Shown: positions 1 to 64,000 of the stretch, one piece after another
Layout: every line of letters begins with the position of its first letter
How positions within the stretch are numbered: position 1 is the first letter of the stretch
Assembly (NCBI GenBank): GCA_963281255.1
Contig: OY725492.1
Location: forward strand, 3,401,104 to 3,465,103
Origin: Aphrocallistes beatrix
Taxonomy: Eukaryota; Porifera; Hexactinellida; Sceptrulophora; Aphrocallistidae
Direction of reading: 5' to 3'
DNA length: 64,000 nucleotides
The notes under the pieces: model-generated
Database searches by the model: none
Told to the model about the DNA's origin: nothing
The model's input: only the letters and a program-made list of their open reading frames with translations
Position numbers and translations under genes: made by a program

Positions 1-77
1 TTATTTAACAACACAGTTGTCCGAATATTTGTTGATTAGTAAACATTATATCAAAGGCTAGAAGAACATCAAATCTG

Positions 78-3000
78 ATGGCGGTTATCAGGACTAATAC
101 AGAGACATTAGATACAGATAATGAAAAAGAGGAAACATTAGAAGATTGTCTTTTCTTACGAGGATACAAAAGAAAAACTGTAGCAATTATAATCGAGCAT
201 GGGAAAAAGTATTTAAATCATCCGGAAGCTTTAGCAAAAAGGTTCTCAATAGATGTTAATAATACGAAAGAGGCATTAAATATATTTAAGGCCTATAAGA
301 TAAAACAGATATCAAGAAAACAAATTCAGGAATTCGAACTATTAGTTAAAAAAAATCCATTGGAAAGTTTAAAAGAGGTTTCCTTAGTGCATGGAATCGA
401 CGAAGATGTCATATCAGCTTACCTATCCTATTCAGAAACAATTCCGCAAACGGAAACTGAAAAAGTGGCCATAAGAGAACATTTAGACGTTGGTTCTTCA
501 CTGACAAAAATTGCAGAAGATTTGAAAATATCTCGAAAGAAGATCAATGAATATGTTGAGAATAAATTCATACTATTCAATGGGAAAGATGGAGAGGCGG
601 TTTTAGCGACCATTAGTAAACACTTTGGGAGGTATCCAATTGTTAAACTGAGAGAAATGATCGCAAAGCAAGACATGGATCTACAAGAAAAGATTTGCTT
701 CCAGCTACTTGAAAAGAATGTTCCTGAATATCTAGCTGTCAAGGATTACTTCATGAAATTCGAAGAATCACGAAACTTCTTCAAAATCAACAAGAAATTA
801 AGTATCGAAGCTAAGACATGTATCAGAGCAAGCAGTATTTACAATACAAAAGAACTCAGCGTAAAGCTGAACATAATGGAGAAATTGATCAGAGAGTATT
901 TCTTACAGTACTACCTTGACAAACAACTAATGTTTTATTGTGCACAAGAACAATTCATACAAATTCAACATTTGAAGGAAAATTTCTTAACAGAAATCCA
1001 AATATCACATACTACATACAGAATGATCATTTCAGACTCCTCTGAAACTTTAATACAAAATGCGAATATACTGCGGGGATCACCAAAGAAGGTATTTGAT
1101 AAACTTTTACCGCTAACATTTTATTATCTGAAATGCAGTTTGCCATTAGAAGAAATCACAGAGATAATCAGTAGCATAACTAAAATATCTCTAACTACAC
1201 TGGACTTATTCCACTTAATCTTTCAAATGTCGGATCCCGTAGTCAGAGGTCTCTGTATAGAACATTATTCGTTCAGTAATCCAGTTCCATTCTACTATCC
1301 AATACTCGGTCCCTATCCTCCAAAACAAACATTTTGTCAATTCGAAATCTGTAACGAACTCTGGTACTCTCTTCAACAGTTCGATGGTTTAGTTTCATTT
1401 GGGGTAGGATGGGCTTCTTGGAATCCAATTGGAAAATCCCATCTACTGGATTTGATGTTTAAAACTGATTTTGTAGAGGGAAGTCCTCAGAACAGCCCAT
1501 TCCATTTAGGTTCCATCGATATTCAGATGAATAAAAATCTGTTTGGGCAAAGAGTTATTGATGAATCAACTCAATGGGCTTACATAGACTGTCACAGATG
1601 CTCAGACATTAATCTCATTAGGGATATTTGTCAAAACCTGGAGATAGCATTAATCCATGTCAGTTATTCTGACTATAGAATGAACTATTCTCGCTTGAAA
1701 GAAAGCTTAAATACAATCACAATCTACACTAAACATGTCTATGTATTTGTTCGAGATTGTGTGAGAAATAATCTAAGGACAGAACAAGTTACTTTAGATC
1801 GTAAAAATGCTACTTTCGTTTTCATTCCTAATCTAATTAACCGTGACAAAACAATATTAGTAGATTTGAGAGACATTGGATATAGAATATCACATTCGAA
1901 AAATACCAACTCGAGATCAGTTGAAAGTCATTTCCTTGAAAACATGATCACTCAGTATGGTAGCTGGGACAAAATGAAAGTAGAGAAAGAATCAATCAAA
2001 GGTATAATGAATAACATCCTCGCAAACTTTCATGGAAACAATAGAGTGGATTTCTCATCTCTAAGTTACTATCCACACTTTGTTAAGTACATGCGTTGCT
2101 ATTATGAAACGTTTAGCCAAACGGACCAAAAGATTATCGATGAGTTAAACGATAAATGTGAGCTTATCGCTAATCATCTTGAAAATGCTGAAATGAGTGC
2201 AATCGTATGGCAATTCAATGAAATTTTAAGCCACGAAAATTCGGCTCTTATTCTGTGGAAATTATCACAAGAACTTCACCTGCTGTCTAAACAGGCAATT
2301 GCTGGAAGTAGCAAAACGCCTTTCACTTTTGAACTTCTCTGGAGAGAAGCATTGCTTTCTAACAAATACAATCTTAACATTGATAAAGGAAAACCAGTGA
2401 GTAAATATTTTGAAACTTTTTCATCAAATTTCAGTAACTACGTAGAGAGAGGGGAGCCATTCGAGTTGATTGATGGTGATAACCTCAGATTCTTCAGCCA
2501 AGACATTAACATTCTTTTGTCTGATCTCTATGAAAGTCAAAATAATGAAGCAACCTCAGTTAATAGCAGAAGGAGGCCACCCATAGTAGTGAGCATACTC
2601 GGACCTCAGAGTTCTGGGAAGTCTACGCTACTGAACTACTGTTTCGGTTGTAAGTTCTTGACTAGTGCTGGCAGGTGCACCAAAGGAATTTATGCATCTC
2701 TTTCAAAGCTCAGTCAACCAATCAACGATTCAGATCATTTCCTCATTCTCGACACAGAAGGATTAGATGCAATTGAGAGAGGAAACACTCTGCAGGATAC
2801 TTCTTGCATTCACTTTGATAGAACAATGGTATTGTTCTGTTTAGCGGTGTCACATGTAGTTATCATTAATGTGAAAGGAGATATCGGAGAGGAAATACAG
2901 AATCTTTTACAAATATGTGCTTACTCTCTCAACAAATTGAAAGTGAGTACGGTCAAAGCGCCCAAAATATTCTTCGTTCTCAATCAACAAGCAGATCCAG

Positions 3001-6000
3001 ACCAAGATAAGCATCTAAATTCTATTAATACTCTTTTGGAGAAACTGACTAAAGAGTCTCATTTAATGGAAACAGAAGGATTGAAAATTTCCGATATAAT
3101 TCAGATATCAGAAAGAAATCTGTTTGTTCTCCAGTCTGCATTCAACTCACAATCCCTCAATACTAAGATGACCAAAGTATTTGATTCAGTTTTATGTAAG
3201 TTATCTCCAACAACTAGTTTCGCAGATAAGTGTGCTGATTTGCGCATGTCCATCATTCATCAACTAAGAGATGATGCCTCTATTAACGAATCACCATTCA
3301 ACACAATGAGTGAATGGTTGGAAATGTCTGGTGTTATTTGGGACACCATCATCAAATACCAAGACATAGTAAAATTCAGAAATGCGGAAGAACTAGAGTC
3401 TAGCAATAGACTAAGCAAAATTGTGAGCGGTTTAATGGAAAACAAAATCTACTTCAATAGAAACATATATCTAGAGATTACAGAGAAACTGATTCATAGA
3501 ATAGGTGATCTAAATAGATGGAGATCTCCAAAAGTAACTCTAGAAAAAATCAGTGGAGAATTGGACCTTAAATTCGAAGAATATCAGGAAGAAGCTCTCA
3601 AAGACTTCGCAGAACAATGTCAAACTGACCCTTTACTCAAGAAAAAGAGTTATCTGTGTGATGAAGCTAAATCAAATTTGAGAAGACTCATCTACATGGA
3701 GAAAAAGACTTATGAGATAAACTCAAATTCGAAATCAAGGCGAGACTGAAAGAGCTAAAGCTAACAGAGAAAATCAAAAGATTTCAAGAAGCCATTGAAA
3801 AGAATGCTGATAGATATCTGGAGTTAAGCACTGAGGAACAAGAGGGAGAATTTGAAATAATCTGGTTCAGTTGCTTCAGTAATGATACCAAAGAGGATGA
3901 AGAAAATGATATTGATGAAATATTCGATGACTTGTACTCTGTATTCAGGATGGAATCTAAAACAATGGAGAACAAATCTACTATTTATACTCTCTTTCGT
4001 CATTTCAACTTTGAGATGGATACCACTATAACAATACTCTGTGAAACGATACTCTCGAGGTTTTGCAATGAAAGTAATAAATATACAGGAACTGAACAGT
4101 TCATATATCCTTGGAGAGAAAATAAAGTACCTCTAAAGGATATGACACCATATATTGGGAAATTAAATTTTGAATATTTATCTAAAGACTCATTGTACTA
4201 TATTGAAGTTCAGGAAAAGAGATCTTATCTAGAATTTCGAAAAAACGTTCCAAAAGAATGTCATGCACTGATCAAATATTGTTCTGGTTATTTCAACCAT
4301 CCTGATATCATCTGGAATCCTGCGAAGAGAAAGCAAATACTGCTGCTAGCTTCCAAACTAAAAGATCCAACTGATCCTCAGATGAGTACATGGGAGAAAC
4401 TCATTACTAACATTTCGAAACGTGTACAAAAATTCACTAAAATCGATATGATAGTTTCTCACTCAACCGTGAAGGAGATCGTGGATTTTTTGTCTCGCAT
4501 CTGCAAACTCGTGAATTACGAAATTAATTTTATCGAAGCGAAATTGACAAATGCAGCTGAGAGGATGATATCGACGCTGGCGTTCACTTTTGCCTTCAAA
4601 TCAGTTCTCAATGTAAAATTTGAGGAGCAAAGAGACGACAAATCAGATGAAAGCGAAAGAAAAGAAAATGATTTGATCTATTTCTTACAGAAAGTAAAAA
4701 ATCGAAAATCAGCCAGGGGTGGATGGGACCGCAAAGAAATGAGGAAAGGTGACTTAACAATGGCTAGAAGATTTGCTGGAGATTTTCTAGCCGCTGTTTG
4801 TAGAGGAGTTAACACTGCATGTGAACGGAGTATCAATGAAGAATATTTGGAAAAAGAAACTCACAAATTCTCACATAAGAATATCTTGTTAATAGCAAAT
4901 AAAAGAGTCACGGAACAACTTTGTAGTTTAAGCACTTTGCGGTCCAAAAATGACTTCACAATCCAAAAATCGATTAATGAAAATAATTTCGTTGTTCAGT
5001 TCATTTGCAATCGAACTCAAACTCTGAAAAATATGTTCCAAGAACAATGGAGAAAACTTTCTATTGAACTTTATCGTAAAATTTCTCGTAATATGAAGAT
5101 AAAATTTAAGGAACAAATAGCAACATTCAAAAATATCTTTAAAAAAATATTAGAAGGCCTTGAAGGAATGTGCATAGCGAAAGATCGACTCGTTGAAGTA
5201 GGAACAGATTCCGATAGCAACTTTGAAGTAGCTACTGAAACAGAAACAGAAGAATCAGCTTGTGATTCAGATCCTAAAACAAGAGAAGCACCATTTAAAG
5301 CAATGGTACTATTTCTGGAAAAGTACCTCAACCCCAAAGTGAGTCCAGACGAATTCAACCAATTCTTCACTGACGTCTTTGAGGTAGATGGTGTGAGAAT
5401 GATAAGGCATCACGACACATACGTACTATTCGAAAAACCACATCATCCAGTTCAAGTGCTGGATGAAGAAATCTTTAAAATGCTAACCGATACAAATATG
5501 TTCAGTAATACTGAGACTATATTCAACATCAAAGTATACATAGATGAATTCTTGTATAGGTTAAATTGCTATGAATATCAAGTAACTGTAGGTGAATATG
5601 AAAATATTTTAAAAGCTACAAAACAACGACTTGAAGCAAATATCATTAATTGTCCCTCTAAATGTCCTAGTTGCGGTAAGTCCTGTGAGAAAGAAATTCA
5701 TTCACAGGAGGGGAAGTGTCAAATACTGACAGGTCATCAGTTCTGCTCAATGGGAGGGAATGTCTGGAATACTAACAAAAATAGAACTGCGATATTGCTG
5801 ATGTGTGATGACTACGAAGAAGATTCCCCAGTGCTGATTCCAGGACAGAACATGAAGTGGTGGGAGTTCAAAGAGAAGTGCGGGGATCAGTGGGACTGGA
5901 CTCTTCCTACAGAAGAAGAATATGTAGCTTTACAAAAGAAGAATCGTAATCAGGTGATAGAGATTTGGAACAAATACGGAAAAGAAATACTCAAGTATTA

Positions 6001-6706
6001 CGAAAATAGAGGTACACAGATTACATACATTCCTTACACCTCTCGTAGGGAGATTTACGACTCTTTATTTGATCTCAAATACTACGTCTGCTTTGTTATT
6101 GATGGGACGGATCTGATGGGTGAAAAGATAAATCTCATTAAAAACTGGGTCTCAGATCTCATGAAAGATGCTGCATTTGGAGGACAACCATACTTTAAAA
6201 TTATCGTTTATCACGGGCATGCAGTTAGTAAAAGGAAATGTGTGGAAAAATTTCCGAAAAATTCTGAATTTACCACAGAAGCCGAGAGCATACAGAATTT
6301 TATTGATAAAATTACGACATACGGTGGTGATGGAACTGAATCAGCGATGTTACATGGTCTAGCTATTGCAACGACACAAAGCGATTGGAAATCAAGATAT
6401 GGTACTAGAAACGTAATATTCCATATTTATTTTGAACCTACAGTAAAATATTTTAATATTTTTACTGCAGAAGGAAAATGTGGAATGGGTTGTCCACTTA
6501 GGTGGGAAAGAGACATCAGAGATAAACTAGACAAACTGAAAGTTGATTACCGCCCTAAGCGTTTAGTTGGTTATACTCACTCAGAATTCAAACACACCTC
6601 TTCTGAACCTGTTGGTCCAAAGGTTTCCTCTAAATACACTCTCAACTATGGGAAGAAAACTAACCCCAAAAAAGACATTCTCATCAATTACCAGGTGGAC
6701 GATTGA
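78..6706 (+). CDS. VLIG/URGCP-like very large GTPase, copy 1 (one-base frameshift; vWA-like C-terminus)
   Basis: Two long open frames (78-3749 and 3932-6706) form one gene of about 2,210 codons. Near 3716 one A is missing relative to the paralogue at 10480, and the frame continues in phase mod 3 = 2. From the N-terminus: four helix-turn-helix-like units (about residues 51-74, 98-120, 142-163, 257-279); a degenerate P-loop (GWASWNPIGKSH, 444-455) like the first pseudo-G domain of URGCP/VLIG proteins; then a canonical G domain with G1 GPQSSGKST (842-850), G3 DTEG (892) and NQQAD (969) in the G4 position. The C-terminal half is helical, with a Cys-rich CPSCGKSC segment near 5665-5700 and a vWA-like fold (VIDGTDLMG near 6095, GGDGTES near 6322). 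VLIG proteins are cytosolic/nuclear interferon-inducible GTPases in vertebrates; the role here is inferred. The ATG used by copy 2 is AAG here, so ATG 78 is chosen. It could be a pseudogene, a base error, or a gene rescued by a small intron. Confidence 0.82.
3711..3720 (+). other. Frameshift site in VLIG copy 1
   Basis: Copy 1 reads tatgagataa where copy 2 (about 14134-14144) reads tatgaagataa. The single missing A ends the first open frame at 3749, and high similarity to copy 2 resumes at once in the shifted frame (the part before the next ATG, 3720-3931, also matches). No GT-AG pair is needed to explain the break. Confidence 0.85.
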
Positions 6707-7137
6707 ATGTGTGTTATTATTGTGTATAGTGTTAAGTGTGTTATAATTAGCAGCTATAGGTGTAGTGTAGGTTTTTAACTTTCCTTATCTCTGAACTCAT
6801 AGGATACTCCTCTGTTAGTATGCGTAGGACTCTAGGCTTAACATTAGTGTGTGATACAGGACATTCCCTGATGTAGTACATATTAGTTATTCATATTCTT
6901 TACAACATTTAATTTGACTTATGGGGTTGATTGCTTTGATTCTAATATTCTATCTGTGCATGAGATTTTCACTGATTACTCGATAGGGTTCCTGGAGAAT
7001 CTGACTCTGGAATGCTGTCACATTCCTAGTAGTCAAATTTCTACAAATTGATTACGAATATTTTCACAAAAAGAATTATATATATCTATTGTACAAAGTT
7101 TTATTGAGTAAAATACTATATCATAAGTTCAATAATT
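6707..7137 (+). other. 3' flank of VLIG copy 1, partly shared with copy 2
   Basis: Positions about 6738-6975 are nearly identical to 16521-16755 downstream of copy 2, so this is duplicated 3' UTR or flank. After about 6980 the two copies diverge. I see no further gene. Confidence 0.75.
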
Positions 7138-7840
7138 GTGTTTTCCACTCATCAGATTTTTACTGTTTGATTGTTGTTTTTCTGGATGTTATCATTAGAA
7201 TGGCTGTGGTATCTAGCTAAACCATTAGTAATAAAACTTTGAAGTTCTGGAAATAGATGCTTTATGGGTGCACCTGGGAATACAATTTGCAATCCAACAC
7301 CGAAGAACAAAGACACCTTTGAATGGACAGACAGGGTGTGAATCCATGAATGCAATTATATAATTATTTTGATGCTTTAGGTACAGAAGTGAATATATCT
7401 TATATATTAAAACGCTAGTATTTTTTGTGTTCGTTCGAATTGATTGAAGAATCGGGAAACGGTAGAAATATGAAAAGCATGTAAGTGGGAGTGAGTCTCT
7501 GCAAACACAAATAATAGAAACTAACAAAGCTCCATTTACGTAAGTATTCCTTAATTGGTACCTCGTGACAATTAAAAACATCGTATCGGTTTCATCGCGG
7601 AGTCCTGCCAAGATTTCCAGCCGCGGAGCCCGCAAACTATTATATTCGGCCCGCGTGCAACTCTGTTATACATAGATAGTCGGCAAACTAAAAAAAAGAA
7701 TATAGCCACTAATTTCAAAAGTTGGTCACTATATAAAGTATATAGTCGGCAAACTAAAAACGAAGATACCACAGCCATTCTAATGATAACATCGAGAAAA
7801 ACATCTATCAAACAATAAAAATCTGATGGGTAGAAAACAC
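7138..7840. mobile_element. Non-autonomous DNA transposon with about 75-bp terminal inverted repeats
   Basis: The left end (gtgttttcc, 7138) and the right end (gaaaacac, to 7840) are inverted copies that continue inward for about 75 bp, through a shared gatgttatcattagaatgg stretch. The roughly 700-bp body has no intact transposase. It includes a solo fragment (about 7385-7500) of the foldback family found whole at 21274-22674. No clear target-site duplication was seen. Confidence 0.75.
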
Positions 7841-7858
7841 TAGGAATTAGGAAATATG

Positions 7859-8101
7859 TCAATTATTGAACTTAGTGCTTTTAGACGAGTTGACTGGTTC
7901 CCGATAAATACTACACTGAGAGGAAAGATTTGAATGAGACAATAATAAACTATTGCTTGTTATTCTAGTAGTCTGCTCTGGGTATTGGGATTGCTCTGTG
8001 CTATTTTTGACAAAATTCCTGATCTTTGGGAAGTTGAATGAAGTCTTAAATTCAGCTTTACTTTTATAGTTGAATTTACAACCGGGTACAATGCAAGCCA
8101 T
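7859..8101 (-). pseudogene. THAP-like zinc-finger fragment (80 codons)
   Basis: The small minus-strand frame begins MACIVPGCKFNYKSK and continues to FNFPK, resembling the start of a THAP C2CH domain: Met, Cys-x4-Cys at residues 3 and 8, then the Phe-Pro-Lys turn. The later Cys/His of a full THAP domain are not seen, and the frame runs into low-similarity sequence and stops. It abuts the inverted-repeat element at 7138-7840. THAP domains are DNA-binding and occur in P-element-type transposases as well as cellular genes, so this may be a transposase relic or a first exon whose partner exons are lost. Identification rests on the N-terminal motif only. Confidence 0.4.
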
Positions 8102-8832
8102 ATTATTTTGAAGTAATAAATGTGTACGTGTATAAGTGATGAGTGTAGAAATAGAAGTTTAAATACGTAGAACTCAGTAGAGTAGGCTTAATGGATTATG
8201 TTGTAGTTTAGTTCGATTTTTGCCGCCTCAAATTCAGTCAATCAAAATCGAGTATTGACTAGGGCACTAGCACATCCATAGTATCAAAATTTTAGCCAAT
8301 TCCAGTGCCTTAGCGTATTAGAATGCTATGGTTTTAATTTGAAGAAATTTTTAGGATTTAAACATTGTAGATAATTATCGGGCAGACTGTATTTGCAGCT
8401 AATACATTTCCTTTAATTATTAAGTGATTGTGCAATATAAGGTATGTAGATATTTCCAATGCTATGAAAATGTTTGAGGATACTACTTCATCCATGGTCC
8501 AAAGATTTAACGACTGCCATTGCTTTTTTGTTTGGAATGTTACGTTTGAAGAGTGCAGGTTATTGGGCTTGATAATTAATATCCATGGATGGTGAGAGGT
8601 GTTTTAATGAATAGCTAGCTTGAAGATTTGTCTCAAACTGTATTGGAAGTGCGAAATTTTGTGGCACATTTCGCTACACGATATTTCTCTACGTACAAAT
8701 TTGACCGTAAATTTTCTATAATCTAATATACTTGTACAATGAAATATTTACGAATTTCATGATCTATGATAGTTCATTTGTCATATATGTATGATTTTAC
8801 AAACTATTCGAGCAAAATGTGTATTGCATTTC
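8102..8832. other. Gene-free stretch with a segment similar to the region after VLIG copy 2
   Basis: Around 8405-8640 the sequence resembles 16995-17190 (shared words: cgtgcaata/tgtgcaata, aatgctatg, aggatacta, gttattgggcttga, aggtgtttta). This may be the continuation of the duplicated flank or a dispersed repeat; related words also occur at 50650 and 50920. No coding potential was seen. Confidence 0.5.
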
Positions 8833-9168
8833 TTTTTAGTGCAGCTCCTAGTATAAGAGATGCCTTATGTCATGATCGGTGTCGAATGTCTGTCCGTCTG
8901 TCTGCTCGTTGCTGGAAGTTCTATTGGAGTAATTGCACCAAATTTAGATCATATATTCCTTATATAGTGGAGATTTGTGCCTGGGTCCAAGTTTTGAAAA
9001 ATATTCACACCTTTCCACAAAAGGTATCAAAATATATTAGCCAATCAGAACCTAGGAATTTAAAATTACAGTGGGCTTTGATTTTATTGCTTAATAAGGA
9101 TTATTCTAACTCAATGTATATAAATGAATCACAATGACTGCTAAACTTGAAATATGATTGGTTGACAT
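8833..9168. repeat. Dispersed repeat, copy 1 (partner at 58232-58540)
   Basis: It begins tttttagtgcagctcc and runs through gccttatgtcatgatcgg, attagccaatcagaa and ttgaaat...ttggttgacat. The same ordered words recur at 58232-58540 in a TCF/LEF intron. There is no coding signal, and the family is unknown to me. Confidence 0.7.
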
Positions 9169-9571
9169 ATCAAAAATTGTTTAAAACGCAATAATTTTCG
9201 AGCTACAAATTTGGATTAAAATAGATCCTTAGATGGTCAATTTAATTAAGCCGCATCTCATGAATATAAATGCACGTAGATTATTTTTAGCTTAGCATTA
9301 TAGACCACTAGATTATCAACTCACTATCAGGTTACTAAATATATGTATGTGCATAAGTGATACTGAGTAATGCTACTATGCTAGTAGTATTCGAGAAATT
9401 CTTCACACTTTAACTGAATTTATATTTTCGTCTGTTAAGGATTTACTGCCATCAGGTAACCAATGATGGTGCAGTACAACTCTTTGCATTTAGCTATTCA
9501 TATAACCTCTTTCTATTGTACTGACAAATTTTGAGGAGGAATGTAGATTCCAAGATCAATGGCATATCAGT

Positions 9572-9720
9572 CTAAGTTGACTAATTCATTAAAAAATAGC
9601 AAAGAATTATGAATTATTCGAATAATTCATTATTCAAGTATGAATTAGTCAACCATAAGCTAAGGTGACTAATTCATGAATTAATGAATACGTCATAATT
9701 CCTGAATTAGTCAACCTAGA
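9572..9720. repeat. AT-rich palindromic repeat built on a gactaattcat word
   Basis: Four copies of gactaattcat or its complement alternate in orientation (about 9579, 9641, 9666, 9704), giving imperfect hairpins. It looks like a miniature inverted-repeat element or a decayed tandem of one. The rest of 9169-10440 shows nothing I can name. Confidence 0.55.
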
Positions 9721-10479
9721 TATCAGTTTGTATTATTTACTTTGCATATTTATGGTAAGGCCGCAATTGACTATATTCGATCTTATTTGTGGAATGATTT
9801 ACAATTTATTTCAGTACTATACTAGTAAAAGGTATGAAGGGATAATAAGAGTATACAAAGGGAACAAAAATATTTGAACTTTTTATTATTTCACATATAA
9901 ATTGCACTAAAATGGATCTCTTCATGAAGAAGATTCTTCTAAACAGTATAAAATATAGCTAATCGAAATCAAGATTCGAACATTAACTATAATTTCTAAA
10001 CATTTTTTTCATTTCAGTCAAACATATTTCAAGTTTAGAAAGTGATTATAACTCGTCTATAAGCCATCGAGTTCAGCCTAATCTTTATTGGTCAATAGCT
10101 TTAGAGTCAGCTGTACCTTTAAATACCTGTATGATCCTGACGTTTTATTTTATATTTTAAAAGTATTAATCTGGTACAATTTGGTCAAAAAGATTTTACT
10201 TCGAGAAATGCTCATATAAAAGCATTTTTGGGGTTCAAATTTGAAATTTTTGTGACCAATCTATCAGTTGAGATCTCAATTTCAATCGTAAAAATTAATG
10301 TCAAAGGTATGAGAATTGTTTGTGAAAATGAATAGCGATAATTCATTCATAAATACAAGCGCACTTCACTTGCTTGTGCTACAAAAAAAGTCTTAAATAA
10401 TATTTGCCAATATTAGCTTACTTATATTCGCCAACCACACAGTTGTCCTAATATTTGTTGATTAGAGACATTGTATCAG

Positions 10480-13400
10480 ATGGCTAGAAGGATATTAAGT
10501 CTGATCACGTCTTTGTGGAAGAATAGATCTGATCACACATCAGATGCGAATGATGAAAAAGGAGGAACATTAGAAGATAACCTTCTCAATTTGGGCCTGA
10601 ACGAAAAAACTATGTCGATTATTATCGAGCATGGACAAAATTTTATAAATCACCCAGAAGCTTTAGCAAAAAGGTTCTCAATAGATGTTAATGATGCAAA
10701 AGAGGCATTGAAAGTATTCAAGGCCTATAAGATAAAACAGATATCAAGAAAACAAATTAAGGAATTTGAACTGTTGGTTAAAAATAATCCATCAGAAAGT
10801 CTAGAAGAGATTTCCTTAACGCATGGAATTGACGAAGATGTCATATCAGCTTACCTAGCGTATTCAGAAACAATTCCGTTAACGGAATTTGAAAAAGTGG
10901 CCATAAAAGAATATTTGGACGCTGGTTATCCATTAGCTAAAATTGCAGAAGATTTGAAAATATCTCGAAAGAAGATCAATGAATATGTTGAGAATAATTT
11001 CATATTATTCAATGGGAAAGATGGAGAGGCGGTTTTAGCGATCATTAGTAAACACTTTGGGAGGTATTCAATTGTTAAACTGAGAGAAATGATCGCGAAG
11101 AAAGACATGGATCTACAAGAAAAGATTTGCTTCGAATTACTTAAAAAGAATGTTCCTGAATATCTAGCTGTCAAGATCTACTTCATGAAGTTCGAAGAAT
11201 CACAGAACTACTTCAATATCAAGACATTAAGCATTGAAGCTAAGACATGTATCAGAGCAAGCGGTCTTGACAATACAAAAGAACTCAGCGTAAAACTAAA
11301 CGTGATGGAGAGATTAATCAGGGAGTATTTCTTACAGTACTACCTTGACGAACATCTCATGCTAGATTGTGCACAGAACCAATTCATACAAATTCAAAAG
11401 ATGAAGGCAAATTTCTTAACAGGAATCCAAATATCACATACTACATACAGAATGATCATTTCAGACTCCTCTGAAACTTTAATACAAAATGCGAAGAAAC
11501 TGCGGGGATCACCAAAGAAGGTATTTGATGAACTTTTACCTCTGACATTTTATTATCTGAAATGCAGTTTGCCATTAGAAGAAATCACAGAGATAATCAA
11601 TAGCATAACTAAAATATCTCTAACTACACTGGACTTATTCCACTTAATCTTTCAAATGTCGGATCCCGTAGTCAGAGGTCTCTGTATAGAACATTATTCG
11701 TTCAGTAATCCAGTTCCATTCTACTATCCAATACTCAGTCCCTATCCTCCAAAACAAACATTTTGTCGATTCAAAATCTGTAACGAACTCTGGTACTCTC
11801 TTCAACAGTTCGATGGTTTAGTTTCATTTGGGGTAGGATGGGCTTCTTGGAATCCAATTGGAAAATCTCATCTACTGGATTTGATGTTTAAAACTGATTT
11901 TGTAGAGGGAAGTCCTCAGAACAGCCCATTCCATTTAGGTTCCATCGATATTCAGATGAATAAAAATCTGTTTGGGCAAAGAGTTAGTGATGAATCAACT
12001 CAATGGGCTTACATAGACTGCCACAGATGTTCAGACATTAATCTCATTAGGGATATTTGTCAAAACCTGGAGATAGCATTAATCCATGTCAGTTATTCTG
12101 ACTATAGAATGAACTATTCTCGCCTGAAAGAAAGCTTAAATACAATCACAATCTACACTAAACATGTCTATGTATTTGTTCGAGATTGTGTGAGAAATAA
12201 TCTAAGGACAGAACAAGTTACTTTAGATCGTAAAAATGCTACTTTCGTTTTCATTCCTAATCTAATTAACCGTGACAAAACAATATTAGTAGATTTGAGA
12301 GACATTGGATATAGAATATCACATTCGAAAAATACCAACTTGAGATCAGTTGAAAGTCATTTCCTTGAAAACATGATCACTCAGTATGGTAGCTGGGACA
12401 AAATGAAAGTAGAGAAAGAATCAATCAAAGGTATAATGAATAACATCCTCGCAAACTTTCATGGAAACGATAGAGTGGATTTCTCATCTCTAAGTTACTA
12501 TCCACATTTTGTTAAGTACATGCGTTGCTATTATGAAACGTTTAGCCAAACGGACCAAAAGATTATCGATGAGTTAAACAGAAAATGTGAGCTTATCGCT
12601 AATCATCTTGAAAATACTGAAATGAGTGCAATCGTATGGCAATTCAATGAAATTTTAAGCCACGAAAATTCGGCTCTTATTCTGTGGAAATTATCACAAG
12701 AACTTCACCTACTGTCTAAACAGGCTGGAAGTAGTAAAACGCCTTTCACTTTTGAACTTCTCTGGAGAGAAGCATTGCTTTCTAACAAATACAATCTTAA
12801 CATTGATAAAGGAAAACCAGTGAGTAAATATTTTGAAACTTTTTCATCGAATTTTAGTAACCACGTGGAAAGAGGAGAGCCTTTCGAGTTAATCGATGGA
12901 GATAACCTCAGATTCTTCAACCAAGACATTAATGTCCTATTGTCCAAATTCTATGAAAAACAATTTTATCAAAATAGAAAAATTACAAATAAAGAGCGAC
13001 CACCCATAGTAGTGAGCATACTCGGACCTCAGAGTTCTGGGAAGTCTACGCTACTGAACTACTGTTTCGGTTGTAAGTTCTTGACTAGTGCTGGCAGGTG
13101 CACCAAAGGAATTTATGCATCTCTTTCAAAGCTCAGTCAACCAATCAACGATTCAGATCATTTCCTCATTCTCGACACAGAAGGATTAGATGCAATTGAG
13201 AGAGGAAACACTCTGCAGGATACTTCTTGCATTCACTTTGATAGAACAATGGTATTGTTCTGTTTAGCGGTGTCACATGTAGTTATCATTAATGTGAAAG
13301 GAGATATCGGAGAGGAAATACAGAATCTTTTACAAATATGTGCTTACTCTCTCAACAAATTGAAAGTGAGTACGGTCAAAGCGCCCAAAATATTCTTCGT

Positions 13401-16400
13401 CCTCAATCAACAAGCAGATCCAGATCCAGACAAACATTTAAGTTCTATCAATACTCTTTCAGAGAAACTGAATAAAGAGTCTCATTTAATCGAAAGAGAA
13501 GGATTGAAAATTTCCGATATAATTCAGATATCAGAAAGAAATCTGTTTGTTCTCCAGTCTGCATTCAACTCACAATCCCTCAATACTAAGATGACCAAAG
13601 TATTTGATTCCGTTTTATGTAAGTTATCTCCAACGACTAGTTTCGCAGATAAGTGTGCTGATTTGCGCATGTCCATCATTCATCAACTGGAAGAAGATAA
13701 GATTGATAACGAAACACCATTCAACACAATGGGTGAATGGATGGAAATGTCTGGTGTTATTTGGGACACCATCATCAAATACCAAGACATAGTAAAATAC
13801 AGAAATTCGGAAGAACTAAAGTCTAGCAATAGACTAAGCAAAATTGTGAGTGATTTGATGAAAAACAAAATCTATTTCAATAGAAACAGTCTTCGAGGTA
13901 TTACAGAGAAACTTATATATACAGTTGGCGATATTAATAGATGGAAATCTTCAAAAGTAGTTCTACAAAATGTAAAGGAAAAGTTAGATGATCAATTCGA
14001 AGAATATCAGGAAGAAGCTCTCAAAGACTTCGCAGAACAATGTCAAGCTGATCCTTTACTCAAGAAAAAGAGTTATCTGTGTGACGAAGCTAAATCAAAT
14101 TTGAGAAGACTCATCTTCATGGAGAAAAAGACTTATGAAGATAAACTCAAATTCGAAATCAAGGCGAGACTGAAAGAGTTAAAGCTAACAGAGAAAATCA
14201 AAAGATTTCAAGAAGCCATTGAAAAGTATGCTGATAGATATCTGGAGTTAAGCACTGAGGAACAAGAGGGAGAATTTGAAATAATCTGGCTCAGTTGCTT
14301 CAGTAATGATACCAAAGAGGATGAAGAAACAGATTTTGATGAAATATTTGATGACTTGTACTCTGTATTCAGGATGGAATCTAAAACAATGGAGAACAAA
14401 TCTACTATTTATACTCTCTTTCGTCATTTCAACTTTGAAATGGATACCACTATAACAATACTCTGTGAAACGATACTCTCGAGGTTTAGCGATGAAAGTA
14501 ATAAATATACAGGAACTGAACAATTCATATATCCTTGGAGAGAAAATAAAGTACCTCTAAAGGATATGACACCATATATGGGGAAATTAAATTTTAAATA
14601 TTTATCTAAAGACTCATTGTACTATATTGAAGTTCAGGAAAAGAGATCTTATCTAGAATTTCGAAAACATGTTCCAAAAGAATGTCATGCACTGATCAAA
14701 TATTGTTCTGGTTATTTCAACCATCCTGATATAATCTGGAATCCTGCGAAGAGAAAGCAAGTACTGCTGCTAGCTTCCAAACTAAAAGATCCAACTGATC
14801 CCAAGAGAAGCACATGGGAAAAACTAATCACTGACGTTTCTAAACGCGTACAAGAATTCACTAGAAGCGATCAGATAGTTTCTCAATCAACCGTGAAGAA
14901 GATCGTGGATTTTTTGTCCCAGGCTTGTGAACTCGTGAATTATGAAATTAATTTTATCGAAGCGAAATTGACAAATGGAGCTGAGAGGATGATATCGACG
15001 CTAGCGTTCGCTTTTGCCTTCAAATCAGTTCTCAATGCAACATTTGAGAAGCAAATAGACGACGAATCAGATGAAAACGAAAGAAAAGAAAATGATTTGA
15101 TCTATTTCTTACAGAAAGTAAAAAATCGAAAATCAGCTAAGGGTGGCTGGGACCGCAGAGAAATGAGGGAAGCTGACTTAAAAAAGGCTAAAAGCTTTGC
15201 TGGAGATTTTCTAGTTGCCGTTTCTAAAGGAATCAGTACAGTTTGCGAACGGAGCTTTTTTGAAGAATATTTCGAAAAAGAAGCAGACAGACTTTCGTAT
15301 AAAAATATCATGCTTCCAGCAAATGAAAAGGTTACAGAAAAAATTCATGATGCAAGCAAGTCGATAGAAGATGAAAGATTAAAAGCATATACAACTTATC
15401 TTTTAGATCAAATCAAAGCTCAAAACCATTCACCAAAAAGAATGCTACCTATTCCAGATCCTCTCCCCGAAGATTTCCCATATCCTAGCCTATCAATTGA
15501 AGAAGAAAATTTTGCTGTTCAGGTCATATGTAATAGGAATGAAACTCTGAAAAATTTATACCAAGAAAAATGGAAAAAAGTTTCAAATGAAAGACTCTAT
15601 GCCAAAATTTTTAGAAGCATGAAAAATACATTCATCAAACAAATATCAATAGCAAAAGATATCCTAGAGGAATTCTTAAAGATGCTTGAAGGGATGTGCA
15701 AAGAAAAAGATCGACTTTTTGAAGTAGGAACAGATTCCGATAGCAACTTTGAAGTAGCAAATGAAACAGCAACAGAAGATTATGCTTGTGATTCAGATCC
15801 TAAAACAAGAGAAGCACCATTTAAAGCAATGGTACTATTTCTGGAAAAGTACCTCAACCCCAAAGTGAGTGCAGAAGAATTCAACCAATTCTTCACTGAC
15901 GTCTTTGAGGTAGATGGTGTGAGAATGATAAGGCATCACGACACATACGTACTATTCGAAAAACCACATCATCCAGTTCAAGTGCTGGATGAAGACATTT
16001 TTCAAAAGTTATCAGATACAAATATGTTCAGTAACACTGAGACTATATTCAACATTAAAGTATTCATACAAGAACTCTTGCGTAAGTTAAATTGCTATGA
16101 ATATCGGGTAACTGTAGGTGAATATGAGAATATTTTAAAAGCTACAAAAGAACAATTTGAAGCAAATATCATTAACTGTCCATTCAAATGTCCTAGTTGC
16201 GGTAAGTTCTGTGAGAAAGAAATTCATTTGCAAGAGGGTAAATGTCAAATACTGACAGGTCATCAGATATGTTCAATGGGAGGAAATGTCCGGAATAATG
16301 ACGAAGATAAAACTGCGATATTGCAGATATGCGATGACTACGAAGAAGATTCACCAGTGCTGATTCCAGGACATCAAACTTCGTCTACTGTAAATCTCAA

Positions 16401-16443
16401 TTCTGAGATGGATTCTCATCCCCAAAACACAAATCTTCATTAA
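10480..16443 (+). CDS. VLIG/URGCP-like very large GTPase, copy 2 (intact, no vWA domain)
   Basis: A single uninterrupted frame of about 1,987 codons. The first ATG is at 10480 (MARRILSL); a TTG nine bases upstream extends the frame but is not a plausible start here. Order of parts: helix-turn-helix-like repeats in the first 280 residues; degenerate P-loop (NPIGKSH); canonical G domain with GPQSSGKST at 849-857, DTEG at 899 and an NQQAD G4-like motif; a long helical region; a Cys-rich CPSCGKFC segment near 16185-16215. It then departs from copy 1 just after the shared LIPG at about 16370, ending with a short unrelated tail instead of the vWA-like domain. It also has roughly 30-40 residues around 15350-15500 that copy 1 lacks. 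The G domain should bind and hydrolyse GTP; a role in innate or stress response is inferred from vertebrate VLIGs. The shared 5' sequence cacacagttgtcc (10435-10449; about 10-22 in copy 1) may be a splice acceptor or duplication edge. Confidence 0.88.
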   Translation: MARRILSLITSLWKNRSDHTSDANDEKGGTLEDNLLNLGLNEKTMSIIIEHGQNFINHPEALAKRFSIDVNDAKEALKVFKAYKIKQISRKQIKEFELLVKNNPSESLEEISLTHGIDEDVISAYLAYSETIPLTEFEKVAIKEYLDAGYPLAKIAEDLKISRKKINEYVENNFILFNGKDGEAVLAIISKHFGRYSIVKLREMIAKKDMDLQEKICFELLKKNVPEYLAVKIYFMKFEESQNYFNIKTLSIEAKTCIRASGLDNTKELSVKLNVMERLIREYFLQYYLDEHLMLDCAQNQFIQIQKMKANFLTGIQISHTTYRMIISDSSETLIQNAKKLRGSPKKVFDELLPLTFYYLKCSLPLEEITEIINSITKISLTTLDLFHLIFQMSDPVVRGLCIEHYSFSNPVPFYYPILSPYPPKQTFCRFKICNELWYSLQQFDGLVSFGVGWASWNPIGKSHLLDLMFKTDFVEGSPQNSPFHLGSIDIQMNKNLFGQRVSDESTQWAYIDCHRCSDINLIRDICQNLEIALIHVSYSDYRMNYSRLKESLNTITIYTKHVYVFVRDCVRNNLRTEQVTLDRKNATFVFIPNLINRDKTILVDLRDIGYRISHSKNTNLRSVESHFLENMITQYGSWDKMKVEKESIKGIMNNILANFHGNDRVDFSSLSYYPHFVKYMRCYYETFSQTDQKIIDELNRKCELIANHLENTEMSAIVWQFNEILSHENSALILWKLSQELHLLSKQAGSSKTPFTFELLWREALLSNKYNLNIDKGKPVSKYFETFSSNFSNHVERGEPFELIDGDNLRFFNQDINVLLSKFYEKQFYQNRKITNKERPPIVVSILGPQSSGKSTLLNYCFGCKFLTSAGRCTKGIYASLSKLSQPINDSDHFLILDTEGLDAIERGNTLQDTSCIHFDRTMVLFCLAVSHVVIINVKGDIGEEIQNLLQICAYSLNKLKVSTVKAPKIFFVLNQQADPDPDKHLSSINTLSEKLNKESHLIEREGLKISDIIQISERNLFVLQSAFNSQSLNTKMTKVFDSVLCKLSPTTSFADKCADLRMSIIHQLEEDKIDNETPFNTMGEWMEMSGVIWDTIIKYQDIVKYRNSEELKSSNRLSKIVSDLMKNKIYFNRNSLRGITEKLIYTVGDINRWKSSKVVLQNVKEKLDDQFEEYQEEALKDFAEQCQADPLLKKKSYLCDEAKSNLRRLIFMEKKTYEDKLKFEIKARLKELKLTEKIKRFQEAIEKYADRYLELSTEEQEGEFEIIWLSCFSNDTKEDEETDFDEIFDDLYSVFRMESKTMENKSTIYTLFRHFNFEMDTTITILCETILSRFSDESNKYTGTEQFIYPWRENKVPLKDMTPYMGKLNFKYLSKDSLYYIEVQEKRSYLEFRKHVPKECHALIKYCSGYFNHPDIIWNPAKRKQVLLLASKLKDPTDPKRSTWEKLITDVSKRVQEFTRSDQIVSQSTVKKIVDFLSQACELVNYEINFIEAKLTNGAERMISTLAFAFAFKSVLNATFEKQIDDESDENERKENDLIYFLQKVKNRKSAKGGWDRREMREADLKKAKSFAGDFLVAVSKGISTVCERSFFEEYFEKEADRLSYKNIMLPANEKVTEKIHDASKSIEDERLKAYTTYLLDQIKAQNHSPKRMLPIPDPLPEDFPYPSLSIEEENFAVQVICNRNETLKNLYQEKWKKVSNERLYAKIFRSMKNTFIKQISIAKDILEEFLKMLEGMCKEKDRLFEVGTDSDSNFEVANETATEDYACDSDPKTREAPFKAMVLFLEKYLNPKVSAEEFNQFFTDVFEVDGVRMIRHHDTYVLFEKPHHPVQVLDEDIFQKLSDTNMFSNTETIFNIKVFIQELLRKLNCYEYRVTVGEYENILKATKEQFEANIINCPFKCPSCGKFCEKEIHLQEGKCQILTGHQICSMGGNVRNNDEDKTAILQICDDYEEDSPVLIPGHQTSSTVNLNSEMDSHPQNTNLH

Positions 16444-17250
16444 CTACAAAACGGACAAATAAAAGTATCATTCAATCTTGTATACTAGCTAGGCTTAGAG
16501 TGATTAGCAACTTGTGTGTGGTGTGTTATAATTAGCAGCTATAGGTGTAGTGTAGGTTTTTAACTTTCCTTATCTCTGAACTCATAGGATACTCCTCTGT
16601 TAGTATGCGTAGGACTCTAGGCTTAACATTAGTGTGTGATACAGGACATTCCCTGATGTAGTACATATTAGTTATTCATATTCTTTACAACATTTAATTT
16701 GACTTATGGGGTTGATTGCTTTGATTCTAATATTCTATCTGTGTATGAGATTTTCACTCATTTACAGACCTATATGATTATCCATGGATATTCCATCTCC
16801 CACAGGTAGAGACTGAAAGTGAGGATTTGGGTTTATAAGTCCATTGTCCTGAAGTATAGTGGAGTTCAACTAATAGAGAACTCCCGATTTGTTATAGATT
16901 ATTCTTGATTGTAGAGCTGTTTTTGTAAAAAATCCCTCCAAATTTGATTACTCTGATATATGGTATATATCTGCTGGTATAAATTTCTTCAAATTTTGGA
17001 GTTATCGTGCAATAGAAAGTAGATGTTATTCAATGCTATGGAAGTCTAAGGATACTATTTCATTCATGGTCCAAAATTTGATAATTAAATTTTGACATTA
17101 TACGTTATTGGGCTTGAGAACAAAAAACTATATATGGCAGGAGGTGTTTTAAAAAATAGTTAGCGTGAAACTTTATCTTCATCCCCATTATAAGAAGTTT
17201 CCATGGTGGAGGGCATTTTTATGCAACAGAGCAATTGATGTAGACAAACG
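16444..17250 (+). other. 3' flank of VLIG copy 2
   Basis: 16521-16755 duplicates the flank after copy 1 (6738-6975). 16995-17190 resembles 8405-8640. No gene was seen between here and the minisatellite. Confidence 0.65.
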
Positions 17251-17252
17251 AG

Positions 17253-17536
17253 GGCATGCCTAATTTCCGAGACGGGACAGGTTAAGATTACTTTTCCGGG
17301 ACAAGACGAATTAAGATGCTAATTTTCCAGGACAAGACGAATTAAGATGCTAATTTTCCAGGAAAAGACGGGTTAAGATGCTAATTTTCCAGGACAAGAC
17401 GAATTAAGATGCTAATTTTCCAGGATAAGACGAATTAAGATGCTAATTTTCCAGGACAAGACAGGTTAAGATTACTTTTCCGGGACAAGACGGGTTAAGA
17501 TGCTAATTTTTCAGGACAAGACGAATTAAGATGCGG
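17253..17536 (+). repeat. 31-bp minisatellite, about nine units
   Basis: Head-to-tail units of taattttccaggacaagac plus gaattaagatgc, 29-31 bp each, with two variant types (taattttccagg and tacttttccggg). The array opens with gggcatgcctaatttccg. The same motif occurs as a single inverted pair near 45255-45320, suggesting the array grew from one end of a transposon. Confidence 0.85.
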
Positions 17537-17737
17537 CCAAGGCGCAGAGATGGATTATGGGTATATTGGGCCCGGGGCAGACATCAACCACGGCCCTTTA
17601 GGAGTTTCTCTAGGGACACACCCGAATATAATTCTACAGAGTCCTTTGTGATCATCATTGCATGATTATTCATTACTATTAATCTCTTGTGCCATAAAAA
17701 ATATTGTACCTAGATTCCAGATTATTATTTAATTAGT

Positions 17738-18248
17738 ACAAGCGCGATTCGCTTGCTTGCGCTGCGCGGCTGACGGACACTTTGCGTCCGCCAGAGGCTC
17801 CCTTCGGTCGCCTGGGATCACATTGGTTAATTATAAGGGAGATAACATCTCCAAATATGTCCATCTTAGTGTTAAAATCGATTTCACTCAAAAATCACCA
17901 AATTTGTCAATTTGATGCGTAATGATGACGTCATAACAAAGTGATGAGTCATCATTTTTTGATGAAAGTCGCATCATATGTGAGGTATGTTAGTATACAG
18001 ATTCTATTAAAATTTCAGCCTTCTATCTCGTATAATGGCTGAGTTATGCCCGAATTACTGTGTTACTTAACTTTTAAATGTGACAATGACGTCATAATTC
18101 CATGATGAGTCGACATTTTGCTCTTAGCTCAGAACTTAGTGGAGCCATAGCCAAAAGACCCCCACACGCCAAAAATTAGCTTTCTATGACCGGCAGTTTC
18201 TTCAATCAATTCGTTACAGAGATATATATATATAAATATATACGTATA
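17738..18248 (+). mobile_element. GC-headed MITE, copy 1
   Basis: Member of the window's commonest family: a GC-rich head (gcttgcttgcgctgcgcgg, then ggcggacac with an inverted gtgtccgcc), an AT-rich body with two TGACGTCA sites and a TGAGTCA site, and a tail ttcttcaatcaattcgttac followed by a TA run. It has no coding capacity. Confidence 0.8.
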
Positions 18249-18811
18249 TCCTTACTATTAAAACTCGATTATTGTATTATATGTATATATATATACAAGC
18301 GCGCTTCGCGCTTGCTTGCGCTGCGCGGCTGGCGGACACTGTGTCCGCCGGAGGCTCCCTTCGGTCGCCTGGAGTCACATTGGTTAATTATAAGGGAGAT
18401 AACATCTCTAAATATGTCTGTCCTACTGTGCTAATCGATATCACTCGAAAAATCACCAAATTTGTGAATTTAAAAATTTTTGATGCGTAATGATGACGTC
18501 ATAAAGTGATGAGTCATCATTTTTTGATGATAGTTGCATCATATGTGAGACATGTTAGTATACAGATTCTATTAAAATTTCAGCCTTCTATCTCCTATAA
18601 TGGCTGAGTTATGCCCGAATAACTGTGTTGCTTAACTTTTTAAAATGTGACAATGACGTCATAATTCCATGATGATTCGACATTTTCGTCTGAGCTCAGA
18701 ATTTACTGGAGCCATAGCCAAAAGACTCCCACATGCCAAAAATCAGCTTTCTGCGCCTGGCAGTTTCTTCAATCAATTCGTAACAGATATATATAGATAT
18801 ATATATATATA
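18249..18811 (+). mobile_element. GC-headed MITE, copy 2
   Basis: The left terminal repeat ccttactattaaaactcg is visible at 18250, followed by the TA spacer, GC head (18297 on), body and ttcttcaatcaattcg tail. Same orientation as copy 1. Confidence 0.8.
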
Positions 18812-18817
18812 TATCCT

Positions 18818-19398
18818 TCCTTACTATTAAAACTCGATGATTGTATATATATCTCTGTAACGAAATGATTGAAGAAACTGCCGGGCGCAGAAGGCTGATT
18901 TTTGGCATGTGGGAGTCTTTTGGCTATGGCTCCAGTAAATTCTGAGTTCAGAGCAAAATGTCGACTCATCAGGGAATTATGACGTCATTGTCACATTTTG
19001 AAAAGTTAAGCAACACAGTTATTCCGGCATAACTCAGCCATTATAGGAGATAGAAGGCTGAAATTTTAATAGAATCTGTATACTAACATACCTCACATAT
19101 GATGCGACTTTCATCAAAAAATGATGACTCATCACTTTGTTATGACGTCATCATTACGCATCAAAAATTTTAAAATTGACAAATTTGGTGATTTTTCGAG
19201 TGATATCGATTAGCACAGTAGAACATACATATTTAGAGATGTTATCTCCCTTATAATTAACCAATGTTACTCCAGGCGACCGAAGGGAGCCTCCGGCGTA
19301 CACGAAGTGTCCGCCAGGCGCGCAGCGCAAGCAAGCGCGAAGCGCGCTTGTATATATATATATATATACAAATATTAATCGAGTTTTAATAGTAAGGA
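18818..19398 (-). mobile_element. GC-headed MITE, copy 3 (inverted)
   Basis: Bounded by ccttactattaaaactcg at 18819 and its complement ending at 19398, showing that this motif is the terminal inverted repeat. The body is antiparallel to copies 1 and 2, so copies 2 and 3 form a long inverted repeat. Confidence 0.82.
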
Positions 19399-19953
19399 TA
19401 TATATCTCTGTAACGAATTGATTGAAGAAACTGCCGGGCGCAGAAGGCTGATTTTTGGCATGTGGGAGTTTTTTGGCTATGGCTCCAGTAAATTCTGAGC
19501 TCAGACGAAAATGTCGAATCATCATGGAATTATGACGTCATTGTCACATTTTTAAAAGTTAAGCAACACAGTTATTCGGGCATAACTCAGCCATTATAGG
19601 AGATAGAAGGCTGAAATTTTAATAGAATCTGTATACTAACATGTCTCACATATGATGCAACTATCATCAAAAAATGATGACTCATCACTTTGTTATGACG
19701 TCATCATTACGCATCAAAAATTTTTAAATTCACAAATTGGTGACTTTTCGAGTGATTTCGATTTTAAAACTAAGATGGACATATTTAGAGATGATATCTC
19801 CCTTATAATTAACCAATGTCACCTCCAGGCGACCGAAGGGAGCCTCCGGCGGACACGAAGTGTCCGCCAGCCGCGCAGCGCAAGCAAGCGAAGCGCGCTT
19901 GTATATATATATATATACACACATACACATTAATCGAGTTTTAATAGTAAGGA
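19399..19953 (-). mobile_element. GC-headed MITE, copy 4 (inverted)
   Basis: Tail at 19402, GC head at about 19835-19905, right terminal repeat gagttttaatagtaagga ending at 19953. It directly abuts copy 3. Confidence 0.8.
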
Positions 19954-20205
19954 TTTTAATTACGTAATTATTCATGTATTACTTATAGAAGGAAATAATC
20001 CTTAGAGTGGCATTATATAGGCCTTTTCCTACTCTACAGATGACTAAAATCCATAATTATCTATAAAAAGTCCAGTTGTCTCAGTACATCACTCTCCTTT
20101 AGGCTCGGGCCCAGGGCGACCGCCCCATCCGCCCCTCCCCCTTAATCCACCACTGCCAAGGCACAGGCTTCTAACTGACCTCCGAATATTTCCTTTGGGA
20201 ATCGG

Positions 20206-20765
20206 TCAACGCGGGGGGAAAAACTGAATGGGTTTCAGAATCCCAGTTCGTCGATCCTTCTGGGATTGAACCACAGCCACAACTAGCTTACTAGCACCCG
20301 TTTCCTCGTAAATCTTAATTCCAGTCAGGAAGGCTAGTGCTATCAGTTCATTAAGCAGCTTAAAACGTAATTTATTAAAAGCTGCCTCGCAATTATTGGT
20401 CCAATTCCAGGGCGCTCCCTTTTTTGTCAGCCTGTGAAGAGGGGTGCGATTTGTTCCTGGGAGGTAGCTATGGTAGCAATTTATACTCCACAAAAATCCT
20501 TGTAATCTCGCACGGAGATGGGCGGGAAAATAGCTGTAGCTTCCTCTTAATCGACTCCAGGAGCTTCGTCCCCCACTAATTCTGTGGTCCAAGAAATTCA
20601 CTTCCTGGTAACTTAAGTGGCATTTGTCTGTCCTCAATTGAATGTTTGATCCCTTTAACCTCTCAAAAGCTGTCCTGACATCCTCCAAATGCTCTTCATA
20701 TGTCTCAGAGTAAATCAAACAATCATCCACAAAGCACTGGACTGTTCCACTCCCTGGAATGTCTT
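20206..20765 (-). pseudogene. Ty3/gypsy retrotransposon fragment (RT palm end to start of RNase H)
   Basis: Reading leftward from about 20765: the catalytic FVDDCLIYS motif of reverse transcriptase, then ERLKGSNIQL and DKCHL...VNFLDHRIS typical of the thumb-proximal part. Next come RTPLHRLTKKGAPWNW and CEAAFNKL, leading to a degenerate ETGASK/AVV segment that matches the start of the RNase H region. Between HRIS and the PLHRLTKKG part the frame is scrambled, and residues expected in intact elements are missing. There are no LTRs, gag or integrase nearby. The 5' part has been replaced by a mariner relic at 20766, so this is a dead chimera. Confidence 0.8.
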
Positions 20766-21275
20766 ACCGGCTATAAAGTCTCGAGTTGCACCTGCAGTGT
20801 GAGCACTTGCATTATCATGGTGCAAAATAAGCCTCAAAGTCCAGATTTTGGTCGTTGTTCACAAAGATTCTTAAACACTTCAGGAAGACAAACTGTACAA
20901 TACCATTCAGCATTAACTGTTTTTCGTTCCTTCAACAGTATTGATGCTACATGTCCCCTTTTGCCGACAAAAGTAGCGACCATCTGCTTCCCGGTTGCAC
21001 GCCCGCGGACCACTTTCGTAGGTGCGATCTCTCCAGGAAACACCCAAACTTGCGATTGAGACTTCCTTTCAGGTTAATATGAATAAATCCAAGTTTCATC
21101 ACCAGTAATTATCTGAGAAACCTTATTGGACTTACCCATATCGAATTTGACTAGCATTAATTTGCACCAGTCAACGCGGGCCTTTTTTTGGTCTTCAGTT
21201 AAGAGATAGGGGATCCAGCGACTACTCAGCTTGTGTAGACCCAGTTCTTCATGTAGTATCTTCCTAACTGCCCAT
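20766..21275 (-). pseudogene. mariner-type transposase relic with an in-frame stop
   Basis: On the minus strand from 21275: AVRKILHEELGLHKLSSRW, then LLTEDQKKARVDWC, then the GDETWIYSY motif carrying the first catalytic Asp. An in-frame TAA (about 21072-21074) follows, then VWVFPGE, PTKVVRGR, KRGHVASILL and the second Asp motif ILHHDNASAHTA, ending near GKTF. These are the DDE/D landmarks of mariner transposases. The N-terminal DNA-binding half is cut off by the foldback element at 21274, and the end with the third catalytic Asp is replaced by the gypsy fragment. Confidence 0.82.
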
Positions 21276-22674
21276 GATATACATATCTTATATATTAAAA
21301 TGCTAGGATTTTTTTGTTTGTGGGTGTGTATCTCTTTGTCCGAATTGATTGAAGAATTGTTAAGTCGTAGAGATATGAAAATTGGAATGTAGGTGTCAAA
21401 TGATATGACCACGATTAAGTTCTAAGATCTAAGCGAAATTTTCACACCTCTGCAAAAAAATGGAAAACAATTTTTCACATATTTTCTATACTAAATAAAG
21501 GACTACACTAATCACAATAGTAATCATTGTGCGACACTACGTACAATCGATCGTCATTGTTATTAATTAATACTTCAAAGCCACAACTTATGTTTGATAT
21601 CTTAAATGTATTATAATGTATGGCAATAAAAAAGATTATGTGCATATTTGAAAAACCGATGAAAATCCTGGGGCACATTCCCTGAAAGCGGAATTCAATC
21701 GTTAATGTCACTGACAATGTGATAACCCAGACTTATAATCATAACAAGCGCGCTTCGCTTGCTTGCGCTGCGCGGCTTGCGGACACTACGTGTCCGCAGA
21801 GTCGCTTTGCGGGCGCCTGGAGTTACTCAATCTAAACTATTTTGGAATTTTTTTCCTTTACTATATATATATTGTAAACAAAGGTCAACGAATAATTTTT
21901 CATATGGATCCGAAAATATGATATTCGAAATCTACACCCCTGAAAACCCCATGTCAAACCGTTGAAAGCTAGTTTCTAGCCTATTTATGTAATTTGTTTA
22001 CTTGATGTATCTATTGTAAACAAAGTAAACAAATAATGTATCATATCGATCTGAAAATATGATATTCCAAATCTACACCTCTAAAAACCCCATGTCAACT
22101 GTTGGAAGCTAGTTTCTAGTCTATTTTTGTAATTTGTTTACTTTATGTATCTATTGTAAACAAAAGTAAACAAATAATTTATCATATCGATCTGAAAATA
22201 TGATATTCGAAATCTACACCCCTAAAAACCCCATGTCAACTGTTGGAAGCTAGTTTCTAGCATAACTTTCAAAATTCGTCAAATCGTGTGAAAATATGTA
22301 TATAAAGGTGTGAAAATATAGAAATAACATTTTTAACTGCTATACACTATAATATATAATTGAGACATTCATAAAACTTATTGCTTTGAAGTATTAATTA
22401 CAATTACAGCCTACAATATTGTCGTATAATGATTTCTATTGTGTGAGTGAAGCCGTACATAGAATTGTATAGAAAAGGTGTGAAAAATTGTTTTCCATTT
22501 TTTTCGCAGAGGTGTGAAAATTTCGCTTAGATCTTAGAACTTAATCGTAGATTCATCATTTGAAACCTACATGCCAATTTTCGTATCTCTACGACTTGCC
22601 AATTCATCAATCAATTCGAACAAACAAACAAAAAAAAAATCCTAGCATTTTAATATATAAGATACATATATCAT
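21274..22674. mobile_element. Foldback/long-TIR element (1.4 kb, arms about 215 bp)
   Basis: The left arm starts atgatatacatatcttatat (21274) and the right arm ends with its complement at 22674. Arms continue through gaattgattgaagaatt, aagatctaagcgaaa and aatggaaaacaatttttcac. A GC-rich head like that of the GC-headed MITEs (21745-21825) and a three-unit tandem repeat lie inside. There is no transposase. A solo fragment occurs at about 7385-7500. Confidence 0.8.
21862..22262 (+). repeat. Three tandem units of about 115-145 bp inside the foldback element
   Basis: Each unit has attgtaaacaaa, gaaaatatgatattc, aaatctacaccc, aaccccatgtcaa and gctagtttctag in the same order. Units start near 21866, 22012 and 22153; the third is shorter. 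Confidence 0.8.
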
Positions 22675-23163
22675 AGCACGAAAATGCTCACGATTAAGAT
22701 CCATTGTGTTGTAAAGTGAATTACTCAAGTCATGTATGCTCTAAGTTACTACTACGTAAATGATAGCAGGATCATCGTATCGACTTGAAATTTGGGTTAC
22801 TAACAAGTAAAATACGGATAGTTGAATAATATCTAAATTGCTATCCGATTTCAATGGAAACTGAATTTGTGGCTAAAAACTTTCCGCGTGCCCCTCGTTC
22901 CATAGTCTGTAATTTCAAATTGTAATTAATTGTAATATCCCAAAATAAAGGGATCTTTTCTATTTTATTCTGAAATTATCCAACTACAATATAATGGTTA
23001 TAAATTAGATATTTCTGAGATTTTAGAACTCTCTCTCCCTGTAAAGACAAATAGTAAGTTCTGTTCATTGGGTATAAAATTTATTATACTCAAACGATCT
23101 TAGTTATTAAGGTCCTTAGATATTGTAATTCGAATATTTTCAATGATTTTTCGATTCTATGAC

Positions 23164-23655
23164 TTAGAAATGTGCTTTGTATGGTGAGTTTTGAGAAAAA
23201 AAATGTGTCCTGGTACGCAGCGAAAATCGTGAATCAGGGCCCACTGCTTTTCAAGTTATCTTCCCAGAGTGTTCAAATTCTAGGAAAAGTTAGCTCCCAC
23301 ATTTTCCTCGAACACTCTAAATTTGTAGAGATATAAGATGTTCAGATCAGTGCATTTTGAAGACCAATTGGATCAGATTTTATGTGATGTGAAAAAAATT
23401 GCCATTTTGGGGAATTTTGCAAAATGTACCTAATTTGAACTGCGACTGAATAACTTTTTCTCGTTTCTAATAACGAATCCAGTGGATTTATGAAATATTT
23501 CTATGGCGAATGAAAGGTACCTGGTGCTAAATCGTCATGGGACATCGATTATAAAGACATTTTTTACAGAAGCAGTGGGCCCTAATTCGCGATTTTCGCT
23601 GCGTGCCAGGACACATTTTTTTTCTCAAAACTCACCATACAAAACACATTTCTAA
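23164..23655. mobile_element. MITE with about 85-bp terminal inverted repeats
   Basis: The left arm, ttagaaatgtgctttgtatg to gggcccactgctt, is inverted at about 23570-23655 (aagcagtgggccc ... cacatttctaa). The body is about 490 bp and non-coding. Its right end touches the next GC-headed MITE. 22675-23163 shows nothing recognisable. Confidence 0.8.
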
Positions 23656-24127
23656 ACTCGCTTCACTTGCTTGCGCTGCGCGGCTGGCGGACACTTTGTG
23701 TCCGCCGGAGGCTCCCTTCGGTCGCCTGGGGTCACACTGGATAATTATAAGGGAGATAACATCTCTAAATGTGTCTATCTTAGTGTTAAAATCGATATCA
23801 CTCGGAAAATCACCAAATTTGTCATTTTTAAAATTTTTGATGCGTAGTGATGACGTCATAACTGAGTGAGTCGTCATTTTTTGACGATAGTTGCATCATA
23901 TGTGAGATGTATTAATATACACACATTCTATTAAAATTTCAGCCTTCTATCACTTAAAATGACTGAGTTATGGTCGAAAAACTGAAATTTCTAATTCTGA
24001 AAAATGTGACAATGACTTCATAATTTCATGATGAGTTGACATTTTCGTCTGAGCTCAGAACTTACTTGAGCCATAGCCAAAAAACTCCCACATGCCAAAA
24101 ATTAGCTTTCTGCGCCTGGCATATATA
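23656..24127 (+). mobile_element. GC-headed MITE, copy 5 (right end missing)
   Basis: Head cttgcttgcgctgcgcgg at 23664, ggcggacactttgtgtccgcc and body as in other copies. The tail stops at ctgcgcctggca, where a pogo-like element has been inserted. Confidence 0.78.
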
Positions 24128-24129
24128 TA

Positions 24130-24620
24130 CACTCGAACCTCTCTTATCGGGGCAGTGCCAGACCGGAGGGTGCCCCGATATCGGAGGTCCGGATAAGAGA
24201 GGTGCCCGTAACTCAGAAATCAACTTGAATAGCAGTTTATAGTGTTAAAACTGTCAATTTGTATAATGGGTGAGTTTAAACAATATCTAGTGCCCGGAAC
24301 TTAGAGGTTATCAAAATTTGAGTTCCTGATAAGAGAGGTGATTGTAAAATAGATATTCTATAAAGGAAAAGAAACTATTCCATTGCGATTGATTAATACA
24401 TTTTAAGCAGTATTTACCCCTGAATATATTAGATGTCGCAATTATCTTCCAAATTAATTATCAAAGTTCATTAAATAATATTACATGATAATGATTGCTG
24501 GAATTGTGGTTAATAATTGACTTGAAAATAGGACAATGCATATTGACTAAATGTCGAAAGGGCTGCCCGGTTGAGAGAGGTACCCGGATATCGGAGGTCG
24601 CGATAAGAGAGGTTCGAGTG
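24130..24620. mobile_element. pogo/Tigger-like MITE, type B
   Basis: Terminal inverted repeats cactcgaacctctcttatcg and its complement ending at 24620, flanked on both sides by TA, as expected for Tc1/mariner-pogo elements. 491 bp, non-coding; more TIR-like words (ggataagagaggt, gataagagaggtg) recur inside. Confidence 0.8.
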
Positions 24621-24630
24621 TATATATATA

Positions 24631-24964
24631 CAGTACACCCTCGATAGTCCGAACCTCGCCAATCCGAACCCTCGCTAATCTGAACACTTCATTCTTAAAA
24701 TCTGAGCACCCAAAATATAATTTTATATTCGCCTCTATGCTTTGAATAAACGTTTATAAACTTAAATCTATCAATAAGATTGAGAAACCTCGTTAAATAA
24801 GCAATCATAGCGAAATAATATCCTTGATATTCTAACAATGCAAATTTATTATAATTAATGCCCCATTGAATTAGTGTTATTTCACTAATCGGAACAAATT
24901 CACTAATCCGAACGATTTTTTCGATGATTGGAACAGAGCTGTTCGGATTAGCGAGGGTGTACTG
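24631..24964. mobile_element. pogo/Tigger-like MITE, type C, copy 1
   Basis: Ends cagtacaccctcg... and ...gcgagggtgtactg with TA duplications. The 334-bp body is closely similar to 35597-35897. Confidence 0.82.
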
Positions 24965-25127
24965 TATATATATATATATCATAGACTCCTTTAACTAAGG
25001 ACTGGAGGGTCTCATACTCGGGTCCTGCAACTTGAGTCTATTGCCTATCACTATAACTAGTCGTTATTTCGGTGGTGAGAAATGTACTATTGTTGGATAG
25101 GAAGTCGCATATGGTGAATTCATTGGC

Positions 25128-25327
25128 NNNNNNNNNNNNNNNNNNNNNNNNNNNNNNNNNNNNNNNNNNNNNNNNNNNNNNNNNNNNNNNNNNNNNNNNN
25201 NNNNNNNNNNNNNNNNNNNNNNNNNNNNNNNNNNNNNNNNNNNNNNNNNNNNNNNNNNNNNNNNNNNNNNNNNNNNNNNNNNNNNNNNNNNNNNNNNNNN
25301 NNNNNNNNNNNNNNNNNNNNNNNNNNN
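25128..25327. other. Assembly gap (200 N)
   Basis: Exactly 200 undetermined bases; the round length suggests a placeholder gap. Frames crossing it are artefacts. The sequence around it (24965-25717) shows no supportable gene. The piece gtactaaccgagatctactg just right of the gap resembles a pogo-like right end, so the gap may hide part of such an element. Confidence 0.95.
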
Positions 25328-25717
25328 GTACGTGCTTTTTTCCGCTTCCTGGAGGGGTACGTACTAACCGAGATCTACTGTATATCATACAAGGGAGGCA
25401 AAATTATAGGATCCAATATATGTCCAGATAATCCTACGAAAACTGTAATTGCTATCATGGTGTCTAGCCTTCAGAAAAAATGATCCTGCATTGTTCGTCT
25501 GTTACCATGAAGGGCCAGCGAGGAAAATTCTAGTCGAGCTTGCTTTAAACTCAATAGTAGGTAGCAATGATTGTGATGTCTGGGAAAATACATGTCCTTC
25601 CTGCAATATTCCTCGTTTTTCGATTCTACGTAGGTTGTTATTTATTTCAGGAAATTGTACAAGTATGATAGCTAATAAATTAAAAAATTATAATTTCATG
25701 GTACATAGTATGTAGAG

Positions 25718-26003
25718 CAGGGGTTCTTAACCGAAACAATCATGTTATCCCCTTGCGAAATTACTAATAGACATCCTTCCCCTCCCCTGACTAATCAACA
25801 TTAAATTGTATTATAATATTCTTTAAACCAACGGTCTGAATATTAGAGTAGATTCGAGCAGATTCTAGTATTAGCATTTAATGTGACACTTGCATATTTT
25901 TTTCAGATATTATAAGGTTTACCCAATTTGATAAATAAATTTCCCAAAAAAATCCACCAAATTCCCTCCTAGGGGGGAATTCCCCCCCGGTTAAGAACCC
26001 CTG
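25718..26003. mobile_element. hAT-type MITE with perfect 8-bp target duplication
   Basis: Terminal repeats caggggttcttaacc and ggttaagaacccctg bound a 286-bp element. The 8-mer atgtagag occurs on both sides (25710-25717 and 26004-26011), which is diagnostic of hAT-family insertion. Confidence 0.92.
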
Positions 26004-26517
26004 ATGTAGAGGAATTGAAAAACGTAAATTGAAAGTAACTCTTAATATCCTTATATTTTTATATAGTGTGTTTAACTTTATTTTTCTTTATTTAGTTCAG
26101 CTGTAAGCGCGGCCAACCTTTCTCACATCCCAGTAACTCAACCCTCAATTTGTTAATCGGAGACAACAAAAGCGCTAAAATGATCGAAAGAAAGTTTATG
26201 TATTGTAAAACTGTTTTAATACATTATTAATTGTCATTGTATTAGTATTGTCTTGTTTATTTCAATTATTTAAATGAAATATATGATATCACTTCAACTC
26301 TCAATATAGTATAGTATGATGGAGACATTTAAAATAGAAATTAATGAGGGTTAGATCAAATGTGAACGCTCAAGGCCATCACTCAAATCATTATGTACTA
26401 AAATTACCACGAAATATTGAAAAGTTGGTATTTCATTGTTCGGCTTCGATCGCATCCCTGGTCCAAATTTCACATTCTACTGTGAGGCCTGAGTTAAGTA
26501 GGCCATGGTAAAATGTA

Positions 26518-28375
26518 TAAATTTAGGAATAATTTTAGGACAATTATGTTAATTAAAAGGCCTATTTCGAATATATTTCAACTATCAAAAAAATAAAAAC
26601 ATAAGTATAATGGAGGAATAGAAATTCAGTTGAGTACTGAGTTTATTATCTTCATAGATGTAGACATTCTAGATATCACAGCTTCTCCACTGAATGTTAA
26701 TTAAGAGTAATCGTTCTTAGAATATTTGGGATTTATAATACCAAAATGAGATATGAAGTTCTAGTAACCAAATCCATCATTCCGCCTTTAGTACTGTTCT
26801 CTTTTGAACAGTGAGGCTCCTTCTTTTTTGATTGATAATTCTTTTTCCAATCTTGATATTCTTTTCTGTAGCTTCACATTATGGAGCATTAAGAGCTTAA
26901 GATGTGCTTGAAAGTCTCTCTCGTCGTGCAGGACCATCTCCCTCCTCTGTACCTTCACTCTGCACCCGAATTGAGAGAAAGGACACTCTATAATGTGCAA
27001 GGGACAGTCTTGAGTGAGATGAATAGACATGTTCTTCCTTTCCATCGCTTTTGCTCCATTACATTTATTAGGACAGGTAATATAAACATCTCCACAGATG
27101 TTTAAATGTGTGTTCATTCTACAATATTTGATTGTAGAGTTACAGTTGTCACATTGAACAGTTCTCATGGGACAACATGCCTCGTGTGCCGCTACGTCCT
27201 TCCTTCCCACCTTACACACATTTCCTTTCTCATCCTTACATCCCAGAGGACAGGCCACAGGGAGTAGTTCACACTCTTCAAGATGATGGAGCAGCCTACT
27301 CAGTTCATCTTTCCAAGAACAACCTCTGATGGGACAGGAAACCTTTAAAAGTGGAAATAAATAATTCCGTGAAACGACACTATTCATAAACAAGTTAAAT
27401 TGAACCTCACCTTTTTCTTGATGATAGTATCTCTATTTATCTGAGCTGTTTGTTTGTTTACATTATTGGGAATACAAAACGAGCATGCAACTTCTTGTTT
27501 ATCACCATTCATAAACAAACAAGCATTTCTTAACATTCCTCTGCAGTAGTGACAGAGTAGAAAATTGGCTTCTGTCGTCGTTAACATTTCAATGAACAAT
27601 TCTCTCTTCCATCCTCCGTAACTACCATCATCTCGCCTCACACAAACTAGCTCGTCAAATCGGCATCTCGTGTCTAGACCAGAAGTGGAGTTAAGATCAG
27701 AATACAGAGAAATATTTACTCCATCAGAAGACAATACAAAAATATCTGGATGTTTCCTGATAAATTGCATCAAAGTTCCATATTTGCTGCTATATTTCTC
27801 GGTCCAGGAAGTGCCCGTCTTTTCACGGATAGTACGAAGGATGCGATCATGAGAAGCTGGTGATTTTCTTTTCATCAGAATCGAGACAATAAGCTCTGTT
27901 GGGTCTGCGTAGTCAGCAGCTGTGAGGGAATCCTCGCCCCAGGTCCCACGATTTCGACTCTTCGCAGCTAGGTCGACGCTATCCACAGAATCGAAATCTC
28001 TCCTTCTCTTACCAGAAGAGGAAATTGTGTTGGTTGTGGGATAAAGCATGGAAGTGGAGGAGCTAGGCTCAGTTAAGGATTTACTCCTAATCTTCTCGGA
28101 AATAGGGCGCGTTGGCGGATTTAAGAACTTCGTACTGAATAGGGAAGGTCTAGTCAAGTGTGAGATAGATGCAGGATGGAGAGGTTTCGGTATCACAGAC
28201 CCGCTCGAATATATCTTTTTTGTCTTCATTGCTTCAAGACGCCTGATTAGTATTACTGATGTGGTTTATAACAAAGCTATAATTTCATATACAAATACTT
28301 GAATAAAATGCCAGTTATATTATCTAATACGAGCAGTGTAAGCAGTCTTAAACCTAATATATATTGAGTTCCACA
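26518..28375 (-). repeat. Segmental duplication unit A (TRAF gene 1 plus flanks)
   Basis: Matches 30029-31860 throughout coding and flanking sequence (3' flank aggaataattttagga... at 26524 and 30035). It continues beyond the gene start to tacgagcagtg...gcagtcttaaacc at 28329-28352. In unit B that same end lies at about 35531-35555, pushed away by a transposon cluster. Confidence 0.88.
26788..28229 (-). CDS. TRAF-type zinc-finger protein with winged-helix and RING-like segments, gene 1
   Basis: Two exons: 28229-27411 and 27342-26788, with a 68-bp GTGAGG...TTTAAAG intron in phase 0 (27343-27410), giving about 457 residues. The N-terminus is Ser/Pro/Arg-rich with a basic GKRRRD stretch. A winged-helix segment follows (ELIVSILMKRKSPAS ... 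FIRKHPDIFVLSSDGVNISLY), which I read as LOTUS/OST-HTH-like. Next is a RING-like cluster (CHYCRGMLRNAC ... ACSFC) lacking an obvious RING His. Exon 2 encodes three to four TRAF-type zinc fingers (CPIRGCSW, CPLGC, CPMRTVQCDNC, CPNKC, CPFSQFGC) and a short coiled coil, then stops without a MATH domain. TRAF fingers usually serve signalling complexes downstream of immune or death receptors; the actual partner here is unknown. It lacks a 12-residue piece present in gene 2. Confidence 0.82.
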
Positions 28376-28609
28376 CCGATGTTAGATGACTCTTAATTTT
28401 TTGACTTTCTTAAAAGTGCTTTTGATAAAGATATTTTGATTTGAATCAAATGTAGAAAAACTGAAATCAAGAGTTATGACAAAACAACAGATACAAATAC
28501 AATACATATACATAACAGGATAGGGAATCATACATAGTACAGGTAATTCATAATAACAAGTAAGTACATACATATATACACATCACAAAAAACAACAGTT
28601 ACAATGTTC

Positions 28610-28680
28610 AAAGTTAGTATGTACAGTAAGTGATCTAGTATACAGTTATACTAAGTCACTTAATGTACATACTAACTTTT
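28610..28680. repeat. Short inverted repeat (hairpin)
   Basis: aaagttagtatgtaca at 28610 is complementary to tgtacatactaactttt ending at 28680, with a loop of about 38 bases. It lies upstream of TRAF gene 1. Confidence 0.7.
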
Positions 28681-28912
28681 AAGTGCTTTAATATACATGT
28701 ATTTCAATTTTAAAACAATTTCTACTAATCCTCTTGTGCGGTTTGGTGCCTTTGATTAAAAGTAGAGAGATGTGTAAATATATTCCAAATGTTTATTGGC
28801 AAATATTCATGAAGACGAACCCTGTAAGTATAGTATCCTAAATGATCTAAATAGTGATCAGTTTCAGATCTGATGATACGGCTGTATAATGAATTAATAA
28901 ATACTTCTAGAA

Positions 28913-29046
28913 ATCAGGAATAATTCCACCAAAGTATCTAAAACATACCAACCCTTTTCAAAAGGATCAAATGTTTTGATACTACCACTGTATCAAAACA
29001 TCCTTTTGAAAAGGGCTTTATATACTTTAGTGGAATTATTCCTGAT
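28913..29046. repeat. 134-bp palindromic MITE-like element
   Basis: Arms atcaggaataattccacc and its complement, with an inner pair cccttttcaaaagga / tccttttgaaaaggg and gttttgata/tatcaaaac. Almost the whole element folds on itself. No TSD was identified. The rest of 29047-30028 has no supportable feature. Confidence 0.75.
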
Positions 29047-30028
29047 GCGTATGTTTCTTTAAAACCGGTTACTCTCAAAATACACTCTCCATAATAAAGA
29101 AGATCTCACTGACTGAAGAAATTTGATGAACATAGGCTGTTAATGAAGAAATTTGTAGTTGACCATAGAAATGAACTCATAATCAAAAGGTGGAGAGTAG
29201 TGCTGAAAACTGTGAATATTATCACAAAAAATTTGATACTTTAAGAAATGCTTTAAAAATATTAGAGCAAAGACTTGGTTAAAAAGATGATTGATTACAA
29301 AGTCTATGTTTTTGAGAAGCGGATGAACTTTCTAAATATCAAAAATGCAATAACGTCGCATTCAGCAAAAGAAAACTCTTACGAACTTACAAGCAAAAAA
29401 AAGAATTTCTTCAGGTCTGACACTGAACAATCCAATTTTCCTTTCCTTTAATGAAAAAATAATGTTGAATAGTCTGGCGGACGTACAAGGATCATTGTAT
29501 AGTTGAAGATTATGTTTTCAGAAGTGGAGCCAATGAAAAGTCCTTCATCGGCCCTAAGGGGTCTAAAGCGTGTAAACCCGACAAAAGAATTTCCACGATT
29601 TCAAAGACTGTTCTTCCATTGAGGTTGAAGTTAACTCGAATTATTATAGTATGTGATAGGGGAAAGTGTAGAATTACTTATCTATTCAGAACCAATGTCC
29701 AAAATGTATTAACTTAGATTGAAATCAGCCTGTCCATCAAATGAGGCACCGGTTTGCTCTAAAAATCGGCGCTGACTCTTCCGGAGCCGCCATTTTTGGG
29801 GTTTTAACTCTGAAAAAGCTTAGAGGGAGCACTGATCGGCGAAACCACCTCATTTTCGAAAATTGACAAGAAATACAGAAAACTAATTGGAAACCCAGAT
29901 AATGCACACTGCACACTGCATATTATGATATGTCACAAATTCACAAAAGTTATACAAGAGTAAGAAATGATAGTTAAGAGAACAATTCAATAATGTTTAG
30001 AAATATAAATATACAAATACGTACGTAT

Positions 30029-31860
30029 AAATTTAGAAATAATTTTAGGATAATTATGTTAATTAAAATGCCTATTTCGTATATATATTTAAATTATCAA
30101 AAAATAAAAGCATATAGGAATAGAAATTCAGTTGAGTACTGAGTTTATTATCTTCATAGATGTAGACATTCTAGATATCACAGCTTCTCCACTGAATGTT
30201 AATTAAGAGTAATCGAATCGTTCTCAGAATATTTGGGATTTATAATACCAAGATGAGATATGAGGTTCTAGTAACCAAATCCATCATTTCGTCTTTAGTA
30301 CTGTTTTCTTTTGAACAGTGAGGCTCCTTCTTTTTTGACTGAAAATTCTTTTTCCAATCTTGATATTCTTTTCTGTAGCTTCACATGATCGAGCATTAAG
30401 AGCTTAAGATGTGCTTGAAAGTCTCTCTCGTCATGCAGGACCATCTCCCTCCTCTGTACCTTCACTCTGCACCCGAATTGAGAGAAAGGACACTCTATAA
30501 TGTGCAAGGGACAGTCTTGAGTGAGATGAATAGACATGTTCTTCCTTTCCATCGCTTTTGCTCCATTACATTTATTGGGACAGGTAATATAAACATCTTC
30601 ACAGATGTTTAAATGTGTGTTCATCTTACAATATTTCATTGTAGAGCTACAGTTGTCACATTGAACGGTTCTCATGGGACAACATGCCTCGTGTGCCGCT
30701 ACGTCCTTCCTTCCCACCTTACACACATTTCCTTTCTCATCTTTGCATCCCAGAGGACAGGCCACAGGGAGTAGTTCACACTCTTCTAGATGATGGAGCA
30801 GCCTACTCAGTTCATCTTTCCAAGAACAACCTCTGATGGGACAGGAAACCTTTAAAAGTGGAAATAAATAATTCCATGAAACGACACTATTTATAAACAA
30901 GCAAAACTGAACCTCACCTTTTTCTCGACGATAGTATCTCTATTTATCTGAGCTGTTTGTTTGTTTACATTATTGGGAATACAAAACGAGCATGCAAGTT
31001 CTTGCTTACCAGCTGTAATAAACAAACAAGCATCTCTTAACATTCCTCTGCAGTAGTGACAGAGTATAAAATTGGCTTCTGTCGTCGTTAACATTTCAAC
31101 GAACAATTCTCTCTTCCATCCTCCGTAACTACCATCATCTCGCCTCACACAAACTAGCTCGTCAAATCGGCATCTCGGCACACCATCGCTGTGGATAGGT
31201 TCAGGGGGTGAGGTGTCTAGACCGGAAGTGGAGTTAGGATCAGAATACAGAGAAATATTAATTCCATCAGAAGACAATACAAAAATATCTGGATGTTTCC
31301 TGATAAATTGCATCAAAATTCCATATTTGCTGCTATATTTCTCAGTCCAGGAAGTGCCCGTCTTTTCACGGATAGTACGAAGGATGCCATCATGAGAAGC
31401 TGGTGATTTTCTTTTCATCAGAATCGAGACAATAAGCTCTATTGGGTCTGCGTAGTCAGCAGCTGTGAGGGAATCCTCGCCCCAGGTTCCACAATTTCGA
31501 CTCTTCGCAGCTAGGTCGACGCTATCTACAGAATCGAAATCTCTCCTTCTCTTACCAGGAGAGGAAATTGTGTTGGTTGTGGGATAAAGCATGGAAGTGG
31601 AGGAGCTAGGCTCAGTTAAGGATTTATTCCTAATCTTCTCGGAAACAGGGCGAGTTGGCGCATTTAAGAAATTCGTACTGAATAGGGAAGGTCTGGATGA
31701 GTGTGAGTTAGATGCAGGATGGAGAGGTTTCCGTGGCACAGACCCGCTCCAATATATCTTTTTTGTCTTCATTGCTTCAAGACTCTTGATTAGTATTATT
31801 GATGTGGTTTATAACAATGCTATAATTTCATATAAAAATACTTAAATGAGATCCCAGTTA
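30029..31860 (-). repeat. Segmental duplication unit B (TRAF gene 2 plus flanks)
   Basis: Partner of 26518-28375 at a spacing of about 3.51 kb. Its distal end is interrupted at about 31870 by the transposon cluster and resumes at about 35526-35582. Confidence 0.88.
30295..31772 (-). CDS. TRAF-type zinc-finger protein with winged-helix and RING-like segments, gene 2
   Basis: Exons 31772-30918 and 30849-30295 with a 68-bp phase-0 intron at the same place as gene 1; about 469 residues. Same order of parts: basic Ser-rich N-terminus, winged-helix segment (ELIVSILMKRKSPAS, KHPDIFVLSSDGINISLY), Cys cluster (CHYCRGMLRDAC ... ACSFC), TRAF fingers and a coiled coil ending KREFSVKK-like before the stop; no MATH domain. 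It keeps a 12-residue insert (SPPEPIHSDGVP) before CRFDELVCVRRDDG that gene 1 has lost in frame. The open reading frame is intact, and most differences from gene 1 are conservative, so both copies appear to be under selection. The promoter side is heavily altered by the inserted cluster 31874-35525. Confidence 0.82.
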
Positions 31861-31873
31861 TATTATATTATAT

Positions 31874-32319
31874 AAGTAGAGGCGCCCTTCGCGCGCCTAG
31901 GCTCACATTGATTAATGAGGATGTGGATAACATCTCTGGATACGTCTGTCTTCCTGTTATAATCGATATCGTTCGAAAAATCACAAAATTTGTCAATTTT
32001 TTTTGATGCGTAATGATGACGTCATAACAGAGAGATGAATCATCATTTTTTTTATGAGAGTAGCATCAAATTTGTTATGTATTAATATACACATTCTATT
32101 AAAATTTCAGCCATCCATCACATAAAATGGCTGAATTATAGTTGAAAAACTGAAATTTCTAATTATAAAAAGGTGACAATGACGTCATAATTCGATGATG
32201 GGTTGACGTTTCCGTGAGGTCAGAACTTAGTGGAGCCATAGCCAAAAGACTCCCACATACCAAAAATCAGCTTTCTGCGCTTGGCAGTTTCTTCAATCAA
32301 TTCGTTACAGATACATATA
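31874..32319 (+). mobile_element. GC-headed MITE, copy 6 (divergent head)
   Basis: The head is reduced to ggcgcccttcgcgcgcc. Body words (gataacatctc, aatgatgacgtcataac, tgacaatgacgtcataat) and the ttcttcaatcaattcgttac tail are as in other copies. Confidence 0.75.
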
Positions 32320-33086
32320 TCCTTACTATTAAAACTCGATTAATCTATATACGTATATATATACAGTCGACTCGCTTAATAGGGCCACTGTTTAATTGGG
32401 TCAACCGCTTAATCGGGCCACTTTTGGTAGGACCGGAATAGCTCTTACACATAGAAGCTAATACAAAATATTTTCGGTTAATAGGGTTCTCCGCTTGAAT
32501 CGGGCCAAAATGTCCTCTGACCGATGTGACCCTATTAAGCGGAGTCGACTGTATATACAAGCGCGCTTCGCTTGCTTGCGCTGCGCGGCTGGCGGACACT
32601 GTGTCCGCCGGAGGCGCCCTTTGGGCGCCTGTGGTCACCATTGATTAATTATATGGGAAACAACATCTCTAAATACGTCTGTCCTACTATTATAATCGAT
32701 ATCGTACGGAAAAATCACCAAATTTATCAATTTTTAAAATTTTGGTGCGTATTGATGACGTCATCACAGAGTGATGAGTCATCATTTTATGATAGTTGCA
32801 TCATATGTGAGGTATGTTGCTATACAGATTCTATTAAAATTTCAGCCTTCTATCTCTTATAATGGCTGAGTTATGCTCGAATAACTGTATTGCTTAACTT
32901 TTGAAAATGTGACAATGACGTCATAATTCCATGATGAGTCGACATTTTACTCTGAGCTCAGAACTTAGTGGAGCCATAGCCAAAAGACTCCCACATGCCA
33001 AAAATCAGCTTTCTACGCCTGGCAGTTTCTTCAATCAATTCGGAACAGAGAGAGAGATATATACATATACAGTTTAATAGTAAGGA
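32320..33086 (+). mobile_element. GC-headed MITE, copy 7, interrupted by a pogo-like MITE
   Basis: Left terminal repeat at 32320; the TA spacer is broken by 32364-32551; GC head at 32558; ends with tttaatagtaagga at 33086. Confidence 0.75.
32364..32551. mobile_element. pogo/Tigger-like MITE, type A, copy 1
   Basis: Ends cagtcgactcgcttaat and ...aagcggagtcgactg with TA on both sides; 188 bp. The same family occurs at 34474, 52548 and 58651. Confidence 0.85.
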
Positions 33087-33090
33087 TATA

Positions 33091-33567
33091 TCCTTACTAT
33101 TAAAACTCGATTAATGTTTACAAGCGCGCTTCGCGCTTGCTTGCGCTGCGCGGCTGGCGGACACTTTGTGTCCGCCGGAGGCTCCCTTCGGTCGCCTGGA
33201 GTCACATTGGTTAATTATAAGGGAGATTACATCTCTAAATATGTCTGTCCTACTGTGCTAATCGATATCACTCGAAAAATCACCAAATTTGTGAATTTAA
33301 AATTTTTTGATAATAGTTGCATCATATGTGAGGTATGTTAGTACACAGATTCTATTAAAATTTCAGCCTTCTATCTCCTATAATGGCTGAGTTATGCCCG
33401 AATAACTGTGTTGCTTAACTTTTAAAAATGTGACAATGACGTCATAATTCCATGATGAGTCGACATTTTGCTCTGAACTCAGAACTTACTGGAGCCATAG
33501 CCAAAAGACTCCCACATGCAAAAAATCAGCTTTCTGAGCCCGGCAGTTTCTTCAATCAATTCGTTAC

Positions 33568-33604
<37 letters not shown>

Positions 33605-33632
33605 AATAACAATCGAGTTTTAATAGTAAGGA
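33091..33632 (+). mobile_element. GC-headed MITE, copy 8 (complete ends, internal deletion)
   Basis: Best-defined member: left end tccttactattaaaactcg at 33091 and right end cgagttttaatagtaagga at 33632, 542 bp. The segment with the first TGACGTCA and the TGAGTCA is deleted (aattttttgataatagttgc). Confidence 0.85.
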
Positions 33633-33651
33633 CAAGCGCGCTTCGCGCTTG
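33633..33651. repeat. 19-bp GC palindrome wedged between two MITEs
   Basis: caagcgcgcttcgcgcttg sits exactly between the right terminal repeat of copy 8 and the left terminal repeat of copy 9. It equals the opening of the MITE head, so it may be the rest of a MITE reduced to its head, or an insertion target. Confidence 0.75.
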
Positions 33652-33687
33652 TCCTTACTATTAAAACTCGATTAATGTTTGTTTGTT

Positions 33688-33720
<33 letters not shown>

Positions 33721-34215
33721 GTAACGAATTGATTGAAGAAACTGCCAGGCGCAGAAAGCTGATTTTTGGCATGTGAGAGTTTTCTGGCTATGGCTCCAGT
33801 AAGTTCTGAGCTCAGACGAAAATGTCAACTCATCATGGAATTATGACGTCATTGTCACATTTTTAAAAGTTAAGCAATACAGTTATTCGAGCATATCTCA
33901 GCCATTATAGGAGATAGAAGTCTGAAATTTTAATAGGATCTGCATACTAACATACCTCACATATGATGCAACTATCATCAAAAAATGATGACTCATCACT
34001 CTGTTATGACGTCATCATTACACATCAAAAATTTTAAAATTGACAAATTTGCTGATTTTTCGTGCCTTATCGATTATAGCATTATGACAGACGTATTAAG
34101 AGATGTTATCTCCCATATAATTAATCAATGGTGATCACAGGCGCTTCCGGCGGACACAAAGTGTCCGCCAGCCGCGCAGCGCAAGCAAGCCAAGCGCGCT
34201 TGTATACATATATAT
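33652..34215 (-). mobile_element. GC-headed MITE, copy 9 (inverted)
   Basis: Begins with tccttactattaaaactcg, has ctgtaacgaattgattgaag at 33719 and ends in the GC head with agcgcgcttgtata near 34205. It faces copy 8, forming a large inverted pair. Confidence 0.78.
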
Positions 34216-34414
34216 CCACAGAAAGCTGATTTTGGCATGTGGGATTGCTATGGCTCCACTAAGTTCTGAGCTCAGACGAAAATGTCGACTCATCATGGAA
34301 TTATGGCCCCATTGTCACCTTTTTTATAATTTGAAATTTCAGTTTTTCGACCATAACTCAGCCATTTTAATTGATAGAAGGCTGAAATTTTAATAGAATG
34401 TGTATATTGATATA

Positions 34415-34755
34415 CAGTCAGGGTCGCTTATTGTGAACCACTAGGGGACCAAAAAATCTTCATAATAGAGATACAGTCGACTCCGCTTAATAGGGTCACA
34501 TCGGTCAGAGGACATTTTGACCCGATTAAGCGGAGAATCCTATTAACCGAAAATATTTTGTATTAGCTTCTATGTGTGAGAGTTATTCCGGTCCTGCAAA
34601 AAGTGGCCCGATTAAGCGGTTGACCCGATTAAACAGTGGCCCTATTAAGCGGAGTCTACTGTACTTCATATTAAGCGAACTTGATTCAATACAAATCCTA
34701 TCTAAAAAATGAAATTGGGACCAGGAGGTTAGTTCATAATAAGTGACCCTGACTG
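34415..34755. mobile_element. Inverted-repeat MITE (cagtcagggtcgcttatt ends), itself carrying a nested MITE
   Basis: cagtcagggtcgcttatt and aataagtgaccctgactg are complementary apart from one position and are flanked by TA. The element is broken at 34474-34661 by a type A pogo-like MITE. Confidence 0.8.
34474..34661. mobile_element. pogo/Tigger-like MITE, type A, copy 2
   Basis: Ends cagtcgactccgcttaata and ...aagcggagtctactg; TA on both sides. It is inserted inside 34415-34755 in the opposite sense to copy 1. Confidence 0.85.
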
Positions 34756-34775
34756 TATCTCAAATATGATTCAAC

Positions 34776-35262
34776 CAAGGTTGCAACCGAATAGTTCACT
34801 ATTCGGTTAGACTAATACTATTTGGCAAATAGTTGATATTCGATTGAGAACCGAATATCAGTATTTGTATTCGGTTAGAGTGACCGAATATCAGTATTCG
34901 TATTAGGTTGAACTAACCGAATATTATCAGTATTCGTATTCGGTTAAGGAATATTCATGAATATTTATATCTGGTTCAATCGGTTTCAACCTTGGTTATG
35001 ATATATTTTCTAGCTAATTTACCTATCATTTCCAGTCACTATCTGTAAAATAGGTCAACATACAGTAGTATAACAATTCACAGTCCTCTATTGAAGATTA
35101 TTTATTTCAGCTTCAGTATTAGAACTTATGAAGTACCCGAATAATATCAGTAGTTGTATTCGGTTAGAGTAGCCGACTAGCCGAATATTATCAGTATTCG
35201 TATTCGGTTCAGGAACTATTCATGAATACTGATATTCGGTTCAATCGGTTTCAACCTTGGAT
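34776..35262. mobile_element. Inverted-repeat element with gaatatcagtattcg repeats
   Basis: Opens caaggttgcaaccgaat and closes atcggtttcaaccttgg; an internal copy of the same end lies at about 34980-35000. Near-8-bp flanks gattcaac / cattcaac fit a hAT-like target duplication. Short words gtattcggtta and gaatatcagtattcg are repeated several times. Confidence 0.65.
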
Positions 35263-35596
35263 TCATTCAACTATCTTCAAAAAATGTTGACTCATTACTT
35301 TGTTATGACGTCATCATTACGCATCAAAATTTAAAAATTGACAAATTTGGTGATTTTTCGTGCGATATTGATTATAACAGTAGGACAGCCGTATTTAGAG
35401 ATGTTAAATTAATCAATGTGACCCCGGGCGCCTCCGGCAGACATAAAGTGTCTGCCAGCCGCGCAGCGCAAGCAAGCGAAGCGCGCTTGTGTATATAAAC
35501 ATTAATCGAGTTTTAATAGTAAGGATTATATGATACGAGCAGTGTTAGCAGTCTTAAACCTAATATGTATTGAATTCCATTTGCCCATTGGTAATA

Positions 35597-35897
35597 CAGT
35601 GCACCCTCACTAATCCGAACACTTCATTCTTACAATCCGAACACCCGAAATATAATATTATTCGCCTCTATACTTTAAATCAACGTTTATAACATTATAT
35701 ATTTCAATAAGATTGAGAAACCTCATTAAAGAAGCAATCATAACAAAGTATTATCCTTAATATTCTAACAATTCAAATTTTTTATAGTTAATACCCCATT
35801 AAATTAGTGTTATTTCACTAATCGGAACAAATTCACTAATCCGAACGATTTTTTCGATCATTGGCACAGAGCTGTTCGGATTAGCGAGGGTGTACTG
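35597..35897. mobile_element. pogo/Tigger-like MITE, type C, copy 2
   Basis: Ends cagtgcaccctcactaatcc and ggattagcgagggtgtactg, TA on both sides; 301 bp with a body matching 24631-24964. 35898-36387 holds no clear gene and probably includes the 3' UTR of the next gene. Confidence 0.82.
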
Positions 35898-36387
35898 TAC
35901 TAAACTTGTTTCAGTTACAAAAAGACCATCAGTGTGGATTTTAATTAATTATAATATAATTGTAATTAGAATATCCCGAAATACTCGTATAAGGGTCTTT
36001 TCTATTTATAGTACGGACCCTATCTTTCTATTGCTTCCCAACCCAAAATTACTTAAAGCAGAAATGACGCAACACATTCCTGGAACCCCGGGGTGTTATT
36101 TGTATCAAATTCTATTAATTCTATAGGGATAAATCGAAAACAGAAAAGTAGAATATCTTGAAGAGAAAAAACATAGTATTTTGCACATTTAGGGATTTGC
36201 AGAGTGAGTCCTTAAACAAAAAGGAAATCAACCTACTAGTTAGTTGAACACCATACATAAAATATAACACTACATCGAATATACTTGTAGGAGTCTACGA
36301 ATAGAGGAACTTAGTTCCTAAAATGAAAGGAATTCGTAAAGGTATAAAAACAAAGTAGAGAAGTGGAGATAATCAAATATTGTGAGT

Positions 36388-39300
36388 TTATGTGTAGAGT
36401 ATTTGCTCTACTGAAATGTTAATCGTGATTGAGCCATCTCTGCAATATTTCTCCTGCAAAATCCCAGTTTTAGTGATGAAATTCCTCCAACCATAGCCTC
36501 TATTGTGGACGGTAGTCGGCTTTTGGAAGCATTCAGGACATTCTTCTAACTTTTCAACAGAAACCTTACTCGCTCTCTTAAAATTATCTTTGGCATCAAT
36601 TTGGTTGATGAGTTCTGCAGTGTATTTGTACCTGAGAGGCCATTTGAGAGTGTCATCCCATTCTCCTTTGAAAATGTAAAGAAAGTAGGCTATATCATCT
36701 TGTGCATAATCCCATTCAATACAACTCCTGAACTTGTACATGCCTACGTAGAAGGGATCCGTGTAGGTTCTAGTCTTCAGTAATATTAAATCTTTAATCG
36801 AACAAATCTTCCATTTCAGAGTCCATTTCGGGACTAAACAAGACATCATGGCAGATAACGATTGGATCTCCATTTTATCATTTCTCAATTCCTTATTTTC
36901 TTCTTCTAATCGGGATACTTTGAGTTGCACGTTTCTAAGAGTGTTTGAAGTGAGATTGAGATGTATGCGGAGATACTTTTTCTCATGGGAAACCAAATCT
37001 CTTCTCAGCAACTTAACCGCACATCCGTATTGAGAGTAAGCACATTCTATTTCTTGAAGGGGACACTCCTGACTGAGATGATTATACAAGTATCCCCTTC
37101 TCAAGGTAACTTTGTCTCCACACTCATTCGGACAGGAAATGGGAAACTCTTCACAGAATTCGTAGTGTGAATTCATTTTACAGGAAATAACTTCAAGGCT
37201 ACAGTAGTCACACTTGATAGCTCTCATGGGACAATATGTCTTGTGCGATTCTACTGCCTTTCTCTCAACCTTGTTCACTTCTCCTTTCTCATCTATACAA
37301 CCCAGAGGACAGGGGAGAGGGAGTAGTTCACACTCTTCTAGATGATTGAGTAAGCAGTGCAGTGCACCCATCCAAGCACAGCCTGTGATGGGACAAAATA
37401 CCTATAATATAGAAATGATGTGTTCAGTACTGGTAATTCATTGAACATTTAAAATAATTAGGAATTATATAAATGAATTCAAAGAGTACATCCGAACTCG
37501 AAAAATTACAATTTATCATTAATCACATTCCTTAGAAATTTCAGTTTTTCGGAGATAACTCGGGTATTGTAAAGTGGCGTAGCTAGATATTTTAAATTAT
37601 TAAGCACTCCTCGAAATTGGCGCCCCACTTCCACCTGAAAATAAAATTTTGATAGCTATTTTTTCTGAATGTATTAATCAATTGTTCAATTATAATTGAT
37701 TAATCAAATGCGAGGAGAATTCATTAATTCTACTGAAAAAGACAGGTTCAAAAAATAGAGTTTTGTTGCCATGATTCATATTCTGCGCCCCTAGCTTCGT
37801 AATTTTAGTACGCACGTGCGTACTGTGCGTAATGCTAGCTACGCCACTGATTGTAAATGATGGAAATTTGAATCAGAAGTGTATAATAACATCTACACAT
37901 AACTTTAACAAAATAAACCGACAATAACGAGTCATCATGACGCAGCAATAATCGAATGTATTACCTAATAAGCCCATAACGCGATATATAAATGCTCAAC
38001 CACAAAATTGGGCACACATACACGTATACATAATAATATTTCCTGCATTGTTATTCCATATTGATCAATTGAATATATTCAGCCATGGTCTCGTGAGAGT
38101 AACAATATTCATAGGTCTCAAGTGACCCACCTTTGAAGGTCGAAACTTGCTGACCAGCGGTGTTTTGCCAAAAATAGAAGTGGGGTGGGGGGGCGCTTCC
38201 TTCCCGTGAAAAAGTTATATGTTTTTTCGTGAAACTTTAATCCCCTGATGGTATAGAAATGGTGATAATAAGAAAGAGAAAAAGAATATGGTTAGTTTAA
38301 AATGGCAACAATTGATTTTAATTTGTTATGCTACGTAATACATTCTAAGGCTAAAATTAAAATGGTAGTCAGTATGAGGTAAGGAGCGCCCCCCAAGCGA
38401 AAAAAGTGGGGGGGCAGCGCCCCCCCGCGCCCCCCCCAAAACACCACTGCTGCTGACCCGAATTAGTAGTAAAACTCGCATTCGCGCTGAAATATGAATT
38501 TCTCGTAAAAAGAAATCTGGTAGTCATAAGCTGATAAATTTCATTATAATCAGTTCGAATTATCTACAACGTATGTATATAATTATGGAATGTCATTTGT
38601 AAACAAGAACCATTAAATTTTCCTAGAAATATTTTCAGAATTCAGTAAATAGCGTTTCAATGGGACAGGGGGGGGGCATCCGGGGCATTTGCCCCGAGTT
38701 TGATTCTGCGGCACTGGATTTCATTTGATCACCTAAGTCAAAATCATAGGAAGGCCCCGGTTTGGAAAATCCTGTGATCCTCTAGTAACTCACATCTCAA
38801 ACGCAAATAATTCTTAGTATAGAAGCCAAGATTTGGAAGATACTAATACCAAACCTGGGCAGGACCGACCCGGCTCCCAGAATCTTAACCTTGGTGACTA
38901 TGGGACTATGGTGACCCGAATTGGGCTCACTCAAACTTGGGACCTATGAATATTAGGTACCCGTTGGACACCTCTGAATTCTGTAATTTTACCAGGCGCC
39001 CAAAGGGCGCGCATGCGAACACAAAGCCGCTCTCCGCAAGTGCGTAAAACACATTTGTTGTGAGTAAACAAAAACGCAGTCGAAATTATTTGGGTTATCT
39101 AGCTAAAAAAATGTATTTATTATTTTTTAACATTCAAAGAACAATCTTTATATTTATTTTAACCAAATGAACAATTGCAGAGAGATCTCTCTCGAGGAAG
39201 TTTAGACGCATTCTAAAAATTCTGGGATAAGATTGCTTCGCAGTAGTAAATATTATATTTAAAATTTCTCACCTGTTTTATGTCCACGTTTTCTCTATTT

Positions 39301-40031
39301 ATCTGAGCTATTTGTTTGCAAGTACTTCTGGGAATGCAAAGTGAGCATGCTAGTTCTTGTTTATCAGCTTTCATAAACAAACAAGCATCTCTTAACACTC
39401 CTCTGCAGTAGTGACAGAGTAGAAACTTCACTTCTGTCTTTCCAGTTATATCTTCAACCAACAAGTCTGTTCTCCATCCTCCGTAAGCACCATCATCTCG
39501 CCTCACACACACTAACTCGCTAAATTGACATTTCATCTCAGCACTGCTGTGTACAGATTCAGTGTCTAGAACGGAAGTGGGAATAAACCCCATAAATAGG
39601 GAGATTTTCGGGGAAGTATCTCCAGTAACTACAAATGTCTCAGGATGACTTTTTATAAAATTCAGGAAAGGTCCAAATCTGCGTTTGAACTTTATTTTCC
39701 AGCTAAATCCTTTCTTGTTACTGAGAGTTTGGCAAATCTCGCTTGGATAAGCAGGCGTCTTCAATCGCAGTAGAATGGCTACAATAACTTGCACTGGATT
39801 CGAATCATCACAATTTTCGTCCCAGGCTTTTGGACTTTTTGAAGTTCTCTCAACAATCTCCGGAGAATCTGATTCTCTCTTTCTTTTTCTAGACAAGGAA
39901 GGAGTTTCTTCTCTATCATTCAGTTCTTCAACATCCTCATCACACCCAAATAAACTGGAGAAGAGGAGACTGGAACTAGAAGTGAGAGAGTTTGAAGCTG
40001 ATGTTTCTCGAGATTCAGTATCTATCTCCAT
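36388..40031 (-). CDS. TRAF-type zinc-finger and MATH-domain protein with winged-helix and RING-like segments, gene 3
   Basis: Exon 1 40031-39273, phase-0 donor GTGAG; exon 2 37401-36388, acceptor ATTATAG; intron 1,871 bp; about 590 residues. Exon 1 parallels genes 1 and 2: acidic/Ser N-terminus, basic SRKRKRESDS, winged-helix segment (VQVIVAILLRLKTPAY, FIKSHPETFVVTGD), CVRRDDGAYGGW and a Cys cluster (CHYCRGVLRDAC ... ACSLC). Exon 2 has TRAF fingers (CPITGCAW, CPLGC, CPMRAIKCDYC, CPNEC, CAYSQYGC), a coiled coil, then a MATH/TRAF-C domain recognised by PFYVGMYKFR, FKGEWDDTLKWPLRYK and the closing DGSITINISVE. This is the complete member of the trio; genes 1 and 2 look like C-terminally truncated derivatives. 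The intron position is shared, supporting common descent. Likely a cytoplasmic signalling adaptor; the target is unknown. Confidence 0.85.
37574..37849. mobile_element. hAT-type MITE in the intron of TRAF gene 3
   Basis: Ends gtggcgtagctag and ctagctacgccactg; the 8-mer attgtaaa is duplicated at 37566-37573 and 37850-37857. 276 bp. Confidence 0.88.
38155..38449. mobile_element. hAT-type MITE in the intron of TRAF gene 3 (G/C-homopolymer rich)
   Basis: Ends cagcggtgttttg and caaaacaccactg; flanks ttgctgac / ctgctgac (seven of eight). The sub-ends are runs of G on the left and C on the right, which could form a very stable stem. Confidence 0.82.
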
Positions 40032-41182
40032 TCTATGTTCCGTTACTTCAGAATGCGTTCAAATACCTTTTTTAATGATTTTAATTATGAGTGCTATTTT
40101 GGAGATAACAGAAAATTAATAAAATATCTCAGGCGTTATTAAAAGTCTTCTTTAAATGGTCCCCCAAGTCTCTATTAACTTCCACATTGATCTGGTGTAA
40201 CCAAGGATTTTAGGACGGGGAGGGACACAGCATCCAGATGGGGGTCTGGGGGCTCTGTAAGCTCCCCCAATGGGGTCCAGGGGCAAAGCCCCTGGAAGCT
40301 GATAACATTTATTGTATAATTGCCCAGATTCATCGAAATTAGTATATACTTCCCGATAAAATAACAAAATACAATTTCGTACATTAAATCCCAACAACGC
40401 TTCGACAGTTAGCACCAATGTGGCTATGAAGTAACTTGGCATAAACATTGGCGCCCATGATTAAGTTCTTAGATTCCCAGTAGTCGATATGAAAATTGAT
40501 ATGCATGATGAATCTTCACTCCTTCTGCGACATAAATTTGGTAGGGTTTTTGGTGGATAGAGACACCTGTAGGAAACCAGGGATCTCCAGGAGATTCCCA
40601 CCTCCACTCGTTTCTTCGAGCATAACTCAGTGAGTTTTATGTTTGATTCTTTTGATGAGAATCGACACAGAATTGGCTCAGCTCATCGTGATACGAGACT
40701 ATAACTCTGCCTTGTGGCATTGTATATCATGAGATATCATATAAGGTTGAAGTTTAATCATATATGTATTATAACATCTTACATATGATGTTATCATCAC
40801 GACCGAATATGAATACATTATGAATCTCAAATCCGATGAGGTGTATTCTCTACTGTTTAGAAGTAATCGTCTTCATGGATAAACCAAGTTTATCACTATT
40901 TACATGTGAAATAATGAAATGTTCAAATACTTTTGTCAGGTTAGTGTATACTAATAATAATAACTATACTAAATCAATAGTCGTTACTAAATTTATTAAA
41001 AAAACACCAGTAGAAATAGGTTAGCAAGAAGGAGGACATTTGTAAAAGAAATGCAGCATTATTAATATAAAAACTCTGCTAAGTGTGAAGGTTGGAAAAA
41101 TAATCCTACTGGAACAACATCTATGTTAATAAGGTAGAAAAAATAAACCTCCAAAAGCTAAGTATTGGAGAAGAGTACATCT
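40032..41182. other. Intergenic stretch without a supportable gene
   Basis: About 40195-40310 is GC-rich with ccaggggcaaagcccctgg and looks like a fragment of a dispersed repeat; the minus-strand frame over it has no family signature. The remainder is AT-rich and featureless to me. Confidence 0.55.
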
Positions 41183-42769
41183 TCAGTAATCTACTAACTG
41201 GATTCTAAACGTAGTGAGCGCGTCAGATTTCTCAATTCTAGTGATACGGAATCTAACTCCACTAGGATAGAGGAATTCTTCTTCGCGTTGAATATCAGAA
41301 TGAACCTTGATTCCCTTTGCTGAGTATTTAGTGCCTTGAGTATTATCACAAATAAACATGCAAGATCCCGAAAAACCTTCTGCTGTGTTTCTTACCAGAG
41401 AACTTGAAGTAAAGCAAAGCCATGAGAAGATTTCCCCCTCTTTGTAGGCACTCATATCTTCCAGGGAAAGGATAATTCCTCTAAATGTAGGCTTCAGAGT
41501 AGGTAGAATGCTGGTCCAGTACATAAGGATTGAGTTCAGCAGGATTCCGTAAGCTGTGAGTGCAAGATCTTCCCCGGTGACAAAGGATGGATTGGATCCA
41601 TGACCGTGCGTACGTAACGAGGTATTCAGGGCAGAGTAAAATTTACTGCTGCAATCTTTACCTTGCCCTAGATTATGTGTTTCTATTGTATACAATTTAA
41701 TCACTCGAGAAAAAAAATCGCTTTTATTCTCGTCCACCTGATCCATAATGTTTCCACTTACATTTCCTGAAGCAAGAAAATTGGCAGTGTATACGTCTAT
41801 AGATTGGAGCTGGAGTGACACCTCCCGTCTGGCTCTCTTCCAATTCTCCCCTGAGTCAATGAACTCAAATATGTCCAACATCAAATTGGAATAGATCAGT
41901 GAATGCTCAGAATTGAGTGTTCGGGGATGGAGCACATTTTCGAAGCAATTTAAAGTTAACCAAATAGATTCAACTTCGATATCTTGTTCTCTGTCTATTG
42001 ACACTAGAGTGGGCGTTGATTTCGCTTCTAATGATTTCGTTTTAATCTCTTCGTACTGTTTGATAAGCATTTTCACAATGGGATCTTTAGCTATCATGGA
42101 GGTCGTTGATCCAGCTTTGATAACTTCATCTCGTGCCTGCTTTGTTCTTAAGAACGGGTCACATTTGGGATTCTCAAGAATTTTCTTAACAGCATCGTAA
42201 TGATTGGAATATGCAGCTTGGTGTAACAATCCCCATGCTCTGTCTGGGGGAATGAAGTTCACGATTGCTGGATATTCGTCGAGAATCTTAAAAGCCGCAA
42301 GAAAATGCCCTTGTTTTGCAAACGCTATCATTCTTTGAGTTTCCTCCGAAATATTGAATGGTTTTTTTATCCTGAACTTACGGAGCTTAGCAAGGAAGAC
42401 ACCAATTTCAAGGTCTAGTAATTTAAGTCTTTCCTTCGGATCAATTCCAGTTCCTTTGAAAAATAGTCGAATAGAATCCATTGCAATTGTAACTTCCTCC
42501 TTAGTGACTTCTACATCTAAAGGCAATTCTCTGAGATGATCAATGGAGGCTGGCTTTATTAATTCTGTCTCCTGAATCAATTCTGTCTCCTGAATCAATT
42601 CTGTTTCCTGAATCAATTCTGTCTCCTGAATCAATTCTGTTTCCTGAATCAATTCTGTCTCCTGAATAAATTCTGTTTCCTGAATAAATTCTGTCTCCTG
42701 AATCAATTCTGTTTCCTGAATAAATTCTGTCTCCTGAATCAATTCTTTCTCTTTGATTAGACAATCCAT
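41183..42769 (-). CDS. Ankyrin-like and mono-ADP-ribosyltransferase (R-S-ExE) protein with N-terminal hexapeptide repeats
   Basis: One exon, 528 residues. Residues about 10-70 are ten copies of QETE(L/F)I encoded by an 18-bp minisatellite. A helical region follows, then an ankyrin-like unit (WGLLHQAAYSNHYDAVKKIL, CDPFLRTKQ) around 180-215 with a second weak unit. The last 170 residues fit an arginine-type ADP-ribosyltransferase: FRG with Arg near 430, an FTSSS strand near 453-457, and EEE (ExE, catalytic Glu near 498) followed by FLYP. This R-S-E triad transfers ADP-ribose from NAD+ to protein Arg in ARTC-family enzymes. No signal peptide or GPI signal is seen, so it should act inside the cell, unlike vertebrate ecto-ARTs. 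The substrate is unknown; a stress or immune role is only inferred from neighbours. The start is the first Met of the frame. Confidence 0.8.
   Translation of the reverse strand: MDCLIKEKELIQETEFIQETELIQETEFIQETEFIQETELIQETELIQETELIQETELIQETELIQETELIKPASIDHLRELPLDVEVTKEEVTIAMDSIRLFFKGTGIDPKERLKLLDLEIGVFLAKLRKFRIKKPFNISEETQRMIAFAKQGHFLAAFKILDEYPAIVNFIPPDRAWGLLHQAAYSNHYDAVKKILENPKCDPFLRTKQARDEVIKAGSTTSMIAKDPIVKMLIKQYEEIKTKSLEAKSTPTLVSIDREQDIEVESIWLTLNCFENVLHPRTLNSEHSLIYSNLMLDIFEFIDSGENWKRARREVSLQLQSIDVYTANFLASGNVSGNIMDQVDENKSDFFSRVIKLYTIETHNLGQGKDCSSKFYSALNTSLRTHGHGSNPSFVTGEDLALTAYGILLNSILMYWTSILPTLKPTFRGIILSLEDMSAYKEGEIFSWLCFTSSSLVRNTAEGFSGSCMFICDNTQGTKYSAKGIKVHSDIQREEEFLYPSGVRFRITRIEKSDALTTFRIQLVDY
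42558..42745 (-). repeat. 18-bp coding minisatellite (ten units)
   Basis: Unit ctgaatcaattctgtctc on the plus strand, with c/t and c/a variants that interchange Leu and Phe in the QETE(L/F)I repeat. All units are exact multiples of three, so the frame is kept. Confidence 0.92.
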
Positions 42770-42900
42770 TCTGTATTTTAGCTAATCTATTAATTAAGTT
42801 GTATAAATAGTAACTGGTATACCTCTCAACGGGACACTCGTGAAATTAGCCAACAAAAGTCGATTGCATACCATAATCAATTTAAAATCCTTAGTCTAGT

Positions 42901-43975
42901 CATGGTCTACTTAATACACGGCCGTGTATGTCACCGAGAAGGCATGAAAACTATAAGGCCAGTTTTAACACAGTCAAAATTTAATTAGACCGATAAATCA
43001 AAAACCGTATACGATAGACTTTTGAAATATATTATTACTACGTATATACAAACATTGTATCAGAGTATCCAATTCAGCTGTCAAAAATTCGATATATCAT
43101 CATGTGATTGCGCAATAGGTTATTTTTAGAGCGAAAAATGTTGTTGTTCTAGATCATTTAAGACATCGCCATCTGCATTTTTAATGCTTGATTAATTTAT
43201 AAAACAACAATAGGAAGGCCTTAATCCAAAAAATCTGAAAGCCTTAATTGTAATGTCTATGTATTCCTCAGTTGCTATGGAAACAAAAAATTGAATGTTT
43301 AAGCCATATCTCAAAATATATAGATCGTAGACACTAAGAAATTATACCATTGAATCCGCAAACTATCACTTCCTATATGATAATAATATCGTTCCCGTGT
43401 CTATTTTCAATATTTTCCGAGTTATCTAGCCCTAGGATTTTATCACAATCTATAGAGAAGTAATGAGATGTGACAAAATCCTAGATAACTCAGAAAATAT
43501 TGAAAACAGACACGGGAACAGTATTATTATCATATAGGAAGTGATAGTTTGCGGATTGAATGGTATCATTTTTTCTTAGTGAACGATCTATACATTTTGA
43601 GATGTGGCACTTTTTAGTTTCATAGCAACTGAGGAATGCATAGACATTCCAATTAAGATTTTCAAATTTTTGGATTAAGGCCTTCCTATTGTTGTTATAT
43701 AAAAAAATCAAGCATTAAAATGCAGATGGCGATGTTATAAATGAGGTAGAACAATAGCATTTTTCGCTCTAAAAAGAGGCTATTCCGCAATCACATGATG
43801 ACATATCGAATTTTTGACAGCTGAATTGGATACTCTGATATAATATTTGTATATGGTAATAATACATTTCAAAGGTCTATCATATACGGTTTTTGATTTA
43901 TCCGTTTAATTACATTTTAACTGTTAAAACTGGCCTTATCGGTGACATACACAGCTGTATATTAAGTAGGCCATG
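42901..43975. mobile_element. 1.08-kb near-perfect foldback (arms about 530 bp)
   Basis: catggtctacttaatacac at 42901 is inverted at gtatattaagtaggccatg ending 43975. The two halves stay complementary to a centre near 43431-43483, marked by ctaggattttatcaca / tgtgacaaaatcctag. Shared words include gacagctgaattggatactc, aatcacatgatga and gcagatggcgatg. There is no coding capacity; it lies directly upstream of the ART gene. Confidence 0.88.
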
Positions 43976-44149
43976 GTCCAGTTTTGGGGTAACTTTTGAT
44001 TTTGAAGCGTCATAACTACGTACCTTAAAAGTCATTTTTCAAAAATAGAAACCAGTCATTTTGTAGAGGAGACGATGGGATGTCTTTTCGAGGATATTTT
44101 TTATATAATAAATACCTTTTGAGTTATGCTGCCACCAAGCATTCGAAGT

Positions 44150-44300
44150 AATTTGTCAAAATTTGAATTCAAAGTTATTGTGCTAAGCGTGCATTTTAGG
44201 TAAAACATGTCCAAATGGTGCTTGGTGGATTTTTTTAGTTGCTAAACTGGAAATTAAACCTCATTTTTTTGAAAAAATTCTATTTTGACCTCTACACTGA
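44150..44300. repeat. Dispersed repeat fragment (partner at about 48165-48290)
   Basis: Shared order of words: aaatggtgctt/aaaggtgctt, ttaacctcatt (aaacctcatt here), gacctctacactgattat / tacctacactgattta. The similarity is moderate and the ends are unclear. Confidence 0.45.
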
Positions 44301-44654
44301 TTATTTGCCCTTGAAGTTAAATTCAACTGATAAATACGTATGGACTTAAGTTAGGAGATATGAAATCGTGTTATAAGAATTATTCTAATTACACGCGTTA
44401 GTTATGCCTCTTTGTTAATTACAAACCTAGTTAGTTAAAGTAAGTTCAAAAAATTATGGAAGAGTATCGAACAAGCTTTTCATTGTAAGAAAGAGTCTAT
44501 TCAGGAAATATTAATTCTAAAATATAATAATACATAATACTTAACTTCACAGAATTTCCACATGAACCATTGAATGCAAATAACATACATATTGTTTCCT
44601 AAATGTTATACATATGTACTTGTATTCTACACGAAATCTCTAAAATCTTAAGCA

Positions 44655-45790
44655 ATGGCCAACGAACTCTCAAGAAATCTCTCCTTACGACCCAATTTCA
44701 CATTTCCATCGAATCCCCGCTCGAATGGAGCTAACTTTCAACGTCCTGATTGATCAGCTGATCGGGAGGTGGGGCGCTGTCAACAAGTCACCCAACTTCG
44801 AGATGACTTTCACAACAAAGAGTCCGCTCGTCTCGCAATATGAACAATTGAGTATGAGTAACATTAACCTCCCTAACCACGAACAAGCAGCACTCGTGTA
44901 CCACCAGGCTAAGCAGCAGCTGTGTGCTCCCAACCCCACTCCCACCCCCACTCCCACCCCCACTCTCACCCCACTCATTATTACTAGTGTCCGGTCAATT
45001 GTGTTGATTTCGAAATTTTCAAAATCAATACAATTGACCGGAAACTAGCCTTTTAACTCCTTTCCCTATCAATCCTTCATTCCCAGAGAGAGCAGTTTGG
45101 GGAGGTAGTAGTCCATTGGATGCACTGTATTACTCTCAGAAGCAACCGTTCATCCTAACGGTCGTTGTTAGAATGGAAGATGAGAAACGGTTTAATGGCC
45201 CGTCCATTAGACGAAGTCAATCAGAAAGTCTATAAAGCGGATTGCATGGAATGCCTAGTTCCGGAGTGGGACGAGTTAAGATGCCTAATTTCCGTCCCGT
45301 TCCGGGACTTAGGCATGTCCGATTGTATGAACAGTCTTGTACAGGTGCTGTCCTTCCAAAGAGAGTTCCTATATCATTTCAGAGAGAAAGTACTATCCGG
45401 ACTTTGGGGAACATCACTCACTAATGGTCACGTCTTCGCTACAGACTTGGAAGTTCTTGTTCTTTAAGAACTGCCATTAACTAGTCAACAGAGCTGGTGA
45501 GGTGTTGTCTTGGCCACTGGGACTAAGTGTGGACTGAGAAAGTACTTGTTTGTAACTGACCAATGGGATCATGTCAGAATATCCATTTTCTCTATTTCCT
45601 GCAATACAAACACAATATCGGACAAAAGAATTGCTTCGTCGCCCTGGAGACGTGAAACTAACGATAAATCAAATGGGTGTACTAGATTGGAATCCCAACT
45701 GCATCAATTCTTCTCCAGGAGTGGAGACCTCTTTATCTCTGCTTGTATTAAGAAGGACACGGAGGTTTCATGTATAGTATACTTGTGAAT
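44655..45790 (+). other. Exon-like open stretches of unidentified gene
   Basis: Several plus-strand stretches have coding-like composition higher in GC than their surroundings: 44725-44930 (MELTFNVLIDQLIGRW, NLPNHEQAALVYHQAKQQ), about 45087-45234 (WGGSSPLDALYYSQKQP) and about 45545-45777 (GDVKLTINQMGVLDWNP). They are separated by stops and frame changes, so a multi-exon gene or a decayed one is possible. A CCCCA microsatellite (44932-44974) and a hairpin, cggtcaattgt / acaattgaccg (44989-45045), interrupt it. I do not recognise a family, and exon joins are not certain. Confidence 0.3.
45255..45320. repeat. Single unit related to the 31-bp minisatellite, with inverted partner
   Basis: gggacgagttaagatgccta and ttccgtcccg match the unit at 17253-17536. 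The next bases ttccgggacttaggcatg are the inverse of the array's opening cgggcatgcctaattt-like end. Confidence 0.6.
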
Positions 45791-46029
45791 CTTCATTATT
45801 CTATTTGGACTGCGTTAAGAATTTTCAATATGATGTTCTGTTAAAATGTAAAGACTGGGTTGTCCATTTTAATATGGACAAACCAAGACCAAAGAAAGAG
45901 AACAGTATAATAGCCTATATTCTTATTGAATTTCTCTGATAATTATAATATTGTTAATATTAATCCTTTATAACTTGAAACCAAAAGAAATATAATATTC
46001 GTCAGTGAGTAACGAGTACGTACACGCAT

Positions 46030-47970
46030 ATGTTTATGTGGTCGTACATATCATTTGCATTAGGCATCGTATTCGCTGCATTTGTGCTGCCATTCACATA
46101 TTCAGTTGTGAAATCACTTTTAGGGATAGGACCCCCTGGTAAGGTATATTCCGCTCCCCCTATCCAAGAGGTGATCGATGCAGGAGGAGGAGAGTACAGT
46201 GCAATTGAGAACCAAGGACCCAAATTGACAGGGAGACTCTTCGCATGGTTTTCTAACTTCCTGTTTACTCCATTCGGTGAAAAATGGGTTTTGAGCAAGA
46301 TCATGAATGATAATCGCATGTTTGCTGGTAGAGAGCGCTACCTGCCTGAGGCAGCCACCTTTTACCCCACAGCTCCGTTTGTTACTCTCCCTGATCAAAC
46401 TGGAGGCGATGGAGACAGGAAAGATAATAGGAGTAATGATGAGATGATAGAGAGAGTGTTGCATTCCGATTCCCTTGCGGCCTCCTCTTCTCATGACGAG
46501 TTAGGAGGAGAAGGAAGAGACTTCGTGTTTCCGAGTGTGATGGAGTATCTGCGTGCTTACAAGTGTGGGGATGTGACACCGGAAGCAGTGTCAGAGCGTA
46601 TCATTGAGAGGATTGGTGCATCCGAGTCCCTATCGCCTCCTCTCCGCGCCTTTGTCCAGTGGAACGAGTCTGAGATCCGTAAACAGGCTGCAGAGTCGAC
46701 ACGGCGGTACAAGGAGAAGGATAACATCCGTCCGCTAGAAGGAGTGCCTTTTGGAGTCAAGGAAGAATTCTTAGCCTCTATCTATAGGCCACGAAACGGC
46801 GCCTCTTTCTTGCCGATTTGTGCTCAAACCCTGGTTAGGCAGGGTCAGGAGAGTGAGTCTGTAGTCAGGCTGAGCGGGGCTGGAGCCATCCTCGTAGGAA
46901 TGACGAATATGCCCGAAATCGGGGTTAGTTCTTCAGGATCGAATGTTAACAAACTCCACGGCACAGCTCGTAACCCTTACCACTTGGACAGATACTGTGG
47001 AGGCAGCAGTAGTGGGTCTGCAGCAGCTGTGGCCTCTGGACTTGTCCCTCTCGCGCTGGGCTCAGACGGAGGAGGTTCAATTCGAGTTCCCTCTTCCATG
47101 TGCGGGATCGTGGGATTAAAATCAACGCATGGGAGGATATCATGCAGTGGAACATCTTTCGAAGGGATGACTATCGCTACTCCTGGTCCTATGTGTACTT
47201 CTGTACGAGATGCGGTTCTCTCGTATCTAGTAATGGCTGGCGCTGATCCTAAGTACCCGATGGGTTTGCAGCAAGGGCCTGTAGCAATTGGCCGTTACTT
47301 AACGACCGGTAGTAAGTTATCGGGAATAAGGATCGGCGTGTACAACCAGTGGTTCGACCATTCAGACACAGCTGTGAGGAAGGGGTGCAGAGTGGCACTA
47401 ACCTGGCTGCAGGAGGCTGGAGCTGAGATAGTCAGTATCAAGATTCCGGAATTGAATCAATCTCGGGAAGCTCACACGGTTATATCACTATGTGAACTAT
47501 ACTCAGCGTACAGATACGACCTTCCCCAGCACTTCCAGTCCCTCAACGTAGAGACACGCGTTCCTCTTGCGATAGCAGCTCAGTTCTCTGCTGCCGACTA
47601 TGTGGCGGCTAATCGCCAGAGAACGCGGGCTATTAAGACGTTTGAGCATCTATTCAAACAAGTTGACATTATTGCCACTCCCTCCACGGCCTGTACAGCG
47701 CCTCCTATTTCTCCACAAGCAGATACACACGGAGAGATCGATATAGAAAATACACTCAAATTGACACGGTTTACAATGCAATCTAACCTTACCGGTGTGC
47801 CTGCCATTTCTATCCCGGTAGGATATGACTCTGATGGACTCCCATTCTCTTTTCAACTGATGGCAGCTTGGTGGCAGGAAGATATACTGTTTCAAGTGGC
47901 GAGTGCACTTGAGAAGCGAGTCAAAAAGCGCAAACCCAAATTATTCTACGACGTCCTCGGAGAATTTTAA
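46030..47970 (+). CDS. Fatty-acid amide hydrolase-like amidase, membrane-anchored
   Basis: Intronless, 646 residues. It starts with a hydrophobic helix (about residues 4-26, [18 protein letters not shown]) acting as a membrane anchor. The amidase-signature domain runs from about 170 to the end. The Ser-cisSer-Lys triad is complete: Lys244 ([10 protein letters not shown]), Ser326 ([10 protein letters not shown]) and Ser350 ([11 protein letters not shown]); the 24-residue spacing of the two Ser equals that of rat FAAH. The C-terminal part ([28 protein letters not shown]) and overall length resemble the longer FAAH group seen in plants and protists more than vertebrate FAAH1. Such enzymes hydrolyse N-acylethanolamines and other fatty amides at internal membranes. 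Codon GC is higher than in the VLIG genes. No neighbour suggests a pathway. Confidence 0.92.
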
Positions 47971-48339
47971 TTTAATCTGCTCGTATTTTGTAATATTAAT
48001 TTTTTGTTTTAGTGCGTATTGGTTCTCAACCTGTGATCCATGGATTGAATTGAGGTTCGAGATTTGTATTAATTAATTAGTGGGAGAGGCTGAGAATGCA
48101 AAAATTGCTTTAGGTGACAAGTTGAGACCTACTATGCCTATGGTTAATTGTTATTTATTCCATTTGCAAAAAGCCTCCAAAAGGTGCTTTTGGGGTTTTT
48201 GGTTGTAAAATGCAAAATTTAACCTCATTCCCGCCCGAAAGTGGGATTTTTTAACAATTTTACCTACACTGATTTACAATATGCTAGATCTGGAATTTAG
48301 ATACAAAGTTCGAAACATTGAAATTTGAAGTTAGGATTG

Positions 48340-49532
48340 GCTGACACAACAGATATTATTACTGATTCCAAAGAGTGGAAGGAGATCTCCCTTTCTGTCC
48401 TAGCATGTGTGCAAGCTCTCCAGACTGCGAAGATCTTAATACTACGTAGCAATCAAGATTTTCATATCTGGACCTAAACAGAGGAAGTGGACCTGAGAGC
48501 TCAACTATTCAGTATTTCTTAATGATGCCCGATGCCTCATTAAGATATACTGAATAGTTGAGCTCTCAGGTCCACTCCTGGAACAATCTCATTCATTGAG
48601 GACTCTCGCCCAGTACAGCTGATGTACCTCTACTCAGCTTCACGTCTACAAGGTAGCAAGGCATTCCTTTCCGATATCATATAGGATTTGAAACTGAGGT
48701 TCCCTGAGAATATACTTAATTGTCATTCAAAGCTATGAATCCACATCTCCATTCGTATTTACACATAATTCCAACGAGATAGAGTTGGTAGAGAGTGCTA
48801 CTAACTTAGCCATAACTAAGATGAGCTCTTCTGTTACTGCTATTCCCGGAGGTTCGGAGTACATTCTGAAGGAAGTCTCCTTGAAAAGACTCTACCTTTA
48901 TCTCAGCTATATAGACTTGGTGACTAATCTCGTCTAATGCTAATCCAATGGGGTTTTAGGTCGTTTTCTCATTTCCCTAGCTTCACAGCTGATCAGGTAA
49001 CAAAATCTCCGAACTCAGAGATTCAGATTTGGAGGATTGCTAGGGACGGATATTCGAATGCCATGTCAGGTATTTGGGGTCTCCTTCTGTCACTTTAGAG
49101 GTTCACTTTAGCCTTTAAAAGAAATGAAATGAAATAAATGAATCAAGATTGAAAAGTCATCTAAGAAATTCTACGAATTTTGACTTGCCTTTTGTACAAA
49201 ATTTTGAAATCGAAATAGGAGTCAAAATCTAATCTTATCAAAACTAAGCGTCTCTCAATCAGTATTTGAGTACGGAGTGTAAGTACGTTACAGTGTACTC
49301 TCCCAAGTCCGTATTACGTGTTCCTCAGCGACAAGGTAGCTATGCCAGAGACCCCGTCGTAATTTCTTGGTGTCCTGAACTCCTCCAGAACTTCGATACG
49401 GTTCTCGTATCCGGAGTACTTCTAGAGGAGAGCTTCCTTCCCCTGGTCAGATATGTTTGTAGTGTCGTGGTGTCACTGGGAGCAGGAGGTGGAATATTAG
49501 GCACATTTCTAGAGTCACTTTTGTTAGATTGA
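48340..49532 (+). other. Exon-like open stretches of unidentified gene
   Basis: Plus-strand stretches 48342-48476 (ITDSKEWKEISLSVLACVQ), about 48784-48936 (LVESATNLAITKMSS, SEYILKEVSLKRLYLY) and 49261-49532 look coding. The last is open after an acceptor-like ctctcaatcag and reads YLSTECKYVTVYSPKSVLR, then VVISWCPELLQNFDTVLVSG, ending LGTFLESLLLD before a stop. They might be exons of one gene ending at 49532. No family is recognised. Confidence 0.35.
48486..48576. repeat. 91-bp perfect-looking hairpin
   Basis: agtggacctgagagctcaac pairs with gttgagctctcaggtccact; arms are about 42 bp with a loop of only a few bases around cccgatg. It sits between two exon-like stretches. Confidence 0.82.
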
Positions 49533-50535
49533 TTTGAATAGAAAGATTATACTTTACCAAGAAATTATTATATGCAACTTCAGAATACCATGAAACGTCA
49601 ACGGTTGCTATAGTAACGCTAATAATGTTATCTCGTACGAGTACTTGTGTGAGTGGAAGGAACCCGATATTCCATTTGATATGGTTAGCAGTGATTAAAG
49701 CTAGCAATGTGTTCTGACACTGACATCTTGTCCCTAAGGTGTCCATGAAGAAGCTACCCAGCTGTGAATCACAATTGTCTAAATCGCATAAACTGATAAA
49801 TCTCGAGGATCTGTGGTGGCGGTTAATTGTGTGAATATATGTTAACGGGATTCATTGAGAGGAAATATACTACAGTGGAAGCTAGAGGCTAGTATACTAA
49901 GGCACTCTTTTAGCTAGAAGACTGCTGCTAGGGTTTCCTAGTGTCATGGGATGTAACTTGAGAATGACCAGTATGGAAATACATCTAGCTAATTTTGTAT
50001 CACGCTGTGCCGAATATCTGGTCAATTCAAATCACATAAAGTGAAGATTGACTACATTCTCTAGAGAAGAGGAACGGATCAATTGATTGATCGGATTGAG
50101 TAATTCAACTAAAGTTGAATGAGACTTGTTATCAGAGTGTTAGTTAATATTGGTTTAGCTGGCAGATCCTGAGGTGAAGAGACCAATATAAAGAAAAAAT
50201 GACTTTAAATTCCTTCCCACCTGTCGACAGTGCTAGATAGTGAAAAGAGCAAGATTTCGATGAAAGGCGAGAGAGCTGGAGCAGTTGTGCCATTAATTGA
50301 TTTCAAACAGTGAAGAAGAGGCTATCTGGATATCAAGCTGAATGAAAGAATGTAGCTGCAGAGACAGGCACGTATGCATTGGATTTGGAGACTGACGACA
50401 GAATCGAGGTAATTCTGAATTTTGTTCTAAAATGCTACTTACAAAACGGTGCCATTTTATAGATGGATAGGTATTGAGTCGAAGATGTAATGTACAAAAA
50501 TGGAGCATTGGCTTAGCTCTGTTACGTCATAATCT
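49533..50535. other. Stretch without a supportable gene
   Basis: Only short frames without family signatures are present on either strand. Confidence 0.5.
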
Positions 50536-51026
50536 TACCCCCATGAACAAATCCCCCCACCATAGGTGTTTTTCTATAATTGTAGAGAGGCATTTTTTTT
50601 TACGTTAGCTATCGTGAGAAAATCCTCCCTCCTGAACGAGCACCTCCCACCATGGATATTTTTGATTATCACACATTCTATTCCTTAAATTATTTATATA
50701 TGTACAATATGCCAACGTGACTCATTGAATAACTTGACTATTACTTGGTCTTTGGCTTCTCAGTGGGATGTTTCACATTTTTGAATATTTTCATTCAAGT
50801 CTACTCCCACTGAGAAGCCATAGAGTATAATTGTGTAATCATTAAGTTATTCAATGGGTCACGTTTACACAAGTATACAGATAATAACAGGAATAGAATG
50901 TATGGTAATAAAAAATATCCATGGTGGGAGGTGTTTTTTCACGGGGGACATTTTCCACGATAGGTAGCGTAAAAATTGTCCCTCCACAATGATAGCGAAA
51001 CATCCATGGGGGGAGGGGCGCTTTTA
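50536..51026. mobile_element. Foldback element of about 490 bp
   Basis: The left half (ccccccaccataggtgttttt ... ccaccatggatattttt ... ggcttctcagtggga) is inverted in the right half (tcccactgagaagcc ... aaaaatatccatggtgggaggtg ... catccatggggggagg). The centre is at about 50785. Related words occur at 8581 and 17200. Confidence 0.78.
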
Positions 51027-51209
51027 TCTTGGGTGTCATTCTTTTACTCAACAAGCATCTGATGATGAGTGTGAATTGGCTCAACTCACTTAAAGAGCTG
51101 AATAGATTAGCGTGCATGGAAACCAAAAACAGTTGCTTTATTTCTTCATGACGATGGACACAGTGCATTAACTTATCCAGTTTGGCATGTGTTTCAATTC
51201 TCTTCTTCT

Positions 51210-51249
51210 TCTCTCGTCGACATGACGTCTTGGTCATGTCGACGAGAGA
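51210..51249. repeat. 40-bp hairpin with 17-bp arms
   Basis: tctctcgtcgacatgac and gtcatgtcgacgagaga flank a 6-base loop. 51250-52547 shows nothing further that I can name. Confidence 0.85.
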
Positions 51250-52547
51250 GAAGCCGAAAACTTGCCTGATCAGACCATGTCGGTTCGACTAGTCACGAGG
51301 ATGGTAGTCAGAGACAGGAAGCTTCTCAAGAGTAATTGACTCAGTATGCTAGACTTGAAGGATTACTTTCTCACTTCTACCCCTTCCACTTCCATTTTGA
51401 CCAATAGCCCCTCTCCATTAGTTCTGATCAAATACTCAGAGAGGGATTTACATTAGGCGCCAGTTTATTTTAATGCTAGTTAAGGAATTTAGAGTCAATA
51501 TTTCACTTTATCGCATGCCTCGACTCTAACTAGCATCTGTCATTCCGTATTGCTATATAGAATTGACACATTTATTTTAATTAAGTCACATTCGTGACGA
51601 TCTCCACAAACTCAACATCTCCTACGGTTTCGAGTTCTAACTTCTCGTGGATGTTTCGTAGGAAATCTATAATGTTAATTGAACTCTCCTATTAAATATA
51701 TCCTTTCAACCATTGTCGCGTCAGAGGTGTGAAGATGGAATCAATGGAACTGCAGTCTCATCCAGGACAATACGAACATCTTTGTAACACTAGTTCCTTT
51801 ATCATGTAAAGTTAACACATCAGTCTTCATTGACACTTTTATTACCTTCCTTATTTGCCTTATTCACTTTACCTTTAAATGCTGTTAACTTTTTCTCTAA
51901 CTATTTAAGTTATTATTACGCAATTTTGATATGTGACGATATGCTTGTTCTAGTAAATAAATGTCTTCTAATGATTTGTTTGTATTGTATAATAATGAAT
52001 AATTAATAATTAATAAAATATGTTTGGTTTAGTTATAACATTCATTCATTAATACTGGTAATGAACTCAAGCTGAATAATGAGCAGAATTCGTGTTAGCT
52101 TCCATGGCCAGGGTAGAATCCAGCATACACTAATATACAATTTAGGTTGTTATCCATGGTAGCTAATCTTACCGAGCATTTCCACCCATTAATTCCAATG
52201 AAAGTCCTAGAGTGCGCCTGAATCCCTACTCTCAATCTATCAACTAGGTATTCATTCCAATTGTGTAGCTTGTAACTTCATTAATAATATCAACGAGGTC
52301 CTTTGATCTTTTATTGAGTAGTCGGAGTTTACAACACGACGTGAGCAAAAGTAAGATGAATCCAGTTCACAGATATAAAGACATCATGTTGAATACAAAC
52401 GTAATAATCACTTTCTCCTATGTCTGCATGAATATGCCTCCTCATTGGAGCTGCATTTTGATAGTTAGAGAAATTCGAGGATAAAAATGATGCAAATGTA
52501 TCATTAAATTATTTATGATGATTGTGCTGAAAAGAATATTTTAAATA

Positions 52548-52722
52548 CAGTCGACTCCGCTTAATAGGGTCACATCGGTCAGAGGACATTTTGCCCCGAT
52601 TAATTAAGCGGAGAACCCTATTAACCGAAAATATTTGGTATTAGCTTCTATGTGTGAGAGCTATTTAAGTCCTGCCAAATGTGGCTCGATTAACCAGTGG
52701 TCCTCCTAAGCGGAGTCGACTG
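52548..52722. mobile_element. pogo/Tigger-like MITE, type A, copy 3
   Basis: Ends cagtcgactccgcttaatag and cctaagcggagtcgactg with TA flanks. Confidence 0.85.
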
Positions 52723-53114
52723 TACTACTGTTATCTTATTTTTCGTTGAAACCAATACATATGTAAAACATATTGGATAAAATAAATTTATTAAATAAAT
52801 AAAGTTATAAGAAAATATATTTTCAGTAGAAAAGTCAAACAACATACAAAATTGGATAAATCTGATATGTATTTTTCCATTATTTACAAAGTAAGGACCA
52901 TTGACATTAATCTGATCATTTTTTATGCAAATTAAGGAATTCTGTATTGTGTTCATTGTATATATAAATGTCCATCTAAAGGAACACTTCTAATAAATTA
53001 ATGGACTTTTGAAGTGTTTTTTGAGGAATAAAGCAGGAACAGGATCTAGGAATTTCCTTCACTGATGACAGTGGCGGACCGTGGTACTGCTAGAATAGGA
53101 TTTTTACATTATTT

Positions 53115-53180
53115 TATTAATTAAAAGCGCGCGTAACGCAGCTAGCGAACACTTTTTCGAAGAGTTGCCCTGCGGGCGCC
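53115..53180. repeat. Fragment of a GC-rich MITE head
   Basis: aaagcgcgcgtaacgcagc, gcgaacactttttcg and ccctgcgggcgcctaat echo the head of the GC-headed family and the variant at 21745-21825; the body is absent. Confidence 0.5.
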
Positions 53181-53448
53181 TAATATTGATTACTTTTAAT
53201 GATCCATTTCGGATTAATTTATGTATCTATTTTAATTTGGTCCAGGAATATTGCTAACTCATTTCCGGTTAAGTCAGATTATAATATAAGATATAATGTT
53301 GACTGTTTTAATGCAGGGTTTAGAGGTTGTTTTGAAGATGAAGAAGCATTCTATCACATACCTTCTTCTTGTATTCCAAATACAGACTTATTAGTAGGAA
53401 ATACTAAGATTAGTTCCGAACCTTGTGGTCAACAAGTATTGCATACGT

Positions 53449-53672
53449 ATCAGTGCTCGACAATCTGATGGTTTGGTGGCAATAGCCACCAAAATATCAC
53501 GATAAGCCACCAAATTCCTGAGCTTGGTGGCTACCTAAGCCGCCAAATTTATGAAGTACTGGTCTTTTTGTATCGCGTATTTAGAATTTGATGGCTATTA
53601 GCCACCAGAAAAAGTAAAATGGTGGTTAAGATAGCCACCACCATATTTTATTTTATCGATCGCTGATACGTA
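53449..53672. mobile_element. Inverted-repeat element with alternating agccaccaa motifs
   Basis: atacgtatcagtgctcga at 53451 is inverted at tcgatcgctgatacgtat ending 53672. The interior has at least seven copies of agccaccaa or ttggtggct in alternating orientation. The open frame before it (53199-53468) has a hydrophobic start but ends inside this element and is not convincing. Confidence 0.65.
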
Positions 53673-53694
53673 TATTTACACAATTATATATATA

Positions 53695-53808
53695 CAGTAG
53701 AACCTTAATACGAGGACATGAGAAAAATTTGTTCGTAATAACCGGAGTGATTTAAATGTATTTCCCACTGTAAGGGTTAAATATGCTCGTATTAACGAGG
53801 TTCTATTG
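53695..53808. mobile_element. pogo/Tigger-like MITE, type D (114 bp)
   Basis: Ends cagtagaaccttaatacgag and ctcgtattaacgaggttctattg-like, with TA on both sides. The shortest of the pogo-like group. Confidence 0.8.
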
Positions 53809-54473
53809 TACTTATATTATTGCGTGTGCTCAAGTCATGTTTTTAAACTTTATGATTACTGATGAGGAAGTATAACTCATTCGTAAATTCAAGACGATTT
53901 TACTCAACACTATGACAAGATGTAACGGTATCTAAGAGGTGGTTTCAAAATGGACTTGTTATGCTAGGAATTAGGCATGGTAGTCAAAATTTTCATTGAA
54001 CAAAGGTTTTTAATGTTGTCGTGATTAATAGTGAATTGATATGCTCTCTTCAATCAGATCTTCTCTCCGTTTACATATGTGTTAGATTAGTGTTTGGAGT
54101 ACTCGAGTAGAGCAATAATCTATTTTTCGCATAAAAGATCCTTCGTACACTAAACTGTTCTGTTGCTGAATTATCTATTTCTTTCAAGTTCATATTCGGC
54201 CCACTATCTCTCTCCCACCTACTCAGTCTGATTAACGAAAAAGGGTAGTAGAGTAGTATAGAATTTAATAATCTCTAGCTCATACATACATTTGATAGAT
54301 AACTAGCATAATCAAGCGGATCCAATTACATGTATGTCATGTTACACTTCCGAGGTGTAAAAATGGAGTAAAAATGGTAGTGATAACTGCATGCTGGATT
54401 TATAATAGATACAAAATAACGGATATGTTTATATCTCTCTACGTAGAATAGGAATAGAGCTGTGGTAGCCTAA
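53809..54473. other. Probable 3' flank/UTR of TCF/LEF, no other feature
   Basis: AT-rich, without open frames or clear repeats; it lies directly downstream of the minus-strand TCF/LEF stop codon. Confidence 0.5.
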
Positions 54474-57400
54474 TTAGAATTGAACTGCAGTTGAATCGTC
54501 TAGATCTTGATCGAGCATTGAAGGTTGACTGGTTGCGGTTAAGATGGTTCCTTCGTCGTCATCTGAAGGCTCCTGTTCACTCTCGTAGTCCCTACTCGTT
54601 GGATTGGAATCTTGGGAGTTGTTGCGTTCTGAGCTCTGACTACAGAACACCTGTCCGTTCGAATACGGGTCAGCGAAGAACTGATCCTTTTTAGCCAGCA
54701 GCTTCGAGACTGTATCCGATATGATGATGGACTGTGTATCACACTTGCAGTGATCTTCATCTCCATCACTGGTGTTTCCGTTTTCTAAGGAATTTGATTC
54801 GCTGCACTTGGAATTCAGTCTTCGTTTTCTACGAGAGAGAAACTATCTCAATTGTGTCGAGCATTAGAGTCAATTGATTTCGCAATCTCACTCCAATTGG
54901 AACTACCACGTACAGTCAGATAACAATAGAATATGGAAATGGAAAAGCTAAAATTACTTAGCTCTACCACATCAAAGGAACTGTACTATATTTCACTGCA
55001 CTATAAACTTAATGGAGCTTGAGGACACTTTATTGAGAGTTTAATCCATTACCTGCATCTCGGACACCACATCTGTTGATGATCTCCCGCGAAGCGAGCT
55101 CGGCATTTTCTGGCCTCACCTTCTACAAGAGTAGAATTAAGTTATGATATCATGATCATGAGCAGTACTGTGTCAAGCTTCAAGTTTGACAAGTGAGTGT
55201 ATTACGTGTTGGTTATCCTTAATTGACAATTCATTTCACCACTCGTGTGCATTGGTAATACACTCGAAACCATTAACTAAGTGATCAAACAAATATCGCC
55301 CGCTTCAAGATAATTATAAGATTCAATCAATAAGTTGGAAATCAACTTTGGGAAATCTCAGATAATTACAATCGACGCTAACGACACTTAATCGTTCAGA
55401 ACAATGTTGGATTCTTACCGACACAGTCGCTGTCCTTCTTCTTCCGCTTCCGCTTCGTCTTGGAAGCGTAATTGTCCCGAGCTGACCAGCTGGGGTAGAG
55501 CTGCATGTGATTGGCCCGCTCCTTCCTAGCCATTTCGTAATACTTCGCCTGCTCACTCTTATCCAACGCATGCCACTAATTAATATAGGCAACCATTTAA
55601 TTATTAGAATATTAATAATTGCCCTGATAATGGTAATTAGTGGAGATAGAATTACAGACTATAGTACACTTGGCTTATTTATCCGCAAGGCACTCCTACC
55701 AGCAGATTGGAGGCCAAAGATCAAAGATTACTTTGAATAGCCACCACAACCAATTAGTGGATAAGCATGATTAAATTGTCACGTCAAGCACGAATAACAT
55801 CTAGGCAGATCGGTACAATGGCCAGGTTTTATTATCTCTCAGCTAGCCAAAGTAGCAACTACTCCGTAGTTCATAACATGTTATTAGCCATTAATTTATG
55901 CAAATTTACCCTCTTTCTCTATTATATTTAAATTTGCTTATAGAGCCTCAGGTAAACTGATAGGAGATGAGTTAGACCGTTTTAAGACAGATAATCTTCC
56001 TCGGACCTTTCTACATCTGGTTGACATCATGTTTTGGTAAAGAAATATGCTACGGCCTAATCCTACGTTTGTATGCGATTTTGTTGCTAGCACTGTATAA
56101 GGCATTCAACCACTTTGCGCAGGCTTGGCTAAGATCAGATAGGAAGATAAGTATATCTCCATGTCGTAAATAGGATGCAGCTGGAGTGAACGGTACATCA
56201 TTGCTTTGATATGCTAAACTAGTAACTTTGTAGTGAGGTGATTGAAACAGATGCAGGCACTAATTCTAAAGAATGATGCAGATATCACTATGTGTGAGGG
56301 AGTTCTCCTGGTATGGGGTAGTTACATAACCGCAACCTGATATCAGATATCCAATTCATATTTACGTGTAGAAACTTATGTTAAATGAATCGTTTGACCT
56401 TTTAGTCCATTATGCTATTCTTGGACATTTTCTAAGGTTTCAAAATGCTGGAGATTTACACATTTTTCTTTGTTAGGGGATAACCCAAATTATTTAAACA
56501 CAGCCTCAATCCTCCCCTTTGTGTCTGACGATGTATATTATCACTAGCCCTCTTCTTTCCACACATTTAATGGTAAGAGTATTTCCTTGGGGGAGGCGGG
56601 CTTCAACGATACTATGATTACTTGCAGCGAGGCTCTCACATTGTTGCAATGGAACACAATGCATGATGACACTAGCATCTTCCCTAAACTGTTTCCAATA
56701 ACCAATAACCTGAGTACACACTGCACAAGTGTATTCTAATTCTTACCATTTTTCCAAGTATCTGGTTGATGGCTGCACTCTCTTTTAAGGTACACTCTTG
56801 AATCACTTTTGCCCTCTGCTCCTTCATAAATAACATGAACGCATTTAATGGCTTCTTAATGTGGATTCTTTTCTCCTGTTGCTGAGGCTTTACTGTGCCG
56901 CTCTAAGAAAATACAACTTTTATTAAACTTGTATTATCATACTTCTTAAATCAATTATGTCAAATAATTTCTGGCAAAGCATTACTATAATTATAAGTTT
57001 CAAGCTTTTAGCATAGTGTGGTTGTTACATTCGTGTAACAAATCCAGAACACAGAACAGCCATGTTTTGTCCTGCAGACACAACATAGAATAATGTTAGT
57101 TGCTGAACATAAAATATTAATACCAGAAATGGCATAACATTATTACAATTATAGAGCAATAAGTTGAAGGAATGTCGATCACTAATAGAATGAAATACCT
57201 ACTTACCGTGTCGACACTAGCGTTGGGCGACTGAATAACGACCTGAGGTCCGTAGATGGGAGTTCCTGTCCCTTGTAAGTGGTTTGGAGGAATTCCTGGA
57301 AAAATTAATGAGTATAAACTAGCTCAGTATGATGATCTCTCTACAAAGATCAGAAATTGCCTACGATCTGCGTACCGTATACAACTTGATAAGCGCCACC

Positions 57401-60400
57401 GATGGAAACAGCTGTGGGCTGGATGTAAGAGCCAGATTGGATTTGGGTGGAGTTAGGTACATACGCTGGATAACCCCTGGATAGAAAAAATAATATAAAA
57501 TACATGTGCGTACAAAATATCAATTGTTTATACATAGTACCAGGTGCTGGAATATAAAATTACACCACATGATCTTTATAACTAAAGATTAGCTTTTAAT
57601 CAACAAACCATGACTGTGGGGCATTGTAATGCACGCCTGCAGGTTTGTAGTCTGGAGGCTTGGAGTACATGATTGTAGCAGACGGTACAGGGATGGTCTG
57701 CAGGGGGTAGGGGCAGATGACACTAGCCTGCAGGTGTGCCCTGTCATTCGAAGGGAGCTGTACTGCACTGGTGGTCTGTGTCCCATTCGTGGAGGAGGGG
57801 GAGAGGATGAAGTGTGTAGCAGGGATGTTCTCTGCGCTGTTGGGACTTGCCTGTAAGATTATATTGCAGGGAAATATTAGGGAGAGATTGAGTTGTGGCT
57901 AGGCCTAGGGATTATAACTCACCTGTATTAGTATACTATTCAAGTCGTTAACTTTCGCAACTGTGACAGTATTGTTGGAGACTAAAGGGAAATTTTAAAT
58001 ATAATATTTCATTATACAAGTATATCTCTTTTGCAAATAAATACACAATCAAATTTAAAATACGTATTAACTGCTTAAAGTTAGGAGATTTTTTATAATT
58101 TTCAGATTTTGAACTCTTAGCGTAATTTAACTTTTAATGCTGTTTGGAGGTGACATTATTTAATTTAGCATTTAGTTCACAATATACTCTTAGTTCCTAG
58201 TCGAGATTCCACTCTATTCGCGTGTCGAGCATTTTTAGTGCAGCTCCAAGTATAGATGCCTTATGTCATGATCGGCGTGCGAAGTACGTCTGCTCGCTCC
58301 TGGAAATTCTATTGGACCGAATTTCACCAAATTTGGACCATATACTCCTTATATGGTGGAGATTTAAACTTAAAATTTCACACTTTTTCACAAAGGGTGT
58401 CAAATGTATTAGCCAATCAGAATCCAGGGATATAATTAACATCACAGCTGGCTTTGATTTTATTGACAAATAGGAATCATTAGACCTAACTTAATACATA
58501 ACTGAATCATAATGACTCTCTAAACTTGAAATCTGTTTGGCTGACATGGAGAAAAATGTTTTCAACGCAATTAATGATGTATATTATAAATTAATCAAAC
58601 GAGATCTCAATAATTACTAAATGGTATCCCATGATGTATATTTCCTGATACAGTTGACTCCGCTTAATAGGGCCACTGTTTAATCGGGTCAGCCGCTTAA
58701 TCGGGCCACTTTTGGCAGGACCAGAATAGCTCTCACACATAGAAGCTAATACAAAATATTTTCGGTTAATAGGGTTCTCCGCTTAATCGGGTCAAAATGT
58801 CCTCCGACCGATGTGGCCCTATTAAGCGGAGTCGACTGTATATTAGAATATTCACATTTCGTGTTCTATGAGTCACTTAATGGAGCTGCACTATCAGTCT
58901 GTCGACTGACATTTTTTAAAACAATTTAATACTGATCTGACTAAAAGCTGAAATATACCATAATTCCAACTTAAATTAAATGTGGAGAATCATGTTTTAG
59001 TTTATATCATGCAACTTGTTGGCCCCAAAATACTTATAGTCAAGCAACATCTCAAATTGCGAGGAAGGAGATTAGTTTAATAAAAGTATATATTTCCTGG
59101 GAGTATAACTTACACCAGTATTTATTTGCTTTGATGTGTGGGATTAAGATAGAGATATATGACCCTTAGAAATTCTAGAATGTTTGTTTATTTAGGAAAA
59201 AATATTACCAAATTTGGAAATTATCCTTTGAAGCGAGCAAGCATGCGTAATGAGTGAGGGTGGTACAATGCAAATGATTTGTATCTGGATATGCTAATTC
59301 TGTGGTGGCCCCACCTTAAACTAACAATGATACAATGGTTACTCAATATTCAATGATATCATCAAAGAGGAAGCTGCAGATCGATTTGGGCTATTAGTTT
59401 AGACTCAGAGTATTCAATCAATCGATTTGTTAATTAATATTTGGATTCAAATAAGATGATACGTTGAAAATAAGCCACAAAACACCTGAGTATCACTGGC
59501 ATGTGAATCGTCAAAACACTTACATAGTCTGAATGAATACTTGCAAAAGAACACAGAGTATTGTGTTCTCCACGGTGCAATGATTTATATCCAGTAACCT
59601 TGACTTAGTAGTCAAGCAATGCTCCTTCAAAACCTTAGAAACCCAAGACGTAAGTACCTGCCGATGACTCGTGAAACTAACGTATGGCAGTACACTAAAA
59701 GGTACCCATAGAGAAATGGTAAGGAATGCAAATTCTAAGCCCCACGAGTGTAACAGGGAATTGGAGCGTTCAGTCAAGAATTGACTTGGGTGCACATTGA
59801 ACACTAAACAATGCAAATGGGCAATGTGAGCATTGGTGGTTGGACGTCAAATAATGACTCTCGATTCTGAAAATTCAGATAATTGAACCAGAAACACAAA
59901 CAATACAATCAATAGCTCTTGTGAGAAGTTGGATCATTAATTCAACCATAAGAAGACGGATAAAGTGAAAACTTGAGGGATTCAATATATATTTATTGTA
60001 AACTTTATTAATGACATCATACACATTTTTTCACCTAAACGCTACTTTCATTACCCAAGTCTGTACCATAAGAAATCAAATATTAATTCTTACGTAAATA
60101 ATCTTGCTTAGTATCGAAATAATAGATCCCTGGACTAGCAGATATATGCAGATGTACATTATCGGATATTAAAAACTCGGGAGAAGAAATATTAATGTGT
60201 TTAATGATAAAATTCTTTCGATAATCAACTATTGTCATATTCACAATGATAAAATACGTCAGAATCAATACGTCAACAATATCGCAATAAAACATTGTCA
60301 GGAGTTGTGTGTAGACTCACAACAGGAATGCCCCTTGTAACCGGAGCTAAGGAGAAATGGGTGTTTCTTACTGGGGTGCAATTGCATAATATGTAACTGA

Positions 60401-63400
60401 ACCTGAATATCAAAGTTTAGACTAGCTTTGATCTTGAGATAATCGATATGCATGAAAGGAATTTGATAATATATGTTGCAATCGTTAAAGAATACCAGAG
60501 ACAAAAAGAGTCGATGCCATCCATCTTTATGAAACGTGGAATGAAATATACTTCCGATTCGTGACTCATGAATATTGATGAGATAAAGTGGATAATCATC
60601 ATGATCTAATCGCGCATCCTGGGCAATTACTGTCTACATGTCAACAAGAACGTATTTTCAAAGTGGTCAGAAATATTATCAATGAACACCATTTCTCAAT
60701 CTTCTTATCAGTCAGATATGATTACTTAATATAGGTAATTAAGATAAGTATAGAACATGACTATCTCTAGGATTCGCAATAGTATCGTCTCGGGAGCACA
60801 GTTATCAGTCCTGTAATAGCTATTAGCCAATCATTAAAGTGGATAGATAAACTATGTTTGATCTTTAATTATTAAACCGAATTTATAAACATTAGCATGC
60901 CAATCATAAGTCAACTTATTTGAATCTCTCAGGAATTTTAGTGTAGTAGAAAGGATTTAATGCTATTTTCTTAATACATTGTGTAGCATATTTAGACATG
61001 TGTACTCATGATCGGTTCTTAATTAATTAATAACTACTACACAATCGTTGTAGTGAAATGTTAATAAAATGTATCAGTATTTCTTATGGCATTACAAATG
61101 AGTTGCGAGTTTATATCCAATATCACTGAAAATGGATTATTTTATAATTTTGATTTATTTTTGAGGCCAATAATCTAGTTTTAAATTAATATGAAATGAG
61201 GTGTACATCAAATTCAATTATAATAAAGTACACTCACTGGTAGAAGCTTTGGAGCCAGGGAAAGTCTAGAAAAAGAACAAAGATTCATAAATAGCATTTA
61301 AAAAAATAAATTTTCCTCTAGTTTAGTTACACAATCATTTGGAATAACGTTAACCGATTTCAGTAGTACAAATAATCAAATAAAATATGAGGACCTTATA
61401 AGGTCTGTTCATACATAAGGAGTAGCAGACTAATCATACTTCAACAAGTTTGCAATTAAACTGTGGAACCCAACTGTCCACATTCTGATGGAATCTCAGA
61501 ACTGTCACTAGAGATGAATAATGCACACAATCAATTATAAGTTGATGATTCCCCTTGGAGAAACTAGATCAAAATCGTGGAATAAATAAAAGAATCATTT
61601 ATACATATTAACTTTATACAAGTTGGTTTCGTCAAGTCTTCACTGGCATTATCAGACCAGTCCCGGCTTCCAAAACAACATTTGAAGATGACAAAGCCTT
61701 ACGACCAAGAGATTTCAAGCGAATGCTAGAGAATTACCTGACAGAGAAGGCATTAACGAGATTTATGAACTTGCATAGGTTTTACTTTGTTCTCAGCGTA
61801 AGCAAGTCTCAGATGATACACAAGATTTAAGATAAGGTTTGCAAGGAGTTGAGGACTTTGAATAGAGAAGAGATTGTGGAGTTTCAGAGGCCAGTGAGAT
61901 TGCGATTAAGTATGAGAACCGATTGAATATCCACGGATAATGTATGATTAACATACCTATTCAAATTCAGTGTAAGTGATGGGAATAGCGTTGAGTGGAT
62001 GCCTTTGCTGAAACAACACGATTAGCATTAAATTCTCATAACAAGAGTTCAATTCAGAATTAGTTTACATAAATCGTATTTTATGGTATCTCGCTTCAAT
62101 CGCATGCGTTTCATGTCGAGATATCATCTTCAATTAAACTCATAACGCAGTTGAATTAATTTGAGAATTTGAGTAGGGCATGTTCTAGAGTTGTAGGAAA
62201 TTCCAGTACCTAAAATGGTATCTAAGCAACAGACAATCGGAATGTAATTAATCAAATACCCACGCACTGACTGAACTGTCTCTCTCAATTAATTGACAAT
62301 CGAGATGAAGGCTGAGAACTAGTAGGTGGGTAGGCGATATAATTACAGATCAAATCAGATTCCTAATTGGATTGTAATGAGTATGCCAGTGGAAACTCAA
62401 CAAGAAGTCACAAACTGTACCAATCGTAAAGATATACGTACGTAATATTATAGAACTGTAAAACCACTTCTCAAAAAGGACAGCATTCCGCATTTTTTTC
62501 TCTAACAAATTGCTCTAATGTTATCTGAATTAATCAATCGACATTCCAACTTCTAATTTGCAAATCACTGCATTATCATCAGAGAATCAGGTTACAACTG
62601 CTAAAATGAATGGAATATGTGTAAAAAATAAATTGGCAGAGCACACATGTTGGGTAATCGGTAGATAGTGCTGGAAGAATTCCACACACATTCTTAGTGT
62701 GGACACAGAGGCCCGTGGGATGATATCTTTCTAGGAGATAGCGTAACATGTACTTGTGGTAGCACCGCCTGATTCTAGATGCAATCAGTACGCTAACACA
62801 AGTCGAATTTAGAAAGATAGTAACGTCATGCGTGGTTAGCAAATAACTGCTCATCACTCTGTAATGAGCTGCCATCTGCATTTGGAACTGCTTCCTTTTG
62901 TTCAGATCAGATCTCCCACTGTCTGAGCTAATAGACTGGCTGATACAGGGAATCCTACGTGAGAGTACGGGGTAGAGAGCACAAAGCCAAACGCTTTGAA
63001 CTGAAATTTTAGTTTACTATAGCTTTGATGTCCCAATAGCAAGACAATGAGAAATAATCGGGGTGAAGAATGACAAGTATAATGAACGCAGATAATATAA
63101 TATGATAGTTCTGAGAAAATGATGTCCAAATTCCTATTAGAATATGGATATGCTCAGTGCTGTGAGTCACGGAGATAAAGCGTGGAGGAATGCTAGCACT
63201 TGTTTTGAGTGGGAGATATTCATGTAGGGGCATCTGGTGCTCCAGTTCGTGTACAAAATAAGATGAGCTTAAAATAAAATGCATTATTTTGTAATTAATT
63301 TCAATTAACTAGGTAATTTCAAATATTTGCAAGCAATGATATTCGGAATAACCACATTATAATCGTAAAATAATTGAACTGGGAAGTGTTATAACTGAGA

Positions 63401-64000
63401 TAGATAAAATTCACAGGAAGCCTAACTAGAAAAAGATCGGGAATCCAGCTAATGCTTTACAGAATCCGGATGGAAATATATCAAGATTAACTTGCTAGTG
63501 TAGAAGGGGTTAGCGAAATGGATTTATTCAAATAGTTTTAGCTTCTATGATAATCCAGTTATACATGTAAATAGTATTCAACGAGCTAAAGTGAATTGCA
63601 TAATTCTGCATAATTAGAAATTAATAATGTATTTGAACAAATTGTCCTGAAAAACATTTGATCGTCCACAAAACACTCCTAGAATATAATATCGTAGCAT
63701 GAGCGTATATTCGGTCAGTTCGATTGATTCATCTATAATTCTGAACATATGTAGATGAATTGACACAGTGTACAATTCATCTTTCATCTTTCTAATTATA
63801 ATGGATTATCTTGTTAATACAAGTGTATTTGATGACCAATTTAGAAACAAGTTATGTGATACGTAAACACAATTCGACACAAAGCATACTGGATATAAAG
63901 AAACACTGAGTGGAAATTCGCCAAAATCTGCTCGTTCTAGAACTAAATTTATAAATGTTTCTGAAGTGGTGGTATAAGAACTTACGTTGGAGTAGTCAGA
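54474..64000 (-). CDS. TCF/LEF: TCF/LEF transcription factor with HMG box and C-clamp (5' end outside window)
   Basis: Exons with matching phases, 5' to 3': 61265-61238 (28 bp, tentative), 57981-57923, 57851-57609, 57476-57376, 57295-57207, 56902-56747, 55575-55419, 55122-55053, 54828-54474 (stop TAA). A donor at 63985 (AAC|GTAAGT) suggests a further exon 64000-63986; the beta-catenin-binding N-terminus is not in the window. The middle is Pro/Ser/Thr-rich. The HMG box is split by a 1,171-bp intron: [19 protein letters not shown] and [12 protein letters not shown], then [36 protein letters not shown] and a basic tail KTKRKRKKD. The C-clamp follows ([18 protein letters not shown], last Cys in NSKC), four Cys as in C-clamp TCFs. 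The C-terminus is acidic/Ser-rich. It binds WWCAAAG-type sites and, with beta-catenin or Groucho/TLE, activates or represses Wnt targets in the nucleus. Exon 57376 uses donor GTACGC, chosen because it keeps the frame. Confidence 0.9.
58232..58540. repeat. Dispersed repeat, copy 2 (partner at 8833-9168)
   Basis: tttttagtgcagctccaag, gccttatgtcatgatcggcg, attagccaatcagaa and gtttggctgacat in the same order as in the partner, with small indels. Confidence 0.7.
58651..58838. mobile_element. pogo/Tigger-like MITE, type A, copy 4
   Basis: Ends cagttgactccgcttaatag and ctattaagcggagtcgactg with TA flanks; 188 bp, the same length as copies 1 and 2. Confidence 0.85.
61266..63985 (-). other. Upstream TCF/LEF intron sequence
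   Basis: No other gene was seen. A 51-bp splice-bounded stretch, 62007-61957 (acceptor TTTCAG, donor GTATGT), reads [16 protein letters not shown] before a TAG. It resembles the HPL...ITY segment of TCFs but does not fit the frame of the next exon. Small frames elsewhere have no family signature. Confidence 0.45.

Follow-up and report, generated by a model that had tools for sequence, protein, structure and literature searches.

TRAF proteins are composed of a RING, TRAF-type zinc fingers (zf-TRAF), a coiled coil and a MATH domain. LOTUS domains, in turn, are known from germline RNA regulators, and Egalitarian (Egl) domains have been described as winged helix-turn-helix (wHTH) domains closely resembling LOTUS (PMC13186709). 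In several lineages, OST-HTH (LOTUS) domains are tied to RING as well as to other domains of the ubiquitin system, according to another study (PMC2848206), in whose main text “TRAF” and “USP” have 0 occurrences as whole words. A link to the ubiquitin system would therefore have a precedent.

The genes described here have TRAF-type zinc fingers in common with TRAF proteins, and gene C also the MATH domain, but they lack a Pfam RING, add a winged-helix-like segment (WH) and a basic tail, and four copies (A, B, D0 and D1) are without MATH. Their WH matches an exon of a USP40-like deubiquitinase, itself closest to USP47 and USP7 among solved structures, with 40-45% identity, E-values down to 2.8e-21 and the linker included in 3/5 genes, whereas the catalytic domain of the deubiquitinase is absent from the TRAF genes. 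With OST-HTH/LOTUS and Egalitarian winged helices they share a remote profile likeness, although the WH scores below the Egalitarian cut-off and is unmatched by OST-HTH. On sequence grounds, this odd protein looks as if one ubiquitin-pathway gene had captured a domain from another, and not like the fusion of an immune gene with a germline RNA regulator. Among the matches listed in the open-access literature (titles and abstract starts), no description of a WH-Cys cluster-TRAF finger architecture was found.

Gene models and TRAF-like parts

The window, a stretch of 64,000 nucleotides from the glass sponge Aphrocallistes beatrix, contains three minus-strand genes (A, B and C; Table 1) with the order WH, Cys cluster and TRAF fingers, so that the arrangement of parts proposed in an earlier note on this DNA was borne out in all three. 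In each of them exon 1 is a single open frame with basic cluster, WH and Cys cluster, and because the last two sit in one uninterrupted exon, their order is independent of splicing. Two further paralogues lie outside the window, D1 at 3.384 Mb and D0 at 3.389 Mb of contig C6. In 5/5 WH-TRAF genes exons 1 and 2 are open and the join between them is GT-AG in phase 0, and genes A and B are 93% alike across 1757 bp. Moreover, exon 2 was recovered by pattern behind 6 of the 10 tried places without WH, where it starts with VYC or VFC directly after the AG in all six cases, five of them with an in-frame GTGAGT or GTGAGA donor.

Table 1. Features of genes A, B and C, with positions in the window
Feature	Position	Strand	Basis or remark
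Gene A	26788-28229	-	whole gene
Gene A exon 1: basic tail, WH, Cys cluster; 273 aa	27411..28229	-	open frame, GT donor at end
Gene A basic cluster GKRRRD	27996..28013	-	sequence
Gene A WH segment	27696..27905	-	42-43% identical to USP-type exon
Gene A Cys cluster (CxxC...CxxC)	27468..27653	-	sequence; no Pfam RING
Gene A intron, 68 bp, GT-AG, phase 0	27343..27410	-	sequence
Gene A exon 2: TRAF zinc fingers, coiled-coil-like end (by eye), stop	26788..27342	-	zf-TRAF 1.3e-12
MATH remnant behind gene A, in-frame stop	26713..26781	-	tblastn with MATH of C, E 0.009 (weak alone)
Gene B	30295-31772	-	whole gene
Gene B exon 1, 285 aa	30918..31772	-	open frame
Gene B basic cluster GKRRRD	31539..31556	-	sequence
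Gene B WH segment	31239..31448	-	44% identical to USP-type exon
Gene B Cys cluster	30975..31160	-	sequence
Gene B intron, 68 bp, GT-AG, phase 0	30850..30917	-	sequence
Gene B exon 2: TRAF zinc fingers	30295..30849	-	likeness to gene A
MATH remnant behind gene B, in-frame stops	30175..30288	-	tblastn with MATH of C, E 1.06e-4
Gene C	36388-40031	-	whole gene
Gene C exon 1, 253 aa	39273..40031	-	open frame
Gene C basic cluster RKRKRE	39873..39890	-	sequence
Gene C WH segment	39588..39800	-	44% identical to USP-type exon
Gene C Cys cluster	39330..39518	-	sequence
Gene C intron, 1871 bp, GT-AG, phase 0; extra small exons possible inside	37402..39272	-	sequence
Gene C exon 2: TRAF fingers, coiled-coil-like stretch (by eye), MATH	36388..37401	-	zf-TRAF 2.3e-20, TRAF-mep_MATH 1.5e-14
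Gene C MATH domain	36397..36837	-	Pfam

The zf-TRAF matches of spliced A and spliced C are above the Pfam cut-off, and the fingers of gene B are assigned through its likeness to A, since the scan took spliced A and C. A MATH domain, named in the earlier note as an addition to this order, was present in frame in gene C only (Pfam on spliced A and C; tblastn with the MATH of C on A, B, D0 and D1). Behind A and B there is a stop-bearing remnant outside the frame, and D0 and D1 likewise have, past the frame, a short stretch that matches the end of MATH and is interrupted by in-frame stops (tblastn E 2.3e-4 and 5.2e-5, respectively); most likely, all four copies lost a MATH domain. Regarding the basic clusters, a nuclear role is conceivable, nuclear entry being predicted from these clusters alone.

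The label RING-like given earlier to the Cys cluster was generous, since Pfam lists no RING family for spliced A and C (E<=10) or for exon 1 of A and B (E<=5), and a RING identity was rejected, the segment having only CxxC...CxxC. We take this pattern, from RING anatomy, to equal one of the two zinc sites of a RING, which makes E3 activity of the cluster doubtful. In 21 compared matches the pattern comprised CxxC ... CxxC plus intermediate Cys, the latter absent in some, and the CxxC pairs are kept in 5/5 WH-TRAF genes. The cluster recurs across a large TRAF-like family of the same genome; on other contigs, five larger frames of TRAF-like type showed a similar Cys pattern by eye, and Pfam listed no RING in either of the two that were scanned. 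Between A and C, dS was 0.27 in the Cys segment, against 1.54 in the WH and 1.03 in exon 2, and the low value of the Cys segment suggests gene conversion between copies.

A putative winged helix in common with a USP-type deubiquitinase

Genome searches (100.5 Mb, 28 contigs) separated the two halves of exon 1. With exon 1 of gene C as query, at least 137 places were matched at E<=0.001 (138 of 251 candidates scored), and among the matches listed five had WH and Cys cluster, one had WH only, and the rest had the Cys part; exon 1 of gene A gave the same picture (141 rows at E<=10). A few Cys-part alignments of C exon 1 include the last few residues of the WH; the longest of them (C6:730794) starts from query residue 134 and has an internal stop, in a frame without WH by eye.

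The WH-only place (C6:4309711-4310007) turned out to be one of the exons of a USP-type deubiquitinase, a source that was missed when the segment was described as LOTUS-like. When this exon (107 aa) was used as query, the genome gave 6 places at E<=10 (7/7 candidates scored), namely itself and the five TRAF genes, the latter with E-values from 7.2e-17 to 2.8e-21. Since nothing else matched, the presence of the WH in the TRAF genes is not a chance likeness, and all five are homologous to the USP exon by this search. Furthermore, the hhalign comparison of the four TRAF WH with the USP WH reached a probability of 99.66 (E 2.4e-25). The match extends past the WH, to residue 102-105 of 107, in 3/5 TRAF genes and stops at 95 in the other two. 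For hand-chosen linker stretches the observed score was reached by 6/5000 shuffles in gene B and 7/5000 in gene C, and by 265/5000 for the shorter linker of gene A, which is unconvincing.

The joined USP-type exons match UCH in Pfam (1.8e-42), and their best solved relatives are USP47, then USP7. In the joined model, with catalytic Cys52, His303 and Asn482, the WH exon occupies residues 318-424, between His and Asn, whereas in the aligned USP47 chain the His stretch (400-433) and the FND stretch (432-476, not significant by itself) are adjacent. The WH exon measures 321 bp and is in phase 0-0 with the splice sites as chosen. Human USP40 presumably has the same WH insert, an assumption from which both the name USP40-like and the direction from USP to TRAF are taken. 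In one report, N452/D453 are critical residues of human USP40 and a shortened USP40 was used for the alignment, which fits such an insert but proves nothing; the AlphaFold model described there, which points to a catalytic domain without major change, does not help that reading (PMC10867860).

The segment is a putative winged helix. Sequence matches in the PDB (chitinase A, best E 0.078 and 0.18) were at chance level and were dismissed, and exon 1 of gene C had no PDB sequence match at E<=10. Between A and C, dN/dS of the WH was 0.58/1.54, whereas the WH of D0 (L009 6146-7027) had a dN of 0.13-0.15 for a dS of 0.11 against A, B and D1; with dN equal to or above dS in D0, the WH is not under uniform constraint. 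The N-terminal part of D0 equals that of D1 in protein, but its WH has many amino-acid changes, with a dN of 0.14 for a dS of 0.11.

Likeness to LOTUS and Egalitarian domains

A true RNA-binding LOTUS/Egl-type domain, which would make these proteins RNA-sensing or RNA-localising TRAF adaptors, is an unlikely though not negligible reading of the WH. OST-HTH (PF12872, cut-off 23.8 bits) had no Pfam match in spliced A and C or in the WH of A, C, D0 and USP (E<=10), nor in exon 1 of A and B (E<=5). In the genome search, 13 places were found for OST-HTH, 11 of them above the cut-off, and none corresponded to the WH-TRAF genes or the USP exon. LOTUS membership was therefore rejected, and the link to germline RNA, as drawn in the earlier note, is likewise unsupported.

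The LOTUS look itself survives as a distant one. WH_Egal (PF23713) gave weak matches, the best with 21.6 bits (E 3.1e-4), which favor an Egl-type domain, a relative of LOTUS as outlined above, but all scores were under the cut-off of 27 bits. DUF7725 (PF24851, cut-off 25) was passed by the WH segment of D0 (27.2 bits, 26.1 in the genome search), while A (22.5), C (18.2) and USP (17.6 bits) remained below, and the match covered no more than roughly the second half of the model. In addition, hhalign profiles were built from eight OST-HTH segments (of the 13 genome places) and five WH (A, B, C, D0 and USP). Their comparison scored 23.65, a value reached by 0/100 column shuffles (maximum 13.88), with 65 columns aligned without realignment. 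On the other side, the probability was 34.5, against 98.5 for LOTUS split in two as a control (another control being the TRAF-USP comparison given above), and the alignment shrank to 25 columns upon realignment; moreover, the four TRAF WH gave 37.9 against LOTUS and the USP WH alone 0.62. In this context, a remote LOTUS likeness of the WH is probable.

Candidate origin and function

We consider it likely that one USP40-type WH exon was fused to a TRAF-like gene, and that duplication of the product then yielded adaptors that lack a RING and carry a module for binding partners or nucleic acids. Accordingly worded as a sequence of events, exon 1 of a member of the TRAF-like family would have gained the WH exon of a USP40-type deubiquitinase, probably once, the resulting gene would have been duplicated to five genes, and four copies would have lost MATH, with homogenisation in addition. 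A single fusion is favored because the basic tail and the junction are common to all five TRAF genes. Simple intronic exon shuffling fails to explain that junction, since there is no intron between WH and Cys cluster. The direction and number of captures, as well as the function, are what we infer from these comparisons.

That the USP exon was captured twice independently, or moved in reverse from TRAF to USP, has a low probability. The WH identities are nearly star-like (A-C 37%, A-USP 43%, C-USP 44%), and as a counterpoint to the single fusion the WH of A is slightly nearer to the USP exon than to the WH of C, which leaves room for two captures; nevertheless, A and C have the basic tail and the junction in common, and the WH occurs in only five clustered genes of a large TRAF family. 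It is also improbable that A, B and the near-copies are decaying genes without protein function, as the missing MATH, with a stop-bearing remnant at the frame end, and the recent near-identical copies (A and B) might indicate, given open exons 1 and 2 together with conserved CxxC pairs and splice sites in 5/5.

If the single fusion holds, coiled coil and fingers (plus MATH in C) may let the proteins assemble into RING-less adaptors or decoys. Their WH would then direct them to the ligand of the deubiquitinase WH, either a protein partner or RNA. A TRAF-like scaffold would thereby be placed on deubiquitinase targets, possibly in the nucleus. A bolder version, to which we give little credence, is that of lineage-specific immune-type adaptors with the recognition module of a deubiquitinase on a TRAF scaffold, acting as RNA- or partner-sensing, RING-less nuclear decoys. 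Should the single fusion be right, it would represent a traceable move of a small domain between two ubiquitin-pathway gene families, the winged-helix insert of a deubiquitinase would be a portable module, and these natural TRAF-like fusions could be used to seek the partner of that module.

Some minor observations concern the surroundings of these genes. Places that carry the Cys exon of these genes, in either orientation, make up a large block (C6:4429058-4674742), which starts about 0.12 Mb from the USP-type gene on one contig, a closeness that speaks for the proposed capture. A 532-aa frame (window 41186-42781, minus strand) has N-terminal ELIQET-type repeats and weak ankyrin and ADP-ribosyltransferase matches, all under the Pfam cut-offs. 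Between genes A and B, at about 28910-29050 of the window, a conspicuous inverted repeat was seen by eye, perhaps a small transposable element.
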